Assembly (NCBI GenBank): GCA_003133245.1
Contig: PKWM01000021.1
Coordinates: 62,001-126,000, forward strand
Length of the DNA stretch: 64,000 bases
From: Rhodoferax sp.
GTDB lineage: Bacteria > Pseudomonadota > Gammaproteobacteria > Burkholderiales > Burkholderiaceae_C
Direction of reading: 5' to 3'
Shown: piece by piece, positions 1-64,000 of the stretch
Layout of the letters: each line of letters opens with the position of its first letter
Position numbering within the stretch: position 1 is the first letter of the stretch
Program-made: the position numbers and the translations under genes
The notes under the pieces: model-generated
Seen by the model: only the letters and a program-made list of their open reading frames with translations
The model's database searches: none
Told to the model about the DNA's origin: nothing

Positions 1-462
1 TTAGTGGTTGAGAATGATATTTGCGATAAGGCCTGTGGCAATGGCGACCAGCACATAGTCCGGCCCCACCTGCACCCACTGCTGGCCGTACGGGGGTGGG
101 CTCAGGTAGTGTGTGCGGTAGTTGTTCACGATGTACTGCCGGTTCCGGAACTCACGCGGGATGTAGCCGCCACGACGGAAGTCCTGGCCGCGTGCGTCGT
201 AGTAACCCTGGCGGTCATTTCGACGCATGTTGTCCTGGTTGAAGTTGTGATCATCGCGTCTGACTAAACGTTGTTCCGTGCCGCGGTCATAACGTCTCTG
301 GCCAGATTGCTCAGCCTGGCGAGGCGAGTTCTGCTGCACCCGCGCGGGCTCGTCGCGTTCGCCGCGCCGATCGTAGCCCTGTGCCAAGCAGGCGGCGCTA
401 AAACCCAGGCTGGCGACGGCAATGGTAAAACAAAGGCGGTGGATTTCATGCTCTGGCTCCAA
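1..462 (-). CDS. RcnB-family-like small periplasmic protein
   Basis: Signal-peptide-like N-terminus, basic low-complexity middle, C-terminal YIVNNYRTHYLSPPPYGQQWVQVGPDYVLVAIATGLI typical of RcnB-like proteins. Confidence 0.7.
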   Translation of the reverse strand: MEPEHEIHRLCFTIAVASLGFSAACLAQGYDRRGERDEPARVQQNSPRQAEQSGQRRYDRGTEQRLVRRDDHNFNQDNMRRNDRQGYYDARGQDFRRGGYIPREFRNRQYIVNNYRTHYLSPPPYGQQWVQVGPDYVLVAIATGLIANIILNH

Positions 463-612
463 GTGATGATTGAGCCCTGATGGTGCGCTTCCTTTGTGCC
501 GCCGGTGTTAATGACGCGGGTTTTTGTGCAACCAAAGGTAGCGGGCCGCGGCGTGGTTTCCAGCCGGGTTGCGCTGATTTCAGAGCGGGTATTCTGGCCG
601 ATGCGTATGCGG

Positions 613-1035
613 CTATTTCGCTCTCAGACCTTGGACCAGCGCGCCCAGCGCAATGCCGGCCAGCGCCCACAGTAGGCTCCAGTTGCCCGCGCCCAGGCCG
701 GCAATGGCCGGGCCGGGGCAGACGCCGCACAGACCCCAGCCGATGCCAAACAGCGCGGAGCCAACCAAAGTGTCGCGGTTCCACACACTCGGGTGCGCAT
801 GAAAGATATCGCCCAGCAGTGGCCGCTTCAGCAGGCGCGGTGCCAGTTGGTAGGCCAGCAACACCACCAGCACTGCACCGCCCAACACCAGCATCAGGCC
901 AAAATCCTTAAAGCGCAAAAAACTCAGTACCACCTCGGGGCGGATCATGGTGGAGTACGACAGGCCAAAGCCAAACAGCGCACCGGCTGCCAGCGTGGCG
1001 AGTGCTCGACCCAGATTCGTGTTGCTGGTGCTCAT
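613..1035 (-). CDS. YeeE/YedE-like (DUF6691) inner-membrane protein, second half
   Basis: MSTSNTNLGRALATLAAGALFGFGLSYSTMIRPEVVLSFL...GWGLCGVCPGPAIAGLG; the listed ORF is longer but homology starts at the ATG at 1035. Confidence 0.8.
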   Translation of the reverse strand: MSTSNTNLGRALATLAAGALFGFGLSYSTMIRPEVVLSFLRFKDFGLMLVLGGAVLVVLLAYQLAPRLLKRPLLGDIFHAHPSVWNRDTLVGSALFGIGWGLCGVCPGPAIAGLGAGNWSLLWALAGIALGALVQGLRAK

Positions 1036-1499
1036 GGCAGCCACCACGCCACCAGATTGGCGGTCAGAAAAGCCGTCGTCAAGAAGGTCAGCACCGCCAG
1101 CGCGGAAGGCCATTGCAGTGAGCCCAGCCCGCAAATGCCGTGACCCGAGGTGCAGCCATTGCCCAGGCGCGCGCCATAGCCGACAAAAAACCCGCCCAGC
1201 AGCAGTTGCCATACCGGCACCGCCGTGGTTTCGCGCACGCCGCCGGCAAAGCCCAGCCACCAGATCAGTGCGCCCAAAATCAGACCCAACGCATAGACCA
1301 GCCGCCAGCCGCGCGAATCAACAAAGCGCCCCTGCTGAAAAAATGGTCGGCGCACCAGATAAGACCAGGTCGAGGAAAACACCGTGCTCATGCCACCGAT
1401 GCGCCCCGTCAGCACAAACAGCAGTGCCGCACCCGCCCCAATCAACAAGCCACCCAGCAAATAGTGCTGCCAGCCCAGTGGGAAAAAGACAAGGTTCAT
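1032..1499 (-). CDS. YeeE/YedE-like inner-membrane protein, first half
   Basis: GGLLIGAGAALLFVLTGRIGGMSTVF...GARLGNGCTSGHGICGL motif; overlaps downstream partner by 4 nt. Confidence 0.8.
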   Translation of the reverse strand: MNLVFFPLGWQHYLLGGLLIGAGAALLFVLTGRIGGMSTVFSSTWSYLVRRPFFQQGRFVDSRGWRLVYALGLILGALIWWLGFAGGVRETTAVPVWQLLLGGFFVGYGARLGNGCTSGHGICGLGSLQWPSALAVLTFLTTAFLTANLVAWWLP

Positions 1500-1606
1500 G
1501 GCTTGGGATTATTTCACGTGCAAAGGCTTGCCGGGTTCGCGCTGGGTTATGAGATTCTTGAGCAAGACGGAATACAATAACGTAATACAAATACAGGTGA
1601 CACTAA

Positions 1607-1843
1607 ATGAGTGCAACAACTCTTTCATTTCGAGCTCCAGAAGCGCTGGCCCAGCAGACCAAGGCGATGGCACGCGCTTTGAGTATGTCCGCCTCGGATT
1701 ACGTGCGTGAAGCTGTGCGCGAGAAGAACGAACGTGCTCTCAAAGAGCGCATGGTGTTTTTGTCCGGGCAGCTATCTGCGCAGCATCTGGTCGAGAATCA
1801 GGCCATGGACGCTAGCGTGGGAGATGGCCTTGCCCAAAGTTAA
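1607..1843 (+). CDS. Ribbon-helix-helix-like antitoxin
   Basis: 78 aa, N-terminal RHH-like LSFRAPEALAQQTKAMARALSMSASDYVREAV; overlaps downstream PemK/MazF-like gene. Confidence 0.7.
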   Translation: MSATTLSFRAPEALAQQTKAMARALSMSASDYVREAVREKNERALKERMVFLSGQLSAQHLVENQAMDASVGDGLAQS

Positions 1844-2198
1844 GCGCGCCCAGGTGTGGGAGGTGGACTTTGAACCTCAAACCCATAAAGAAGAACCCGG
1901 CAAACGTGGTCGCCCGGCACTGGTCATCCAGACCAACATCCTCAACAACGCAGGCCACGCCACCACCATCGTCATTCCCGGCACCACCCAGGTCTATCGC
2001 GACGCACAAGGCGACGGTTACCCGCTGCGTGTGTCAGTGGGCAAGCTGGGCAACATGAAGCAGGAAACCGATTTGCTGGTGGACCAGATTCGTACCATCT
2101 CCAATCAGCGGTTGCTGGGTGACAAACCGCTGGCTGAACTCTCGCGCACGCACATGAAGCGGGTGGAGGATGCGCTCAGGATGCTGACGGGCGAGTAG
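1824..2198 (+). CDS. PemK/MazF-family toxin
   Basis: KRAQVWEVDFEPQTHKEEPGKRGRPALVIQTNILN...VSVGKLGNMKQETDLLVDQIRTI; ATG at 1824 overlaps antitoxin by 20 nt. Confidence 0.85.
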   Translation: MALPKVKRAQVWEVDFEPQTHKEEPGKRGRPALVIQTNILNNAGHATTIVIPGTTQVYRDAQGDGYPLRVSVGKLGNMKQETDLLVDQIRTISNQRLLGDKPLAELSRTHMKRVEDALRMLTGE

Positions 2199-2204
2199 CG
2201 CGGC

Positions 2205-2453
2205 TTATTGGTAAAACGCTTCGACCTTGCCCTTCAACTTGATCAGCAGCGGACGGCCCTTGCGGTCGAGCGACTTGCCTACAGGCACTTTGATCCATCC
2301 CTCGCTGATGCAGTATTCCGCCACATCCTGGCGCTCCTTGTCATTGAATCGGATACCCACGTCATGTTCGAAGACGGCGGTGACGTGAAACGGGCTGCGC
2401 GGGTCAATGGACAGATGGTCGGGCAGAAGGGGGAATTGAGTGGCTTCGGTCAT
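2205..2453 (-). CDS. DUF3297-family protein
   Basis: LPDHLSIDPRSPFHVTAVFEHDVGIRFNDKERQDVAEYCISEGWIKVPVGKSLDRKGRPLLIKLKGKVEAFY. Confidence 0.75.
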   Translation of the reverse strand: MTEATQFPLLPDHLSIDPRSPFHVTAVFEHDVGIRFNDKERQDVAEYCISEGWIKVPVGKSLDRKGRPLLIKLKGKVEAFYQ

Positions 2454-2484
2454 GGGTAACGATTTTCCATGATTTGGCATCGGC

Positions 2485-2733
2485 CTAGTGCGTGACGAAC
2501 TCGTAGGCGACATCCTCGCTCTCGACCATGTCCAGAAAGTCGTTCAGGATATCGTCGTCCTCGCTGCTGCTCCAGGTTTCCTCGGGGTTGCTGGCAAACA
2601 GGGGCTCGATGGCAATGTCCAGAAATTGATGGTTGGGCAGCTGCACCACTTGTCCGCCTTCGGAGGTTTGGACAAGCTCCCAGTCATCCGGGACCGACAG
2701 CTCTAGCTTGATCGTAACGTTGAGTTTTTTCAT
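2485..2733 (-). CDS. Hypothetical acidic small protein
   Basis: 82 aa from ATG at 2733: MKKLNVTIKLELSVPDDWELV...; no family recognised. Confidence 0.5.
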   Translation of the reverse strand: MKKLNVTIKLELSVPDDWELVQTSEGGQVVQLPNHQFLDIAIEPLFASNPEETWSSSEDDDILNDFLDMVESEDVAYEFVTH

Positions 2734-2879
2734 GGCGGGTTCCTTTGTTGATGGACCGGGGAGGGTAACCTCTGTAAGTCTGCTAGCTAGCCCATGATCT
2801 TGAGCACCAGTCCATGCCACTCGGCAAACACTGGCGCGCTGGCGTTTGCCAGTGCTGACGAATGGATTGGATTGGTCGT

Positions 2880-2917
2880 AATACCCATATTGGGTTGGAC
2901 AATACCCTAAATGGGTT
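2880..2917. promoter_or_regulatory. Two tandem operator-like dyads (AATACCCATATTGGGTT / AATACCCTAAATGGGTT)
   Basis: Direct inspection: two copies of AATACCCN(4-5)GGGTT at exact 21-bp spacing, each itself palindromic. Confidence 0.5.
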
Positions 2918-2948
2918 TCATCTTGCCATTGACCAAGCGGCCCATCGC

Positions 2949-3083
2949 TTAGCTTATGGTGCGCGCACGGTTGCCGGTCTTTGGTTTGGTGCTTGGCACC
3001 GTGACGCCAAAGGCATCAGCTAGCCGCTGCGCTTGTTTTGCCGATTGCTCCAAAGCTTTTTGCAACGCCTTTGGGGAGAGCAT
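2949..3083 (-). CDS. 44-aa basic microprotein translationally coupled to zeta-type kinase
   Basis: MLSPKALQKALEQSAKQAQRLADAFGVTVPSTKPKTGNRARTIS*; start overlaps upstream stop as TGATG; not in supplied ORF list. Confidence 0.5.
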   Translation of the reverse strand: MLSPKALQKALEQSAKQAQRLADAFGVTVPSTKPKTGNRARTIS

Positions 3084-3679
3084 CAGTCGGCTTGGCTGAG
3101 TTTTTGCAGTTTGTGCCATGTTACGGGTTCCATCACAGTGAGTTGGTTTGCGAGTTGCGTGGCTACTGGTAGTGCCTGGGGCGAAGGGGAATTATCGAAC
3201 AATGCCCATTCATCGGCCAGCGTCGCATACAGCGCAAAGAAGTTGCGCAAGCTGCGCCCGAACCGACGCCGCACCACATCGCTGGGCACGTCATGCCCGC
3301 CCAACTCGACCCGTAGTTTGACCCGGCGGATGGCCAACTGGGCGTTGGTCAGCGAGAAATAATAAATCGCCACCCTGTAACCCCGCGTCTTGAGCGTACG
3401 CAGGAAGGGCGCGAACGTGCGACTCGACAACGTGGATTCAAAGGCAAAGTCGGCCCCGGCATCGCCCAACTGATGAAGACGCTTGAGCATGATGCGGCCC
3501 GCCTCAAACGCGACTGCGTCCGTGTTGCGACCGGATAGACCGCGTGCAATGTAGTCGGCGTTGACAAAAGTCTCAATGCCAAGCGCCGCCAGGATCGCAT
3601 CAGCGTGCGTTGACTTGCCCGCGCCGTTCGGGCCAGCGAAGATGACGGCACGGGGACGAGGTTTAATCTTGCGGGGCAT
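3083..3679 (-). CDS. Zeta toxin-family P-loop kinase
   Basis: Walker A FAGPNGAGKST, NADYIARGLS, FESTLSSRTF motifs of zeta/UNAG-kinase-like proteins. Confidence 0.8.
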   Translation of the reverse strand: MPRKIKPRPRAVIFAGPNGAGKSTHADAILAALGIETFVNADYIARGLSGRNTDAVAFEAGRIMLKRLHQLGDAGADFAFESTLSSRTFAPFLRTLKTRGYRVAIYYFSLTNAQLAIRRVKLRVELGGHDVPSDVVRRRFGRSLRNFFALYATLADEWALFDNSPSPQALPVATQLANQLTVMEPVTWHKLQKLSQAD

Positions 3680-3689
3680 TTATGTTCTC

Positions 3690-6539
3690 TCAAAGCGCCT
3701 TCAACCGGCGCTTCGGTTTGGGCTTGTCTGTGGGCAGCAAGCTGGTGAGGCGTTGGTACAGCTCAAACAAAAAGGCCACGCGCTCAGCGTCGCTCTTGTA
3801 GCTTTTTTTGCCGCCACTGCGCTCGTAGGCCTTGTCCACCGCTGCGTCGAGCTTCTGGTGCGCTTTGAGCAACTCGGGCGGCATGGTCAGCGGGTCGTAC
3901 AGGTCCGCCAGCGTGGCGGGTTGGTTCCCAGTCTGGAACTTTGCACGCACGTCGAGCACTGTTTGGGCTGCGGTTTCGATAGCTGTTTGCGCTTTATCGA
4001 CGGGTGCTGTAGGCTGATTTTGCTTTGAATTCTGGGGGAACTCGGGCCAGGGGAATGTGTTGTAGACCATCGTGCCGGAATACTGAATGTCGCTTTTCAG
4101 TCGTCCGGCGACCGTACGCGTCCATGCTCCGTGCATCATGGATTGCAGTATTCCAAAAACGAACAGACTTGGTTTGTTAATGATGTAGAGCTTATTACTG
4201 GCAATGACTTCGGCGGGCAGATACCCAACGGGTACGTAAGTGCGCCGCTCTGACGAAACTTCGGGTATCGCGATGTATTGCGTGTTGGGTTGCGCTACGA
4301 AAAAGAAACGGCTGGGCGTGGCTGCTGCGCGGCGGGTCGGCTCAGCAGTACTGGCCTCACGAAATGTTTTCACTAGCTGCACGCGGCGCAGTACATGGGG
4401 TAGTTGCTTCAGCGCGGCGGGAGTTATGTTCTCCAGCCATAAGCACCAGCGCTCTCCGCCATTCAAGAACTCTTGCGAGCCAACGAACGGCTTGAGGTAA
4501 GCGGCAGCGCCAGGTTCAACGGCCAGCAGTTCACTTTTTTCGGCAGTGTCCAGAATCAGATTACCGCCATCGGACGGTTTGCTGCCACAGCCCATGTTGG
4601 GCGCATTGCCAATGGGCGAACTCCTCTTGCTGACAATCACATAGGGTGCAATCGTCAGATACGGACTGATGTGTTCAACGGTCAGTTCGTGCGGCGTTGA
4701 CTTGGGTGTTTCGTATTCGAAAAGTCTCTTTTGCTGAACCTCAGTGCAACCGAAACCGATGATCACGCAATGCACCGCAGCCATGCCGCTTGCTTCATTA
4801 CTCCATTGGAAGGTCCGGTGGGCAAAGCGAATTTTGATGCCGTACTTTTGTAGGAGCAGTGGCCATAATAGCGGTACTTGCTCGCCCTGGGTCAGGCTGT
4901 TGGTGGACACAAAGGCGCAGGCGACAGCGGTGCCCTGGACGTATTTGGCTGCCTTGACAAACCAAGCGGCGACGTAGTCAAGGTCGGATGCCGACTTCAT
5001 TCCATCGTAAACAAGAAGCGCCTCGACTTTTTGTTCTTTGCTCTGGTAATGCTTGCCGGAGAACGGCGGATTCCCCAGCACAAAACTGCATCGCTCAGCC
5101 GGCAATACCTCATTCCAATCCAGCCGCAGCGCGTTGCCGTTCACGATGTGCGGCGTGGTGCGCAGCGGAATGCGGGCGAAGTACAGGCCAAACTCTTCGC
5201 TCACGCGCAGGTTCATCTGGTGGTCCATCAGCCACAGCGCCACCTGTGCAATCTGTGCCGGGAACTCTTCAATCTCGATGCCGTAAAACTGATCGACATT
5301 GATGCCGATGAGCCCGTGGATGTCCACACCCATTTGCCGATCAGAAATGCTGGTGCGCAGCACGGCTAGCTCCAGCAGGCGCAGTTCGCGGTAGCTGATG
5401 ACGAGGAAGTTTCCGCAGCCGCAGGCTGGGTCAAAAAAAGTCAGCAGCCGCAGCTTTTTGTGAAATTCAAACAGCCGGTTCTTGTTGCCTTTAACCTTGT
5501 TGAACTCGGCCCACAGTTCATCCAGAAACAGCGGCTTGATGAGCTTGAGGATGTTTTCTTCGCTGGTGTAATGCGCTCCCAGATTACGGCGCGCCTTGTC
5601 GTCCATGATGCTCTGGAACAAGCTGCCGAAGATGGCCGGGCTGATGGCCGACCAGTCCAGTGCGCAGGCGTCCAGCAGCGCTTCCCGCATGGCGCTGGTG
5701 AAGTCGGCCATCGGCAGCGGCTCGGAAAACAATTTGCCGTTGACATAGGGAAAGGCGGCGACCTGCTCGTCCAGCGCCTGGCTGCGTTTGCTGGATGTGT
5801 TGCCAACGCCTCCGGCACCATCCTCGGTGTTGAGCACCTGAAACAACTGCGCCAGCCGTGAGCCCAGATCGGAGCCATCAGTTGACGTACGCTCCTCAAT
5901 GAAAGTGCGAAACGATTGTGCGGGTTGAAAGATGCCGGTGTCGTCGGCAAACAGGCAAAACAGCAGGCGCACCAGCAACACTTCCAGCGGGTGCCCGCTG
6001 TAGCCACTGGCCTTCAAAGCATCGTGCAGACGCCCCATGCGTTCGGCCGCCTTGATGTTCACCGGGTCTTGCGGCTTGATCTCCAACGCCTTGTAGCCCG
6101 CGATAAAACCAAAGAGCTTGATGTTTTTGTGTAGGTCTTTGAGGGCAAATTCGACCGTCTCGCCGGTGGCTAACTTGCGCACAGAGAAGCGCGCAAAGTC
6201 GCACACGATGATGATCTGCGGCAAGTCGCGCTCGGCAATGCCGGGGATGTAAGACAGCGCCTGCGTCAGCGCAGCATCCAGATTCTTGCCACGCGACTTT
6301 TGCTCCACCAGCAACATGCCGGGCCAGAACAGATCGACAAAGCCGTCCACCCTGGCTTTGTCACCGAGCAATTTTTTGACGGCGTGCTCGAAGGTGGCAA
6401 CGCGCTTGTCGGTGATGCCAAAGATTTCAAAGAAGTCAATCCAGAACGGCTTGCCCTGGCTGTCTTCATTGGCGGCGTCAGCCCAGGTGCGGCTGAAGGT
6501 CAGCGCGCGGGATTTGATTTCGTTCCAGGAGAGGGGCAT
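3690..6539 (-). CDS. MmeI-like (Type IIL) single-chain restriction endonuclease/DNA methyltransferase
   Basis: N-terminal DLFWPGMLLVEQK (D-x9-E-x-K), SAM motif I FDPACGCGNFLVISYREL, motif IV NPPF; 949 aa. Confidence 0.85.
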   Translation of the reverse strand: MPLSWNEIKSRALTFSRTWADAANEDSQGKPFWIDFFEIFGITDKRVATFEHAVKKLLGDKARVDGFVDLFWPGMLLVEQKSRGKNLDAALTQALSYIPGIAERDLPQIIIVCDFARFSVRKLATGETVEFALKDLHKNIKLFGFIAGYKALEIKPQDPVNIKAAERMGRLHDALKASGYSGHPLEVLLVRLLFCLFADDTGIFQPAQSFRTFIEERTSTDGSDLGSRLAQLFQVLNTEDGAGGVGNTSSKRSQALDEQVAAFPYVNGKLFSEPLPMADFTSAMREALLDACALDWSAISPAIFGSLFQSIMDDKARRNLGAHYTSEENILKLIKPLFLDELWAEFNKVKGNKNRLFEFHKKLRLLTFFDPACGCGNFLVISYRELRLLELAVLRTSISDRQMGVDIHGLIGINVDQFYGIEIEEFPAQIAQVALWLMDHQMNLRVSEEFGLYFARIPLRTTPHIVNGNALRLDWNEVLPAERCSFVLGNPPFSGKHYQSKEQKVEALLVYDGMKSASDLDYVAAWFVKAAKYVQGTAVACAFVSTNSLTQGEQVPLLWPLLLQKYGIKIRFAHRTFQWSNEASGMAAVHCVIIGFGCTEVQQKRLFEYETPKSTPHELTVEHISPYLTIAPYVIVSKRSSPIGNAPNMGCGSKPSDGGNLILDTAEKSELLAVEPGAAAYLKPFVGSQEFLNGGERWCLWLENITPAALKQLPHVLRRVQLVKTFREASTAEPTRRAAATPSRFFFVAQPNTQYIAIPEVSSERRTYVPVGYLPAEVIASNKLYIINKPSLFVFGILQSMMHGAWTRTVAGRLKSDIQYSGTMVYNTFPWPEFPQNSKQNQPTAPVDKAQTAIETAAQTVLDVRAKFQTGNQPATLADLYDPLTMPPELLKAHQKLDAAVDKAYERSGGKKSYKSDAERVAFLFELYQRLTSLLPTDKPKPKRRLKAL

Positions 6540-6554
6540 CGCAAGGTCAATGGC

Positions 6555-7118
6555 CTATTTAGTAGCACTTGGTGCCAGTCCACGACTTGCTGCATTTCTT
6601 TCAATCCACCAGTTCGTCGGCATTGAATGTTGGGCGTGCTGATCGCGTAGTTTCATAAAGTCACTCGCCAGCTTGGCAATTTCTTCAATTTGTAGATCAA
6701 GAGCAGTGAGCGACAGTTTGATGGTTTTGTTGGGTTGTCGGGGTTCCATGTCCCAGTTCAATTCGAGAAAAAAAACATGGGGTTCTTCATCATTGAGTTC
6801 CCCAGGGAACCCCCATCTGGCATGAACGTAGTCGTTCCGCAATGCCCGTGCGTTGTTGGCACGCCCGAACCAAGCACCGAAGTCTTTCGCTACTTGAGGC
6901 TGTTCAGGATCATAGGTTTTCAGTAACAACTCTTCAAGTTGCACGAGTCGTTGACACAACTGCGTTTTCTTTGGGTCAAGTAACTTGCTGACGTCTACGC
7001 CATTATGTTGACCAAGCCAGTTCAATGCGAGCCCGACGTTGAAGTCCAAGTTGGCAGAGGCGTCTGTGAGGCGGCCAAGGCGGAGATGAAAGGCATCAGG
7101 AATGTCTGCGCAACGCAT
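6555..7118 (-). CDS. Hypothetical HEPN-motif protein upstream of MmeI-like gene
   Basis: 187 aa helical protein with RNDYVH (R-[N/D/H]-x3-H, HEPN-type motif); 15-nt gap to the MmeI-like start. Confidence 0.5.
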   Translation of the reverse strand: MRCADIPDAFHLRLGRLTDASANLDFNVGLALNWLGQHNGVDVSKLLDPKKTQLCQRLVQLEELLLKTYDPEQPQVAKDFGAWFGRANNARALRNDYVHARWGFPGELNDEEPHVFFLELNWDMEPRQPNKTIKLSLTALDLQIEEIAKLASDFMKLRDQHAQHSMPTNWWIERNAASRGLAPSATK

Positions 7119-7195
7119 CTTTTCTTCGATCAGAAATTGGAATCCGGCTTCAATCGGTCGCTTGATTGGGTTTTTGCCTCGGCGTTAACGATGTT

Positions 7196-7384
7196 TCAAG
7201 TAGCTGCGTTGCGCACGGTTGACCTCGCCCAATTTTGAGTAGGCAATTTCAGTCCCTGCGCTGCGAGCTGCTTTTTGGCTTGGCTGGATGCTTGCTTCAA
7301 GGCTTGGGCAATCTTGTCCTGTGCCGTTGCCGGTCGGGTTGATGCCGCGTTCTTCACTGAGCGAGTCGTTTTATATTGAGTCAT
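7196..7384 (-). CDS. Small basic protein
   Basis: MTQYKTTRSVKNAASTRPATAQDKIAQALKQASSQAKKQLAAQGLKLPTQNW...; ORF only. Confidence 0.4.
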   Translation of the reverse strand: MTQYKTTRSVKNAASTRPATAQDKIAQALKQASSQAKKQLAAQGLKLPTQNWARSTVRNAAT

Positions 7385-7397
7385 ATTATTAGGCAAT

Positions 7398-7613
7398 TCA
7401 CGCAGCTAACAATTCCCCAAATGGCAGCTTCGACAATGACAAATTGTTGAGGTCCGCCCGCTCGCTGGCATGTTGCACGTCAATGCCGACCAAAGCGCCA
7501 TTGGCATCGAAGTCCAACACCACGCCGTCATTAACTTCGTCCGAATCTACTGATGCGCGGTCAGCCAAGTGGATATAGAGCGAGTCGGTTGCTTTGTCGT
7601 ATGAAATTTTCAT
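7398..7613 (-). CDS. DUF2283-family protein (putative antitoxin)
   Basis: MKISYDKATDSLYIHLADRASVDSDEVNDGVVLDFDANGALVGIDVQHAS; start overlaps upstream stop (ATGA). Confidence 0.8.
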   Translation of the reverse strand: MKISYDKATDSLYIHLADRASVDSDEVNDGVVLDFDANGALVGIDVQHASERADLNNLSLSKLPFGELLAA

Positions 7614-7843
7614 TGTGAGAACCTCCTGTCTGGAAACGCATTGTGCACGGTTATGCCATCTTCGAGAGTGACCACACGCAAATAGCGGTTCAACTCTTCG
7701 ATCCACACCCAGTGGCGGATGCGCCCGTCATTGGCTTGAATCTCGCGACGCACCGGGTTGGATAACGCAAGCTCAAGCCACTCCACCTTGATGTAAGGTC
7801 GTTTGACCATTACATCGTTGCGAAAGTAGTCGGTTGTCTGCAT
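7610..7843 (-). CDS. DUF4258-family protein (putative toxin)
   Basis: YIKVEWLELALSNPVRREIQANDGRIRHWVWIEELNRYLRVVTLEDGITVHNAFPDRRF. Confidence 0.7.
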   Translation of the reverse strand: MQTTDYFRNDVMVKRPYIKVEWLELALSNPVRREIQANDGRIRHWVWIEELNRYLRVVTLEDGITVHNAFPDRRFSQ

Positions 7844-7847
7844 GGCT

Positions 7848-9659
7848 CTATTTTCCCCACCCATCCCTTAACCCCACCGCCAAATTAAACACCATCTTGC
7901 CTGCCTTGTGGTCCACGCCGTCGGCAACAAAGTAGCCATGCCGTTCAAACTGGAATTTGTCGTCGGCGCGGGCGCTGGCCAGTGACGGTTCCACGATTGC
8001 TTGCACCACTTTCAGGCTGTTGGGGTTCAGGTCTTCGATGAAGTCGCGGCCACCGGCGTCGGGTTGCGCGTCCAGAAACAGGCGGTCGTAGAGGCGCACT
8101 TCGGCGCTCAGGCCGTCGGCCACTGCCACCCAGGTGATGACGCCCTTGACCTTGACGGCGTCGCTGCCGGGTGTGCCGCTCTTGGTGTCGGGCAGCACAT
8201 TGGCGTGGACTTCGATGACCTCGCCTGCTGCATTTTTGCTACAGCCGGTGCATTCAATCACATGGCCGTATTTCAGGCGCACCTTGCTGCCCGGCAGCGC
8301 GGCACCGCTGGCATCGGTGCGCGGCGGGAACATTCTGAAAAAGCCTTTGACCGGCTGCTCCATGAAATCACTGCGATCAATCCAGACTTCCTTGCCGATT
8401 TTGAATTGACGCCGACCCAGTTCGGGGATGTGTGGATGCACCGGGGCGGAGCAGTCATCCAGAGCGTCTTTGCCCATCAGCTCGCCCCAGTTGCCCAGCA
8501 CCAGCTTCACCGGGTCCAGCACGGCCATGGCGCGCGGGGTTGACACGTCAAGCGTTTCGCGCAGGCAGCCCTCTAACGTGCTGTAGTCAATCCAACTGTC
8601 GCTCTTGGTGACACCGATGCGCTCGGCAAAGAGTTGAATCGCCTCGGGCGTATAGCCACGCCGGCGCAGGCCGACTATGGTGGGCATGCGCGGGTCGTCC
8701 CAACCATCTACTTTATTGTCATAAACCAGTTGTGCCAGCTTGCGTTTGCTGGTGATGACGTAGGTGAGGTTCAGGCGCGCAAATTCGTATTGCCTGGGTG
8801 GTGGTGCACTCAGCAAGCCGCCTTCAATCAGGCGCTCCAGCAGCCAGTCGTAGAACGGGCGTTGGTCTTCAAATTCAAGCGTGCAGATGCTGTGGGTGAT
8901 GCTCTCCAGCGCGTCCTCGATCGGGTGGGCATAGGCGTACATCGGGTAGATGCACCATTTGTCTCCCGTGTTGTGATGGGTGGCGCGGCGGATGCGGTAG
9001 ATGGCGGGGTCGCGCAAGTTGATGTTGGGGCTGGCCATGTCGATCCTGGCGCGCAGTACCATGGCACCGTCTTCGTGGTGGCCGTCGCGCATTTCCCTGA
9101 ATCGTGTCAGGTTCTCGGCCGGGGTGCGTGCCCTGAACGGGCTATCGACACCGGGCTTGCCGAAGTCGCCCCGGTTGATGCGGATTTCTTCTACGGTTTG
9201 TTCGTCCACATAGGCGTGTCCGGCTTCGATCAAATACTCAGCGGCGCGGTACATGAAGTCGAAGTAGTCGCTGGCCTGATAGGGCTTGGCGTCCGACGTA
9301 CCGTTCCACTCAAAGCCGAGCCAACGCACCGAATTCATGATGGTGTTGACGAACTCGATATCTTCCTTCTCGGGGTTAGTGTCGTCAAAGCGCAGATGGC
9401 AGATGCCGTCGTAGTCGCGCGCCAGGCCGAAGTTCAGGCAGATGCTTTTGGCGTGGCCGATGTGCAGGTAGCCATTGGGCTCGGGCGGAAAGCGCGTACG
9501 GATTTTGGCCGGGTCAAGCTCACCCTGGGCATGGTGGGCTGCGTCGCCCGGGCTGCCCGCCCAACGGCGGCTGGCATAAGTGCCAGCGGCCAGGTCGTGT
9601 TCGATGATCTGACGCAAGAAGTTGCTCGGCTTGATGGTTTCGGGGGTAGGCAGGCTCAT
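7848..9659 (-). CDS. glnS: Glutaminyl-tRNA synthetase
   Basis: RFPPEPNGYLHIGHAKSICLNFGLA, IRRATHHNTGDKWCIYPMYAYAHPIEDALE; strongly GlnS-like. Confidence 0.95.
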   Translation of the reverse strand: MSLPTPETIKPSNFLRQIIEHDLAAGTYASRRWAGSPGDAAHHAQGELDPAKIRTRFPPEPNGYLHIGHAKSICLNFGLARDYDGICHLRFDDTNPEKEDIEFVNTIMNSVRWLGFEWNGTSDAKPYQASDYFDFMYRAAEYLIEAGHAYVDEQTVEEIRINRGDFGKPGVDSPFRARTPAENLTRFREMRDGHHEDGAMVLRARIDMASPNINLRDPAIYRIRRATHHNTGDKWCIYPMYAYAHPIEDALESITHSICTLEFEDQRPFYDWLLERLIEGGLLSAPPPRQYEFARLNLTYVITSKRKLAQLVYDNKVDGWDDPRMPTIVGLRRRGYTPEAIQLFAERIGVTKSDSWIDYSTLEGCLRETLDVSTPRAMAVLDPVKLVLGNWGELMGKDALDDCSAPVHPHIPELGRRQFKIGKEVWIDRSDFMEQPVKGFFRMFPPRTDASGAALPGSKVRLKYGHVIECTGCSKNAAGEVIEVHANVLPDTKSGTPGSDAVKVKGVITWVAVADGLSAEVRLYDRLFLDAQPDAGGRDFIEDLNPNSLKVVQAIVEPSLASARADDKFQFERHGYFVADGVDHKAGKMVFNLAVGLRDGWGK

Positions 9660-9669
9660 GCGAATGATT

Positions 9670-12600
9670 TTAGTCGCCGGTGGGCGTGACGGCTGCGCCA
9701 GTAAACCACGCTTTGGCTTTTTCGCCCCAGGCATCCAGGTAGGTGTATAGCACCGGCACGACCACCAGCGTGAGCAGGGTGGACGTCATCACACCGCCAA
9801 TGATGGCACGGCCCATCGGTGCCTGCGTTTCGCCGCCGTCACCCAGACCGAGTGACATCGGCAACATGCCGAATATCATCGCCAGAGTGGTCATGAGTAT
9901 CGGACGCAGGCGAACCTGACCCGCATCGCAGATCGCCTGCTTGCGTGACTTGCCTTCGCGCACCCCCTGATTGGTGAAATCGACCAGCAAAATGGCGTTC
10001 TTCGTCACCAGTCCCATCAGCATGATGAAACCGATCATGGAGAAAAGGTTGAGCGTTGTTCCTGTCAAAAGCAAGGCCAGAAATACACCAATCAGGGCCA
10101 GCGGCAAAGAGGCCATGATGGCCAGCGGCTGCATAAAGCTGCCAAACTGCGAGGCCAGAATCAGGTAGATAAAGATGACCGCCATCCCCAACGCTGCCAC
10201 CATGGAGCTAAAGGACTCATTCATATCCTGCGTTTGACCGGCGACGTCGAAACGGTAGCCGGGCGGCAGCTCGGGCCCCATTTTTTTCAGCAGGGCTTCG
10301 ACCTCGCTGCCGGCGTCACCCGAAGGGCGGCCCTCGACGCCCGCATAGAGTGATATCCGGCGTTGCAGATCGAGGCGCTTGATCTGCTGCGCGCTAAAGG
10401 TCGGGACAAACTCGGCCACCTGGCGCAGCAGCACCATCTGCGGCGTCCCGTCGGCACGGACACGGTTGCTGGTCATATACAGGTCGCCGAGGTCGCTGGC
10501 GATACGCCGCCCGGATTTTGGCAGGCGCACATTGACGTCGTAGTTCTGGCCGTCCGCTGCCTGCCAGTGCGAAATCGTATCGCCTGCTATCAGGGGCCGT
10601 AGCGCCTGGCCGATCTGCGCCGTGTTCACGCCGAGATCGCTGGCAAGCTCGTTGTTGATGCGGATGGCAAGCGTCGGATTGGCGCCCCGTTCACTGCTTT
10701 CCAGGTCGGTGATGCCCTTGATCTTCGCCACCTCTTTCATCACGCCCTGCGACAACTCGGTCAGCTTCTGTGCATCTGGTCCGAGTATTGAAATGAAAAT
10801 TGGTTTGTTATAGCCCACCGAGAGTTCGATACCGGCAATGCTGGCGAGCTTGGCGCGGATGACTTTTTCCAACTCCTTTTGCGAGCGTCGATGCGTGATC
10901 TTGCGCTCGGAGAGCTTCAAGTTGATACGTGCGTAGTTGGTGCCGTCATCGGTACCGACGTTGGTCTCGGCAATGACGACCTCGGGAAAAGACTTCAGCA
11001 CGTCTTCCGCCTGATGTGCTTTGGCGTCGGTGTACTCCAGGCTGGAACCAATCGGCGTGTTCAGACGCAGCGAGATGAAGCCTTCATCGGTTTCGGGCAT
11101 GAATTCGGTGCCGACCAGGGGGACGATAAAGAAGCTGCTGACGAAGAGCACCAATGCAATAACCAGAACCTTGATCCGGTTTTCCAGCGACCAGCTCAGC
11201 ATGACGCCATAAATTTGGTGCGCCCTCTGCACCAGTTGTTCGATGCGGCTCATCATGCGTCCCAGCCACGGTAGCCGTCGAAAACGGTCGCCGGCTGGAT
11301 CCAGCCAAATCGAGGACAGCATCGGGTCGAGCGTGAAGCTCACAAACAACGAGACCAGCACCGCGACCGCAACCGTAATGCCGAACTGCAGGAAGTAGCG
11401 CCCAATAATTCCGCTCATGAAGGCGATGGGCACGAAGACGGCGATGATGGCAAAAGTGGTTGCCATGACTGCCAGGCCGATTTCCTCGGTACCCTCATTG
11501 GCCGCTTGGTGGTGATTCTTGCCCATGCCCAAATGGCGCACGATGTTTTCTCGCACGACGATCGCGTCGTCGATCAGCAGCCCGATGCACAGGCTCAAGG
11601 CCATCAGCGTGAGAAAATTCAGCGTGAAACCAAAAGCGTAGATGGCGATAAAGGTGGCCATCACCGCAATCGGCAAGGTCAACCCCGTGATGATGGTGCT
11701 GCGCCACGAATGCAGAAACAGGAAGACGATCAGCACCGTCAGCATGGCGCCTTCAAGAATGGTCATCTTGACGTTGTTCAGTGCGCTCTTGATGCTATCC
11801 GAGGTCGCATTGATGGTCTTGATTTCGACACCCGGCGGTAGCAGTTTCTTCAGGTCTTCAACCGCTTTGCGCACGCCTTCACCGGTCTCGACGATATTGG
11901 CGTCCTGTACCTTGAAGACGCCGACACCGATCGAGCGTTGGCCGTCAATGCGTGCCAGCGACGTTGCTTCCTGCTCGCCATCGACGACTTGCGCGACCTG
12001 GCGCAAATAAACCGGCGCATTGCCCTGGCGGGCGACGATGATCTTTTCGAAGTCCTTGGGTTCCTTCATCTTGCCTTCGACCCGCACCAGTTGTTCGGTG
12101 GCGCCGCTGGTAATGGTGCCCGACGGAAAATCCTGGTTGCTGGCCTGAATCGCCGCAATCACCTGATCAACGCCGACACCAAAGGACTGCATCTGGGCCG
12201 GCTTGAGGTAGATCAGCACCTGGCGCAGCACGGCGCCGGTGACGTTGACCGCACCGACACCGGGTGCATTCTGCAAGCGCTTGACGATGATCTGATCGGT
12301 GATGGTGGAGAGCTCGCGCGGGCTATGTTTCTCCGATGTCACCGCGAGATTCACGACCGGTTGCTGTTCTTGCCAATCGGCGCGGCTGATCAGCGGGTCT
12401 TTGGCCTCGCGCGGGAAACCAGGACGGATCTGTGCCACCTTGTCGCGCACCTCCTGGGTCGCGGCGGCCATGTCCGTGCTCAAACGGAACTCGGCTTGCA
12501 GGAACCCCACACCCTCACGCGTGGTGCCGTAAATTCTTTTGACCCCGTTAACGGTATTGAGCACATTTTCGATCGGCTTGATGAGGTCGTTCTCAACCTG

Positions 12601-12771
12601 CTCGGGCGAAGCGCCGGGGTATTCGACCGATACGAAGACGTAGGGATTGCTGACATCGGGCATTTGTTCGACCCGCAGCCGGTTGTACGAAAAGATGCCG
12701 AGCACGAGTAGCGCCACCATCACCATGGTGGCGAAAACCGGCTGTTTGATACTGGTTTTGGTGATCCACAT
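9670..12771 (-). CDS. RND (HAE1-like) multidrug efflux permease
   Basis: 1033 aa; KQPVFATMVMVALLVLGIFSYNRLRVEQMPDV... and AcrB-like repeats. Confidence 0.95.
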   Translation of the reverse strand: MWITKTSIKQPVFATMVMVALLVLGIFSYNRLRVEQMPDVSNPYVFVSVEYPGASPEQVENDLIKPIENVLNTVNGVKRIYGTTREGVGFLQAEFRLSTDMAAATQEVRDKVAQIRPGFPREAKDPLISRADWQEQQPVVNLAVTSEKHSPRELSTITDQIIVKRLQNAPGVGAVNVTGAVLRQVLIYLKPAQMQSFGVGVDQVIAAIQASNQDFPSGTITSGATEQLVRVEGKMKEPKDFEKIIVARQGNAPVYLRQVAQVVDGEQEATSLARIDGQRSIGVGVFKVQDANIVETGEGVRKAVEDLKKLLPPGVEIKTINATSDSIKSALNNVKMTILEGAMLTVLIVFLFLHSWRSTIITGLTLPIAVMATFIAIYAFGFTLNFLTLMALSLCIGLLIDDAIVVRENIVRHLGMGKNHHQAANEGTEEIGLAVMATTFAIIAVFVPIAFMSGIIGRYFLQFGITVAVAVLVSLFVSFTLDPMLSSIWLDPAGDRFRRLPWLGRMMSRIEQLVQRAHQIYGVMLSWSLENRIKVLVIALVLFVSSFFIVPLVGTEFMPETDEGFISLRLNTPIGSSLEYTDAKAHQAEDVLKSFPEVVIAETNVGTDDGTNYARINLKLSERKITHRRSQKELEKVIRAKLASIAGIELSVGYNKPIFISILGPDAQKLTELSQGVMKEVAKIKGITDLESSERGANPTLAIRINNELASDLGVNTAQIGQALRPLIAGDTISHWQAADGQNYDVNVRLPKSGRRIASDLGDLYMTSNRVRADGTPQMVLLRQVAEFVPTFSAQQIKRLDLQRRISLYAGVEGRPSGDAGSEVEALLKKMGPELPPGYRFDVAGQTQDMNESFSSMVAALGMAVIFIYLILASQFGSFMQPLAIMASLPLALIGVFLALLLTGTTLNLFSMIGFIMLMGLVTKNAILLVDFTNQGVREGKSRKQAICDAGQVRLRPILMTTLAMIFGMLPMSLGLGDGGETQAPMGRAIIGGVMTSTLLTLVVVPVLYTYLDAWGEKAKAWFTGAAVTPTGD

Positions 12772-12781
12772 GGTGCTTGCG

Positions 12782-13990
12782 CTAGCCCGCTTTGGCGGAA
12801 GCGCCCGGGGCTGCCGGTGCAGCTTGCGGCGATTTCACCACTGCTTTGGCCCCGGCCTTCAGGCCCACCAGGTTCGCGCTGATCACCTGAACGCCGGCCT
12901 CAAGCCCGTTCTTGACTTCGACCAGGCCGGTCTGCTCTTCACGCAGACCAAGCTTGACGCTGCGCTTTGCTACTTTGCCGCCCTCCAGGGTGAACACAAA
13001 GGCCTGGCCCGCATCGTCCCGAACTGCGGCAAGCGGCACGACGGTGGAGGCTTCGGCCTTGGCCAGAACCAAAAATCCCTTGACGAACATGCCGCCCCTC
13101 AGCACGCCGTCACGATTGGCGACCGACAGATACAAGGTAATGGAGCGCGATCCCGCTTCGGTTATGGGGTTGATGCGTTCGACGCGGCCTTCAAAAATAC
13201 GCTCGCCGAAACCATCCACCTTGAACGATGCAACTTGGCCGACCTGGACGCCGGGAATCTCCGAGGCGGGCGCCGGCGCCTCAATTTCCATTTTTCTGAG
13301 GTCAACCACAGTGAACATGGGGCTGTCGGGAGCAACCTTCTCGCCACCATTGACCATTTTTTTGGCCAGGATGCCATTGATAGGGGCGCGTACCACTGCG
13401 TCCTGCATGGCATAGCGTGCCACGCGCGCCTGCGCCTCGGCCGATCGCATCGATGCAGCGCTTGCCTCCAGCGTGCTGTGTGTCGTGTCAAAAGCATTTT
13501 GCGAAATGAAATTTTGTTGCAGCAGTTTCAGGTTGGTTTCACGATTCTTGTCTGCAATCGACCATCTGGCTTTGGCTTCTTCGAGTGCAGCCACTTGCGC
13601 ATCAAGCCTGGCTTTCAAATCGGCGGTATCGATTTGAGCGAGTACCTGCCCTTGCCTGACGTGTTCACCTTCGCGTGCCAGAACCTGTTTCACTTCGCCC
13701 GACACTTTTGACTTCACCGTTGATTGGATCACCGGGGACAACGTGCCCGAGAACGACAGGGTGCGGGACAACCCGCGCGTTTCTACCGTGCTTAGATCGG
13801 CGGGCGCAAATTCCAGTGTGATGGCCGAGCCCGGTTTCTTTTCTTCCTTCTTGGCGGAACTGACACGCCAGGCCACAGAGCCGATGACGCTGGCCGCAAC
13901 CAGAGCGAACAGCGTGAGTTTTACCCAGCCACGACGGTTGCGAATTGGGTTGGTAGCCAGATCAGCGGATACTTTGCGATGAATTTGCAT
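12782..13990 (-). CDS. RND efflux periplasmic adaptor (membrane-fusion protein)
   Basis: Biotinyl-lipoyl-like VKSKVSGEVKQVLAREGEHVRQGQVLAQIDTADL; start set at MQIHRK. Confidence 0.9.
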   Translation of the reverse strand: MQIHRKVSADLATNPIRNRRGWVKLTLFALVAASVIGSVAWRVSSAKKEEKKPGSAITLEFAPADLSTVETRGLSRTLSFSGTLSPVIQSTVKSKVSGEVKQVLAREGEHVRQGQVLAQIDTADLKARLDAQVAALEEAKARWSIADKNRETNLKLLQQNFISQNAFDTTHSTLEASAASMRSAEAQARVARYAMQDAVVRAPINGILAKKMVNGGEKVAPDSPMFTVVDLRKMEIEAPAPASEIPGVQVGQVASFKVDGFGERIFEGRVERINPITEAGSRSITLYLSVANRDGVLRGGMFVKGFLVLAKAEASTVVPLAAVRDDAGQAFVFTLEGGKVAKRSVKLGLREEQTGLVEVKNGLEAGVQVISANLVGLKAGAKAVVKSPQAAPAAPGASAKAG

Positions 13991-14144
13991 GTCTGTATTT
14001 TCGCGGAGTTTTTTTAAAACTGAAAATGTGCGCTGGGTGGCTTCGGCGCGCAAGCTGGATGCGACGAGATGCATATTTCGACTGACCGGCTGAAGTTTAC
14101 GCGGACTCATGGTAAGGTGATACATCATTCTGGAGTGACAAATA

Positions 14145-14645
14145 ATGAGGCTGAAGCTTTGGATCAATACCTGTCGCTTGCTGCTGATCGGCTTGGCGCT
14201 GACCAGCGCTGTGAGTCAGTCCTGGGCGGCACTTGGGCAAGCACCCTCAGCAGGTGCGGTGCCGGTTTCGCCTTCCCTTGCAGCAGGTGCCAAAGCGCAA
14301 GCCGCCGGCCGGAACGTTGGCGTGAATCGGTTCACGGTGCACCAGACCCAGCTTGAAAGTGGAACCACTGTGATGGAATATGCAACGCCGGCCGGGCTGG
14401 TCTTCGCCGTGTCGTGGCGTGGGCCGGTGCTGCCTGATCTGAGTGCGCTGCTGGGCGTTTATTTCAATACTTTTAAACTCGAAACCGACAAGGTCCGGCT
14501 CGCCGGTCGACGTGGTTCATCGGTGAAGATTGAACGCGACGGTTTGATTATTAGTTCCAACGGCCGGATGCGTGATTTTTTTGGCTATGCCTATGCGCCC
14601 GACTTGATTCCGGCTGGTGTCGATATCAAAAATGTACTACCGTAA
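14145..14645 (+). CDS. DUF2844-family secreted protein
   Basis: Signal peptide plus VNRFTVHQTQLESGTTVMEYATPAGLVFAVSWRGPVLPDL. Confidence 0.75.
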   Translation: MRLKLWINTCRLLLIGLALTSAVSQSWAALGQAPSAGAVPVSPSLAAGAKAQAAGRNVGVNRFTVHQTQLESGTTVMEYATPAGLVFAVSWRGPVLPDLSALLGVYFNTFKLETDKVRLAGRRGSSVKIERDGLIISSNGRMRDFFGYAYAPDLIPAGVDIKNVLP

Positions 14646-15873
14646 ATTTTTCTGGCGCGCCAATTCAATAGCCCTGCTGCTGAGCCTGGTCACGGCTTGC
14701 GGTGGTGGTGGCAATTCGGTACCAGCGCCAACGATCTCGACGCCGGAGCCAGCTCTCAACAATGTGCTTGGCGTCGCGGTTGACAGTGGCCCGGTGGGCA
14801 CCGGCACCAACGTGAATCGCTTGTACACGACTGTCAAAATCTGCCAGCCAGGCACCAGCCAATGCCAGACGATTGACCATGTGCTGGTCGATACCGGTTC
14901 GAGTGGCGTGCGTTTTTTGGCGGGCGTGCTGGCGCCGAGTTTGAACCTGACTCGGTCGACCGTCGGCACCAGTGGACTGCCGCTCCTCAACTGCGTCCAG
15001 TTTGTTGATAACACCTTCGCCTGGGGACCGGTGGCGAAGGCTGATGTTGTGCTGGGTGGCAAGCTGGCGCCCAGCGTACCGATTCAGGTGATTGCCGATC
15101 CGGCGTTTAACACTCCCGCCTCGGCCTGTGCAGTGGGCGGCACAGCGATCACCACCGCAACGCTACTGGGTGCCAACGGTATTCTGGGGATTGGCTTGTT
15201 CAAGGAAGATTGTGGTTCAGGGTGTAGCAGCAATCTCCACAAGGGCTTTTATTACACATGCACCGACATGAGTTGCACCGCCACCAAGGGCGCGCTGGCG
15301 AGCCTTGATCAACAGGTAAAAAACCCGGTGCCCTTGTTTGCCTCAGACAATAATGGCGTGCTGATTGACTTGCCGGCGGTCGACCCATCTGGTGCTTCTG
15401 TTTTAAACGGATCGTTGATTTTCGGCATTGGCACGCAAGCGAACAATCAAACGACCCCTGCAGGTGTTTTGACAACAGACGCGTCAGGCTACTTCACGAC
15501 GTTGCTGGCGGGTCAAAGCCTGGGTACCAGCTTCTTTGACAGCGGCTCCAATGGTTTGTTTTTTGACACTACGACGGTGCCGAATTGCTCCGCGAACAGC
15601 GGTGCCGGTTTTTATTGTCCGAGTTCACCTCTGAATTTATCGGCTACGCTGGTAGGTGCTAACGCAGCGCGGATTGCGGTTTCGTTTCAGATCGATAACG
15701 CGACGGCGCTATTCACGGATGCTTCAAAGGTGGTCTTGTCTGGCTTGGCCGGGCCGATGGGGGACAGCACTACTTTTGATTGGGGCTTGCCATTTTTCTA
15801 TGGGCGCCGGATGTATTTCGGCATTGAAGGGCAGGCGTCGCCTCTGGGGACTGGTCCGTATTACGCCTTTTGA
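14632..15873 (+). CDS. DUF3443-family lipoprotein
   Basis: Lipobox LVTACGG; DTGSSGVR and FDSGSNGLFF motifs; overlaps DUF2844 gene. Confidence 0.8.
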   Translation: MYYRKFFWRANSIALLLSLVTACGGGGNSVPAPTISTPEPALNNVLGVAVDSGPVGTGTNVNRLYTTVKICQPGTSQCQTIDHVLVDTGSSGVRFLAGVLAPSLNLTRSTVGTSGLPLLNCVQFVDNTFAWGPVAKADVVLGGKLAPSVPIQVIADPAFNTPASACAVGGTAITTATLLGANGILGIGLFKEDCGSGCSSNLHKGFYYTCTDMSCTATKGALASLDQQVKNPVPLFASDNNGVLIDLPAVDPSGASVLNGSLIFGIGTQANNQTTPAGVLTTDASGYFTTLLAGQSLGTSFFDSGSNGLFFDTTTVPNCSANSGAGFYCPSSPLNLSATLVGANAARIAVSFQIDNATALFTDASKVVLSGLAGPMGDSTTFDWGLPFFYGRRMYFGIEGQASPLGTGPYYAF

Positions 15874-15881
15874 CGGGCCAC

Positions 15882-16544
15882 TCAGTTGGCGGCCTGCAAC
15901 CCATTCCTGAAGTGCTCCTGCATGCGCTGTACCGCCAACGCTGGGTCGTGCGCCGTGATGGCAGTCATCAGCGCACGGTGCTCGTTGAGCGATTCTTCAA
16001 CGCGCCCGGTTTTAAGCAAAGAGTTGTGTCGATTGAGTTTCATGACCTTGCGCAGGTCTAGCACCATCTGGTCGCGCCAGCGGTTGTTGGCAATCGCTAG
16101 CAAGCGCAGGTGAAAGCGTTCGTTGATTTCAAAAAAACGTTCCCGATTCAATTGCTTGGGCTTGGCTGCGGTTTCGAGTTCGTTGTGCAAGGCTTGCAGG
16201 TCGGCGATTTGAACTGGCGTAGCGGCGTTGGCAACCACCCCCACGGCGTCGGCTTCGAGCAGACTGAGCAGGTGATAGACATCGGCCAGATCGCGTTCCG
16301 ATACCTCGGTCACATAGGCGCCACGCCTTACTTTCATGGTGACCAGGCCTTCAGTGGCCAGCACTTTGAGCGCTTCGCGCAGTGGCGTTCGGCTGATGCC
16401 ATAAGCTTGGGCGATTTTTAGCTCGTCAATCCAACTGCCGGGTGCCAATTCACGACTAAAAATACGTTGGCGCAGGAGTTCCGCGACTTCTTCGTAAAGT
16501 GCGTGCGGAGCTAACGATGGAGTTGCCACAAGTACCATGGCCAA
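15882..16544 (-). CDS. GntR-family (FadR-type) transcriptional regulator
   Basis: N-terminal wHTH LREALKVLATEGLVTMKVRRGAYV with FCD-like C-terminal domain; divergent from methylmalonyl-CoA mutase. Confidence 0.9.
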   Translation of the reverse strand: MAMVLVATPSLAPHALYEEVAELLRQRIFSRELAPGSWIDELKIAQAYGISRTPLREALKVLATEGLVTMKVRRGAYVTEVSERDLADVYHLLSLLEADAVGVVANAATPVQIADLQALHNELETAAKPKQLNRERFFEINERFHLRLLAIANNRWRDQMVLDLRKVMKLNRHNSLLKTGRVEESLNEHRALMTAITAHDPALAVQRMQEHFRNGLQAAN

Positions 16545-16612
16545 TATTGTAAGCTTTAAATAAAATTTTGAATCAATAATTATAAATCATAGTAAACTTA
16601 AGAAAACTCACT

Positions 16613-16633
16613 AAACTGGGTCCAATCCAGTTT
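16613..16633. promoter_or_regulatory. Dyad AAACTGG-N7-CCAGTTT upstream of methylmalonyl-CoA mutase
   Basis: Perfect 7-bp arms in the AT-rich divergent intergenic region between the GntR gene and scpA. Confidence 0.4.
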
Positions 16634-16671
16634 GCAATCTGGGTTAAGTCAACCTTATCGCGATCAATGTC

Positions 16672-18848
<2,177 letters not shown>

Positions 18849-18852
<4 letters not shown>

Positions 18853-19031
18853 TCGATTCATGCACCGTCATTGAATTGCCTTTTGATCGGCTACAGGAGA
18901 GGTCCGTCGAGTTGGCTGCCAAGGCAGAAGGTTTATCGATGGAAGATTGGGTATTGAAGGTGGTTCAGGACGAGTTGAACGCCTACCGATTGGAAGAATT
19001 TGATCAGCAACCATTGCAAGACCTAGAATAG
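18849..19031 (+). CDS. Hypothetical 60-aa protein
   Basis: ATGA overlap with scpA stop; [39 protein letters not shown]... Confidence 0.45.
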
Positions 19032-19077
19032 GTACCTATCATTGGTAGGTATTTAATGCTCTTCTTTTGGAGATGAT

Positions 19078-19329
19078 ATGTCAAAGGCGCTTGAGACCGC
19101 AAAAATATTCATGACCGGCCGTAGTCAAGCCGTGCGCCTGCCCAAGAGTTGCCGGTTTGATGGTATCGAAGTTTTTGCCCAGAAAGTTGGCAATACCGTA
19201 GTGCTGACACCGAAGTCCAAGGCGTGGGAAAGCATGTGGACCGCACTGGATGAATTCGATTTTGAGCCGGGCTTCCAGCTTGAGCGTGATCAGGGTGCTG
19301 CGCAACAGCGCGAGGAGTTGTTTCCTTGA
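19078..19329 (+). CDS. vapB: VapB-type antitoxin (AbrB-like)
   Basis: AKIFMTGRSQAVRLPKSCRFDGIEVFAQKVGNTVVLTP. Confidence 0.85.
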   Translation: MSKALETAKIFMTGRSQAVRLPKSCRFDGIEVFAQKVGNTVVLTPKSKAWESMWTALDEFDFEPGFQLERDQGAAQQREELFP

Positions 19330-19724
19330 AATACATGCTTGACACGGACACCTGTATTTACCTCATTGCGCGCAAGTTTCCCCAACTTGAGGCAAAGGCC
19401 AAAAACCAGGCACCGGGTTCCTTGCTGGTTTCTGCCATTACCGCAGCTGAGTTGGCGTTTGGCGTGGCAAAGAGTCAACGTCATGCCCATAACCAGGCCA
19501 TATTGGCGCAATTTTTGGGTGGCATGACGATCCTTCCCTGGCCCGTGCAGGCCATGTGGAACTTTGCAGAATTGAAGCAGCACCTGCAGCTGTTTGGCAA
19601 GCCTATCGGCCCCTACGATATGTTGATCGCAGCGCACGCTATGTTTGAAGATGTGACATTGGTGTCCAACAATGTGCGAGAGTTTGAGCGGGTACAGGGG
19701 CTTAGGTTGGAGAACTGGCTATGA
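19326..19724 (+). CDS. vapC: VapC PIN-domain toxin
   Basis: MKYMLDTDTCIYLI...SAITAAELAFGV...IGPYDMLIAAHA; ATGA-type overlap with vapB. Confidence 0.9.
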   Translation: MKYMLDTDTCIYLIARKFPQLEAKAKNQAPGSLLVSAITAAELAFGVAKSQRHAHNQAILAQFLGGMTILPWPVQAMWNFAELKQHLQLFGKPIGPYDMLIAAHAMFEDVTLVSNNVREFERVQGLRLENWL

Positions 19725-19752
19725 GGTTCGGACACATAAAAAGGATTGAGCA

Positions 19753-19974
19753 ATGAGCACCGCTTCCGCATCCAAGCAGAAGGCCACGCAATCAGAGTTT
19801 GTCAGGTGGTTTGGGCCTTTGTTGCAGGCACTGCGTGATTTGGGTGGGTCAGCATCCCCGCGCGGAGCGCTAGACGGTGAAAAATTTTTCGAAATGTTCA
19901 AACGTTATGAGCTTGGACTAAAGCCGCGAACCGTCTATGACATCGATGTTTCATTTTTTGAACAGTTTGAGTGA
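19753..19974 (+). pseudogene. Internally deleted Mrr-type restriction endonuclease remnant
   Basis: N-term SEFVRWFGPLLQALRDLGGSASPR resembles Mrr N-terminal domain; C-term LDGEKFFEMFKRYELGLKPRTVYDIDVSFFEQF resembles the Mrr catalytic-domain tail; nuclease core absent. Confidence 0.55.
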
Positions 19975-19983
19975 AGGCTGAAA

Positions 19984-21009
19984 TTGTTTAAGGTTCAGGA
20001 TTTCTTGCAGGGGATCGTAAGCGGACATTCGGTAGAGCAGCGCCGCGCCATTGCCAAAGCCATCACGCTGCTCGAATCGACCCGCACCAACCACCGTGCG
20101 CAGGCCGATGAGCTGCTTACGGCGTTGTTGCCCCACACTGGCAAATCTTTTCGCATCGGGATCAGCGGCGTGCCGGGTGTGGGTAAATCGACTTTCATTG
20201 AGGTACTGGGCCTGTACCTGATAGCCCAGGGCCACCGCGTAGCGGTGCTCACCATCGACCCCTCCAGCAGCGTGTCGGGCGGCTCGATTCTGGGCGACAA
20301 AACGCGCATGGAAAAACTTTCGGTACATGAGAATGCCTATATCCGCCCCAGTCCCAGCAGTGGCACCTTGGGCGGCGTGGCGGAAAAAACGCGCGAGGCG
20401 ATGCTGGTCTGCGAGGCAGCGGGCTACGACGTAGTGCTGGTCGAAACCGTGGGTGTTGGCCAAAGCGAGACGGCAGTGGCCAACATGACCGATATGTTTG
20501 TGCTGATGCAACTGCCCAACGCCGGTGACGATCTGCAGGCCATCAAAAAAGGCGTCATGGAGCTGGCTGATCTGGTGTTGATCAACAAGGCCGACATTGA
20601 TACTGAGGCCGCCATGCGGGCGCAGTTACAGATCACTTCGTCTTTGCGCATGCTCGGCTTGCACGGCTATCCGGAACCCGCCCAACACGATGAAAAAATA
20701 TGGCGCCCACAGGTGATGCAAATCAGCGCGCTACAGGGGCAGGGTGTCGATACGTTCTGGGCAACCGTATTGCAGTTCAAAACATCGCAAGTCGAGAACG
20801 GAAAGTTCATGGCGCGTCGCCAGCAACAAGCGCTAGCCTGGATGTGGGAGCGTATTGATGCGGGATTGAAGCAAGGGTTTCGTCAGCACGACCAAGTCAG
20901 AGTGTTACTGCCGCAACTCGTCCAGGCGGTGCAAGACGGACGGGTAGCGGCCTCCACTGCAGCCAGACATTTATTGAACGCCTATCAACCAGATCCTAAT
21001 GCCGATTAG
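19984..21009 (+). CDS. meaB: Methylmalonyl-CoA mutase-associated GTPase MeaB (ArgK)
   Basis: GISGVPGVGKSTFIEVLGLYLIAQGHRVAVLTIDPSSSVSGGSILGDKTRME; TTG start. Confidence 0.95.
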   Translation: MFKVQDFLQGIVSGHSVEQRRAIAKAITLLESTRTNHRAQADELLTALLPHTGKSFRIGISGVPGVGKSTFIEVLGLYLIAQGHRVAVLTIDPSSSVSGGSILGDKTRMEKLSVHENAYIRPSPSSGTLGGVAEKTREAMLVCEAAGYDVVLVETVGVGQSETAVANMTDMFVLMQLPNAGDDLQAIKKGVMELADLVLINKADIDTEAAMRAQLQITSSLRMLGLHGYPEPAQHDEKIWRPQVMQISALQGQGVDTFWATVLQFKTSQVENGKFMARRQQQALAWMWERIDAGLKQGFRQHDQVRVLLPQLVQAVQDGRVAASTAARHLLNAYQPDPNAD

Positions 21010-21043
21010 GCCGGACCTGGGATGACAAAAACTGGAGAAAACC

Positions 21044-22576
21044 ATGCACGACATTCTTGAACAACTCGAAGCCAAGCGCGAACTCGCGCGTTTGGGTGGT
21101 GGTCCAAAACGCATCGATGCGCAACACAAGAAGGGCAAACTGACGGCGCGCGAGCGCCTTGAACTCCTGCTCGACGAGGGTACCTTTGAAGAGTGGGACA
21201 TGTTCGTGGAACACCGTTGCATCGATTTCGGCATGCAGGATCAGAAGATTCCAGGCGATGGCGTCGTGACCGGCTACGGCATGATTAGTGGCCGCCTGGT
21301 GTTTGTCTTCAGCCAGGACTTCACCGTGTTTGGGGGCGCCCTGTCTGAGGCCCACGCCGAGAAAATCTGCAAGATCATGGACCAGGCGATGAAGGTCGGC
21401 GCGCCGGTCATTGGCTTGAATGATTCGGGCGGTGCCCGTATCCAGGAAGGCGTGGCATCCTTGGGCGGTTATGCCGATGTGTTCCAGCGCAATGTCATGG
21501 CCAGCGGCGTGGTGCCGCAGATCAGCCTGATCATGGGGCCGTGTGCGGGCGGTGCCGTGTATTCACCGGCCATGACCGACTTCATTTTCATGGTCAAAGA
21601 CAGTTCCTATATGTTCGTCACCGGTCCTGAAGTAGTGAAGACGGTGACGCATGAGGAAGTGACAGCCGAAGAACTCGGCGGTGCGGTGTCGCACACCACC
21701 AGGAGCGGTGTGGCCGATCTGGCGTTTGAGAACGATGTGGAGGCGCTCTTGATGCTGCGCCGTCTGTACAACTATTTGCCGCTCAACAACCGCGAAAAAG
21801 CGCCGGTGCGTCGCAGTGGCGACCCAGCTGACCGCATGGAACCGAGCCTGGACACGCTGGTGCCCGACAACGCCAACAAGCCTTACGACATGAAGGAGTT
21901 GATCGTCAAAACCGTCGATGACGGTGATTTCTTTGAGCTTCAACCTGAGTACGCCAAGAACATCCTGATCGGCTTTGGTCGCATGGAAGGGCAAACCGTG
22001 GGCATTGTGGCGAACCAGCCGCTGGTGCTGGCTGGTTGCCTGGACATCAAGAGCTCGACCAAGGCGGCGCGCTTTGTGCGGTTTTGCGACGCCTTCAATA
22101 TTCCCGTGATTACCTTTGTCGATGTGCCCGGTTTCATGCCCGGCACCGCGCAGGAGTATGGCGGCATCATCAAGCACGGTGCCAAGCTGCTCTACGCTTT
22201 TGCCGAATGCACGGTACCGAAAATCACCGTCATCACGCGCAAGGCCTACGGCGGTGCTTATGACGTGATGAGTTCCAAGCACCTGCGCGGCGATGTCAAC
22301 TTTGCCTGGCCCAACGCCGAGATTGCGGTGATGGGGGCCAAGGGCGCGGTGGAAATCATTTTCCGCGAAGACAAAGGTGACCCGGCCAAGCTCGCCGCCA
22401 AGGAGGCCGAGTACAAAGCGCGCTTTGCCAACCCGTTTGTGGCCGGTGCGCGCGGCTTTATTGACGATGTGATCCTGCCGCACGAGACGCGCAAACGCAT
22501 TTGCCGCAGTCTGGTGATGCTGCGCGACAAGAAGCTGGAAAACCCGTGGCGCAAGCACGGCAATATTCCGCTGTAA
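21044..22576 (+). CDS. pccB: Propionyl-CoA carboxylase beta subunit
   Basis: 510 aa carboxyltransferase; [42 protein letters not shown]. Confidence 0.95.
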
Positions 22577-22607
22577 CTCGTGTTGAAGTTTGATATGAAG
22601 TTGTTTT

Positions 22608-22895
22608 GCGCGGGCTCAGGCTGCCCGGGTGCTCTGCTTCGTGTCCCCCGCCCTGACGGGCTCCTCCTTTACCTACGCAGAACACCCAGACAACCTGATC
22701 CCGGTGATTTGGTATTCGAGTTCAAAAATCAAGTCAACACTTATGAGCAGCAGGGTGGGAGTACATGCCATAGTGAGGTAGAGGAGGAGCCCGAAGGGCG
22801 GGGGACACGAACGACGGCGTGTACTCCCACCCGGCTGCGGAGCCGGAAAACGCTGCTGCTCATGTCAAAGGAGCGGCGACTTCGCGCGGGCTCAG
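22608..22895. repeat. Nested palindromic element in pccB-pccA intergenic region
   Basis: Exact 12-bp direct repeats GCGCGGGCTCAG at 22608-22619 and 22884-22895 bracket inverted repeats 22640-22667/22782-22809, 22743-22753/22853-22863, 22753-22765/22820-22832 and hairpin CCGGCTGCGGAGCCGG at 22831. Confidence 0.6.
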
Positions 22896-22964
22896 AAGAA
22901 GACCTTGGAGCACCGTCAATAAGACAGACCTAGTACCACGACCGAATAATGTTAAGAGAGCACT

Positions 22965-25019
22965 ATGTTTACAAAAATTCTGATTGCCAATCGCGGTGAA
23001 ATTGCTTGTCGTGTCATCATCACGGCCAAAAAAATGGGCATCAAAACGGTTGCCGTTTATTCCGACGCCGACAAGGATGCGCGCCATGTGCTGCTGGCCG
23101 ATGAAGCCGTCAACATCGGTCCGGCACCGAGCCGCGAGAGCTACTTGGTGGCCGACAAGATCATTGCGGCCTGCAAACAAACCGGAGCGCAGGCCTTGCA
23201 CCCCGGTTACGGCTTCCTGAGTGAGAACGCCAGTTTTGCCAAGCGGGTCGAAGAAGAAGGCATTGTCTTCATCGGCCCCAAGCACTATTCCATGGCCGCC
23301 ATGGGTGACAAGATCGAATCCAAAAAACTCGCCGGGGCCGCCGGGGTGAATTGCATCCCCGGTGTCAACAGTGCGATCGAGTCCGCCGAGCGTGCCGTCG
23401 AGGTTGCCCAAGGCGTTGGTTACCCGGTCATGATCAAGGCCAGTGCCGGCGGCGGCGGCAAGGGTCTGCGCGTGGCCTACAACGACAAGGAGGCGTTTGA
23501 GGGCTATACCAGTTGCCGCAATGAAGCGCGCAACAGTTTTGGCGATGACCGCGTGTTTGTCGAGAAATACGTGGAAGAGCCACGCCACATTGAAATCCAG
23601 TTGATTGGCGACAGCCAGGGCAATGTAATTTATCTCAATGAGCGCGAATGTTCACTGCAGCGGCGCCACCAGAAAGTGCTGGAAGAAGCACCCTCATCCT
23701 TCATCAGCGAGGCCACGCGCAAAGCCATGGGCGAGCAGGCCGTGGCCTTGGCCAAGGCGGTGAAGTACCAAAGCGCCGGTACGGTGGAGTTTGTAGTCGG
23801 CAAGGACCAGAGCTTTTATTTTCTGGAGATGAACACCCGGCTTCAGGTGGAGCACCCGGTGACCGAGTGCATCACCGGCCTGGACCTGGTCGAGCTGATG
23901 ATCCGCGTTGCGGCCGGCGAGGCATTGCCGTTGACGCAAGCCGATGTGAAGCGCGACGGCTGGGCGATCGAGTGCCGCATCAACGCCGAGGATCCGTTTC
24001 GCAACTTTTTGCCTTCCACCGGGCGCCTGGTGCGCTTTCAGCCACCGGTTGAGACCATGTTTGCATCCGACACCCGGCATTGGCATGGGGTGCGGGTCGA
24101 TACCGGTGTGCAGGACGGCGGTGAAATCCCGATGTATTACGACTCGATGATCGCCAAGCTGATCGTGCACGGCAAAGATCGGTTGGATGCGATCGGCAAG
24201 ATGCGCGAAGCGCTGAACGGCTTCATCATCCGCGGTGTCAGCAGCAGCATTCCGTTTCAGGCCGCTTTGTTGGTGCATCCCAAGTTTGTCGCGGGCGACT
24301 TCAACACCGGTTTTATTGCCGAGCACTATAGCCAGGGCTTTCGCGCCGAAGACGTGCCGCATGAAGACGCCAATTTGCTGATTGCACTGGTTACCTTTGT
24401 CAACCGCAAGTATCTCCAGCGTGCTACCGCGCTCAGCGGTCAGATGGAAGGCCATGAGCTTGCGGTGGGCACTGACTTTGTGGTGCTGATCCTGGGCCAG
24501 CAGGGAGCCACTACTGAAAGACCTGTGACGGTGACAAATTTTGACGTGGCAACCGGCTCCAGCACCATCAGGGTTGGTACCAAGAGCTACCAGATCTGCA
24601 GTAATTACCACTTGGGCGAAGTGCGCATAGAAGGCACTTGCAACGACAAAGCATTCACTGCTCAGGTTGAGCGTGGTGGCTTGGGCTGCAAGAACCCGTT
24701 GGCGCTGCGGGTCTCGCACAATGGTACGCAAATTGACGCACTGGTGCTCTCGCAACGAGCCACCGAGTTGTACGCCTTGATGCCCTACAAGGCAGCGCCG
24801 GATATGAGCCGCTATGTGCTCTCGCCGATGCCGGGCTTGCTGGTGGACGTGGCTGTTCAAGTGGGCCAGAAGGTGCTGGCCGGTGAACGTGTCGCGGTGA
24901 TCGAGGCCATGAAGATGGAAAACGTATTGTTCGCCGCCGCCGATGGCGTGGTCAAATCGATTGCAGCGAGCAAGGGCGAGTCCCTGACCGTAGATCAAAT
25001 CATTGTGGAGTTTGTGTAA
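22965..25019 (+). CDS. pccA: Propionyl-CoA carboxylase alpha subunit (biotin carboxylase plus BCCP)
   Basis: [19 protein letters not shown]-terminal biotin site EAMKMEN. Confidence 0.95.
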
Positions 25020-26083
25020 TGACCAAGACCTCTTTTCCCGCTGAGCAAGCTGCATCGCAGGCGATTACCCTGCATCAGCCCGCTAAAGCGGCGGTCGGCG
25101 GGCCCTGGACGGTGGAAACCGTGCAGGAATTGCTGGAACGACCTTTGATGGATTTGCTGTTTCAGGCGCAAACCGTGCATCGTCAGCATTTCCCGGAGGG
25201 AGACATCGAACTGGCCACACTGCTGTCGGTCAAAACGGGAGGTTGCTCTGAAAACTGCGGCTACTGCCCGCAGGCGGCGGAGTACGACACTGGCGTCACG
25301 ACCAGCAAACTCATGGGCGTGGACGAGGTGGTGCGCGCTGCGCAGGCAGCCAAGGATGCGGGCGCCACGCGTTTTTGCATGGGTGCCGCCTGGCGTGCGC
25401 TCAAGGACCGCGATGTGGAGAAGGTGGCCGAGCTGGTCGAGGCCGTCAAGGGTCTGGGCCTGCAAACCTGTGCCACGCTGGGCATGCTGGAAGTGCATCA
25501 AGCCCAGCAGCTCAAGGCCGCTGGGCTTGACTACTACAACCACAACCTTGACACCGCTCCCGAGTATTACAAGGAAGTTGTGGACACCCGTACCTACCAG
25601 GACCGGCTCGACACCCTGGCCCATGTGCGCAGCGCAGGCATCAACGTATGTTGTGGCGGCATTGTGGGCATGGGGGAGACGATGGTGCATCGCGCCGGGT
25701 TGATCGTCCAACTAGCCAACCTTAACCCCTACCCTGAGTCGGTGCCCATCAACAGCCTGGTGCGCGTGCCGGGGACGCCACTGGCAGATGTCGCGCCCAT
25801 CGATCCGCTTGACTTTGTGCGCATCATCGCCGTGGCCCGTATCACCATGCCGCGCGCGCGGGTGCGCCTGTCGGCAGGGCGCCAGCAGCTTGGAGAGGCG
25901 GTGCAGGCGCTGTGTTTCCTGGCTGGCGCTAATTCTATTTTTTATGGTGACAAGCTGTTGATTACCGGCAATCCTGATACCGACGCCGATAGGCGTTTGC
26001 TGCGCAAACTGGGCCTCAAGGTCCATCAAAACGAACACCACTTCAGTCATCATCATGGCGCAACCGAGGAAGTCTGCGCATGA
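25019..26083 (+). CDS. bioB: Biotin synthase
   Basis: [24 protein letters not shown] radical-SAM CxxxCxxC; overlaps pccA stop. Confidence 0.95.
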
Positions 26084-26580
26084 GTGTCGCGTCTACCGTT
26101 AGCCGTCCGTTCAAGGTACTGGGCATTCAGCACATTGCCATCGGCGCTGCTGACAAATCCAGGCTGAAAAAGCTCTGGGTTGAGATGCTGGGTCTGGAGG
26201 CCACGGGCAATTTCAGGAGTGAGCGCGAAAATGTCGATGAAGACATTTGCACTATTGGCAGCGGGGCCTTCAAAGTGGAAGTTGATTTGATGCAGCCGGT
26301 GGATGTTGACAAAAAGCCAGCCGTGCATATTCCGCCGCTCAATCACGTGGGTTTGTGGCTCGATGATTTGCCAGCCGCTCGGGAGTGGCTGTTGGCGCGC
26401 GGCGTGCGCTTTGCGCCGGGCGGTATCCGCAAGGGAGCGGCCGGATTTGATATCTGTTTTGTGCATCCGAAAGGAAACGATGAATTTCCGATTGCCGGCG
26501 AGGGGGTTCTGATCGAGTTGGTTCAAGCGCCAGCGGAAGTGATTGCCGCCTTTGGCAAGCTTGCTCAGTGCTCGTTTTGA
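26080..26580 (+). CDS. VOC-family protein, candidate methylmalonyl-CoA epimerase
   Basis: [28 protein letters not shown]...[12 protein letters not shown]...LIELVQ; overlaps bioB; context supports role. Confidence 0.65.
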
Positions 26581-26733
26581 GTCCAAGCGGTGCAGACCGT
26601 CGGGGGACAGTTTGCGTTGGGTCAAGGCGGCAATGATTTGGCACGTTTTTGACCCTTTCCCTATGCCCCGCAAGGTCTTTTGGCGAGCAGCCCGGTGTAA
26701 ACTCGCACCCCTCAAAGCCACTTGCGCGGTGCA

Positions 26734-28587
26734 ATGACGCTACAGGAGAGACACTTGCAAGCTACCAACGTAACCAATCCAGCTTATTACCATAAAGTTG
26801 TCGATTGCCAATGGGCCTGTCCGGCCCACACACCGGTTCCAGAATACATTCGCCTGATCGGTCAGGGTCGCTATAGCGATGCCTATATGATCAATTGGGT
26901 CTCAAACGTATTTCCAGGTATTTTGGGGCGCACCTGTGATCGACCCTGTGAGCCCGCTTGCCGACGCGGCCGGGTCGAAGAAAACAATACCGGAAAACCG
27001 GAACCGGTGGCGATTTGCCGCCTCAAGCGGGTTGCCGCAGATAACAAAGGCGATGTCAAGGCGCGCATGCCAAAAGTAGCAGCACCCAACGGCAAACGCA
27101 TTGTCTGTGTGGGTGCGGGGCCGGCCTCGTTGACAGTGGCGCGCGATCTGGTGCCGTTGGGTTACGAAGTGACGGTTTTTGAAGGCGAAGCCAAAGCAGG
27201 CGGTTTCATGCGCCAGCAAATTCCGCATTTCCGCTTGCCCGAGGAGGTGATTGACGAAGAAACCGGCTACATCCTTGACCTAGGCGTGAAGTTCAAGAAC
27301 AAGCAGCGTGTTGAGTCGATGAAAGAGCTGATGGAGCAAGGCTACGACGCAGTTTTTGTGGGTTGCGGTGCCCCGCGCGGCCGGGTGCTGGATTTACCGG
27401 GTGGCAAAAAGGCCAGCGCCAATATCCACATTGGTATTGACTGGCTGGCATCGGTTTCGTTTGGCCATGTCACCAAAGTCGGCAAGCGCGTGATCGTTTT
27501 GGGAGGTGGCAATACGGCCATGGATTGCTGCCGCTCAGCGCGGCGTCTGGGCGGCGAGGATGTCAAGGTGATTGTGCGCAGCGGCTATGAGGAAATGAAA
27601 GCCTCGCCGTGGGAAAAGGAAGACGCCCAGCATGAGGGCATCCCGATCATCAATTACCACGTTCCCAAATGCTTCAACCACAAAGACGGCCAGCTTACGG
27701 GCATGACGTTCGAGGTGGTGAGCGCGGTCTATGACGAAAAGGGCAAGCGCACCTTGCTACCCACCGGCGTGCCGGACGTAATTTTTGAATGCGACACGGT
27801 GTTGGTGGCGGTCGGGCAAGAAAACTCGTTCCCCTGGATTGAGCGAGACTGCGGTATAGAGTTTGACCGCTGGGGTTTGCCGGTGCTGGGCAAAGATACG
27901 TTTCAATCTTCCATTCCCCGTGTTTTCTTTGGCGGTGATGCTGCCTATGGCCCCAAGAACATCATTACGGCGGTGGCGCATGGCCACGAGGCGGCAGTTT
28001 CCATCGATCGCTTCATCAACGGTGAAGATGTTGCGGTGCGTCCGGCACCGCTGACCCAGATGATGTCCCAGAAAATGGGCATTCATGAGTGGAGCTATCA
28101 CAACGATGTCTCGAATGATGTGCGTTTCAAAGTGCCATGGGCCAAGGCGGAGGTGGCGCTGGCCAGCATTCGGGTCGAGGTGGAACTCGGCTTTGATGCG
28201 GGCACCGCTTTCAAGGAAGCCAGTCGCTGCCTGAATTGCGACGTGCAGACGGTGTTCAACCGTGACACCTGCATTGAGTGCGATGCTTGCACTGATGTCT
28301 GCCCGATGGATTGCATTACTTTCACCAGCAATGGCGACGAAACTGATTTGCGCTCCCGGCTCAATGCCCCGGCGCACCACGCAGCGCAGGACCTGCTGGT
28401 CTCGGGGGAGCTCAAAACCGGGCGCATCATGGTCAAGGACGAAGACGTTTGTTTGCACTGCGGTTTGTGTGCTGAGCGTTGTCCCACCGGCGCCTGGGAT
28501 ATGCAGAAATTCTTGCTCAACACGACCGTGGCTGGGACAGGCTGCCGTGACAAACAAAAAGTTCATCATGAAGCTTTGGGGGTCTGA
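26734..28587 (+). CDS. GltD-like FAD/NAD(P) oxidoreductase with ferredoxin domains (KorC-like)
   Basis: Amidotransferase-like N-term CQWACPAHTPVPEYIRLI, FAD GAGPASLTVARDL, C-terminal CIECDACTDVCPMDC and CLHCGLCAERCPTGA. Confidence 0.8.
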   Translation: MTLQERHLQATNVTNPAYYHKVVDCQWACPAHTPVPEYIRLIGQGRYSDAYMINWVSNVFPGILGRTCDRPCEPACRRGRVEENNTGKPEPVAICRLKRVAADNKGDVKARMPKVAAPNGKRIVCVGAGPASLTVARDLVPLGYEVTVFEGEAKAGGFMRQQIPHFRLPEEVIDEETGYILDLGVKFKNKQRVESMKELMEQGYDAVFVGCGAPRGRVLDLPGGKKASANIHIGIDWLASVSFGHVTKVGKRVIVLGGGNTAMDCCRSARRLGGEDVKVIVRSGYEEMKASPWEKEDAQHEGIPIINYHVPKCFNHKDGQLTGMTFEVVSAVYDEKGKRTLLPTGVPDVIFECDTVLVAVGQENSFPWIERDCGIEFDRWGLPVLGKDTFQSSIPRVFFGGDAAYGPKNIITAVAHGHEAAVSIDRFINGEDVAVRPAPLTQMMSQKMGIHEWSYHNDVSNDVRFKVPWAKAEVALASIRVEVELGFDAGTAFKEASRCLNCDVQTVFNRDTCIECDACTDVCPMDCITFTSNGDETDLRSRLNAPAHHAAQDLLVSGELKTGRIMVKDEDVCLHCGLCAERCPTGAWDMQKFLLNTTVAGTGCRDKQKVHHEALGV

Positions 28588-28641
28588 CTCTGGCGACGCA
28601 TCAGCGAACTCGCCCTGTCCCCAACCAATTAGGAATTAAGC

Positions 28642-30492
28642 ATGAAACGCATTGAAGCCATCAACGATTTCGTCATTAAATTTGCCAATATCAACGGCTC
28701 GGGTTCGGCATCTGCCAATGAACTCTTTGCCAAGGCCGTGATGCGCATGGGCGTACCAGTGAGCCCACGCAATATTTTTCCGAGCAACATCCAGGGCATG
28801 CCGACCTGGTACGAGGCGCGGGTCTGTGAAAAAGGTTATCACGGACGCCGTGGCGGCGTCGACATGATGGTGGCCATGAACCCGCAGACGTGGGATGAGG
28901 ATGTGGCCGAAATCGAACCCGGTGGTTATCTTTTTTACGATAGCACGCGGCCGATTCCGCCGAGCAAATTCCGCCAGGACATTGAGGTCATTGGCGTACC
29001 GTTGACCGAAATCAGCAATGCGGCCTACACCGAGCCGCGCCAGCGCCAGTTGTTTAAGAACATCATTTATGTCGGTGCATTGTCGGTGCTGCTTGACGTC
29101 GATGCCAATGTTTTTGAAAAGCTTTTTGCCGAGCAATTCAAGGGCAAGGAGCGCTTGCTTGAATCCAATGTGCGCGCCTTGCATCTGGGGCGTGATTACG
29201 TCCAGAAGAACCTCAAGGCACCGCTGGGTATTCGGGTGCGCCGCTCGGATCAGGTGGGCGACCAGATTTTTACCGACGGCAACAGCGCACTCGGCCTGGG
29301 CTGTGTTTATGGAGGTGCCACGGTGGCGGCCTGGTATCCCATCACGCCATCGTCCACCGTACCCGAGTCGTTTCAAAAGTATTGTGAAAAGTTCCGTGTC
29401 GATGCTGAAACTGGCCAGCACAATTACGCTATTGTGCAAGCTGAAGACGAATTGGCTTCCATCGGTATAGCGATCGGAGCGGGCTGGAATGGCGCACGCT
29501 CGTTTACCGCCACCTCCGGGGCCGGCATCTCGCTGATGACCGAGTTTCTGGGGTTGGCCTATTTTGCCGAAATTCCGGTGACTCTCATCAACGTGCAGCG
29601 CGGCGGTCCTTCCACCGGCATGCCTACACGCACGCAGCAGTCTGACCTGCTTTCCTGTGCCTATGCGTCGCACGGTGACACCAAGCATGTGATGCTGTTC
29701 CCGCAAGATCCGCATGAATGTTTTGAGCATGCAACGGCGGCGCTGGATCTGGCCGATCGGCTGCAAACGCCGATTTTTGTCATGTCCGATCTGGACATCG
29801 GCATGAACCAACGCCTGTGCAAACCGTTTGTCTGGGACGATGCACGCGAGTACGACCGAGGCAAAGTCATGACGGCGGCCGAGCTTGAAGCGGGCAAGGA
29901 TTTTGGTCGCTACAAGGATGTCGATGGCGATGGCATTCCGTGGCGCACCTTGCCCGGCACCCATCCGACCAAGGGCGGCTACTTTACCCGTGGCACGTCC
30001 AAGGACGCCTATGCGCGATATTCCGAGCGCGGGCCCGATTACATCTACAACATGGAGCGCTTGCTCAAGAAGTTCAAAACGGCTGCCAGTCTGGTGCCGC
30101 AACCGGTGGAGCGCAAGGCCGCGCAAGCCACCCGCTTTGGCGTGATTTATTTTGGTTCCACCAGCCCGGCCATGCGCGAGGCGCTGGAGGTGCTCGAAGA
30201 ACAAGGCCAATATCTGGATGCCATGCGCTTGCTGGCCTTTCCTTTCCCGGAGTCGGTCGAGCGTTTCATTGCCGAACACGAGCGGGTCTTTGTGGTCGAG
30301 CAAAATCGCGACGCGCAAATGCGCACCTTGCTGGTCAACGAGCTTGATGTTGATCCCAAGCGTCTGGCCAAAGTGCTGCACTATGACGGTACACCCATTA
30401 CCGCGCGCTTCATCATCCAAACTATTCGCACTAATTTGCAAGCGCTGGCGGCCAGTTCCGCAGCGACTTCTGCGCAAAAGGAGGCAGCATGA
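28642..30492 (+). CDS. korA: 2-oxoacid:acceptor oxidoreductase alpha subunit (KorA-like, gamma-alpha fusion)
   Basis: N-term GSGSASANELFAKAVMRMG; YPITPSSTVPESF; EDELASIGIAIGAGWNGARSFTATSGAGISLMTEFLG. Confidence 0.85.
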   Translation: MKRIEAINDFVIKFANINGSGSASANELFAKAVMRMGVPVSPRNIFPSNIQGMPTWYEARVCEKGYHGRRGGVDMMVAMNPQTWDEDVAEIEPGGYLFYDSTRPIPPSKFRQDIEVIGVPLTEISNAAYTEPRQRQLFKNIIYVGALSVLLDVDANVFEKLFAEQFKGKERLLESNVRALHLGRDYVQKNLKAPLGIRVRRSDQVGDQIFTDGNSALGLGCVYGGATVAAWYPITPSSTVPESFQKYCEKFRVDAETGQHNYAIVQAEDELASIGIAIGAGWNGARSFTATSGAGISLMTEFLGLAYFAEIPVTLINVQRGGPSTGMPTRTQQSDLLSCAYASHGDTKHVMLFPQDPHECFEHATAALDLADRLQTPIFVMSDLDIGMNQRLCKPFVWDDAREYDRGKVMTAAELEAGKDFGRYKDVDGDGIPWRTLPGTHPTKGGYFTRGTSKDAYARYSERGPDYIYNMERLLKKFKTAASLVPQPVERKAAQATRFGVIYFGSTSPAMREALEVLEEQGQYLDAMRLLAFPFPESVERFIAEHERVFVVEQNRDAQMRTLLVNELDVDPKRLAKVLHYDGTPITARFIIQTIRTNLQALAASSAATSAQKEAA

Positions 30493-31544
30493 CTTATATT
30501 GCCAAACCCCGGATGCACCATCCGGAGCTCACCACCAACCAGGTGGGTTACACCCGCCGTGATTACGAAGGACCGGTATCCACGCTGTGCGCTGGCTGTG
30601 GCCATGATTCGATCTCGGCTGCCATCATCCAGGCCTGTTGGGAGCTTGACATTGAGCCGCACCGGGTTGCCAAGTTGTCCGGCATCGGTTGTAGTTCCAA
30701 ATCACCGACTTATTTCCTGGGCGCATCGCACGGCTTTAATACCGTTCATGGGCGTATGCCTTCGGTTTTGACCGGTGCCAACCTGGCCAACCGTGAATTG
30801 CTTTATCTGGGCGTATCGGGCGACGGTGATTCAGCCTCGATTGGTTTGGGCCAGTTCGCCAACGCCATGCGCCGCGGTGTGCGCATGGCTTATCTGGTGT
30901 ACAACAACGGCGTCTATGGCTTGACCAAAGGGCAGTTTTCTCCTACCGCTGACCGGGGTTCGAAAAGCAAAAAGGGCGCCATCAACAACGAGAGCCCGGT
31001 CGATCTGGTGAGCCTGGCACTGCAAATGGGAGCCACTTATGTGGCGCGGAGTTTCTCGGGCGACAAAGAGCAGTTGGTGCCTTTGATCAAGGGTGCTTTC
31101 CGTCACGGTGGCGCGGCTTTCATCGACATCATCAGTCCTTGTGTGACCTTCAACAATCACAGTGGCAGTACCAAGAGCTACGACTTTATCCGCCAGCACA
31201 ATGAATCTGTCAGCCGGATTGATTTTGTTGCAAAACGCAGCGAGATTACGACCAGCTATGCACCGGGTCAGTTGGTTGAAGTGGAACAACACGACGGTTC
31301 GATTTTGCGTTTGCGCAAGTTGCACGACGACTACGATCCAACCGATCGCAATGCGGCGCAGAGCTACATGAACGCGCACCAGGCGCGTGGCGAAGTGGTC
31401 ACCGGGCTGCTCTATGTCGATCCGCTGGCACTGGACCTGCATGTGGCGCAAAATACCAGCGTCAAACCACTCAACAGCTTTGGTGTCGCTCAGCTCTGCC
31501 CGGGCACCCAGGCACTTCAGAAAATCAACGCGTCTTTGCGCTGA
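30489..31544 (+). CDS. korB: 2-oxoacid:acceptor oxidoreductase beta subunit (KorB-like)
   Basis: STLCAGCGHDSISAAI, GDGDSASIGLGQFANAMRRGVRMAYLVYNNGVYGLTKGQ TPP-binding. Confidence 0.85.
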   Translation: MTYIAKPRMHHPELTTNQVGYTRRDYEGPVSTLCAGCGHDSISAAIIQACWELDIEPHRVAKLSGIGCSSKSPTYFLGASHGFNTVHGRMPSVLTGANLANRELLYLGVSGDGDSASIGLGQFANAMRRGVRMAYLVYNNGVYGLTKGQFSPTADRGSKSKKGAINNESPVDLVSLALQMGATYVARSFSGDKEQLVPLIKGAFRHGGAAFIDIISPCVTFNNHSGSTKSYDFIRQHNESVSRIDFVAKRSEITTSYAPGQLVEVEQHDGSILRLRKLHDDYDPTDRNAAQSYMNAHQARGEVVTGLLYVDPLALDLHVAQNTSVKPLNSFGVAQLCPGTQALQKINASLR

Positions 31545-31586
31545 CGCCTGAGTTTTTTTATTGGTTTTTTGAACAGGACGCACATC

Positions 31587-32027
31587 ATGCCAGAACGTAC
31601 CGTATTTGAATCTGTTTCGCAACGCCATGTGGTCAGCCTGGCTCCGCAAGCCAGCGTTTGGGATGCGGCGTGCATCATGACCAAAGCCAACCGCGGCAGC
31701 ATCCTCGTGATTGATGCTGCCGGTGTGGTGCAAGGGATTCTGACCGAGCGCGATCTGATGATGCGCGTGTTGGCCAGGGCGCTAGATCCCAAGACCACGC
31801 CCGTGGCAGATGTGATGACGCGCAACCCGCAAAGCGTGACGCCCGAAACCCGGGTCGCCGAAGCGGTGCTGATCATGATCGAGCGCGGCTTTCGGCATTT
31901 GCCCATCATTACTGCCAGCGGAAAAATTATGGGCATCTTCTCGGTGCGCGATGCCTTGCCGCGCGAGGTGGGTGTCGCCGTCGGCCTGGCCGAATTCAAC
32001 GACCAGGTCAATGACGTGCTGGGCTAG
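31587..32027 (+). CDS. CBS-domain pair protein
   Basis: Two CBS repeats; MPERTVFESVSQRHVVSLAPQASVWDAACIMTKANRGSILVID (start at second ATG). Confidence 0.85.
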   Translation: MPERTVFESVSQRHVVSLAPQASVWDAACIMTKANRGSILVIDAAGVVQGILTERDLMMRVLARALDPKTTPVADVMTRNPQSVTPETRVAEAVLIMIERGFRHLPIITASGKIMGIFSVRDALPREVGVAVGLAEFNDQVNDVLG

Positions 32028-32088
32028 CAACCTGTTGAACATTGAAAGCAACACGGCGGCAACCCTTTCTGACGTTATCCTGTGAACA

Positions 32089-32401
32089 ATGCCGGAAGCG
32101 CTGATTTTTTCCGATTTGGAAGGTGTCATTCGGCGCTGGAATCGGGGAGCCGAGACCGTCGGCCAGAGCCTTGATCTCATCTCGGGGTGACACGCTGCCT
32201 AGCAGGTCTTGAGCCATCAAGCGATCCTTGCACAAGAGTGGTGAGCAGATCTATGTGGACATGAGTTTTGCGATGGTCAAAGATCAGGCCGGAGAAATGC
32301 TGGGCTCCATGGCCGTTGCCCGTGACGCCACCCAGCGATTTCTGGAGGAAAAGAACCTGCGCCGCCAGTTGGCAGAATTGACTCCCAAACCAGCGCAGTA
32401 A
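32089..32401 (+). pseudogene. Degraded PAS-domain sensor protein
   Basis: Frame 1: MPEALIFSDLEGVIRRWNRGAETVGQSLDLISG*; different frame downstream: KRSLHKSGEQIYVDMSFAMVKDQAGEMLGSMAVARDATQRFLEEKNLRRQLAEL*; not in ORF list. Confidence 0.7.
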
Positions 32402-32448
32402 AGCGTCGGTTCTTGGGTGTCTTGTTCAAAGCGCTTAGTTGATCCGAT

Positions 32449-33174
32449 TCACACCGAGCAACAGTTGTCATTTTTGGCGGCATTAGGTGACTCGAACTGC
32501 GGGAAGAGCACATTATTTTCGAGGTGAATGTGGTTGATCAGGTCATCGCTGAGCTGCGCGATACCCACGTACAGGGCCTGCCAGGTGTTGCAAGCACCCG
32601 GGGGCAGCGTGCCGTCGTGGGTGAGCGCCGTCAGCCGGTCCAGTTGTTCGCCGTGGCTGGTGTGCTCGCTGCGCATCATACTGATCGGGAGCACAACCAT
32701 TGGATTGCCCCCGGCTTTGAGCATAGGGAAAAGAATTGTCTCTTCCTTTTGCATGTGGTCCAGCAGCTCACCCTCCATGGACTCCAACAATTGCGCCAGA
32801 CCCGAAGGCACCTCCGGGTTTTCGCGATGTACCAACTCGACACGGTGCGCCATTCGGATCAACTCGGGCAGTTGGGTGCGGTGCACCGCGTGGTAGCGCT
32901 CCAGGATATGGTCAATCAGCGCTGTCGGCGCTGTGCTTTGGGGCGACGCGCTGCCACGCTTCAGGTCGGCGAGTTCGTCAAGCACGGCCGCCAGGTTCAA
33001 ATTCTTCTCAAGAGCGGCCTGGCGCAGACTGATCTGGCCGCCGCAACAGAAGTCGAGCTTGAGGCGCCGAAACACCGCCGTAGCGCCCGGCAACTGCACG
33101 GCGATCTGGCCCAGTGCCTGGTCGGCGCGGTTAACGCCGGGTTCTTGTTCCATGGATTGAATTGGGGTGGTCAT
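32449..33174 (-). CDS. ytfE: RIC/YtfE-family di-iron iron-sulfur cluster repair protein
   Basis: RRLKLDFCCGGQISLRQAA; conserved His/Glu hemerythrin-like residues. Confidence 0.9.
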   Translation of the reverse strand: MTTPIQSMEQEPGVNRADQALGQIAVQLPGATAVFRRLKLDFCCGGQISLRQAALEKNLNLAAVLDELADLKRGSASPQSTAPTALIDHILERYHAVHRTQLPELIRMAHRVELVHRENPEVPSGLAQLLESMEGELLDHMQKEETILFPMLKAGGNPMVVLPISMMRSEHTSHGEQLDRLTALTHDGTLPPGACNTWQALYVGIAQLSDDLINHIHLENNVLFPQFESPNAAKNDNCCSV

Positions 33175-33184
33175 CAGGGTTTCC

Positions 33185-33199
33185 TTTAAAGATTCATAT
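33185..33199. promoter_or_regulatory. Candidate NsrR half-site TTTAAAGATTCATAT upstream of ytfE
   Basis: Near-identical to motif upstream of norB (TTTAAAAGATTCATAT on minus strand at 36223-36238). Confidence 0.45.
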
Positions 33200-33309
33200 G
33201 GTGTGAATATTTTATCCGATAAAATGCATCATCTCTTCATCTTTTAATACCCGGATTTGTTTCGGGGCTAACACCGTGCCCGGCATGAAGCTGCACCAAG
33301 GAACTATTG

Positions 33310-33774
33310 ATGAAACTCACCAGTTGGACTGACTACAGCCTGCGCGTGCTCATGTACTGCGCCGCCAGCCAGGGGCGCGAGCAGCCCGTGACCATTACCG
33401 AAATTGCCGATGCGCACGACATTTCGCGCAGCCACCTGACCAAAATCGTGGTGGCGCTGTCGGATCAAGGTCTGTTGGAAACCACACGCGGTCGCGGCGG
33501 CGGCTTGCGCCTGCTCAAGCCGGCCAAAGACATCGTGCTGGGCGAGGTGGTGCGAAAGACAGAAACCGACTTCACGATGGTGGAGTGCTTTGCGCCGACC
33601 ACCGGCAGCTGCCGTCTGAGCGGGCATTGCCGCCTCATGACGGTGCTGCAAGAGGCTTTGCAGAGCTACTTGAAGGTTTTGGATGGCGTCACGCTGGCCG
33701 ATCTGGTGCCGTCGGCAGCAGCCGGACTGCCCACTTTGCCCAAACGCCGCAAGTCAGCAAAGATGGCGGTTTAA
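33310..33774 (+). CDS. nsrR: Rrf2-family NO-sensing repressor NsrR
   Basis: MKLTSWTDYSLRVLMYCA; Cys ligands VECFAPTTGSCRLSGHCRL. Confidence 0.9.
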   Translation: MKLTSWTDYSLRVLMYCAASQGREQPVTITEIADAHDISRSHLTKIVVALSDQGLLETTRGRGGGLRLLKPAKDIVLGEVVRKTETDFTMVECFAPTTGSCRLSGHCRLMTVLQEALQSYLKVLDGVTLADLVPSAAAGLPTLPKRRKSAKMAV

Positions 33775-33867
33775 AAGAATCGCCTGGGCAACCGCTGACC
33801 CAGGCAAGTGCGCGCCTACAGGGCAAGGCGCGCACTCGGTTGGTCAAGAGCCCCTAGCTCTGTTGGT

Positions 33868-36147
33868 TCACGCGGCTTTGGTTCCGGCCACCAATACCGG
33901 TGCCCGCTGCTGGCGCTTGCCAGCGACCAGCAAACGCACGGCAAACCAGGCCAGGAAAAATGTTCCCAAGGCGAATATGAGGTCGCCCGGCACCCGCAGC
34001 CACACCATGGTTTGCATGAAATGCGAGTGAATGACCTCGGGTGAACGGGCAAACCACATACCCTTGGTGATGCTGGCCCAGGCTTGGTAAATACCGGCTG
34101 GCACCAGGGAAACAAACACCATCATGGCCAGTCCAATATTGAGCGACCAGAACATCGGAGCCAGCAGCTTGTCAGACCAGGCGGCACGGCTTGAGAGACC
34201 GCGCAGACAAAACAGCAGCAAGCCGATACCCAGCATGCCATAGACACCGAACAGCGCGGCGTGGCCATGCGCAGCGGTCATGTTGAGGCCTTGCATGTAG
34301 TACAGCGCGATCGGCGTATTGATCGAGAAACCCAACAGGCCAGCGCCCACCACGTTCCAGAAACCGACCGCGATGAAACACAGAATCGACCACTTGTAGC
34401 TTTGCACCCAGGGCGCCGCCTTGGAGCGCTGGTAGTTGCGATAGGCTTCAAACCCAATCATCGCCAGCGGAACAACTTCCAGCGCCGAGAACATGGCGCC
34501 GATGGCGATCACGAAGGTGGGCGTGCCGGTGAAATACAGGTGATGCAAGGTGCCCAGAATGCCGCCGAACAAAAAGACAATGGTTTCCAGCACAATGGCA
34601 GCGTTGGCAGTGGCGGCGCGAATCAGGCCCAGACGCGTGAACAGCAGGGCAATCACAGCGGTTGCAAACACTTCAAAAAAGCCTTCCACCCACAGGTGCA
34701 CCAGCCACCAGCGCCAGTACTCGATCATCGAGTAATGCGTGTGCGGGCCCCAGGTCAGCGACGTTGCATAGAAGCCACCGATGCACAGCGCGGCCAGGAA
34801 CACCATGGCAATCAAACCGCGGCTCTCTGACGGCGTTTTCAAGGCCGGCAGCAAGCCGCGCCCCAACAACGTCACCCAGAACAGCAGACCGACAAACAAC
34901 AGCACCTGCCAGACGCGACCCATGCTGGTGTATTCCAGACCCTGATTGCCGACCCAGAAACTGAAAGTATTGCCCAGGTGCTGCAGTGAACCGAGCCAGC
35001 CAAAGGCAGTGGAGCCGACCACAATAAAGAGCAGGGCGTAGAACAGCACATCGACACCGAGTTTCTGGTACTTCGGCTCGACGCCCGAAATCGCCGGTGC
35101 GATGTACAGACCGGTGGCCAGCCACGCGGTGGCAATCCACAAAACAGCGAACTGGGTATGGATGGTGCGGCTCACCGTGTAGGGCAGGATTTGCGCCAAC
35201 GCAAAACCGTAGAAACTGCCACCTTCAACGGCGTAGTGGGCGGTAATCACACCCATGGCCACTTGGGCCAGTATCAGGCCGATCACCACATAGAAGTATT
35301 TCCGGGTCGCCTTCATCGACGGCGTCGGCTTCAGGTCAAACAGCGGATCGGCCTTGGGCGGCGTCGGGTCGCCTTCTTCCTTGGTGCTCGAGTGGTAGAG
35401 AATCATGCCTGCAATGGCGGCGATCATGAAAATAATGCTGGCAATGGACCAGATGCCGGCACCGGCAGTCGGGTTGTTGTCCACCAGCGGTTCGTGCGGC
35501 CAGTTGCTGGTGTAGCTCAGATCCGTCTCGCCCGGCCTGTCGGTGGCCGCCGACCAGGCTGACCAGAACATGAAGGCTGGCAGCGCCTGTAGATCAAGCG
35601 GGTCGGGCAAGGAACCTGCGTTCATTGCGTACTGTTCGCGCAGCTTGTTGAGCGACGGATCACGACCAAACAATCCTGTGTAGTGGCGGGCGACTTGTGC
35701 GACCGCCTCGGCGCGCTCGGGTGAAAGCGTGATGGTGCCGGTGCTGGCGTCAAACGTGTTGCGCCGCATTTCGCTCTTGAGCCGGCCATTGAGTTCGCCT
35801 TGTTGGCCGACACTGAGTTCCTCAAATGACTTGCCAAAATCGCGCTGCGACCAGATCGTGCGTAGCGCCAACGCTTCGCGATGCAGCCAGTCGGCCGACC
35901 AGTCCGGCGCCACGTAACTGCCATGACCCCAAACCGAGCCCAACTGCTGGCCGCCAGCCGAGAGCCAGGCTTCCTGACCGCGTTGGACCTGTCCTTCGGA
36001 GAACAGTACAACTCCCTTGGTGCTGATGACTTGTTTTGGAATTGGCGGCGCAGTCAGATAGATCTCTGTTCCGACCCAGCCTAAAACGGCGAAAGACAGT
36101 ACACAGATGACGGCGAGCCAGGTCCAGAGTTTGCGTGTGGCGTGCAT
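33868..36147 (-). CDS. norB: Quinol-dependent nitric oxide reductase (qNor)
   Basis: 759 aa, N-terminal extension with heme-copper oxidase-like core; GLFGRDPSLNKLREQYAMNAGSLPDP. Confidence 0.9.
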   Translation of the reverse strand: MHATRKLWTWLAVICVLSFAVLGWVGTEIYLTAPPIPKQVISTKGVVLFSEGQVQRGQEAWLSAGGQQLGSVWGHGSYVAPDWSADWLHREALALRTIWSQRDFGKSFEELSVGQQGELNGRLKSEMRRNTFDASTGTITLSPERAEAVAQVARHYTGLFGRDPSLNKLREQYAMNAGSLPDPLDLQALPAFMFWSAWSAATDRPGETDLSYTSNWPHEPLVDNNPTAGAGIWSIASIIFMIAAIAGMILYHSSTKEEGDPTPPKADPLFDLKPTPSMKATRKYFYVVIGLILAQVAMGVITAHYAVEGGSFYGFALAQILPYTVSRTIHTQFAVLWIATAWLATGLYIAPAISGVEPKYQKLGVDVLFYALLFIVVGSTAFGWLGSLQHLGNTFSFWVGNQGLEYTSMGRVWQVLLFVGLLFWVTLLGRGLLPALKTPSESRGLIAMVFLAALCIGGFYATSLTWGPHTHYSMIEYWRWWLVHLWVEGFFEVFATAVIALLFTRLGLIRAATANAAIVLETIVFLFGGILGTLHHLYFTGTPTFVIAIGAMFSALEVVPLAMIGFEAYRNYQRSKAAPWVQSYKWSILCFIAVGFWNVVGAGLLGFSINTPIALYYMQGLNMTAAHGHAALFGVYGMLGIGLLLFCLRGLSSRAAWSDKLLAPMFWSLNIGLAMMVFVSLVPAGIYQAWASITKGMWFARSPEVIHSHFMQTMVWLRVPGDLIFALGTFFLAWFAVRLLVAGKRQQRAPVLVAGTKAA

Positions 36148-36222
36148 AGCGGGATTCCTTATGAGTAGCGTTGAAAAAAAGTGGTCGTAAGTCCGAATCG
36201 AAACTTACTAATGGTGCAGTTT

Positions 36223-36246
36223 ATATGAATCTTTTAAAAGATGCAA
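36223..36246. promoter_or_regulatory. Candidate NsrR dyad ATATGAATCTTTTAAAAGATGCAAC
   Basis: Imperfect inverted repeat ATGAATCTTTT/AAAAGATGCAA (9/11 arm matches) between norB and divergent ORF 36301. Confidence 0.5.
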
Positions 36247-36300
36247 CAAAAATGAATCATTTAAAATTGCAAGATCCAAAAATCAGGTGAAAGCTATCCA

Positions 36301-36633
36301 ATGTCCGCTCGTATCAGTCTCTTCGCCATTGCAGCGCTGCTGCTGGGCGCTCATTTTTTTCGATCTGGCAATTTTTTACTGGTGGCCCTCTGTCTGGCAA
36401 CGCCGTTGCTATTCCTGTACAGGAAGCGCCGGAGCCTCATCCTGTTGCAGTTAACGGCCTACGCTGCGACCGCGAGTTGGCTGTGGACGGCGCTTCAACT
36501 CGTCGCATTGCGCCAGCAGGCTGATCGACCGTGGATCGCCGCCGCCCTCATTCTGGGTGCAGTCGCCCTGTTCACGCTGGTGGCGGGGTTCTTGATGAAC
36601 TCCCGCTGCATGCGTGAGCGCTATTCTCGTTAG
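36301..36633 (+). CDS. Hypothetical membrane protein divergent from norB
   Basis: 110 aa with about 3-4 hydrophobic segments; shares promoter region with norB. Confidence 0.55.
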   Translation: MSARISLFAIAALLLGAHFFRSGNFLLVALCLATPLLFLYRKRRSLILLQLTAYAATASWLWTALQLVALRQQADRPWIAAALILGAVALFTLVAGFLMNSRCMRERYSR

Positions 36634-37058
36634 CCACTGTCACTGCTTCTGCCATCGCTCGCGGCGCTGTGCGTAGTTGGAGTTTTTTGTTGGCGCTTGG
36701 CTGGCAGCACCGGTATGGGCCGGTGATCGGCCAGCAGGTGCAAGATGCCCAAGATGGGGTGTCTGAGCAGCATGCGTGGCCCGCCCCACCGCATCACGAT
36801 CCTTATCTTTTCACGCATCTCCGCGCTGTAGCAATGCACGACACACTTGGCGCAGTTCGGCTTAGCGTCGCCGAACACGCAGCGTTGCAGACGGCGCTGG
36901 GCATAGTCGAACAGAGCGGCGCAGTCGGCGCATAGCGGCTCTGCGCCATGGTGGTGGCGGCAGTACATACGGACCATTATTTCGATGGTTTTGAGTTCGC
37001 GCACGCGTCGGATAAAACGCTTGTCGGTGGTGAATTCAATCAGAACACGCTTATTCAC
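36630..37058 (-). CDS. Nitrous-oxide-stimulated promoter (YgbA)-family protein
   Basis: ELKTIEIMVRMYCRHHHGAEPLCADCAALFDYAQRRLQRCVFGDAKPNCAKCVVHCYSAEMREKIRIVMRWGGPRMLLRHP; GTG start overlaps SDR stop (GTGAATAA). Confidence 0.85.
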   Translation of the reverse strand: MNKRVLIEFTTDKRFIRRVRELKTIEIMVRMYCRHHHGAEPLCADCAALFDYAQRRLQRCVFGDAKPNCAKCVVHCYSAEMREKIRIVMRWGGPRMLLRHPILGILHLLADHRPIPVLPAKRQQKTPTTHSAASDGRSSDSG

Positions 37059-37806
37059 GCACGTCACCAACCGGGTTGTCACCAAAGTCCGCGCGCGCAA
37101 GGTAACTCAGCACGCGGCTGGCTGCCTCGGTCGGTGAGGCGAGCTGGCCGGTCAGCTTGAGATTGACAAAGTTGCTTTTATCCGGAAATGCTGCTGCATC
37201 AGTGTCGCGTAATTGGCTTTGCATGCCGGTATCAATCACGCCGGGTGCCAGCGAGCAGACCGCGGCACCGTGCGGTTTGAGGGCCTCGTCTAGCGCCAGA
37301 CAGCGCGTGAAGTGGTCCAGGCCCGCCTTGGCGGCGCAATAAGCCGCCTGCGACGCCATCGCGCGTCGGCCCAGGCCGGACGATATGTTGAGCACTTTGC
37401 GCGGTATAGCCAAGCGGTCGGTCGCCCGTAAAAAAGCCGCCGTCAGTAACAAAGGGGCTTCCAGACCGACTCGCAGCGCACGGGCCAGATCGTGCGGATC
37501 GGAGTCACTCAGAGGCGCAATTTGTGGCAGAACCCCGGCATTGTTGATGAGCGTGGCGCTGGCAAATGAGGTTGCCGCGCGGCTTCCCATCCATTGCGCC
37601 AGCCTGCTCGCTGCGGCGGCGCCGTCTTCAAGATCAAGTGACCATTGTTCGAGCGGGCACTTCAGCGCGTCGGCACGGGTTGCCAGCGCTTCGTTGCGAT
37701 GGCGTGAAATGCACAACAGCATGTGCTCGGCACTCAGCAACTGTTGCGCCATGGCCAAACCCATGCCGCGTGATGCGCCGGTGATGATGTAGAGATGTTG
37801 AACCAT
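37051..37806 (-). CDS. SDR-family NAD(P)-dependent oxidoreductase
   Basis: ITGASRGMGLAMAQQLL; YCAAKAGLDHF. Confidence 0.9.
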   Translation of the reverse strand: MVQHLYIITGASRGMGLAMAQQLLSAEHMLLCISRHRNEALATRADALKCPLEQWSLDLEDGAAAASRLAQWMGSRAATSFASATLINNAGVLPQIAPLSDSDPHDLARALRVGLEAPLLLTAAFLRATDRLAIPRKVLNISSGLGRRAMASQAAYCAAKAGLDHFTRCLALDEALKPHGAAVCSLAPGVIDTGMQSQLRDTDAAAFPDKSNFVNLKLTGQLASPTEAASRVLSYLARADFGDNPVGDVRE

Positions 37807-37912
37807 GCTAAACCCCTGCTTCTTGGTGGCCCATTATGGACGGCGCGCCTCAACCCTTAAGATGTGAGCGGCACTTCAGTTACAAATTCTTCTTGTTTAC
37901 TATTTCGTCATC

Positions 37913-39118
37913 ATGAAACCTGACTCTTTACCCATCTTCTCTGCCGCTAAAACGGCTGCTCCTGACTTGAAGGATTGGCCATTTTTGCGTCTGGGTTTTC
38001 GGCCTTTTTATCTTGGCGGCGCGCTGCTGGCAGTACTGATCGTGCCACTGTGGCTGGCCATGTTTTTGGGTTGGCTGCAACTCACACCCACGTCGCAGCC
38101 GCTGCTGTGGCATGTTCATGAAATGCTTTTTGGTTTTGCCGTGGCGATCATTGTTGGCTTTCTGCTGACCGCTGGTGCAAATTGGACCGGTCGGGCGACG
38201 CCGCGTGGGCCAACGCTGGCGGCGTTGGCTTTGTTGTGGCTGGCCGCGCGTGTGGCTTCGCTGAGCGGGCCTTACCTGGCGTATGCGTTGCTTGACATCG
38301 CGCTGCTGCCGGTCGTGGCGGGCATTCTGGTCAACATCTTGCTGCGTTCACGCAACTACCGCAATCTGCCTTTGGCTTTGATGCTGGCCTTGCTGGCGGT
38401 TGCCAACCTGGTGTTTCATCTGGCGGTGCTGGGGGTGTTGCAAGTGTTGCCGATGACGCCCATGTACGTTGGGCTGGCGCTGATTGTGCTGGTTGAATGT
38501 GTGATGGCTGGGCGCGTGATTCCGGCTTTTACCATGGCGGTTACGCCGGGGTTGAAATTGGTCGTTACGAAGTGGCTGGAGTGGCTCACCTTGAGCGTCA
38601 CCGCGCTGGGCTTGACACTGTGGGCCTTGGCACCGCCCAGTGTGGCAGGTTTTGCTGTATTGGGAATTGCTGCTGTGCTGCAAACCAAGCGCTTGCTGGG
38701 CTGGCAGCCTGGGTTGACCCTCAAGCGTCCGATTTTGTGGATCCTGCACGCCGCTTATGCATGGATACCGGTTGGCCTGGTGTTGTTGGCACTGACGCAG
38801 ATTGGCCTGATACCGGCCTCAGCGGGAATTCACGCGTTGACGGTTGGAGCTACCGGCGGCCTCATCATCGGCATGATCACGCGCACGGCACGCGGTCACA
38901 CCGGCCGGCCTTTGGCGGTGTCGCAGGCTGAAGTGTTGGCCTACGTCCTGGTGATGAGCGCGGCGTTGCTGCGCGTGTTGTTGCCCCTGATGGCGCCCTC
39001 GCTGCTGCTGTATTTTCTCGTTGCTGCGGCGCTGGCCTGGAGCTTTGCGTTTCTGATCTACCTGTGGCTATTCACGCCCTGGTTGCTGCGCACCCGGCTG
39101 GACGGCAAGGACGGTTAA
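37913..39118 (+). CDS. nnrS: NnrS-family NO-resistance membrane protein
   Basis: LRLGFRPFYLGGALLAV, LWHVHEMLFGFAVAIIVGFLLTAGANWTGRATP, GLIIGMITRTARGHTGR. Confidence 0.92.
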   Translation: MKPDSLPIFSAAKTAAPDLKDWPFLRLGFRPFYLGGALLAVLIVPLWLAMFLGWLQLTPTSQPLLWHVHEMLFGFAVAIIVGFLLTAGANWTGRATPRGPTLAALALLWLAARVASLSGPYLAYALLDIALLPVVAGILVNILLRSRNYRNLPLALMLALLAVANLVFHLAVLGVLQVLPMTPMYVGLALIVLVECVMAGRVIPAFTMAVTPGLKLVVTKWLEWLTLSVTALGLTLWALAPPSVAGFAVLGIAAVLQTKRLLGWQPGLTLKRPILWILHAAYAWIPVGLVLLALTQIGLIPASAGIHALTVGATGGLIIGMITRTARGHTGRPLAVSQAEVLAYVLVMSAALLRVLLPLMAPSLLLYFLVAAALAWSFAFLIYLWLFTPWLLRTRLDGKDG

Positions 39119-39247
39119 TTCCATTTCTAAATCACCCCTGTCGTTGTTGTCTAGCCTTGCCCTCCGTCGATGCCGACAGGCAGCAAAGGACAAGCAATAG
39201 GACTGCCTGCGGCTCGACGCCTAGACAGGAATGATTTGGAAATGGAA
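39119..39247. mobile_element. Putative MITE-like element, copy A (TTCC...GGAA ends, TAA direct repeats)
   Basis: About 24-bp imperfect terminal inverted repeats TTCCATTTCTAAATCACCCCTGTC / GACAGGAATGATTTGGAAATGGAA; flanked by TAA at 39116-39118 and 39248-39250. Confidence 0.6.
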
Positions 39248-39271
39248 TAAGCCTGGGCAGTCGGCAAGTTA

Positions 39272-40726
39272 ATGAACTATATTTCCCGTCAACAACTGAT
39301 TCCTGCAATGAACCCTCCCACATGGCTAGCTCGCAACGTTTCCAAATTGCTACCGACGGCCGGTAAAGCCAGTACCGTTGGCGCGCTGCGTTGCACCCAG
39401 GAGCGTCTGGCGACCACTTTGAGTCGCAAAGGAGAGGCGCTGTCGCCGCGTCAACTGCGACGTGTACTGGCTGACTTGCAGGGCGTCGCGGACAGCCAGG
39501 TCAGCGAGGTTGAAGGTGGGCAGCGTGCCATGGACTTTTCCCGCTGGTATGAAGCCGCCACGTCAGCGCAGAGGTGCGATTGCTGGCTTTTAATGAGTGA
39601 GCAGTTTGCGCCTGACCTGCAAAAAATTCAGGCGGCGCGCGAACCCTATGAAGCAGCCCAGAACACGCCCGATGCGGGGCCGGCCGAGATCAGGTTGCGC
39701 CAGGCGCTGGCGTCGCCGCGCACCCGCTTGTTGCAGCGTTTTGCGGTATTCCCGCAGGGCCTGCGTTTCTTGCTCGACCTGCGCGCCCAACTGTTGCCTC
39801 ACCTGAAAACCGAAAAACGCCTGCTGGCACTCGACAGCGAGCTTGAAAGCCTGTTCTCGACCTGGTTTGACGTCGCCTTCCTGGAACTGCGCCGCATCAA
39901 CTGGGACTCGCCCGCATCCTTGATTGAGAAGCTGATCCAGTACGAGGCCGTGCACGACATTCGCGGCTGGAACGATGTTAAAAACCGGCTTGATCCGGAT
40001 CGTCGCTGTTATGGTTTTTTTCATCCGCAATTGCCCAACGAACCGCTGATCTTTGTCGAGGTGGCGCTGCTTGATGATTTGCCTCAGGCGATCTCGCCGC
40101 TGCTCGACGAAGCGGCCGCTGCCGCCGATCTTGCCAAAGCCACCACCGCCATTTTCTACTCGATTAGCAACACCCAGACCGGTCTGCGGGGGGTGAGTTT
40201 TGGCGACTCGTTGATCAAGCGCGTGGTTGAAACGCTCAAGACCGAGTTTGCGCGTTTGAAGACTTTTGCCACGCTCTCGCCGATGCCCGGTTTTCGCGCC
40301 TGGCTGGGCAAGAATGCCTCAAGCATGCTGGACAAGCTCAATGCCAAAACCCGCGTTGCGCTGGCGCGCTCGCTGGGTGTAGAGACGGTGACGGCGGCCG
40401 ACTTGCTGGCGGCGGCTGAGCAGGCACTGGCGCTCGACACCAAATCGCCGCTGCGCCGTTTCTTGATGCAATGCGCAGCCCACTATCTGAGCCGGGAACT
40501 CGCAGGTGGCAAACCCGTTGATCCGGTGACGCGTTTCCACTTGAGCAACGGCGCGCGCATTGAACGGCTGAACTGGGGTGGTGACCTGAGCGCCAAAGGC
40601 TTCAAACAGTCTTACGGGATGATGGTCAATTACCTCTACGACCTCAAACGCCTGGACAAGTACCGCGCCCAATTTTCCAAAAGCAAAATCGCGGTGTCCA
40701 GTGCGATGGCCGACCTGGAATTTTGA
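39272..40726 (+). CDS. Malonyl-CoA decarboxylase
   Basis: MCD core: LIQYEAVHDIRGWNDVKNRLDPDRRCYGFFHPQLPNEPLIFVEVAL; FYSISNTQTGLRGVSFGDSLIKRVV; alternative ATG at 39308. Confidence 0.92.
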   Translation: MNYISRQQLIPAMNPPTWLARNVSKLLPTAGKASTVGALRCTQERLATTLSRKGEALSPRQLRRVLADLQGVADSQVSEVEGGQRAMDFSRWYEAATSAQRCDCWLLMSEQFAPDLQKIQAAREPYEAAQNTPDAGPAEIRLRQALASPRTRLLQRFAVFPQGLRFLLDLRAQLLPHLKTEKRLLALDSELESLFSTWFDVAFLELRRINWDSPASLIEKLIQYEAVHDIRGWNDVKNRLDPDRRCYGFFHPQLPNEPLIFVEVALLDDLPQAISPLLDEAAAAADLAKATTAIFYSISNTQTGLRGVSFGDSLIKRVVETLKTEFARLKTFATLSPMPGFRAWLGKNASSMLDKLNAKTRVALARSLGVETVTAADLLAAAEQALALDTKSPLRRFLMQCAAHYLSRELAGGKPVDPVTRFHLSNGARIERLNWGGDLSAKGFKQSYGMMVNYLYDLKRLDKYRAQFSKSKIAVSSAMADLEF

Positions 40727-40774
40727 AACAAAGTCTCTTGGGACGCTGCGCCGGGCAGCGGTCCAAGCACCCAA

Positions 40775-41230
40775 TTACTTGGCCCTGAAGTTGTCGTGGC
40801 ACCCTTTGCACGTGTTCGCGGCGCTGCCAAACGCTACCTTCAGGCTGTCGAGCGTACCGACTTTGGCAGCGGCGCTGAGCTTGGTGGCCTCGGCCACCAG
40901 CTTGTCGGCGGATTCCTTGAATTTGGCGGAGTCTTTCCAGACGTCGGGCAGGGCCTTGGTGTTGCCGCCCTTGTCGGTGCCTTCGCCAAAAGCGGCCCAC
41001 GGTAATTTAGACAGGCTTTCCACAATGACCGCGTTTCCCGCTGCCTGCCTGGCATCGAACGCCGTCTTGCCGTTGGCCATGGCGCCCAGGCGAGCGAAAT
41101 GCGTCCCCATCACCGTCATTGCGCTTTGGCGGTACTTGATGGCGTCTTCGGGCTTGGCGAACTGGGCCACGGCGGGCGTGACCAGGGCCGCAACTGAAGC
41201 GGCCAGAACAAATGCAGCAATTGCTTTCAT
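40775..41230 (-). CDS. Cytochrome c'
   Basis: Signal peptide; C-terminal CKGCHDNF heme motif, four-helix type sequence. Confidence 0.85.
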   Translation of the reverse strand: MKAIAAFVLAASVAALVTPAVAQFAKPEDAIKYRQSAMTVMGTHFARLGAMANGKTAFDARQAAGNAVIVESLSKLPWAAFGEGTDKGGNTKALPDVWKDSAKFKESADKLVAEATKLSAAAKVGTLDSLKVAFGSAANTCKGCHDNFRAK

Positions 41231-41361
41231 CGAATATCCTTTAGGGGTTGAAGGAGAGGTTTGTGAAAACAAGATTGTTTAAAACATCGGATTGAGAACG
41301 AGTGTATCGGCGCGAGCGATTTCTTGCTGGCGGCGCTCAAGCCTATCGTTAAAGGATTTCC

Positions 41362-42027
41362 ATGACACACAAAATCAGGGTTTGGGATTTGCCCACGCGT
41401 GTTTTTCACTGGGCGTTGGTGTTGTGCATTGCCGGCTCCGTCATTGCCGGAGAAATCGGCGGCAACGCCATGCCCTGGCACTTCAGGATAGGCTACACGG
41501 TGCTGAGCCTGCTGCTGTTTCGCGTCGTATGGGGCTTCGTTGGCGGACGCTGGTCGCGCTTTGCTTCGTTTGTGCATGCGCCGGCCACAGTGCTGGCCTA
41601 CATCATGGGGCGTGGTTTGCCGGAACACACCGTGGGACACAACCCGCTGGGCGCGGGCTCGGTGCTGGCACTGCTGTTTTTTCTGTTGGGGCAGGTGCTC
41701 AGTGGCAGTTTCAGCAGCGACGAGATCGCCTTTTCCGGGCCGCTCACCAAGTTTGTTTCCAACGCCACTGTCAGCCTGGCCACGACCTACCACAAGGAGA
41801 TTGGCAAGAGCATTCTGATTGTGTTGGTATTGCTGCATGTCGGTGCCATCGTGTACTACCGCATTTGCAAGAACCAGAACCTGGCGGCGGCGATGCTGCA
41901 CGGCGACAAGGAACTTGAACACCCGGCACCGTCGTCGCGCGACGATGCCGGCTCGCGCGCCGTTGCGGCGGTGGTGTTCGTCATTTGCGCCAGCCTGGTT
42001 GCCTGGGGTGTGCAACTGCTTGGCTGA
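41362..42027 (+). CDS. Cytochrome b561-type membrane protein
   Basis: VWDLPTRVFHWALVLCIAGSVIAGEIG; conserved His residues, four TM segments. Confidence 0.85.
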   Translation: MTHKIRVWDLPTRVFHWALVLCIAGSVIAGEIGGNAMPWHFRIGYTVLSLLLFRVVWGFVGGRWSRFASFVHAPATVLAYIMGRGLPEHTVGHNPLGAGSVLALLFFLLGQVLSGSFSSDEIAFSGPLTKFVSNATVSLATTYHKEIGKSILIVLVLLHVGAIVYYRICKNQNLAAAMLHGDKELEHPAPSSRDDAGSRAVAAVVFVICASLVAWGVQLLG

Positions 42028-42082
42028 ACAATCACGGCGGACGGTTGAGGTTCGCTATTCACTACACAACAGAGGAGTCATC

Positions 42083-43015
42083 GTGAAAATTTTGGTACTG
42101 GGTGCCGGCGCCACCGGCGGTTATTTCGGCGGTCGCCTTCATCAGGCGGGCGCAGACGTTACGTTTTTGGTGCGCGCCAAACGAGCGCAGCAGCTCGCCA
42201 CGCAGGGCCTGGTGATTGAGAGTACCAAGGACAAGGTTGCCTTGCCGGTCAAGACCGTGCTGGCCGAGGCGGTCAAGCCCGACTATGACGTTGTTATCCT
42301 GGCCTGCAAAGCCTTTGACCTTGACAGCAGCATTGCCGCCATCACCCCTGCCATGGGCTCTGCCACCTGCGTCCTGCCGCTGCTCAACGGCATCTCTCAC
42401 CTCGACGCGCTGGACGCGGCGTTTGGGATCAACCGCGTCATGGGCGGTGCTTGCCAGATCGCCGCAACACTCACCAAAGACGGCGTCGTTAAATCATTGA
42501 CTGCGGCACAATCCATCGTCTGGGGAACGCGTGACGCAGCGCAAGCGGCGCTGGCGCACAAGCTGGCAGACGCTTTCGCCAACACCGTGGTGGACTGGAA
42601 AGTCTCTAGCAACATCATGCTTGACATGTGGGAAAAGGTGACGTTCCTATGCACCCTGGCCGGCATGACCTGTTTGATGCGTGCATCGGTGGGCGATATT
42701 TTGGCCACGCCGCACGGACACAGCTTGATCCAGCGCTGCTTCGACTCCTGTGTGGCCATTGCCACCCAAGAGGGCTTCGCGCCGCGCGCCAACGTCATTG
42801 AACGTTTCCAGGCCGTGTTAAGCGCCAAAGGCTCAACGCTCACGGCATCGATGCTGCGCGATATCGAAAACAATATGCCGGTGGAAGCCGATCACGTGGT
42901 TGGCTTCATGCTGAGCAAAGCGCGCAGACACGGCATCGACGACCTGATGTTGCAGCTGGCTTACACGCATTTGAAAGCCTACGAGGCGCGGCGCGCGCGG
43001 CAGACCTCGTCATAA
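42083..43015 (+). CDS. 2-dehydropantoate 2-reductase family protein
   Basis: GTG start; MKILVLGAGATGGYFGGRLHQAGADVTFLVR; MWEKVTFLCTLAGMTCLMR. Confidence 0.85.
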   Translation: MKILVLGAGATGGYFGGRLHQAGADVTFLVRAKRAQQLATQGLVIESTKDKVALPVKTVLAEAVKPDYDVVILACKAFDLDSSIAAITPAMGSATCVLPLLNGISHLDALDAAFGINRVMGGACQIAATLTKDGVVKSLTAAQSIVWGTRDAAQAALAHKLADAFANTVVDWKVSSNIMLDMWEKVTFLCTLAGMTCLMRASVGDILATPHGHSLIQRCFDSCVAIATQEGFAPRANVIERFQAVLSAKGSTLTASMLRDIENNMPVEADHVVGFMLSKARRHGIDDLMLQLAYTHLKAYEARRARQTSS

Positions 43016-43184
43016 CAGGGTGAGCAGCGTCTGACGGTTGTTGCCGACCTCTGGCGCTAGCTTGTCGAGGCTAAAACGAAAGACATTGCAGGTCTATCTG
43101 GTAGGTCGGCTTGAGACACGAAAGCGACATTCAGCTTTCCGAACTGCTCGCTCCAAACCCGACATTTATATCCGCCGTTTGATT

Positions 43185-43297
43185 GCCTTGACAAGTCGAT
43201 GGTGCTCGAATCCAGGGCATAGCCTTCCCCGCAATGTTGACATCGAGTCCGAGCGGCTCGTCGGCATAGAGCTTGTTGGCGCGACGAATCAGCACCG
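43185..43297 (-). pseudogene. IS4-type transposase fragment (frameshifted)
   Basis: [19 protein letters not shown] in one frame and GYALDSSTIDLS in another, resembling LI..ARKLYADEPLGVDL..tVYALDSTTIDLCLSLFPWA of IS4-like transposases. Confidence 0.6.
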
Positions 43298-44194
43298 CAG
43301 GAAGTGTAATTGGCGTTGACTTGCAAACTGCCGCTGCTGCCCTGTGACCGGATCGATAAACTCGATTTGTTTGGCCAGCAGTTGCAGCGGGTGGGCGTAG
43401 TCGATTTGCCCCTCTGGGGTGAGCGCCGGGTAGAGGCCATCGTTCAAGATCGGCAGCCCGAGCGCCGCCATATGGACGCGCAACTGGTGGCGCTTGCCGG
43501 TGACGGGCTTGAGCTGGTAGCGAGCCAGCCCAGCGCTGACCTCCAGTACATCGATGTCGGTCACTGCGTTGGGCGTGCCACTCACCTCGTGTTGCAGCAT
43601 GAAGTGGCCAGCCTCGACGATCCGGCTCGCGCGGGTCAGCGGCAACTCTATATCCGCACGCCAGGGCGCAATCGCCTCGTAGGTTTTTTCGACCCGGTGC
43701 TGGCTGAACAGGGTGTGGTAAGCGGCGCGGGTCTCGGGCTGCTTGCAAAACAGCACCAACCCAGCGGTGTCGCGGTCGATGCGGTGAATCGGCACCAGCG
43801 TATTAAGTCCGAGTTTGAGTTTGAGCCGCACCAGCACGGTCTCGGCCAAATAGCCGCCCGAAGGCATCACCGGCAAGAAATGCGGCTTATCGACCACCAC
43901 AAGTTGCGCATCCTGGAACAACACCACTTCATCAAAGGGAATGTGCGGTTCATTCGTCACCGCGCGGTAGTAGTACAGCCTGACATGGCTGCGGTAGGCG
44001 CTGTCCGGTGGCACCGGACAGCCTTGCTCATCGATCACATTTCCGCTTGCCATGCGCTGTTGCCAGACGGTAGCGGCGATGCCCGGAAAGCGCTCTGCTA
44101 AAAACTCCAGTACCGTTGGCCAGTCACCGGCGGGCAGGCCGACGCAACTCGGCCCGATACCGTTGCGCGTGGGAGGTGTGCTAGACCCGTTCAA
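43289..44194 (-). CDS. RluA-family pseudouridine synthase
   Basis: [51 protein letters not shown]; probable TTG start overlapping trmB. Confidence 0.85.
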
Positions 44195-44981
44195 ACACCA
44201 GATCCCAGACGCCGTGGCCGAGTTTGATGCCGCGGTTTTCAAACTTGGTGAGCGGCCGGTAGTCGGGCTTGAACGCATAGCCGACTAGCTCTGGGTGGGT
44301 CAACGTCGCAGGGTTTTTCAGCAGCGGTTCATGGCTTAACACATCGAGCATCTGCTCGGCATAAGACTGCCAGTCGGTGGCGCAGTGCAGGTAGCCGCCG
44401 ACCTTCAAACGCGCGGCCAGCTTGGCCACCCGCGCTGCCTGGATCAGGCGGCGTTTGTTGTGTCTTTTCTTGTGCCACGGGTCAGGAAAAAAGATGTGGA
44501 TGCCGTCCAGACTTTGCAGCGCCAGCATGTTGTCGATGACCTCCACCGCGTCGTGCGCGCAGATGCGAATGTTGTGCAAATCCTGTTCGCCGATGCGCTT
44601 GAGCAGCGCACCGACGCCGGGTTCGTGCACCTCGCAGCACAGGAAATTTATCTGCGGCATCAGGGCGGCGACGTGGGCGGTGGCTTCACCCATGCCAAAA
44701 CCGATTTCCAGGATCAGCGGTCGCTTCTTTTGAACGTCCGTGAGACGATCAAGCGCGGTTGCATCGGTGAAAGCAGCATCAAGATCAAGCAGGCCAGACT
44801 GGTAGGGCAACAGGAATTTGGGCCCAATGGCGGCCACCGCCTTGGCCTGACCGGCTGTTGTGCGACCCGAGCGCAGCACAAAACTCTTGATCGCTTTGGG
44901 GTGGGTCACACCCGGCAAGCGGCCAGCGTTGCGTGGGATGCCTGTGGCTGCCAGGGGAGGGAGGTTTGTATCGTTCACAGA
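44181..44981 (-). CDS. trmB: tRNA (guanine-N7-)-methyltransferase
   Basis: [39 protein letters not shown] start proposed. Confidence 0.92.
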
Positions 44982-45856
44982 GCAGGATTGTAGAGACGAG
45001 ACCAATATTCAACCCAAGCCACCAGTGCCTGCGTCACACTGCCACGCAAGACCGGCAGCCCCAACACCTGAGCAGCGCTATTGAGCACGGCTAGCGGGTC
45101 GCCGCTACCCAGCGGTTGCGCCCCATTTTGTTTGGACAGCTTTTCACCGTTGGCGCCCAGCACCAGCGGTGTGTGCAGGTAGCGCGGTGTCGGCAAACCA
45201 AGGGCGTGTTGCAACACGATTTGCCGTGCCGTGTTGTCGAGCAGATCCTCGCCGCGCACCACGTTCGTGATACCCTGCGCGGCGTCATCGACGACCACGG
45301 CGAGTTGGTAGGTGAAGGAGCCATCAAAGCGTTTGAGCACAAAGTCGCCAACCTCGGCTTGCACGTCTTGCTGTTGTGGCCCGCAGCGGCGGTCGCTCCA
45401 TTTGATCACGTCTTGGCTCTGGATTTGCAGTCGCCACGAACGCGGTGCCCGACCGGCCAGACTCAGGCGGCAAGTGCCGGGGTAAACCAACTCGGCGTGG
45501 CGGCTCCGGCCTTGCCCCAGGCGACTCAGCGTGGCTTCAACGTCTTGGCGCGAACAGGCGCAGGGGTAGGCCAGCCCTTGGCTCAGTAGCTGCTCTAAGG
45601 CCTGCTGGTAGCGTTCGCTGCGCGCGGATTGCCACACGGGTACCTGGTCGCTGTACAAACCGCAGGCAGCAAGTTGCTGCAAGATGATCTGATCCATCCC
45701 GGCTGGGCAGCGTGGCTTGTCTATGTCTTCGATGCGTACCAGCCATTGGCCGACGTGGGCGCGAGCGTCGAGCCAGCTTGCCAGTGCCGCCACCAGCGAG
45801 CCCGCATGCAGTGGCCCGGTAGGAGACGGGGCGAAGCGGCCGATGTAGTTCGGCAT
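44975..45856 (-). CDS. gluQ: Glutamyl-Q tRNA(Asp) synthetase
   Basis: [43 protein letters not shown]. Confidence 0.92.
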
Positions 45857-45901
45857 GGGCGTTTGCCGGGATTTGGTCAGTTCAGCGCGAGTGGCCTCTC
45901 A

Positions 45902-46003
45902 TTCCGTTTCCAGTTCAATGCGAGATTAGGCGCACCGACGCAGACAGCACTTCAGGTGCGGCCAGGAGGTGTAACGACATATCGCTTTGAAATGGAAATG
46001 GAA
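45902..46003. mobile_element. Putative MITE-like element, copy B (TTCC...GGAA ends, TCA direct repeats)
   Basis: Imperfect inverted repeats TTCCGTTTCCAGTTCAATGCGAGAT / ATATCGCTTTGAAATGGAAATGGAA; flanked by TCA at 45899-45901 and 46004-46006. Confidence 0.6.
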
Positions 46004-47077
46004 TCAGATCACTGCCAAGGCGAGTTCCAACCCCGAGATGAAGGCATTTTCAATCCGGTGACCCAGGCACCAGTCGCCGCAAACGCCAATACCGCTGCTG
46101 GCATCCCATAGGTGTGATTGACCCAAAACCTCAGTGGTTTTGGCGTAAAGCCAGCGCTTGGTATCGACAAAGGTCGGTTCGGCGCGAATGCCGGTGACTT
46201 CGGCAAAAGCCTTCTGTAGCTTGGCCTGGACGCGGGCTGGATCGTCCTGCAGATGCTCTTGCGACCATGCCGCACTGGCTTGCACGGTCCAGCGTTCAAT
46301 CGTGCCGCGCCCCGGTTTGCTCGATTCGCGGGCCAGCCACGCAATGCGGTGGTGCGTGCTGCGAGCGGCATTCCACTGCGGCCCCAGGGAAGACAGATCG
46401 GGTTGCATCGCCTGCGGAAACGCCAGCATCAGCGTCCAGCAAGGAGCGGCGTCGACCCTGTCAATTTGCTGCCCCAGCGGGTCGGCTTGGGGCGAGGTCT
46501 CCAGTAGCAAGCGCGCTGGTTCCGCCGGAATTGCCAGCAGCACGGCGTCGAACCCTGAAAACACATGGTTTGCTTCACCCGGGCCATGGGTTCGGAGTTG
46601 CCATTGATGCAGGTTGAGGGTGTCGCGGTCAAGGTGGCTGACGCGGGTCTCCAACTCAACATTGTGTTGCGACATCAACGGCAATGCCCAGCGACTTACC
46701 AGCGCATTCATGCCGGGCGTGGGCACCCAATGCGTTTGGCCCGCTGGCAAACCGGCGGCGGCGACCCGCCCCTGCTCGTCGAGCACGCGCACGGTGTTGG
46801 CGCTCCAGGGTTTGCAAAGGCCGGGTACCGTTTGCAATGCGCGCTCAAAGCGCGGGTCACGCACGGTGAAATACTGCGCGCCGGTGTCAAACGCGCCAAA
46901 CGGACTGATGCGCGTGGCCATGCGTCCGCCGATGGCCTGGTTTTTTTCGAATACTGTCACCTGATGGCCAGCTTGTGCCAGAGTTCGCGCACATGTCACG
47001 CCTGCCATGCCAGCACCGATGACTGCAATCTTTTTGACTTTGGATTTGACGTCGGGTTTGGATTTCGAAGATTTCAT
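46004..47077 (-). CDS. NAD(P)/FAD-dependent (renalase-like) amine oxidoreductase
   Basis: IAVIGAGMAGVTCARTLAQAGHQVTVFEKNQAIGGRMATR; GVCGDWCLGHRIENAFISGLELA. Confidence 0.88.
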   Translation of the reverse strand: MKSSKSKPDVKSKVKKIAVIGAGMAGVTCARTLAQAGHQVTVFEKNQAIGGRMATRISPFGAFDTGAQYFTVRDPRFERALQTVPGLCKPWSANTVRVLDEQGRVAAAGLPAGQTHWVPTPGMNALVSRWALPLMSQHNVELETRVSHLDRDTLNLHQWQLRTHGPGEANHVFSGFDAVLLAIPAEPARLLLETSPQADPLGQQIDRVDAAPCWTLMLAFPQAMQPDLSSLGPQWNAARSTHHRIAWLARESSKPGRGTIERWTVQASAAWSQEHLQDDPARVQAKLQKAFAEVTGIRAEPTFVDTKRWLYAKTTEVLGQSHLWDASSGIGVCGDWCLGHRIENAFISGLELALAVI

Positions 47078-47153
47078 AAACGTTGTCTCCAGGGGTTGTT
47101 GCACACCTTGCACTTTACACGCCTCGGGCCTGTCAAGAAATAAGGTTTAAAAG

Positions 47154-48101
47154 TTATTGGTGAACAGGCCCTAAATGGCGTTCGAGCAGAGCGGCTCGGG
47201 TCGTCGGGCTTTCAAGCTGCGCCAGCCACCACTGCAGGGCGCGACCTTGCTCCAGCGCATTGACACTGCGCCAGGCGAAGTTGACGCGCACAACGCGTTG
47301 CGGTTGATCCATTTGTTTGACCACCAGGCGACCGGTTTCAATGAAAGCGCGGGCCATGCATTCGGGCACAAAGCCGCAGCCCAGGCCGCGCAACTGGGCA
47401 TCGAGCTTGTCCTGCATGGTAGCGACGGTAAATACATCTTGTCCGCCCAGCAAACCCAGTGTCATGCCGTTGCCCCGGCTGATGGTATCGGCCACCGCGA
47501 CCGCCCGGTGGTGCCGCACCGCATCATCTCTGAGCGGCTCGGGCGCACTTGCCAGCGGGTGATGCGGTGCCACGGCATACACAAAGCTGACATCACCCAG
47601 CGGTTTGCTTTGAATGCCAGCCTGGTTGCCTGCATCGGCCACACCCAGGGCCAGATCGGCCTGGCCCGAGGTCAACGCTTCGAGCGTGCCAGAGAGGGTT
47701 TCATCGCGCAGCTTGATGCGGGTTGGCGGGTTCAGTGCGAAAAAACTTTCGCATAGCTCCAGCACCGTCGTTTTGGAGATGATGCCGTCCACGGCGATGG
47801 TCAGTTGCGGCTCCCAGCCGGTGGCGACGCGCTTGACACGGTTGGCCACGGCGTCAATTTCTTCCAATAACCGTGCTCCCTCGCGCAGTAACTCGGCACC
47901 GGCTTCGGTCAGCCGCGCCTGACGTGAACTGCGATCAAACAGCAAGACATCAAGCGCATCTTCGATCTGGCGCACACGATAGGTCAGGGCGCTCGGCACC
48001 AGGTCGAGCGCGCGGGCTGCTGCGGCAAAGCTGCCTGTGGCGGCGACGGCTTGCAGCATGGCGAGGGCATCCGGGGTCAAAACATTGCGGGCACTTGGCA
48101 C
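47154..48101 (-). CDS. LysR-family transcriptional regulator
   Basis: LTPDALAMLQAVAATGSFAAAARALDLVPSALTYRVRQIEDAL; GTG start at 48101; longer ORF upstream is repeat translation. Confidence 0.88.
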   Translation of the reverse strand: MPSARNVLTPDALAMLQAVAATGSFAAAARALDLVPSALTYRVRQIEDALDVLLFDRSSRQARLTEAGAELLREGARLLEEIDAVANRVKRVATGWEPQLTIAVDGIISKTTVLELCESFFALNPPTRIKLRDETLSGTLEALTSGQADLALGVADAGNQAGIQSKPLGDVSFVYAVAPHHPLASAPEPLRDDAVRHHRAVAVADTISRGNGMTLGLLGGQDVFTVATMQDKLDAQLRGLGCGFVPECMARAFIETGRLVVKQMDQPQRVVRVNFAWRSVNALEQGRALQWWLAQLESPTTRAALLERHLGPVHQ

Positions 48102-48116
48102 TTGATTCTCCGGTTG

Positions 48117-48133
48117 ATTCAAATAATTTGAAT
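48117..48133. promoter_or_regulatory. Perfect palindrome ATTCAAATAATTTGAAT, candidate LysR operator
   Basis: 15 nt upstream of lysR start; core CAAATAATTTG recurs as reverse complement at 48304-48314 just upstream of pirin. Confidence 0.5.
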
Positions 48134-48200
48134 GATGCCAGCAAATCCCTTGCACCGCTAGTGTGCGAAGCCAGACTAAAGTTGGGACAAGAGGTTTGAT

Positions 48201-48279
48201 CGTCATTGCGAGGAGCAAAGCGACGCGGCAATCCAAGCAGTCCGGATTCATGGATTGCCGCGCTACGCTCGCAATGACG
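48201..48279. repeat. REP-like palindrome, copy 1
   Basis: CGTCATTGCGAG...GCGGCAATCCA / TGGATTGCCGCG...CTCGCAATGACG. Confidence 0.75.
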
Positions 48280-48326
48280 CAAACATGAACCTGTAGAAGT
48301 GTCCAAATTATTTGTGGAGCATTGTC

Positions 48327-49028
48327 ATGTTGAAAGTTCGTCAATCCAAAGAACGCGGTTATGCCGACCATGGTTGGCTCAAGTCGTTCCACAGTTTTTC
48401 ATTTGCCGGCTATTACGACCCAAAATACATGGGCTGGGGCAATCTGCGCGTCATCAATGAAGACTGGATCGCCGCAGGCAAGGGCTTTGGCACGCATGCT
48501 CATCGTGACATGGAGATCATCACCTACGTGCTCAGTGGTTCTTTGGCGCACCAGGACAGCATGGGCAATGTCAAGGCGATCCCGCCGGGCGATGTGCAGC
48601 GCATGAGCGCCGGCACTGGCGTGCAGCACAGCGAGTTCAATCATGCGCCCAATGAAACCACCCATTTGTTGCAAATCTGGATCGAACCCAACGTCATCGG
48701 CATCGCGCCGAGTTACGAGCAAAAGACCTTTAGCGATGCTGAAAAACGCGGTGTGCTGCGCCTGGTTGCATCCAACGATGGCGCGCAAGGATCCGTCACG
48801 ATCCATGCGGATGCCGCGCTCTATGCGGGCCTGTTTGATGGCAGCGAGGCCGCTGTGCTGGCGCTGGAGCCGACGCGCAAAGCGTATGTTCATCTGGTGC
48901 GTGGTGAACTCAATGTCAACGGCGAGCCGCTCAAGGCCGGTGACGCTGTGCTGCTGGAGGGCGAGAGCGATATCCGCCTGAGCGCTGGCAAAGATGCCGA
49001 AGTGCTGGTGTTTGACCTCAGTGCTTGA
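48327..49028 (+). CDS. Pirin-family protein
   Basis: HSFSFAGYYDPKYMGWGNLRVINEDWIAAGKGFGTHAHRDMEIITYVLSGSLAHQDSMG. Confidence 0.92.
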   Translation: MLKVRQSKERGYADHGWLKSFHSFSFAGYYDPKYMGWGNLRVINEDWIAAGKGFGTHAHRDMEIITYVLSGSLAHQDSMGNVKAIPPGDVQRMSAGTGVQHSEFNHAPNETTHLLQIWIEPNVIGIAPSYEQKTFSDAEKRGVLRLVASNDGAQGSVTIHADAALYAGLFDGSEAAVLALEPTRKAYVHLVRGELNVNGEPLKAGDAVLLEGESDIRLSAGKDAEVLVFDLSA

Positions 49029-49068
49029 TGCCAGTTGGTGCAATTGAAAGTGTTGAACCTTCCCCGGT

Positions 49069-49131
49069 GTCATTGCGAGCGCAGCGCGGCAATCCAGGGG
49101 CCATGGATTGCCGCGCTGCGCTCGCAATGAC
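49069..49131. repeat. REP-like palindrome, copy 2
   Basis: Perfect 28-bp inverted repeat GTCATTGCGAGCGCAGCGCGGCAATCCA-N7-TGGATTGCCGCGCTGCGCTCGCAATGAC. Confidence 0.8.
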
Positions 49132-49169
49132 GGATGCATAGTTTTTTTATCAACGTAAGGAGTTTTCAA

Positions 49170-49724
49170 ATGACAAAAGTAGCAGTTGTTTTTCATTCGG
49201 GTTATGGGCATACCCTGCGCATGGCGCAATCGGTAGCGCAGGGCGCTGGTGGCGAGTTGGTGGCGATTGATGCCGACGGCAATGTCAGCGATGCTGGCTG
49301 GGCCACGCTGGGCGCTGCCGACGCCATCATCATGGGCTCGCCCACCTACATGGGCAGCGTGAGCTGGCAGTTCAAGAAATTCGCTGACGCCAGCAGCAAG
49401 CCCTGGTACAGCCAGGACTGGAAAGACAAGATTTTTGGGGGTTTCACCAACAGTGCCAATGTCAACGGTGACAAGCACTCCACCTTGCATTACTTCATGA
49501 CACTGGCCATGCAGCACGGCGGCATCTGGGTTGGCACCGGTTTGAACTACAACAACACCAAAGCGTCACAGCGCGCTGATGTGAATTATCTGGCTTCTTC
49601 AGCCGGCCCGATGGCGCAGACAGCGGGCGATGCCAGTGCCGAAGAAATGAACCCGGGCGACCTGGAAACCGCTCGTCTGTTTGGCCAACGCATCGCCGAA
49701 GTGGCGACCAGGTTACGGGCTTGA
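49170..49724 (+). CDS. Flavodoxin/WrbA-like NAD(P)H:quinone oxidoreductase
   Basis: VAVVFHSGYGHTLRMAQSVAQGA; IMGSPTYMGSVSWQFKKF. Confidence 0.85.
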   Translation: MTKVAVVFHSGYGHTLRMAQSVAQGAGGELVAIDADGNVSDAGWATLGAADAIIMGSPTYMGSVSWQFKKFADASSKPWYSQDWKDKIFGGFTNSANVNGDKHSTLHYFMTLAMQHGGIWVGTGLNYNNTKASQRADVNYLASSAGPMAQTAGDASAEEMNPGDLETARLFGQRIAEVATRLRA

Positions 49725-49774
49725 TTAATCGCGGGCGGATCATTCAAGGAAGAGGAAAACTACAATGCCCCTCT

Positions 49775-52700
49775 ATGTTTGTCCACCTGCGTTTGCACAC
49801 TGAATTTTCCGTCGTTGACTCGACCTGCCGTATTGATGATGTCGTTCGCTGCGCTGCCGCTGACGGTCAGGGCGCGTTGGCGATTACGGACCTGAGCAAT
49901 CTGTTTGGGGCCGTCAAGTTTTACAAGGCGGCACGCAAAAAAGGCGTTAAACCACTGCTGGGTGCTGAAGTTTGGCTTGAAGGCGCGGGAGCCGACGAAA
50001 CCAAGCTCTCGCGCTTGCTGCTGCTAGTGCACAGCCAGCAGGGTTACCTCAATTTGTCGGAGCTGCTGGCGCGAGCCTGGACGCAGCAAAGCGGCAAGCC
50101 GCAGGCCTGCGTCAAGTGGGCCTGGCTGGCAGAGCGCGGCGCCGGGCTGATCGCGCTCTCAGGGGCTCAGGCCGGGCCGGTCGGGCAAGCGTTGCTGCAG
50201 GGCGACCAGGCGCGTGCGCTCGATACCGCCTTGCAATTGGCGGGGCTGTTCCCGCACCGGTTCTATCTTGAATTGCAACGCGCTGGCCGACCGGATGACG
50301 AGGCCCATGTGGCGGCCTGCGTGCAGTTGGCCGCGCGCACCGGCCTGCCGGTGGTAGCAACGCAGCCGGTGCAGTTTATGGAAGTGGATGATTTTGAAGC
50401 ACATGAGGCGCGGGTGTGCATCGCCGAGGGAGAAATTCTGGCCAATCCGCAGCGCCTGCGCCGATTCACGCGCGAGCAGTATTTCAAGTCTGGCGCGCAA
50501 ATGCAAGCGCTGTTTGCCGACCTGCCTTCGGCCCTGGCGAATACGCTTGAAATTGCCAAGCGCTGCAATTTGACGCTGATATTGGATAAGCCCCAGTTGC
50601 CTGATTTCCCTACGCCCGAGGTCAACGGCGAGCGCATGAGCGCAGATGATTATTTCCGCCATGTCTCTCATGAAGGGCTCAAGGAGCGCATGGCGCATCT
50701 TTACCCGGACCCGACGCAGCGTGAACAAGAGCTGCCGCGTTACCTGGAGCGGCTCGAATTCGAGCTTGGGACGATTCAAAAAATGGGCTTTCCGGGCTAT
50801 TTTTTAATCGTCGGAGACTTCATCAACTGGGCCAAGAATAATGGCTGCCCGGTCGGTCCGGGCCGGGGTTCGGGAGCCGGTTCGCTGGTCGCGTATGCGC
50901 TCAAAATCACCGATCTTGATCCGTTGCGCTACAACCTGTTGTTTGAGCGCTTCTTGAATCCGGAGCGGGTTTCAATGCCCGACTTTGACATCGACTTTTG
51001 TCAGACCAACCGCAACCTGGTGATTGACTATGTGAAAGGCAAATACGGCAAGGACGCGGTCAGCCAGATTGTGACCTTCGGTACCATGGCTGCGCGTGCG
51101 GTCGTGCGCGACGTGGGTCGCGTGCTCGACATGAGTTACACCTTTTGTGATGGCATCAGCAAGCTCATTCCGAACAAGCCCGGTGTCAGTGTCAGTTTGC
51201 AGTTGCCCCCGCGCGAACGCAAAACCGACGATAAAACCGTTTATGCCGTTGAGGCCGAACCGCTGCTGGCCGAGCGCGAGCGCAAAGAGGAAGACGTCAG
51301 GACGCTGCTGGAATTGGCGCGCAAGTTAGAGGGCTTGACGCGCAATGTGGGCATGCATGCGGGTGGTGTTTTGATTGCGCCGGGCAAGCTGACCGACTTT
51401 TGTCCGCTCTATCAACAACCCGGCAGCGACTCGGCAGTGAGCCAGTTTGACAAATACGATGTGGAAGCCATTGGCTTGGTGAAGTTTGACTTTTTGGGCC
51501 TGGCCACACTCACTATTCTGGAGATGGCGCGCGAACTTATTGCCAGGCGCCATGTGGGCCAGGAGAACTTCGCCTTTGAGAATCTGCCGCTCGATGATGC
51601 GCTGGTGTACAAATTGTTTTCGGATGGCAAGACCGAGGCCGTCTTCCAGTTCGAGTCGCGCGGTATGCAGGGCCTGCTCAAAGACGCCAAGCCAACCCGG
51701 CTGGAAGATTTGATAGCGATGAATGCGCTGTACCGGCCTGGCCCGATGGATTTGATTCCGACCTACTTGGCACGTAAGGCCGGACGCGAGGAAGTGGTGT
51801 TTCCCGACCCGCGCGCGCAAGCCATCCTGTCCGAGACCTATGGCGTCATGATCTACCAGGAGCAGGTGATGCAGATGGCGCAGATTCTGGGCGGCTACTC
51901 GCTGGGTGGCGCCGACTTGCTGCGTCGCGCCATGGGCAAGAAGGATGCGGATGAGATGGCCCGGCACCGGCAGATATTCCGTGACGGCGCGGCGCGCATG
52001 GGCATTGCCGCTGAAAAAGCCAACGCCGTGTTTGATGACATGGAGAAATTTGCGGGCTACGGTTTCAACAAGTCCCATTCGGCGGCTTATGCGCTGTTGG
52101 CCTACCACACGGCCTGGCTCAAGGTGCATCACGCCGCCGAATTCTTTTGCGCCAACATGACGGTGGAAATGGGCGACACTGACAAGCTCAAAGTCTTGTT
52201 TGAGGACGCACTCAAGATGGGCTTGACCTTTGAGTTGCCCGACGTGAACCGGGGCGTGAGCCGATTTGAGCCCGTCTCCGACAGCGAGATTCGCTATGGC
52301 TTGAGCGCCCTCAAAGGCACCGGTCAGCAAGCCATTGAAGCGCTGGTGGCAGCGCGCGAGGGTCGTGGCGCCGGGCCGTCGGGCGCTGTGGCGGGTCCGT
52401 TCAAGAGCCTGTTTGATTTTTGTTTGCGGGTGGACCGCAGCCGCATCAACAAGCGTAGCGTCGAAGCCTTGATCAAGGCCGGTGGTTTTGATTCGATTGC
52501 GCTCAATCGTGCCAGCTTGTTGGCCTCTGTCGATCTGGCGTTTGAGTTTGGCGCGGCGGCGCTGGCCAATGCCAACCAGGGTGGCTTGTTTGACGGCGGC
52601 GATGACGCCCTGGGCTCCAGCACGCAGGAGCCCGAACTGGTGTCAGCGCTGCCGTGGGGCGTGAAAGAGCGGCTCACACTGGAGAAAACTGCCGTAGGTT

Positions 52701-53329
52701 TCTACTTGTCAGGTCACTTGTTTGATGAGGTGGCGCTAGAAGTGCGCCGCTTTGCCAAACGCCAGATTGACGACTTGATCGACACGCGTGAGCCGCAATT
52801 GCTGGCGGGCATTGTCAGCGACTTTCGCATCATCAATGGTCAGCGCGGCAAGCTGGCCTTGTTCAAGCTGGACGATAAATCGGGCATGATTGAAGCGCGT
52901 GTCGATGAGGCGCTGCTGAATTTCAACAAAAATTTACTCAAAGATGATGAACTGGTGATTGTCATGGGGCAGCAAAAGCCGGATCGTTTCTCGGGCGGTA
53001 TGCAGTTGACGGTGACACAGATATGGGACCTGAATCAAGCGCGTTGCCGTTTTGGCAAATTCTTGCGCGTGGAGATCGATAGAGAGAGAGACAAAGTGCC
53101 CGATGTGGTGCGCATGGTCACGGAGTTTGCACCGCTGCGTGAAGTCACCGAGCAGGGCGAATTACTGCGCGGTTTGGGCGTGAGAATGGCACTGTCATGC
53201 CCGGGTGAGGGCGGCACCGTTGCGGCCGAACTGCAACTTGGCGACGCGGTCAAATTTTTCCCCAGCAATTCGGCACTCGCGGCCTGGCGAGCGCAGGCCA
53301 GGGAGGGCCGGGCAGAGATTGTTTATTAG
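49775..53329 (+). CDS. dnaE: DNA polymerase III alpha subunit
   Basis: FVHLRLHTEFSVVDSTCRIDD (PHP); GPGRGSGAGSLVAYALKITDLDPLRYNLLFERFLNPERVSMPDFDIDF. Confidence 0.97.
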   Translation: MFVHLRLHTEFSVVDSTCRIDDVVRCAAADGQGALAITDLSNLFGAVKFYKAARKKGVKPLLGAEVWLEGAGADETKLSRLLLLVHSQQGYLNLSELLARAWTQQSGKPQACVKWAWLAERGAGLIALSGAQAGPVGQALLQGDQARALDTALQLAGLFPHRFYLELQRAGRPDDEAHVAACVQLAARTGLPVVATQPVQFMEVDDFEAHEARVCIAEGEILANPQRLRRFTREQYFKSGAQMQALFADLPSALANTLEIAKRCNLTLILDKPQLPDFPTPEVNGERMSADDYFRHVSHEGLKERMAHLYPDPTQREQELPRYLERLEFELGTIQKMGFPGYFLIVGDFINWAKNNGCPVGPGRGSGAGSLVAYALKITDLDPLRYNLLFERFLNPERVSMPDFDIDFCQTNRNLVIDYVKGKYGKDAVSQIVTFGTMAARAVVRDVGRVLDMSYTFCDGISKLIPNKPGVSVSLQLPPRERKTDDKTVYAVEAEPLLAERERKEEDVRTLLELARKLEGLTRNVGMHAGGVLIAPGKLTDFCPLYQQPGSDSAVSQFDKYDVEAIGLVKFDFLGLATLTILEMARELIARRHVGQENFAFENLPLDDALVYKLFSDGKTEAVFQFESRGMQGLLKDAKPTRLEDLIAMNALYRPGPMDLIPTYLARKAGREEVVFPDPRAQAILSETYGVMIYQEQVMQMAQILGGYSLGGADLLRRAMGKKDADEMARHRQIFRDGAARMGIAAEKANAVFDDMEKFAGYGFNKSHSAAYALLAYHTAWLKVHHAAEFFCANMTVEMGDTDKLKVLFEDALKMGLTFELPDVNRGVSRFEPVSDSEIRYGLSALKGTGQQAIEALVAAREGRGAGPSGAVAGPFKSLFDFCLRVDRSRINKRSVEALIKAGGFDSIALNRASLLASVDLAFEFGAAALANANQGGLFDGGDDALGSSTQEPELVSALPWGVKERLTLEKTAVGFYLSGHLFDEVALEVRRFAKRQIDDLIDTREPQLLAGIVSDFRIINGQRGKLALFKLDDKSGMIEARVDEALLNFNKNLLKDDELVIVMGQQKPDRFSGGMQLTVTQIWDLNQARCRFGKFLRVEIDRERDKVPDVVRMVTEFAPLREVTEQGELLRGLGVRMALSCPGEGGTVAAELQLGDAVKFFPSNSALAAWRAQAREGRAEIVY

Positions 53330-54246
53330 TCCTTGGGCCGGAAACTGAAGGTCAGGACTGGCGGCACCCGGCCATCCAGATCGCGTGGCAGCACTTCGGT
53401 TTTGTCGATCGCTTTCAGAACGGCATCGTCCCAGGATTTGACGCCGCTGGTCTGGGTCAGTTTGCGGCTGACGATGGTGCCGTCCGGTGAAGTCCGCACT
53501 TCAACCTCTGCCACCGGGTTAGCCGTGATGGTGTCGGTGAACACGATGTTGGGTTTGATGCGGGCGCGGATGCGTCCGGCGTAACCGGCAGACTGCCCGG
53601 ACGCATGCGGGGCATTGCCGGTTGCGCCTGGGGCGCCGGTGGCGTCGGCGAGTCCGGCGATGTACTTGAGGCGGGCATCACGCTGAACTTGGAGTTTTTT
53701 GGCGTCTTGCTGGTTTTGCAGCGCTTCTTTGCGCTGAGCCGCTTGATCCGTCATTATTTTTTTCTGGACGACTTTTTTGTCTTGCTCGTGCTGCTCTTGC
53801 AGGTGCTTTTTCTCAAGCAATAATTTTTCCTGTTTCAACTTTTCCTGGCGCTGCTGATCCAGGCGTTGTTTCTCCAGCTCCCGCTGCTTTTCCTGCTCCA
53901 GGTGCCTGTCTTTTTCCTTTTTAAGGCGTAGCTTCTCCCGCTCCAGGGCGATATCGACATCGGGCAGTTTGGGCTGAGCTTGCACCGGTGCAGGCGGTGG
54001 CGCTTGAACGGGTGGCGCTGGTTCCGGCGGAACTTCGACCAATTTGGGTGCCGCCTCTTGCGGCAGCGCCGACCACAGTTCGGCCTCGGCTGTGACGTTC
54101 ACCGCTTCGCTCTTCCAGTGCACGCCCCAAGTCAGGGCTACCAGCAAAAAAACGTGGGCCAGCAAAGCCAGAGCCAACGCGCGCAGGAAGCCCGGCGTCG
54201 TGGGTGGCGCGAATTCAAGGCGGTCAGTGGCGACCAAGGCGGTCAT
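53326..54246 (-). CDS. tolA: TolA-like cell-envelope protein
   Basis: N-terminal TM, long EK/Q-rich coiled coil, TonB-like C-terminal VEVRTSPDGTIVSRKLTQTSGVKSWDDAVLKAIDKTEVLP. Confidence 0.9.
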   Translation of the reverse strand: MTALVATDRLEFAPPTTPGFLRALALALLAHVFLLVALTWGVHWKSEAVNVTAEAELWSALPQEAAPKLVEVPPEPAPPVQAPPPAPVQAQPKLPDVDIALEREKLRLKKEKDRHLEQEKQRELEKQRLDQQRQEKLKQEKLLLEKKHLQEQHEQDKKVVQKKIMTDQAAQRKEALQNQQDAKKLQVQRDARLKYIAGLADATGAPGATGNAPHASGQSAGYAGRIRARIKPNIVFTDTITANPVAEVEVRTSPDGTIVSRKLTQTSGVKSWDDAVLKAIDKTEVLPRDLDGRVPPVLTFSFRPKD

Positions 54247-54251
54247 TGCGA

Positions 54252-54677
<426 letters not shown>

Positions 54678-54685
54678 GCCTCCTT

Positions 54686-55378
54686 TCAGTGTCCAGAAGC
54701 CGACTGCGCGCCGACGTTGCGCTGCAGGATGTTGGAAAACTCTTCGATGAAAGTTTCCAGCTTGATGGCGGTGCGATCAATATCGCGGGCAAAGCGGTTG
54801 TAGGCCACCACCGCCGGAATCGCGGCAAACAGGCCAATGGCCGTGGTCACCAGTGCCTCGGCGATGCCTGGAGCCACCGTTGCGAGGGTCACGGTTTGCA
54901 GCGCCGCCAGCCCGGTGAAGGCATGCATGATGCCCCAAACCGTGCCAAACAAACCCACATAAGGCGAAACCGAACCGACCGAGGCCAGGAATGATAGATG
55001 GGTTTCAACCACATCCATCTCGCGCTGAAAGCTCGCGCGCATGGCCCGGCGAGCACCGTCCATCAGGGTATTGGCGTCGGTGATGTGTTTCTCGCGCAGT
55101 TTCTGGAATTCGCGCATGCCGCTGGCAAAAATGCGTTCCATGGGGCCGGAGTCGCGGGCGTTTTTGGCGGCGGCAGCAAACAGGTCGTTCAGACTGGTGC
55201 CGGACCAGAACTCGCGCTCAAAAGCGTCGTTGAGTGATTTCACCTGGCCGATTGAAAACAGTTTGCGAAAAATTGCGGCCCAACTGGCCACTGAGATGAG
55301 CAACAGCAGCAGCACGACCAGCTGCACCACGACGCTGGCGCCCAGCACCAAATGGAAGATAGAGAGGTCTTGATTCAT
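54686..55378 (-). CDS. tolQ: TolQ (MotA/TolQ/ExbB family)
   Basis: SVSPYVGLFGTVWGIMHAFTGLAALQTVTLATVAPGIAEALVTTAIGLFAAIPAVVAYN. Confidence 0.95.
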   Translation of the reverse strand: MNQDLSIFHLVLGASVVVQLVVLLLLLISVASWAAIFRKLFSIGQVKSLNDAFEREFWSGTSLNDLFAAAAKNARDSGPMERIFASGMREFQKLREKHITDANTLMDGARRAMRASFQREMDVVETHLSFLASVGSVSPYVGLFGTVWGIMHAFTGLAALQTVTLATVAPGIAEALVTTAIGLFAAIPAVVAYNRFARDIDRTAIKLETFIEEFSNILQRNVGAQSASGH

Positions 55379-56568
55379 TTTGTGGTTTCCAGAAAAATTT
55401 TCAGTCGTGCAATGGCTTCTTGCAGTTGCGCCATGGAATTGGCCGTTGAAAAGCGGATGAAATCATGACTATCAGCAACGCCAAAGTCGCGCCCGGGCGT
55501 GACGGCCACATGGGCTTGGTGCATGATCTCAAACGCCAGATCCCAACTGTCTTTGATACCCAATTTGGCACAAACCGCCGAGCAGTCGGCCCATGCGTAA
55601 AAAGCGCCGTCGGGCGGCACCGGCACGTTCAGGCCGAGCGCTTTGAGCGCCGGAATAAAGTAATCGCGCCGGGCCTTGAACTCGGCGCGTCGTCTTTCAT
55701 ATTCCGCCAGGCTCTCAGCCTCAAAACAGGCCAATGCGGCGTATTGTGAAATGGTGCTGGGGCAAATAAATAGGTTTTGCGCCAGCCGCTCGACCACCGG
55801 ACCCAACGCCAGAGGCACAACCAACCAGCCCAGGCGCCAGCCGGTCATGTTGAAGTATTTGCTGAAACTGTTGATGCTGATGACGTCCTCGCCCAGCGCC
55901 AGCGCGGTCTGCCCATAGCGCGCCTCGAAACTCAGGCCGAGGTAGATTTCATCGACCAGCGTGATACCGCCCTTGTGAGCGACCACCTCATGGATGCGGC
56001 GCATTTCATCCGGGTCGATGGAAGTGCCGGTGGGGTTGGAGGGCGAGGCGAGCAACACGCCCTGGGTCTTGGGGTTCCAGGCGGCCGCTACCTGGCTGGC
56101 GCTGAGTTGAAAGCGCTCGGCAGCCGAGGTCGGGATCAATACTGCCGTGCCTTCAGCCGCACTGACAAAATGCCGGTTGCAAGGGTAGCTCGGATCGGGC
56201 ATGAGGATCTCATCGCCAGCTTCGATCAGCGTCAGGCAAGCCAGTTGCAGTGCGGCCGAGGCGCCGGCGGTCACCACAATGCGTTCGGCCGGAACTGTGA
56301 CGTTAAAGCGCGTCAGGTACCAGTGGCTGATGCGCTCGCGCAGCTCAACCAGGCCGGTGGCTTGCGTGTAATGCGTCAAGCCGTCGCGCACGGCCTTAAT
56401 GGCTGCTTCCTGCACCAAGGGCGGCGCGGTAAAGTCGGGCTCGCCAATGTTGAGAAAGATCATGGGCGTGGGGGTGCGCGCCACCTCGCGTGCCAAAGCA
56501 GATGCCGCTTTGGCCACTTCCATTACATAGAAGGGTTCAATGCGCTCGGCCCGACGCGAGATTTTCAT
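55375..56568 (-). CDS. Class I/II PLP-dependent aminotransferase
   Basis: [37 protein letters not shown]. Confidence 0.92.
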
Positions 56569-57098
56569 GGCCGGGCGTGGCCCCGGTCGGCTGCGACTTC
56601 GGCTGCGCGCAGGCTCGGGGCCAGCCCGTTGAGCACGGCGTTGACGTACTTGTGGCCGTCAGTGCCGCCAAACTCTTTGGCCAGCTCGATGCATTCATTG
56701 AGTACCACGCGCCAGGGCACATCCAGACAGTGTTGGAACTCGTAGGCGCCGATCCACATGACGGCGTGTTCGATTGGCGAAATTTCTGCCAGCTTGCGAT
56801 CCAGCAAAGGGGTGAGCAGGGCGTCGAGCTCGTCGGCTTGCTCGGTGCAGCCATGCAGTAGCGCATCAAAGTGCACGGCGTCCGATTTTGAAAAGCCGGC
56901 CAGATCGCGCGTGAAGGCGTCAATATCAGCCACCTCGTTCTTGCCAACCAGTTTTTGATACAACGCTTGAAGGGCGAACTCGCGTGCGCGCGAACGATCT
57001 GATTTGCTGCCGGCCTTGCGTGCACCGGTGCTGGTCAAGCCGGTGCGGGACTGGCGTGGCGGGCGAATTTCAGTCGATTTCGGCTTGGGTTGGATCAT
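56565..57098 (-). CDS. nusB: Transcription antitermination protein NusB
   Basis: [47 protein letters not shown]. Confidence 0.93.
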
Positions 57099-57571
57099 TA
57101 AATTTCTTCTAACAGGTTGGCCATTTCAACTGCGGCACGGGCACTGTCGCGTCCTTTATCGGTTTGTCTTGCTACCGCCTGCGCTAAATTTTCGGTGGTG
57201 AGAATGGCGTTGGCAACGGGTAATTGGTAATCAAGTGCAACGCGGCTGACGCCGGCGCTTGACTCATTGGCGACCAGCTCGAAGTGGTAGGTTTCGCCTC
57301 GGATGACGCAACCGATGGCCACCAGCGCGTCGTATTTCATTTTCTCCGCCATGGCGAGCAGGGCCACAGGCACTTCAAGCGCGCCTGGCACCTGCACCAG
57401 ATCAATGTGCTTTTCGCTCACGCCCAGCGCCATCAGTTCGGCTTTGCAAGCCGCTGCCAGCGCATTGGTAATGGGCTGGTTGAAACGGGCCTGAACGATG
57501 CCGATGGTCAATTTCTTGCCGTTCATGCGGGGGCTGCTGGCGTCCAGCTCGCCTTGGTCTGAATGGATCAT
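57098..57571 (-). CDS. ribH: 6,7-dimethyl-8-ribityllumazine synthase
   Basis: [55 protein letters not shown]. Confidence 0.95.
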
Positions 57572-58692
57572 GGTTGTTTACTGGGTAGGTAGCCGACAAT
57601 TTCGAGGCCGTAGCCGGTCATGCTGGGCATGCGCCGGGGGGTACCGAGCAGTTTCATTTTGTGGACACCGCAGTCGCGCAGAATCTGGGCACCGATACCG
57701 TAGTTGCGCAAGTCCATGCGTCCGCGTTCGGGGCCGTGGCTGGCGCGTGCGGAGCCTTCAAACTGCGCCAGCAATTGCGTGGCAGTTTCAGCGCAGTTCA
57801 GCAGCACGACCACCCCTTTGCCTTCAGAAGCGATGCGCGCCAGGCTGGCATCCAGACTCCAGGAGTGCATGGCGCGGCCCACTTCGAGCGCGTCCAGCAC
57901 CGACAAGGGCTCATGCACGCGCGCCAGCACGGTGTCGTTTTTGCTCCATTCGCCTTTGACCAAGGCTAGATGGACGCCATGCGAGGTCTTATCCTTGAAA
58001 GCATGCAACGTGAATTCGCCGAAAGCAGTATTAATGACGTGCGCGCCGACCTTCTCAACCATTGACTCGACCCGGCTGCGGTGGGCAATCAGATCGGCGA
58101 TGGTACCGATTTTGAGTTTATGCGTGGCGGCAAACAGTTGCAGGTCAGGCAGACGTGCCATGGTGCCGTCGTCTTTCATGATCTCGCAGATCACCGCCGC
58201 CGGGGAGCACCCTGCCATGGTGGCCAGGTCGCAACCGGCTTCGGTATGACCGGCGCGCATCAGCACGCCGCCTTTGACCGCTTGCAAGGGAAAAATATGA
58301 CCGGGTTGCACCAGATCGTTAGGCTTGGCATCTTTGGCTACCGCCGCCTGCACCGTACGGGCGCGGTCTGCTGCCGAGATACCGGTGGTGACACCTTCAG
58401 CCGCCTCAATGGAAACGGTGAAAGCGGTACCTTTTTTGTCGCCATTGTGCGCCGTCATGGGGGGCAAGCGCAGACGCTCGCAGCGCTCGCGCGTGAGGGT
58501 CAGGCAAATCAGGCCGCGCCCGAAACGCGCCATGAAGTTGATCGCGGCGGCGTTGACGTGGTCGGCCGCTAAAACCAGATCACCTTCGTTTTCGCGGTCT
58601 TCTTCATCCACCAGAATCACGATGCGCCCAGCACGCATATCGGCCACAATGTCTTCAACCGGGGAAATTGCCACGGGCAATGGGGTAGTCAT
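57568..58692 (-). CDS. ribBA: Bifunctional DHBP synthase/GTP cyclohydrolase II-like protein
   Basis: [40 protein letters not shown]-terminal [22 protein letters not shown]. Confidence 0.93.
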
Positions 58693-58857
58693 AGGCTTAT
58701 CTTTCAGTCAGTTTGATGCCGCACAAATTCATTGGCGCATTTTCGCACGCCCAGTGATTGACTGATCACAAGTAGATGGAGATGGTGTTCAGGTTCGCCA
58801 GGTCGGCGCAGAAGGAGCAGATATTTGTGTCACGCAGTCCTTTAAACTCGCACTACT

Positions 58858-60126
58858 ATGGATCTGTTCTCTAAGCTCTACTACAAACTGCGCCGGTACT
58901 GGAAAGCGATCCGGCTGTATCTGGTCATTGCCGGACCGGGCCTGGTCGTGATGGTGGCGGATAACGACGCAGGTGGCATCACCACCTACGCTGCAACTGG
59001 GGCTAAGTACGGTTTCAATCTAATCTGGTTCCTCCTGATCCTCATCCCCGTTGCCTACTACGTACAGGAAATGACGGTGCGCCTGGGTGCTGTCACCAAA
59101 CGAGGCCATGCCGAAGCAATTTTTGACGGATTCGGTGCCTTTTGGGGTTGGTTCTCGTTGATCGACCTGATGATCGTGGATTGGTTGACACTGGTCACCG
59201 AATTCATTGGTATGACTTCGGCCCTGAGCATCTTCGGTGTCGCGCCTTGGATCACGGTTGTCGGTGTCGTCATGCTAATGGGCATCATCGTGATCAACGG
59301 ACGCTACTGGACCTGGGAAAAAATTGCGCTGCTGTTTTGCACCTTGAATCTGATTTACATCCCGGCCGCATTCATGGTGCATCCATCGGTCTCGGACGTC
59401 TTCAAGCAAGGCCTGATCCCGAATTTCCCGGGCGGCTTCAATGGTGAACTGTTCTTCATTCTGATGGCCAATATCGGCACCACGATTGCACCCTGGATGC
59501 TGTTCTTTCAGCAAAGCGCGGTGGTCGACAAAGGCATGTTGGAAAAAGACATCCCCTGGGGCAAATTCGATACGCTGGTTGGTTCGGTATTCACCGTCGT
59601 GGTGGCAGTGTTCATTGTCATTTTGACCGGTGCGGTGTTGAAGGGTGTCGCCATCGACGACGCTGCCCAGGCGGCGTCGATTTTGATGAAGACCAACCAT
59701 TACGTGGGGACCTTCATGGCAATCGGCTTGTTCGATGCCGGCCTGCTGGGCGCCATCTGCATTTCGCTGGCCAGTTCCTGGGCCTTCGGCGAAATCTTCG
59801 GCTGGGCGCACTCCCTGAATCAGAACATCAAGGAAGCGCCCTGGTTTTATATCACCTACTTCTTTACGCTGATCACGGCCGGCTTGGTGGTACTGATTCC
59901 GGGCGCACCGCTGGTGCTGATCACGCTGTTCGTTCAGGTCGTCGCCGTGACCTTGCTGCCCGCCGCCCTGGTGTTCCTGATTCTGCTGCTCAATGACAAG
60001 AAGCACATGGGCGAATACTGCAACAGTCTGACGGAAAATCTGATCGGCGGCTTCATCGTCATTGCCATCGTGATTCTGTCGACGTTGTATGGTGTCAGCG
60101 TTATGTTTCCCAGCCTGTTTCACTAA
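58858..60126 (+). CDS. Nramp-family divalent metal transporter
   Basis: AGPGLVVMVADNDAGGITTYAATGAKYGFNLIW (DND-like motif of Nramp TM1). Confidence 0.88.
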   Translation: MDLFSKLYYKLRRYWKAIRLYLVIAGPGLVVMVADNDAGGITTYAATGAKYGFNLIWFLLILIPVAYYVQEMTVRLGAVTKRGHAEAIFDGFGAFWGWFSLIDLMIVDWLTLVTEFIGMTSALSIFGVAPWITVVGVVMLMGIIVINGRYWTWEKIALLFCTLNLIYIPAAFMVHPSVSDVFKQGLIPNFPGGFNGELFFILMANIGTTIAPWMLFFQQSAVVDKGMLEKDIPWGKFDTLVGSVFTVVVAVFIVILTGAVLKGVAIDDAAQAASILMKTNHYVGTFMAIGLFDAGLLGAICISLASSWAFGEIFGWAHSLNQNIKEAPWFYITYFFTLITAGLVVLIPGAPLVLITLFVQVVAVTLLPAALVFLILLLNDKKHMGEYCNSLTENLIGGFIVIAIVILSTLYGVSVMFPSLFH

Positions 60127-60141
60127 TCAAGGTAAATCAAA

Positions 60142-60330
60142 ATGGCATCGAGCATCAACCGCCTGGTCAGGAAGCTTAGGGAAATCAACCATCGCTACAG
60201 CAAGCCGCATATCGAAATGACGCCAATGGTCAAATTTTCCTTGATGACATTGCGAATTTATCTATTGCTGATCGTCGGCTTGATTGTTTACAAATTTGTT
60301 GTCACCTTGAGTACGGGGGCCGTTCAATGA
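60142..60330 (+). CDS. Small single-TM protein in Nramp operon
   Basis: 62 aa; one TM segment LMTLRIYLLLIVGLIVYKFVVTL; ATGA overlap with next gene. Confidence 0.65.
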   Translation: MASSINRLVRKLREINHRYSKPHIEMTPMVKFSLMTLRIYLLLIVGLIVYKFVVTLSTGAVQ

Positions 60331-61577
60331 TCACTCTGCTGGAGCACAAGTTTTTTCTGAGCGAAATCATTGGCCGCAAGGTCTACCTGAAGACCGATCA
60401 GATCGGCCGCCTGGACGATCTGGTCATCGTTGAGACCGGAAAGCTACCAGAGGTGAGTTACTTCGTTGTCACGCGTTCCTTTGGCTATCCGTCCCTGCTG
60501 CTGCCATGGGACAAACTGACGCTGATTTCAAATACCGAGATTGTTTTCGATGTGAACGCGCCGCCGCATGACTATGAGCGAGCACCACCAGAAGGATCGA
60601 TCTTGCTTAGGGCGCACATTCTCGACAAGAAGATTCTGGACATGGACGATCACGAGGTCGAGATTGTTTATGACATCAGTTTGCACTTTCAGGCGGGCAA
60701 GCTGTATGTGAGCGAGGTCGATTTCAGCCGACGACGCTTGTTGCGCCGGATGGGCTTAAAGAAGCTGGCGAACTGGATTTCCGAGCGGCAACAGGAAACG
60801 AACGTGTCTTGGCTTTATGTTCAGCCTTTGCCCGAACATATCGGTGCCTTCAAGGGTCACGTCAAGCTCAACGTGCTCAAAGAAAGCATCAGCGATATTC
60901 ACCCGGTTGATTTGGCCGACATCCTTGAAGAACTCGAAGGTGACCAGCGTCTGGCTGTCTTCAAGGAACTTGAGACCGAACACGCCTCCGATACCTTGGA
61001 AGAAGTTGAACCACGGGTTCAGCGTGAACTTATTCATGCGATTGAAAAGCAACGTGCAGCGCAGCTGATTGATGCCATGAGCCCGGGCCAAGCCGCCGAC
61101 ATTCTGGCCGCGCTGCCAACATCCGAAGCCGACGAGTTGTTATTGTTGATGGATAAAGACAACGCCACCAAGGTACAGAAAATCATCGACCAGCACGATG
61201 AAAATATTCTGTTATTTTCGACCCAGCAATTCATAAAGATGCCGGAGTCCACTTCGGTCGAAGAGGTTATGACCAATTTTCGTGTCGTCGCCCGTGATAT
61301 GGACGTGATCATGTACGTCTATGTCGCCGATGAGCAGGGTGTCCTCAAAGGCGTGGTTGATTTTCGGGAACTGCTGGCGGCTGAGACCGGCCAGTTGCTC
61401 GGAGAAATCATGACCGACAAGATCATTACCTTGAACCAGGACGATACCCTGCGCAACGCAGTCGCCATGTTCGTGCGCTACGGTTTTCGCGCGATTCCTG
61501 TCACTGACGAAAACAATGTGCTGTTGGCTGTTGTTTCGTTCCGGGACATCCGAGGCATAAAGCCACGGCTTGACTAA
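60327..61577 (+). CDS. PRC-barrel/MgtE_N/CBS regulatory protein lacking MgtE membrane domain
   Basis: N-term PRC-like repeats, IHPVDLADILEELEGDQRLAVFKELE (MgtE_N), tandem CBS; ends after CBS without TM segments. Confidence 0.85.
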   Translation: MITLLEHKFFLSEIIGRKVYLKTDQIGRLDDLVIVETGKLPEVSYFVVTRSFGYPSLLLPWDKLTLISNTEIVFDVNAPPHDYERAPPEGSILLRAHILDKKILDMDDHEVEIVYDISLHFQAGKLYVSEVDFSRRRLLRRMGLKKLANWISERQQETNVSWLYVQPLPEHIGAFKGHVKLNVLKESISDIHPVDLADILEELEGDQRLAVFKELETEHASDTLEEVEPRVQRELIHAIEKQRAAQLIDAMSPGQAADILAALPTSEADELLLLMDKDNATKVQKIIDQHDENILLFSTQQFIKMPESTSVEEVMTNFRVVARDMDVIMYVYVADEQGVLKGVVDFRELLAAETGQLLGEIMTDKIITLNQDDTLRNAVAMFVRYGFRAIPVTDENNVLLAVVSFRDIRGIKPRLD

Positions 61578-61580
61578 AAA

Positions 61581-62219
61581 TCAAGGGATGACCGATACAC
61601 CAAAATCCGTACTGAGCATCCGTTCGACATAGCGCGCGATCAGGTCAATTTCAAGATTGACGTTCGAACCCGACTTGAGCGACCCCAGCGCCGTATTTTG
61701 CACGGTGTGCGGTATCAGGTTGATGCGCATCTCGCAACCCGCATCAAGATCCTCGACATGATTGACCGTCAGGCTGACGCCATTGATGGTGATGGAACCC
61801 TTGTAGGCGAGGTATTTGGCGAGCGTTTTGGGCGTTAACAAATGCAACTCCCAGCTTTCACCCACCTGGGCAAAATGAGTCACAGTGCCAATGCCATCGA
61901 CATGGCCCGATACCAGGTGGCCACCCAGTCGGTCATTGGCGCGCAGGGCTTTCTCCAGGTTGATCGGTCCCGGCTGCGCCAAGCCAGCGGTCTTGTCCAG
62001 CGACTCGGCGGAAACGTCCACCGTGAATTGGCATGCTGCCGCATCCAAGGCGGTAACGGTCATGCAGGCACCGTTGAGCGCGATGCTGTCGCCCGGATCG
62101 ACATCGTCAAGGTAAGTGGGCGGGCAAGTAATGGTCAGGCGCTTGCCGTGGGCGGTAGAACTGCCTAAAGCGTGAACGACCGCGATGCGCCCTACGCCGG
62201 TGATGATTCCAGTAAACAT
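61581..62219 (-). CDS. ribE: Riboflavin synthase alpha chain
   Basis: MFTGIITGVGRI; ALNGACMTVTALD; RLGGHLVSGHVDGIGTV. Confidence 0.95.
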   Translation of the reverse strand: MFTGIITGVGRIAVVHALGSSTAHGKRLTITCPPTYLDDVDPGDSIALNGACMTVTALDAAACQFTVDVSAESLDKTAGLAQPGPINLEKALRANDRLGGHLVSGHVDGIGTVTHFAQVGESWELHLLTPKTLAKYLAYKGSITINGVSLTVNHVEDLDAGCEMRINLIPHTVQNTALGSLKSGSNVNLEIDLIARYVERMLSTDFGVSVIP

Positions 62220-62275
62220 GAGCGTATTTTCGCAGGGAATCAGCCCATGCCAGAAGTTGGGCTGAAATCTTTTGC

Positions 62276-63403
62276 CTAAAACCGGTCGCGACCTGGGACG
62301 CGCGCCAAGATGCGCAGGTCGGGTCCGACCATGGCAGTGGATTTGAACTCCAGTGCCAGCGCGTCGGTCAGCGCGGTGAGCGGCCCGAAACTGGCCATGT
62401 CGCGCCCTGGTCCCAGCAGCTTGGGGGCCAGATAGAGCAACAATTCATCGACCAGCCCGGCACGAATCAGCGCACCATTGAGCGTGTGACCCGCCTCCAC
62501 GTGCAGTTCATTGATTTCGCGCTGACCCAAATCCAGCAGCATGGCGGCCAGATCAACTTTGCCTTGGGTGCCAATTTGCTGGCCCGGCAAGTAGATGACG
62601 CTGGCGCCGCGCGCTTGCAGCGCTGCCTTTTTGGCTTCATTGGGAACGGCCGCATAAATGAAAATGGGGCGCCCCACTTCGAAGAGATGGGCATCCAGTG
62701 GTGTTTGCAGGCGGCTGTCCACGATCGCCAAAGCGGGTTGACGCGGCGTGCTCACGAGACGCACATCAAGCAGCGGGTTGTCAGCCAGCACGGTGCCAAT
62801 GCCGGTGAGCACGGCACTGGCGCGGGCGCGCCAGGCGTGACCATCGGCACGGGCCGTCTCGGACGTGATCCATTGGCTGACACCGTTGTTCAGTGCCGTT
62901 TTGCCGTCCAGCGAGGCGGCAATTTTCATGCGCAGCCAGGGCGTTTTGCGAATCATGCGGCTGAAAAAACCGATATTGAGCTCGCGCGTGGCCAGCGCAA
63001 CCGGGTCGTCCGGGGCAAGCACTTCAACCTCGATGCCGACAGCGCGTAGCCGTGCAATGCCTTGCCCCGCGACCAGCGGGTTGGGGTCTTGCTGCGCCAC
63101 GATGACGCGCGCCACGCCTGCCTCGATCAGTGCATCGCAGCACGGCGGCGTGCGCCCGAAATGCGAGCATGGCTCCAAGGTGACGTACGCCGTGGCGCCG
63201 CGCACGTCGTAGCCCGCGTCACGCGCCGCGCGCAGTGCCATGACTTCGGCATGGGCCTGGCCGACGCGCTGCGTGTGGCCTTGGCCTAGTGTGCGGCCGC
63301 TGGTGTCTACAATGACGCAGCCGACGCTCGGGTTGGGTGATGTTATCCAGTAATTTTTTTCGCCCAAGAGCAGAGCGTTTGCCATGAACTTGTTGATTTG
63401 CAT
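62276..63403 (-). CDS. ribD: Bifunctional riboflavin deaminase/reductase RibD
   Basis: TSPNPSVGCVIVDTSGRTLGQGHTQRVGQAHAEVMAL; VTLEPCSHFGRTPPCCDALIEAGVARVIVA; start proposed at MQINKF. Confidence 0.93.
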   Translation of the reverse strand: MQINKFMANALLLGEKNYWITSPNPSVGCVIVDTSGRTLGQGHTQRVGQAHAEVMALRAARDAGYDVRGATAYVTLEPCSHFGRTPPCCDALIEAGVARVIVAQQDPNPLVAGQGIARLRAVGIEVEVLAPDDPVALATRELNIGFFSRMIRKTPWLRMKIAASLDGKTALNNGVSQWITSETARADGHAWRARASAVLTGIGTVLADNPLLDVRLVSTPRQPALAIVDSRLQTPLDAHLFEVGRPIFIYAAVPNEAKKAALQARGASVIYLPGQQIGTQGKVDLAAMLLDLGQREINELHVEAGHTLNGALIRAGLVDELLLYLAPKLLGPGRDMASFGPLTALTDALALEFKSTAMVGPDLRILARVPGRDRF

Positions 63404-63545
63404 TGTGGATGCTTTATTGCCGGATTTCATTTTTTAGGTTCAATTCACAAGGCGATTTAGGTTTCCCAAACTCGCTGCGCCGATTGCCTGCCAAAGTAGT
63501 GGCCACCCGCAGTCAGATGTTGATGCCATTTTAAAAGTATTACCC

Positions 63546-64000
63546 ATGAGTGAAACACGTAACAACGCCATCGACTTTTTGCCCGGGATGCTATCGCAAA
63601 ACGCGCAGTCGATGATGCGCAGCATGGTGCTTGCCATGCAAGAGGAGATGGCACAGGACCGACAGTTGGCCAATTCGTCCTATTGTGCCTTGCTGCTCAA
63701 ATTGAGTGAACCCGATCTGGTCCGTGAGTTTGATGTTGCTATCAAAAGCGCCATGACTTCAATCAAGAATTCAAACCAGACCGAGATTTTCACGGCTGAC
63801 TTGTCTTTGTCGCTGGAGCCCATTGATGATGTTGTAGATTCTTCTGCGAGCGACTTTGCCAGTTCTGCGGCGCTGTTCGGCAAACTGTGTAGCGTTGAAC
63901 CCGAACACAAAATTGAAAGTGTGGAGGCATTTAGCAAAGATGTTTTTCTGGCTGCGCTCAAGGACGCGTTCTTGAAATCACGCATCGACAGCGCCGAAGC
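63546..64000 (+). CDS. Partial hypothetical protein (continues past window end)
   Basis: Open ATG frame MSETRNNAIDFLPGMLSQNAQSMMRSMVLAMQEEMAQDRQL... with no stop before 64000; not in ORF list because truncated. Confidence 0.55.
   Translation, partial: MSETRNNAIDFLPGMLSQNAQSMMRSMVLAMQEEMAQDRQLANSSYCALLLKLSEPDLVREFDVAIKSAMTSIKNSNQTEIFTADLSLSLEPIDDVVDSSASDFASSAALFGKLCSVEPEHKIESVEAFSKDVFLAALKDAFLKSRIDSAE

Follow-up and report, generated by a model that had tools for sequence, protein, structure and literature searches.

A MITE family of Rhodoferax inserted preferentially at stop codons

The element behind nnrS and its family

The window analysed here is a 64,000-nucleotide stretch of DNA from Rhodoferax sp., in which an open reading frame at 37913-39118 encodes NnrS (Pfam PF05940, E 7e-105) and is followed by a short element, copy A, and then by a gene for malonyl-CoA decarboxylase (Table 1). 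Copy A starts with TTCCATTTC and ends with GAAATGGAA. TAA adjoins it on both sides, at 39116-39118 and 39248-39250, and the first of these is the stop codon of nnrS. An earlier note on this DNA had proposed a MITE-like element of 129 bp with imperfect inverted ends of about 24 bp, and this description is borne out, with arms that agree at 21 of 24 positions. The RNA fold of copy A has a z value of -6.6, and 0 of the shuffled sequences folded equally well. The segment from 38900 to 39500 gave 0 matches in Rfam at E values up to 1. An intrinsic terminator was ruled out by the absence of a T-run on both strands. An integron attC site, which was considered because attC sites follow stop codons, was ruled out by eye, since the ends and the TNA duplication (N being any base) do not fit.

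Table 1. Positions of the two element copies and their neighbouring genes in the window
Feature	Position	Strand	Remarks
nnrS, target gene of copy A	37913..39118	+	Stop codon TAA at 39116-39118, which is the left target copy
MITE copy A	39119..39247	+	129-bp variant of the 99-bp family
Left terminal inverted repeat, copy A	39119..39142	+	24 bp, 21/24 match to the right repeat
30-bp internal segment, copy A	39164..39193	+	Missing from the usual 99-bp form (alignment)
Right terminal inverted repeat, copy A	39224..39247	-	
Right copy of duplicated target TAA	39248..39250		
Malonyl-CoA decarboxylase, downstream gene	39272..40726	+	Pfam PF05292, PF17408
MITE copy B	45902..46003	-	Subfamily 2, 102 bp; TCA flanks at 45899-45901 and 46004-46006
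Target gene of copy B	46004..47113	-	Stop TGA (minus strand, 46004-46006); putative nucleotide-binding flavoprotein-like, by eye

Other copies were looked for in the parent genome (2.94 Mb, 52 contigs) and found: four further close ones, making five with copy A, and several that are diverged, about a dozen in total. Most relatives are 99 bp long, and copy A is 30 bp longer than this common form. A covariance model trained on 27 copies detected the family in 63 of 90 congeneric (Rhodoferax) genomes, with up to 44 matches in each, a count that may be inflated where a nearly palindromic copy matches on both strands. Because the genome holds further copies and so many congeneric genomes carry the family, copy A is not a chance pattern. 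A collection scan found carriers which, among the matches listed, belong to Rhodoferax, Acidovorax, Alicycliphilus, Polaromonas, Giesbergeria and others; the plasmid and phage collections searched gave no match to the family.

These elements form a genuine MITE family of a known kind. They are short (99-129 bp), non-coding and bounded by terminal inverted repeats; they are accompanied by a target site duplication and occur as dispersed copies with empty sites in relatives; and their ends are held in common with an element of autonomous type, the match being limited to the ends and the genome's own copy of the larger element being interrupted. The diverged copies of the parent genome make up a second subfamily, which starts with TTCCATTTCCAGTTCAATGCGA. 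One of these, copy B, lies in the window, and its insertion point is precisely the stop codon that ends the minus-strand open reading frame at 46004-47113. Elsewhere, an internally deleted element of 66 bp (L046:1990-2055, G010:C1) has kept both ends, and the middle can evidently be lost.

Target word, stop codons and empty sites

Removal of orthologous copies left a set of 164 independent insertions. The 3-bp TNA duplication, claimed by the earlier note from the TAA pair at copy A, proves to be general, and identical TNA is found on both sides at 103 of the 164 loci. C or G precedes TNA in about 82% of cases and follows it in about 80%, with the same proportions at stop codons and at other insertions, and the target word is therefore S-TNA-S, that is [C/G]TNA[G/C]. 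On insertion, the central TNA of this word is duplicated. A preference for the central base that is coupled to the orientation of the element was ruled out; the insertions away from stop codons show none, and their central base is unbiased.

At 108 of the 164 loci (66%) a coding-like open reading frame has the flanking TNA as its stop codon, and it adjoins the left end in 82 cases, the right end in 25 and both ends in one. Under the rule used, TNA must end an open reading frame that spans 70 codons or more and has a GC pattern like that of coding DNA, all gene calls being uncurated and made from ORF length and GC pattern. As background, 20,090 further TNA words from the same DNA were put to this rule; it selects 5.7% of them, and 7.2% of the S-TNA-S sites. 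With a rough gene caller, 92 of the 164 insertions are at stop codons against 48-58 expected, an expectation which is conservative because the background count includes the hit sites. Eight target genes were sampled and have clear Pfam identities, including SmpB, Dcd, AccD and RlmH. Since the flanking trinucleotide is host sequence, the stop codon predates the insertion, and as both TAA and TGA fit TNA, the gene keeps a stop codon on insertion and the protein is unchanged. TAA is favoured over TGA (48:36 for insertions versus 16:78 for empty sites, OR 6.5). Across the genus, 31 of 49 copies of subfamily 2, a sample that includes a few orthologs, are at stop codons, 27 by the left end and 4 by the right.

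The preference is sharp in position. When the stop codon was compared with TNA words 3-60 bp behind it, the ratio was 91:21 for insertions and 269:626 for empty sites (OR 10, p 1e-25). Such an excess might arise from selection only, if insertion were random at S-TNA-S words and copies survived mainly at stop codons, where they spare the gene, promoters, ribosome sites and terminators. Insertions in coding DNA have clearly been purged, small repeats tend to be enriched downstream of genes (PMC3049150) and selection does act, since the older-looking copies have a stronger orientation bias (see below). We nevertheless consider it rather unlikely that selection is the whole explanation. Sites a few bases past the stop codon should be just as harmless, and the excess remains at motif-matched sites between convergent genes. 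Between such genes an insertion threatens neither a promoter nor a ribosome site; at the S-TNA-S sites of these pairs, with subfamily 2 pooled with the main family, the ratio of stop codons to positions 3-60 bp downstream was 46:8 for insertions and 43:79 for empty sites (OR 10.6, p 5e-10). In addition, the excess is equal in consensus-like and diverged copies, the stop fraction being 0.69 in those closest to the consensus, 0.60 in the intermediate class and 0.69 in the farthest. A stop preference that rises with age was thus not seen, and the equal fraction in young and old copies favours targeting at the time of insertion. As a point against targeting, insertions slightly past a stop codon may be removed at once by strong selection.

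Local sequence was also tried as the source of the preference and rejected; the preference for S-TNA-S is real, yet the excess survives motif matching. The stop codon preference is unusual and statistically strong, and it goes beyond local sequence and simple tolerance of insertions at gene ends. Searches of the open-access literature turned up no report of a MITE with exact targeting of stop codons.

Comparison with orthologous loci supports the view that copy A entered the nnrS stop codon and left the reading frame intact, as the earlier note had held: in each of the 29 other nnrS orthologs compared, the reading frame stops at the same ...GKDG* codon and no element follows. The predicted empty site would consist of a single TAA followed by GCCTGGGCAG. 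The left side of the clean empty site that was anticipated is supported by these orthologs; the test is one-sided because the malonyl-CoA decarboxylase neighbour is not conserved in them. Two-sided empty sites were found at other loci. Between tolQ and tolR, a carrier reads ...CACTGA-element-TAAACACAGTCAGAGGAG...ATG, and in relatives without the element the ribosome site and tolR come after a single TGA. Between rlmH and maf, the element is present in several species and absent from many, and one species has an apparent remnant of its right end.

The last junction provided two further observations. At the same rlmH stop codon, elements in several species (L364, L382, L385, L392) have ends that are diverged yet complementary, and these reflect either an old insertion that was inherited while selection acted on the hairpin, or several insertions at a single site. 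In other species the short rlmH-maf gap contains unrelated repeat-like sequence of 100-240 bp (L383, L384, L386-L389, L391), and the junction seems to collect small repeats.

Orientation, hairpin and candidate mobiliser

The left end of the element is at the gene in a ratio of 82:25 overall. In a comparison by age, which uses both flanks, this ratio is 51:22 for copies with perfect duplications and 31:3 for those with imperfect ones (p 0.015). The orientation bias is therefore stronger in the older-looking copies, which suggests later selection for one orientation, and the two age comparisons, of stop fraction and of orientation, together give modest, indirect support for targeting with subsequent selection. 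Hairpin strength was ruled out as the origin of the bias, since the two strands of the 99-bp form fold alike, and so was the direction of the downstream gene, tandem and convergent neighbours being similar.

The stem of the hairpin is conserved, with 97% of cells paired compared with 25-47% in slid controls, and 38 double changes compared with 4-12. These values raise the possibility of a domesticated 3'-end RNA element, in which the transcribed hairpin would stabilise or process the upstream mRNA and mobility would lie mostly in the past. The conservation of interior and stem with some compensatory changes, the link between orientation and the gene whose stop is used, and the rlmH-maf ends, which in several species have diverged and remain complementary, would all fit this idea, and at the rlmH stop codon selection on the hairpin is plausible from the sequences. 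The covariation is not specific, however, and does not prove an RNA function, because transposition also needs matching ends. Furthermore, presence and absence differ between species, the duplications are mostly intact and near-identical copies occupy many sites, so that the element is or was recently mobile. Domestication as the principal explanation is thus unlikely.

A full-length insertion sequence with the same ends was searched for, using the element-end sequence in six genomes, and near-identical ends were found on an IS630-family element. In the parent genome this element is 1139 bp long, has the ends TTCAATTTCTAATTCAT and TTCCATTTCTAATTCAC (L042:1218-2356; G000:C50:85717-86855) and encodes an interrupted IS630-family transposase (HTH_33, DDE_3, NF033545); no intact transposase was confirmed in that genome. 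The ends of the MITE and of the IS630-like element match at 15 of 17 bases, and the similarity spans only about 17-22 bp. Among the IS630-like relatives in the genus, TNA adjoins nearly every end, and a 1120-bp copy (G015:C446; L057:142-1261) has a TTA/TTA duplication. Some of these copies have two overlapping ORFs, an arrangement that suggests a frameshift. Judging from the ends and the TNA flanks, the MITE is probably mobilised in trans by an IS630-family transposase.

The earlier note had hinted instead at the IS1031 group of the IS5 family. Elements of the IS1031 group are reported to duplicate TNA, and the present family does so too, though this is not specific to that group; the end-pattern search of the six genomes led to the IS630 family, and an IS5/IS1031-group origin is very improbable. 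Studied IS630 members duplicate TA (PMC2170065), whereas the MITE duplicates TNA with any central base, and an IS630 group that duplicates TNA would itself be a variant. Further, 0 of 13 IS630-like ends examined were at stop codons, and the proposed mobiliser may therefore not share the stop bias; either the small element has a bias of its own or the sample is too small.

As a whole, the best explanation, to which we assign a probability of about 0.7, is that of a MITE moved in trans by an IS630-family transposase, with insertion biased to gene ends and with later selection on orientation. Copy A would then be one insertion of a non-autonomous DNA transposon (MITE). The insertion step itself would be biased towards gene ends, and possible cues are DNA exposed at translated or transcribed 3' ends, or a host factor. 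Copies with the left end towards the gene would subsequently be kept preferentially, the transcribed hairpin, which may affect the mRNA, perhaps being tolerated or useful in one orientation. More tentatively, it is possible that the insertion machinery recognises gene ends through transcription or translation of the target gene, beyond the local sequence, and that it duplicates the stop codon, which would make the insertion harmless.

Known systems and significance

RUP of pneumococcus, a 107-bp MITE, resembles the present family in its length, hairpin, IS630-Spn1-like ends and many dispersed copies (PMC2229807, PMC3049150). It differs in that its targets contain TA and that RUP itself was reported near IS elements, whereas the present family uses TNA and usually a stop codon. 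YPAL, or RU-2, of Yersinia is likewise a small palindromic mobile element, and YPAL transcripts join those of upstream genes. In the original YPAL paper, insertion reportedly occurs close behind stop codons. The duplications of YPAL / RU-2 are 3 to 26 bp long, its inverted repeats are internal and no exact targeting of stop codons is described (PMC2229807), and in each of these respects it differs from the present family. GTAG-type REPs (PMC3733652) and pneumococcal BOX elements (PMC3049150) abut genes and often supply the stop codon; there the stop comes from the repeat, whereas here the original stop is the duplicated target and the end of the protein is unchanged. ISY100 and IS630, which belong to the same transposase family as the full-length element that shares the MITE ends, duplicate TA (PMC2170065), in contrast to the TNA flanks of the present group and the TTA/TTA of one full-length copy. 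In kind, RUP is the closest mobile relative, and YPAL, GTAG REPs and BOX are the closest with respect to stop codon association.

Mobile DNA has to avoid killing its host, and safe insertion sites such as attTn7, the ends of tRNA genes and terminators are known. The element described here spreads without breaking genes. Insertion at a stop codon is the rule across the family, beyond the single case of nnrS, and a target word of three letters which can itself be a stop codon, combined with a strong extra preference for real stops, offers many safe sites per genome. Many unrelated genes also receive the same hairpin at their 3' ends. Should the preference operate during insertion, it would point to a hitherto unrecognised connection between a DDE transposase and the state of expression of its target.
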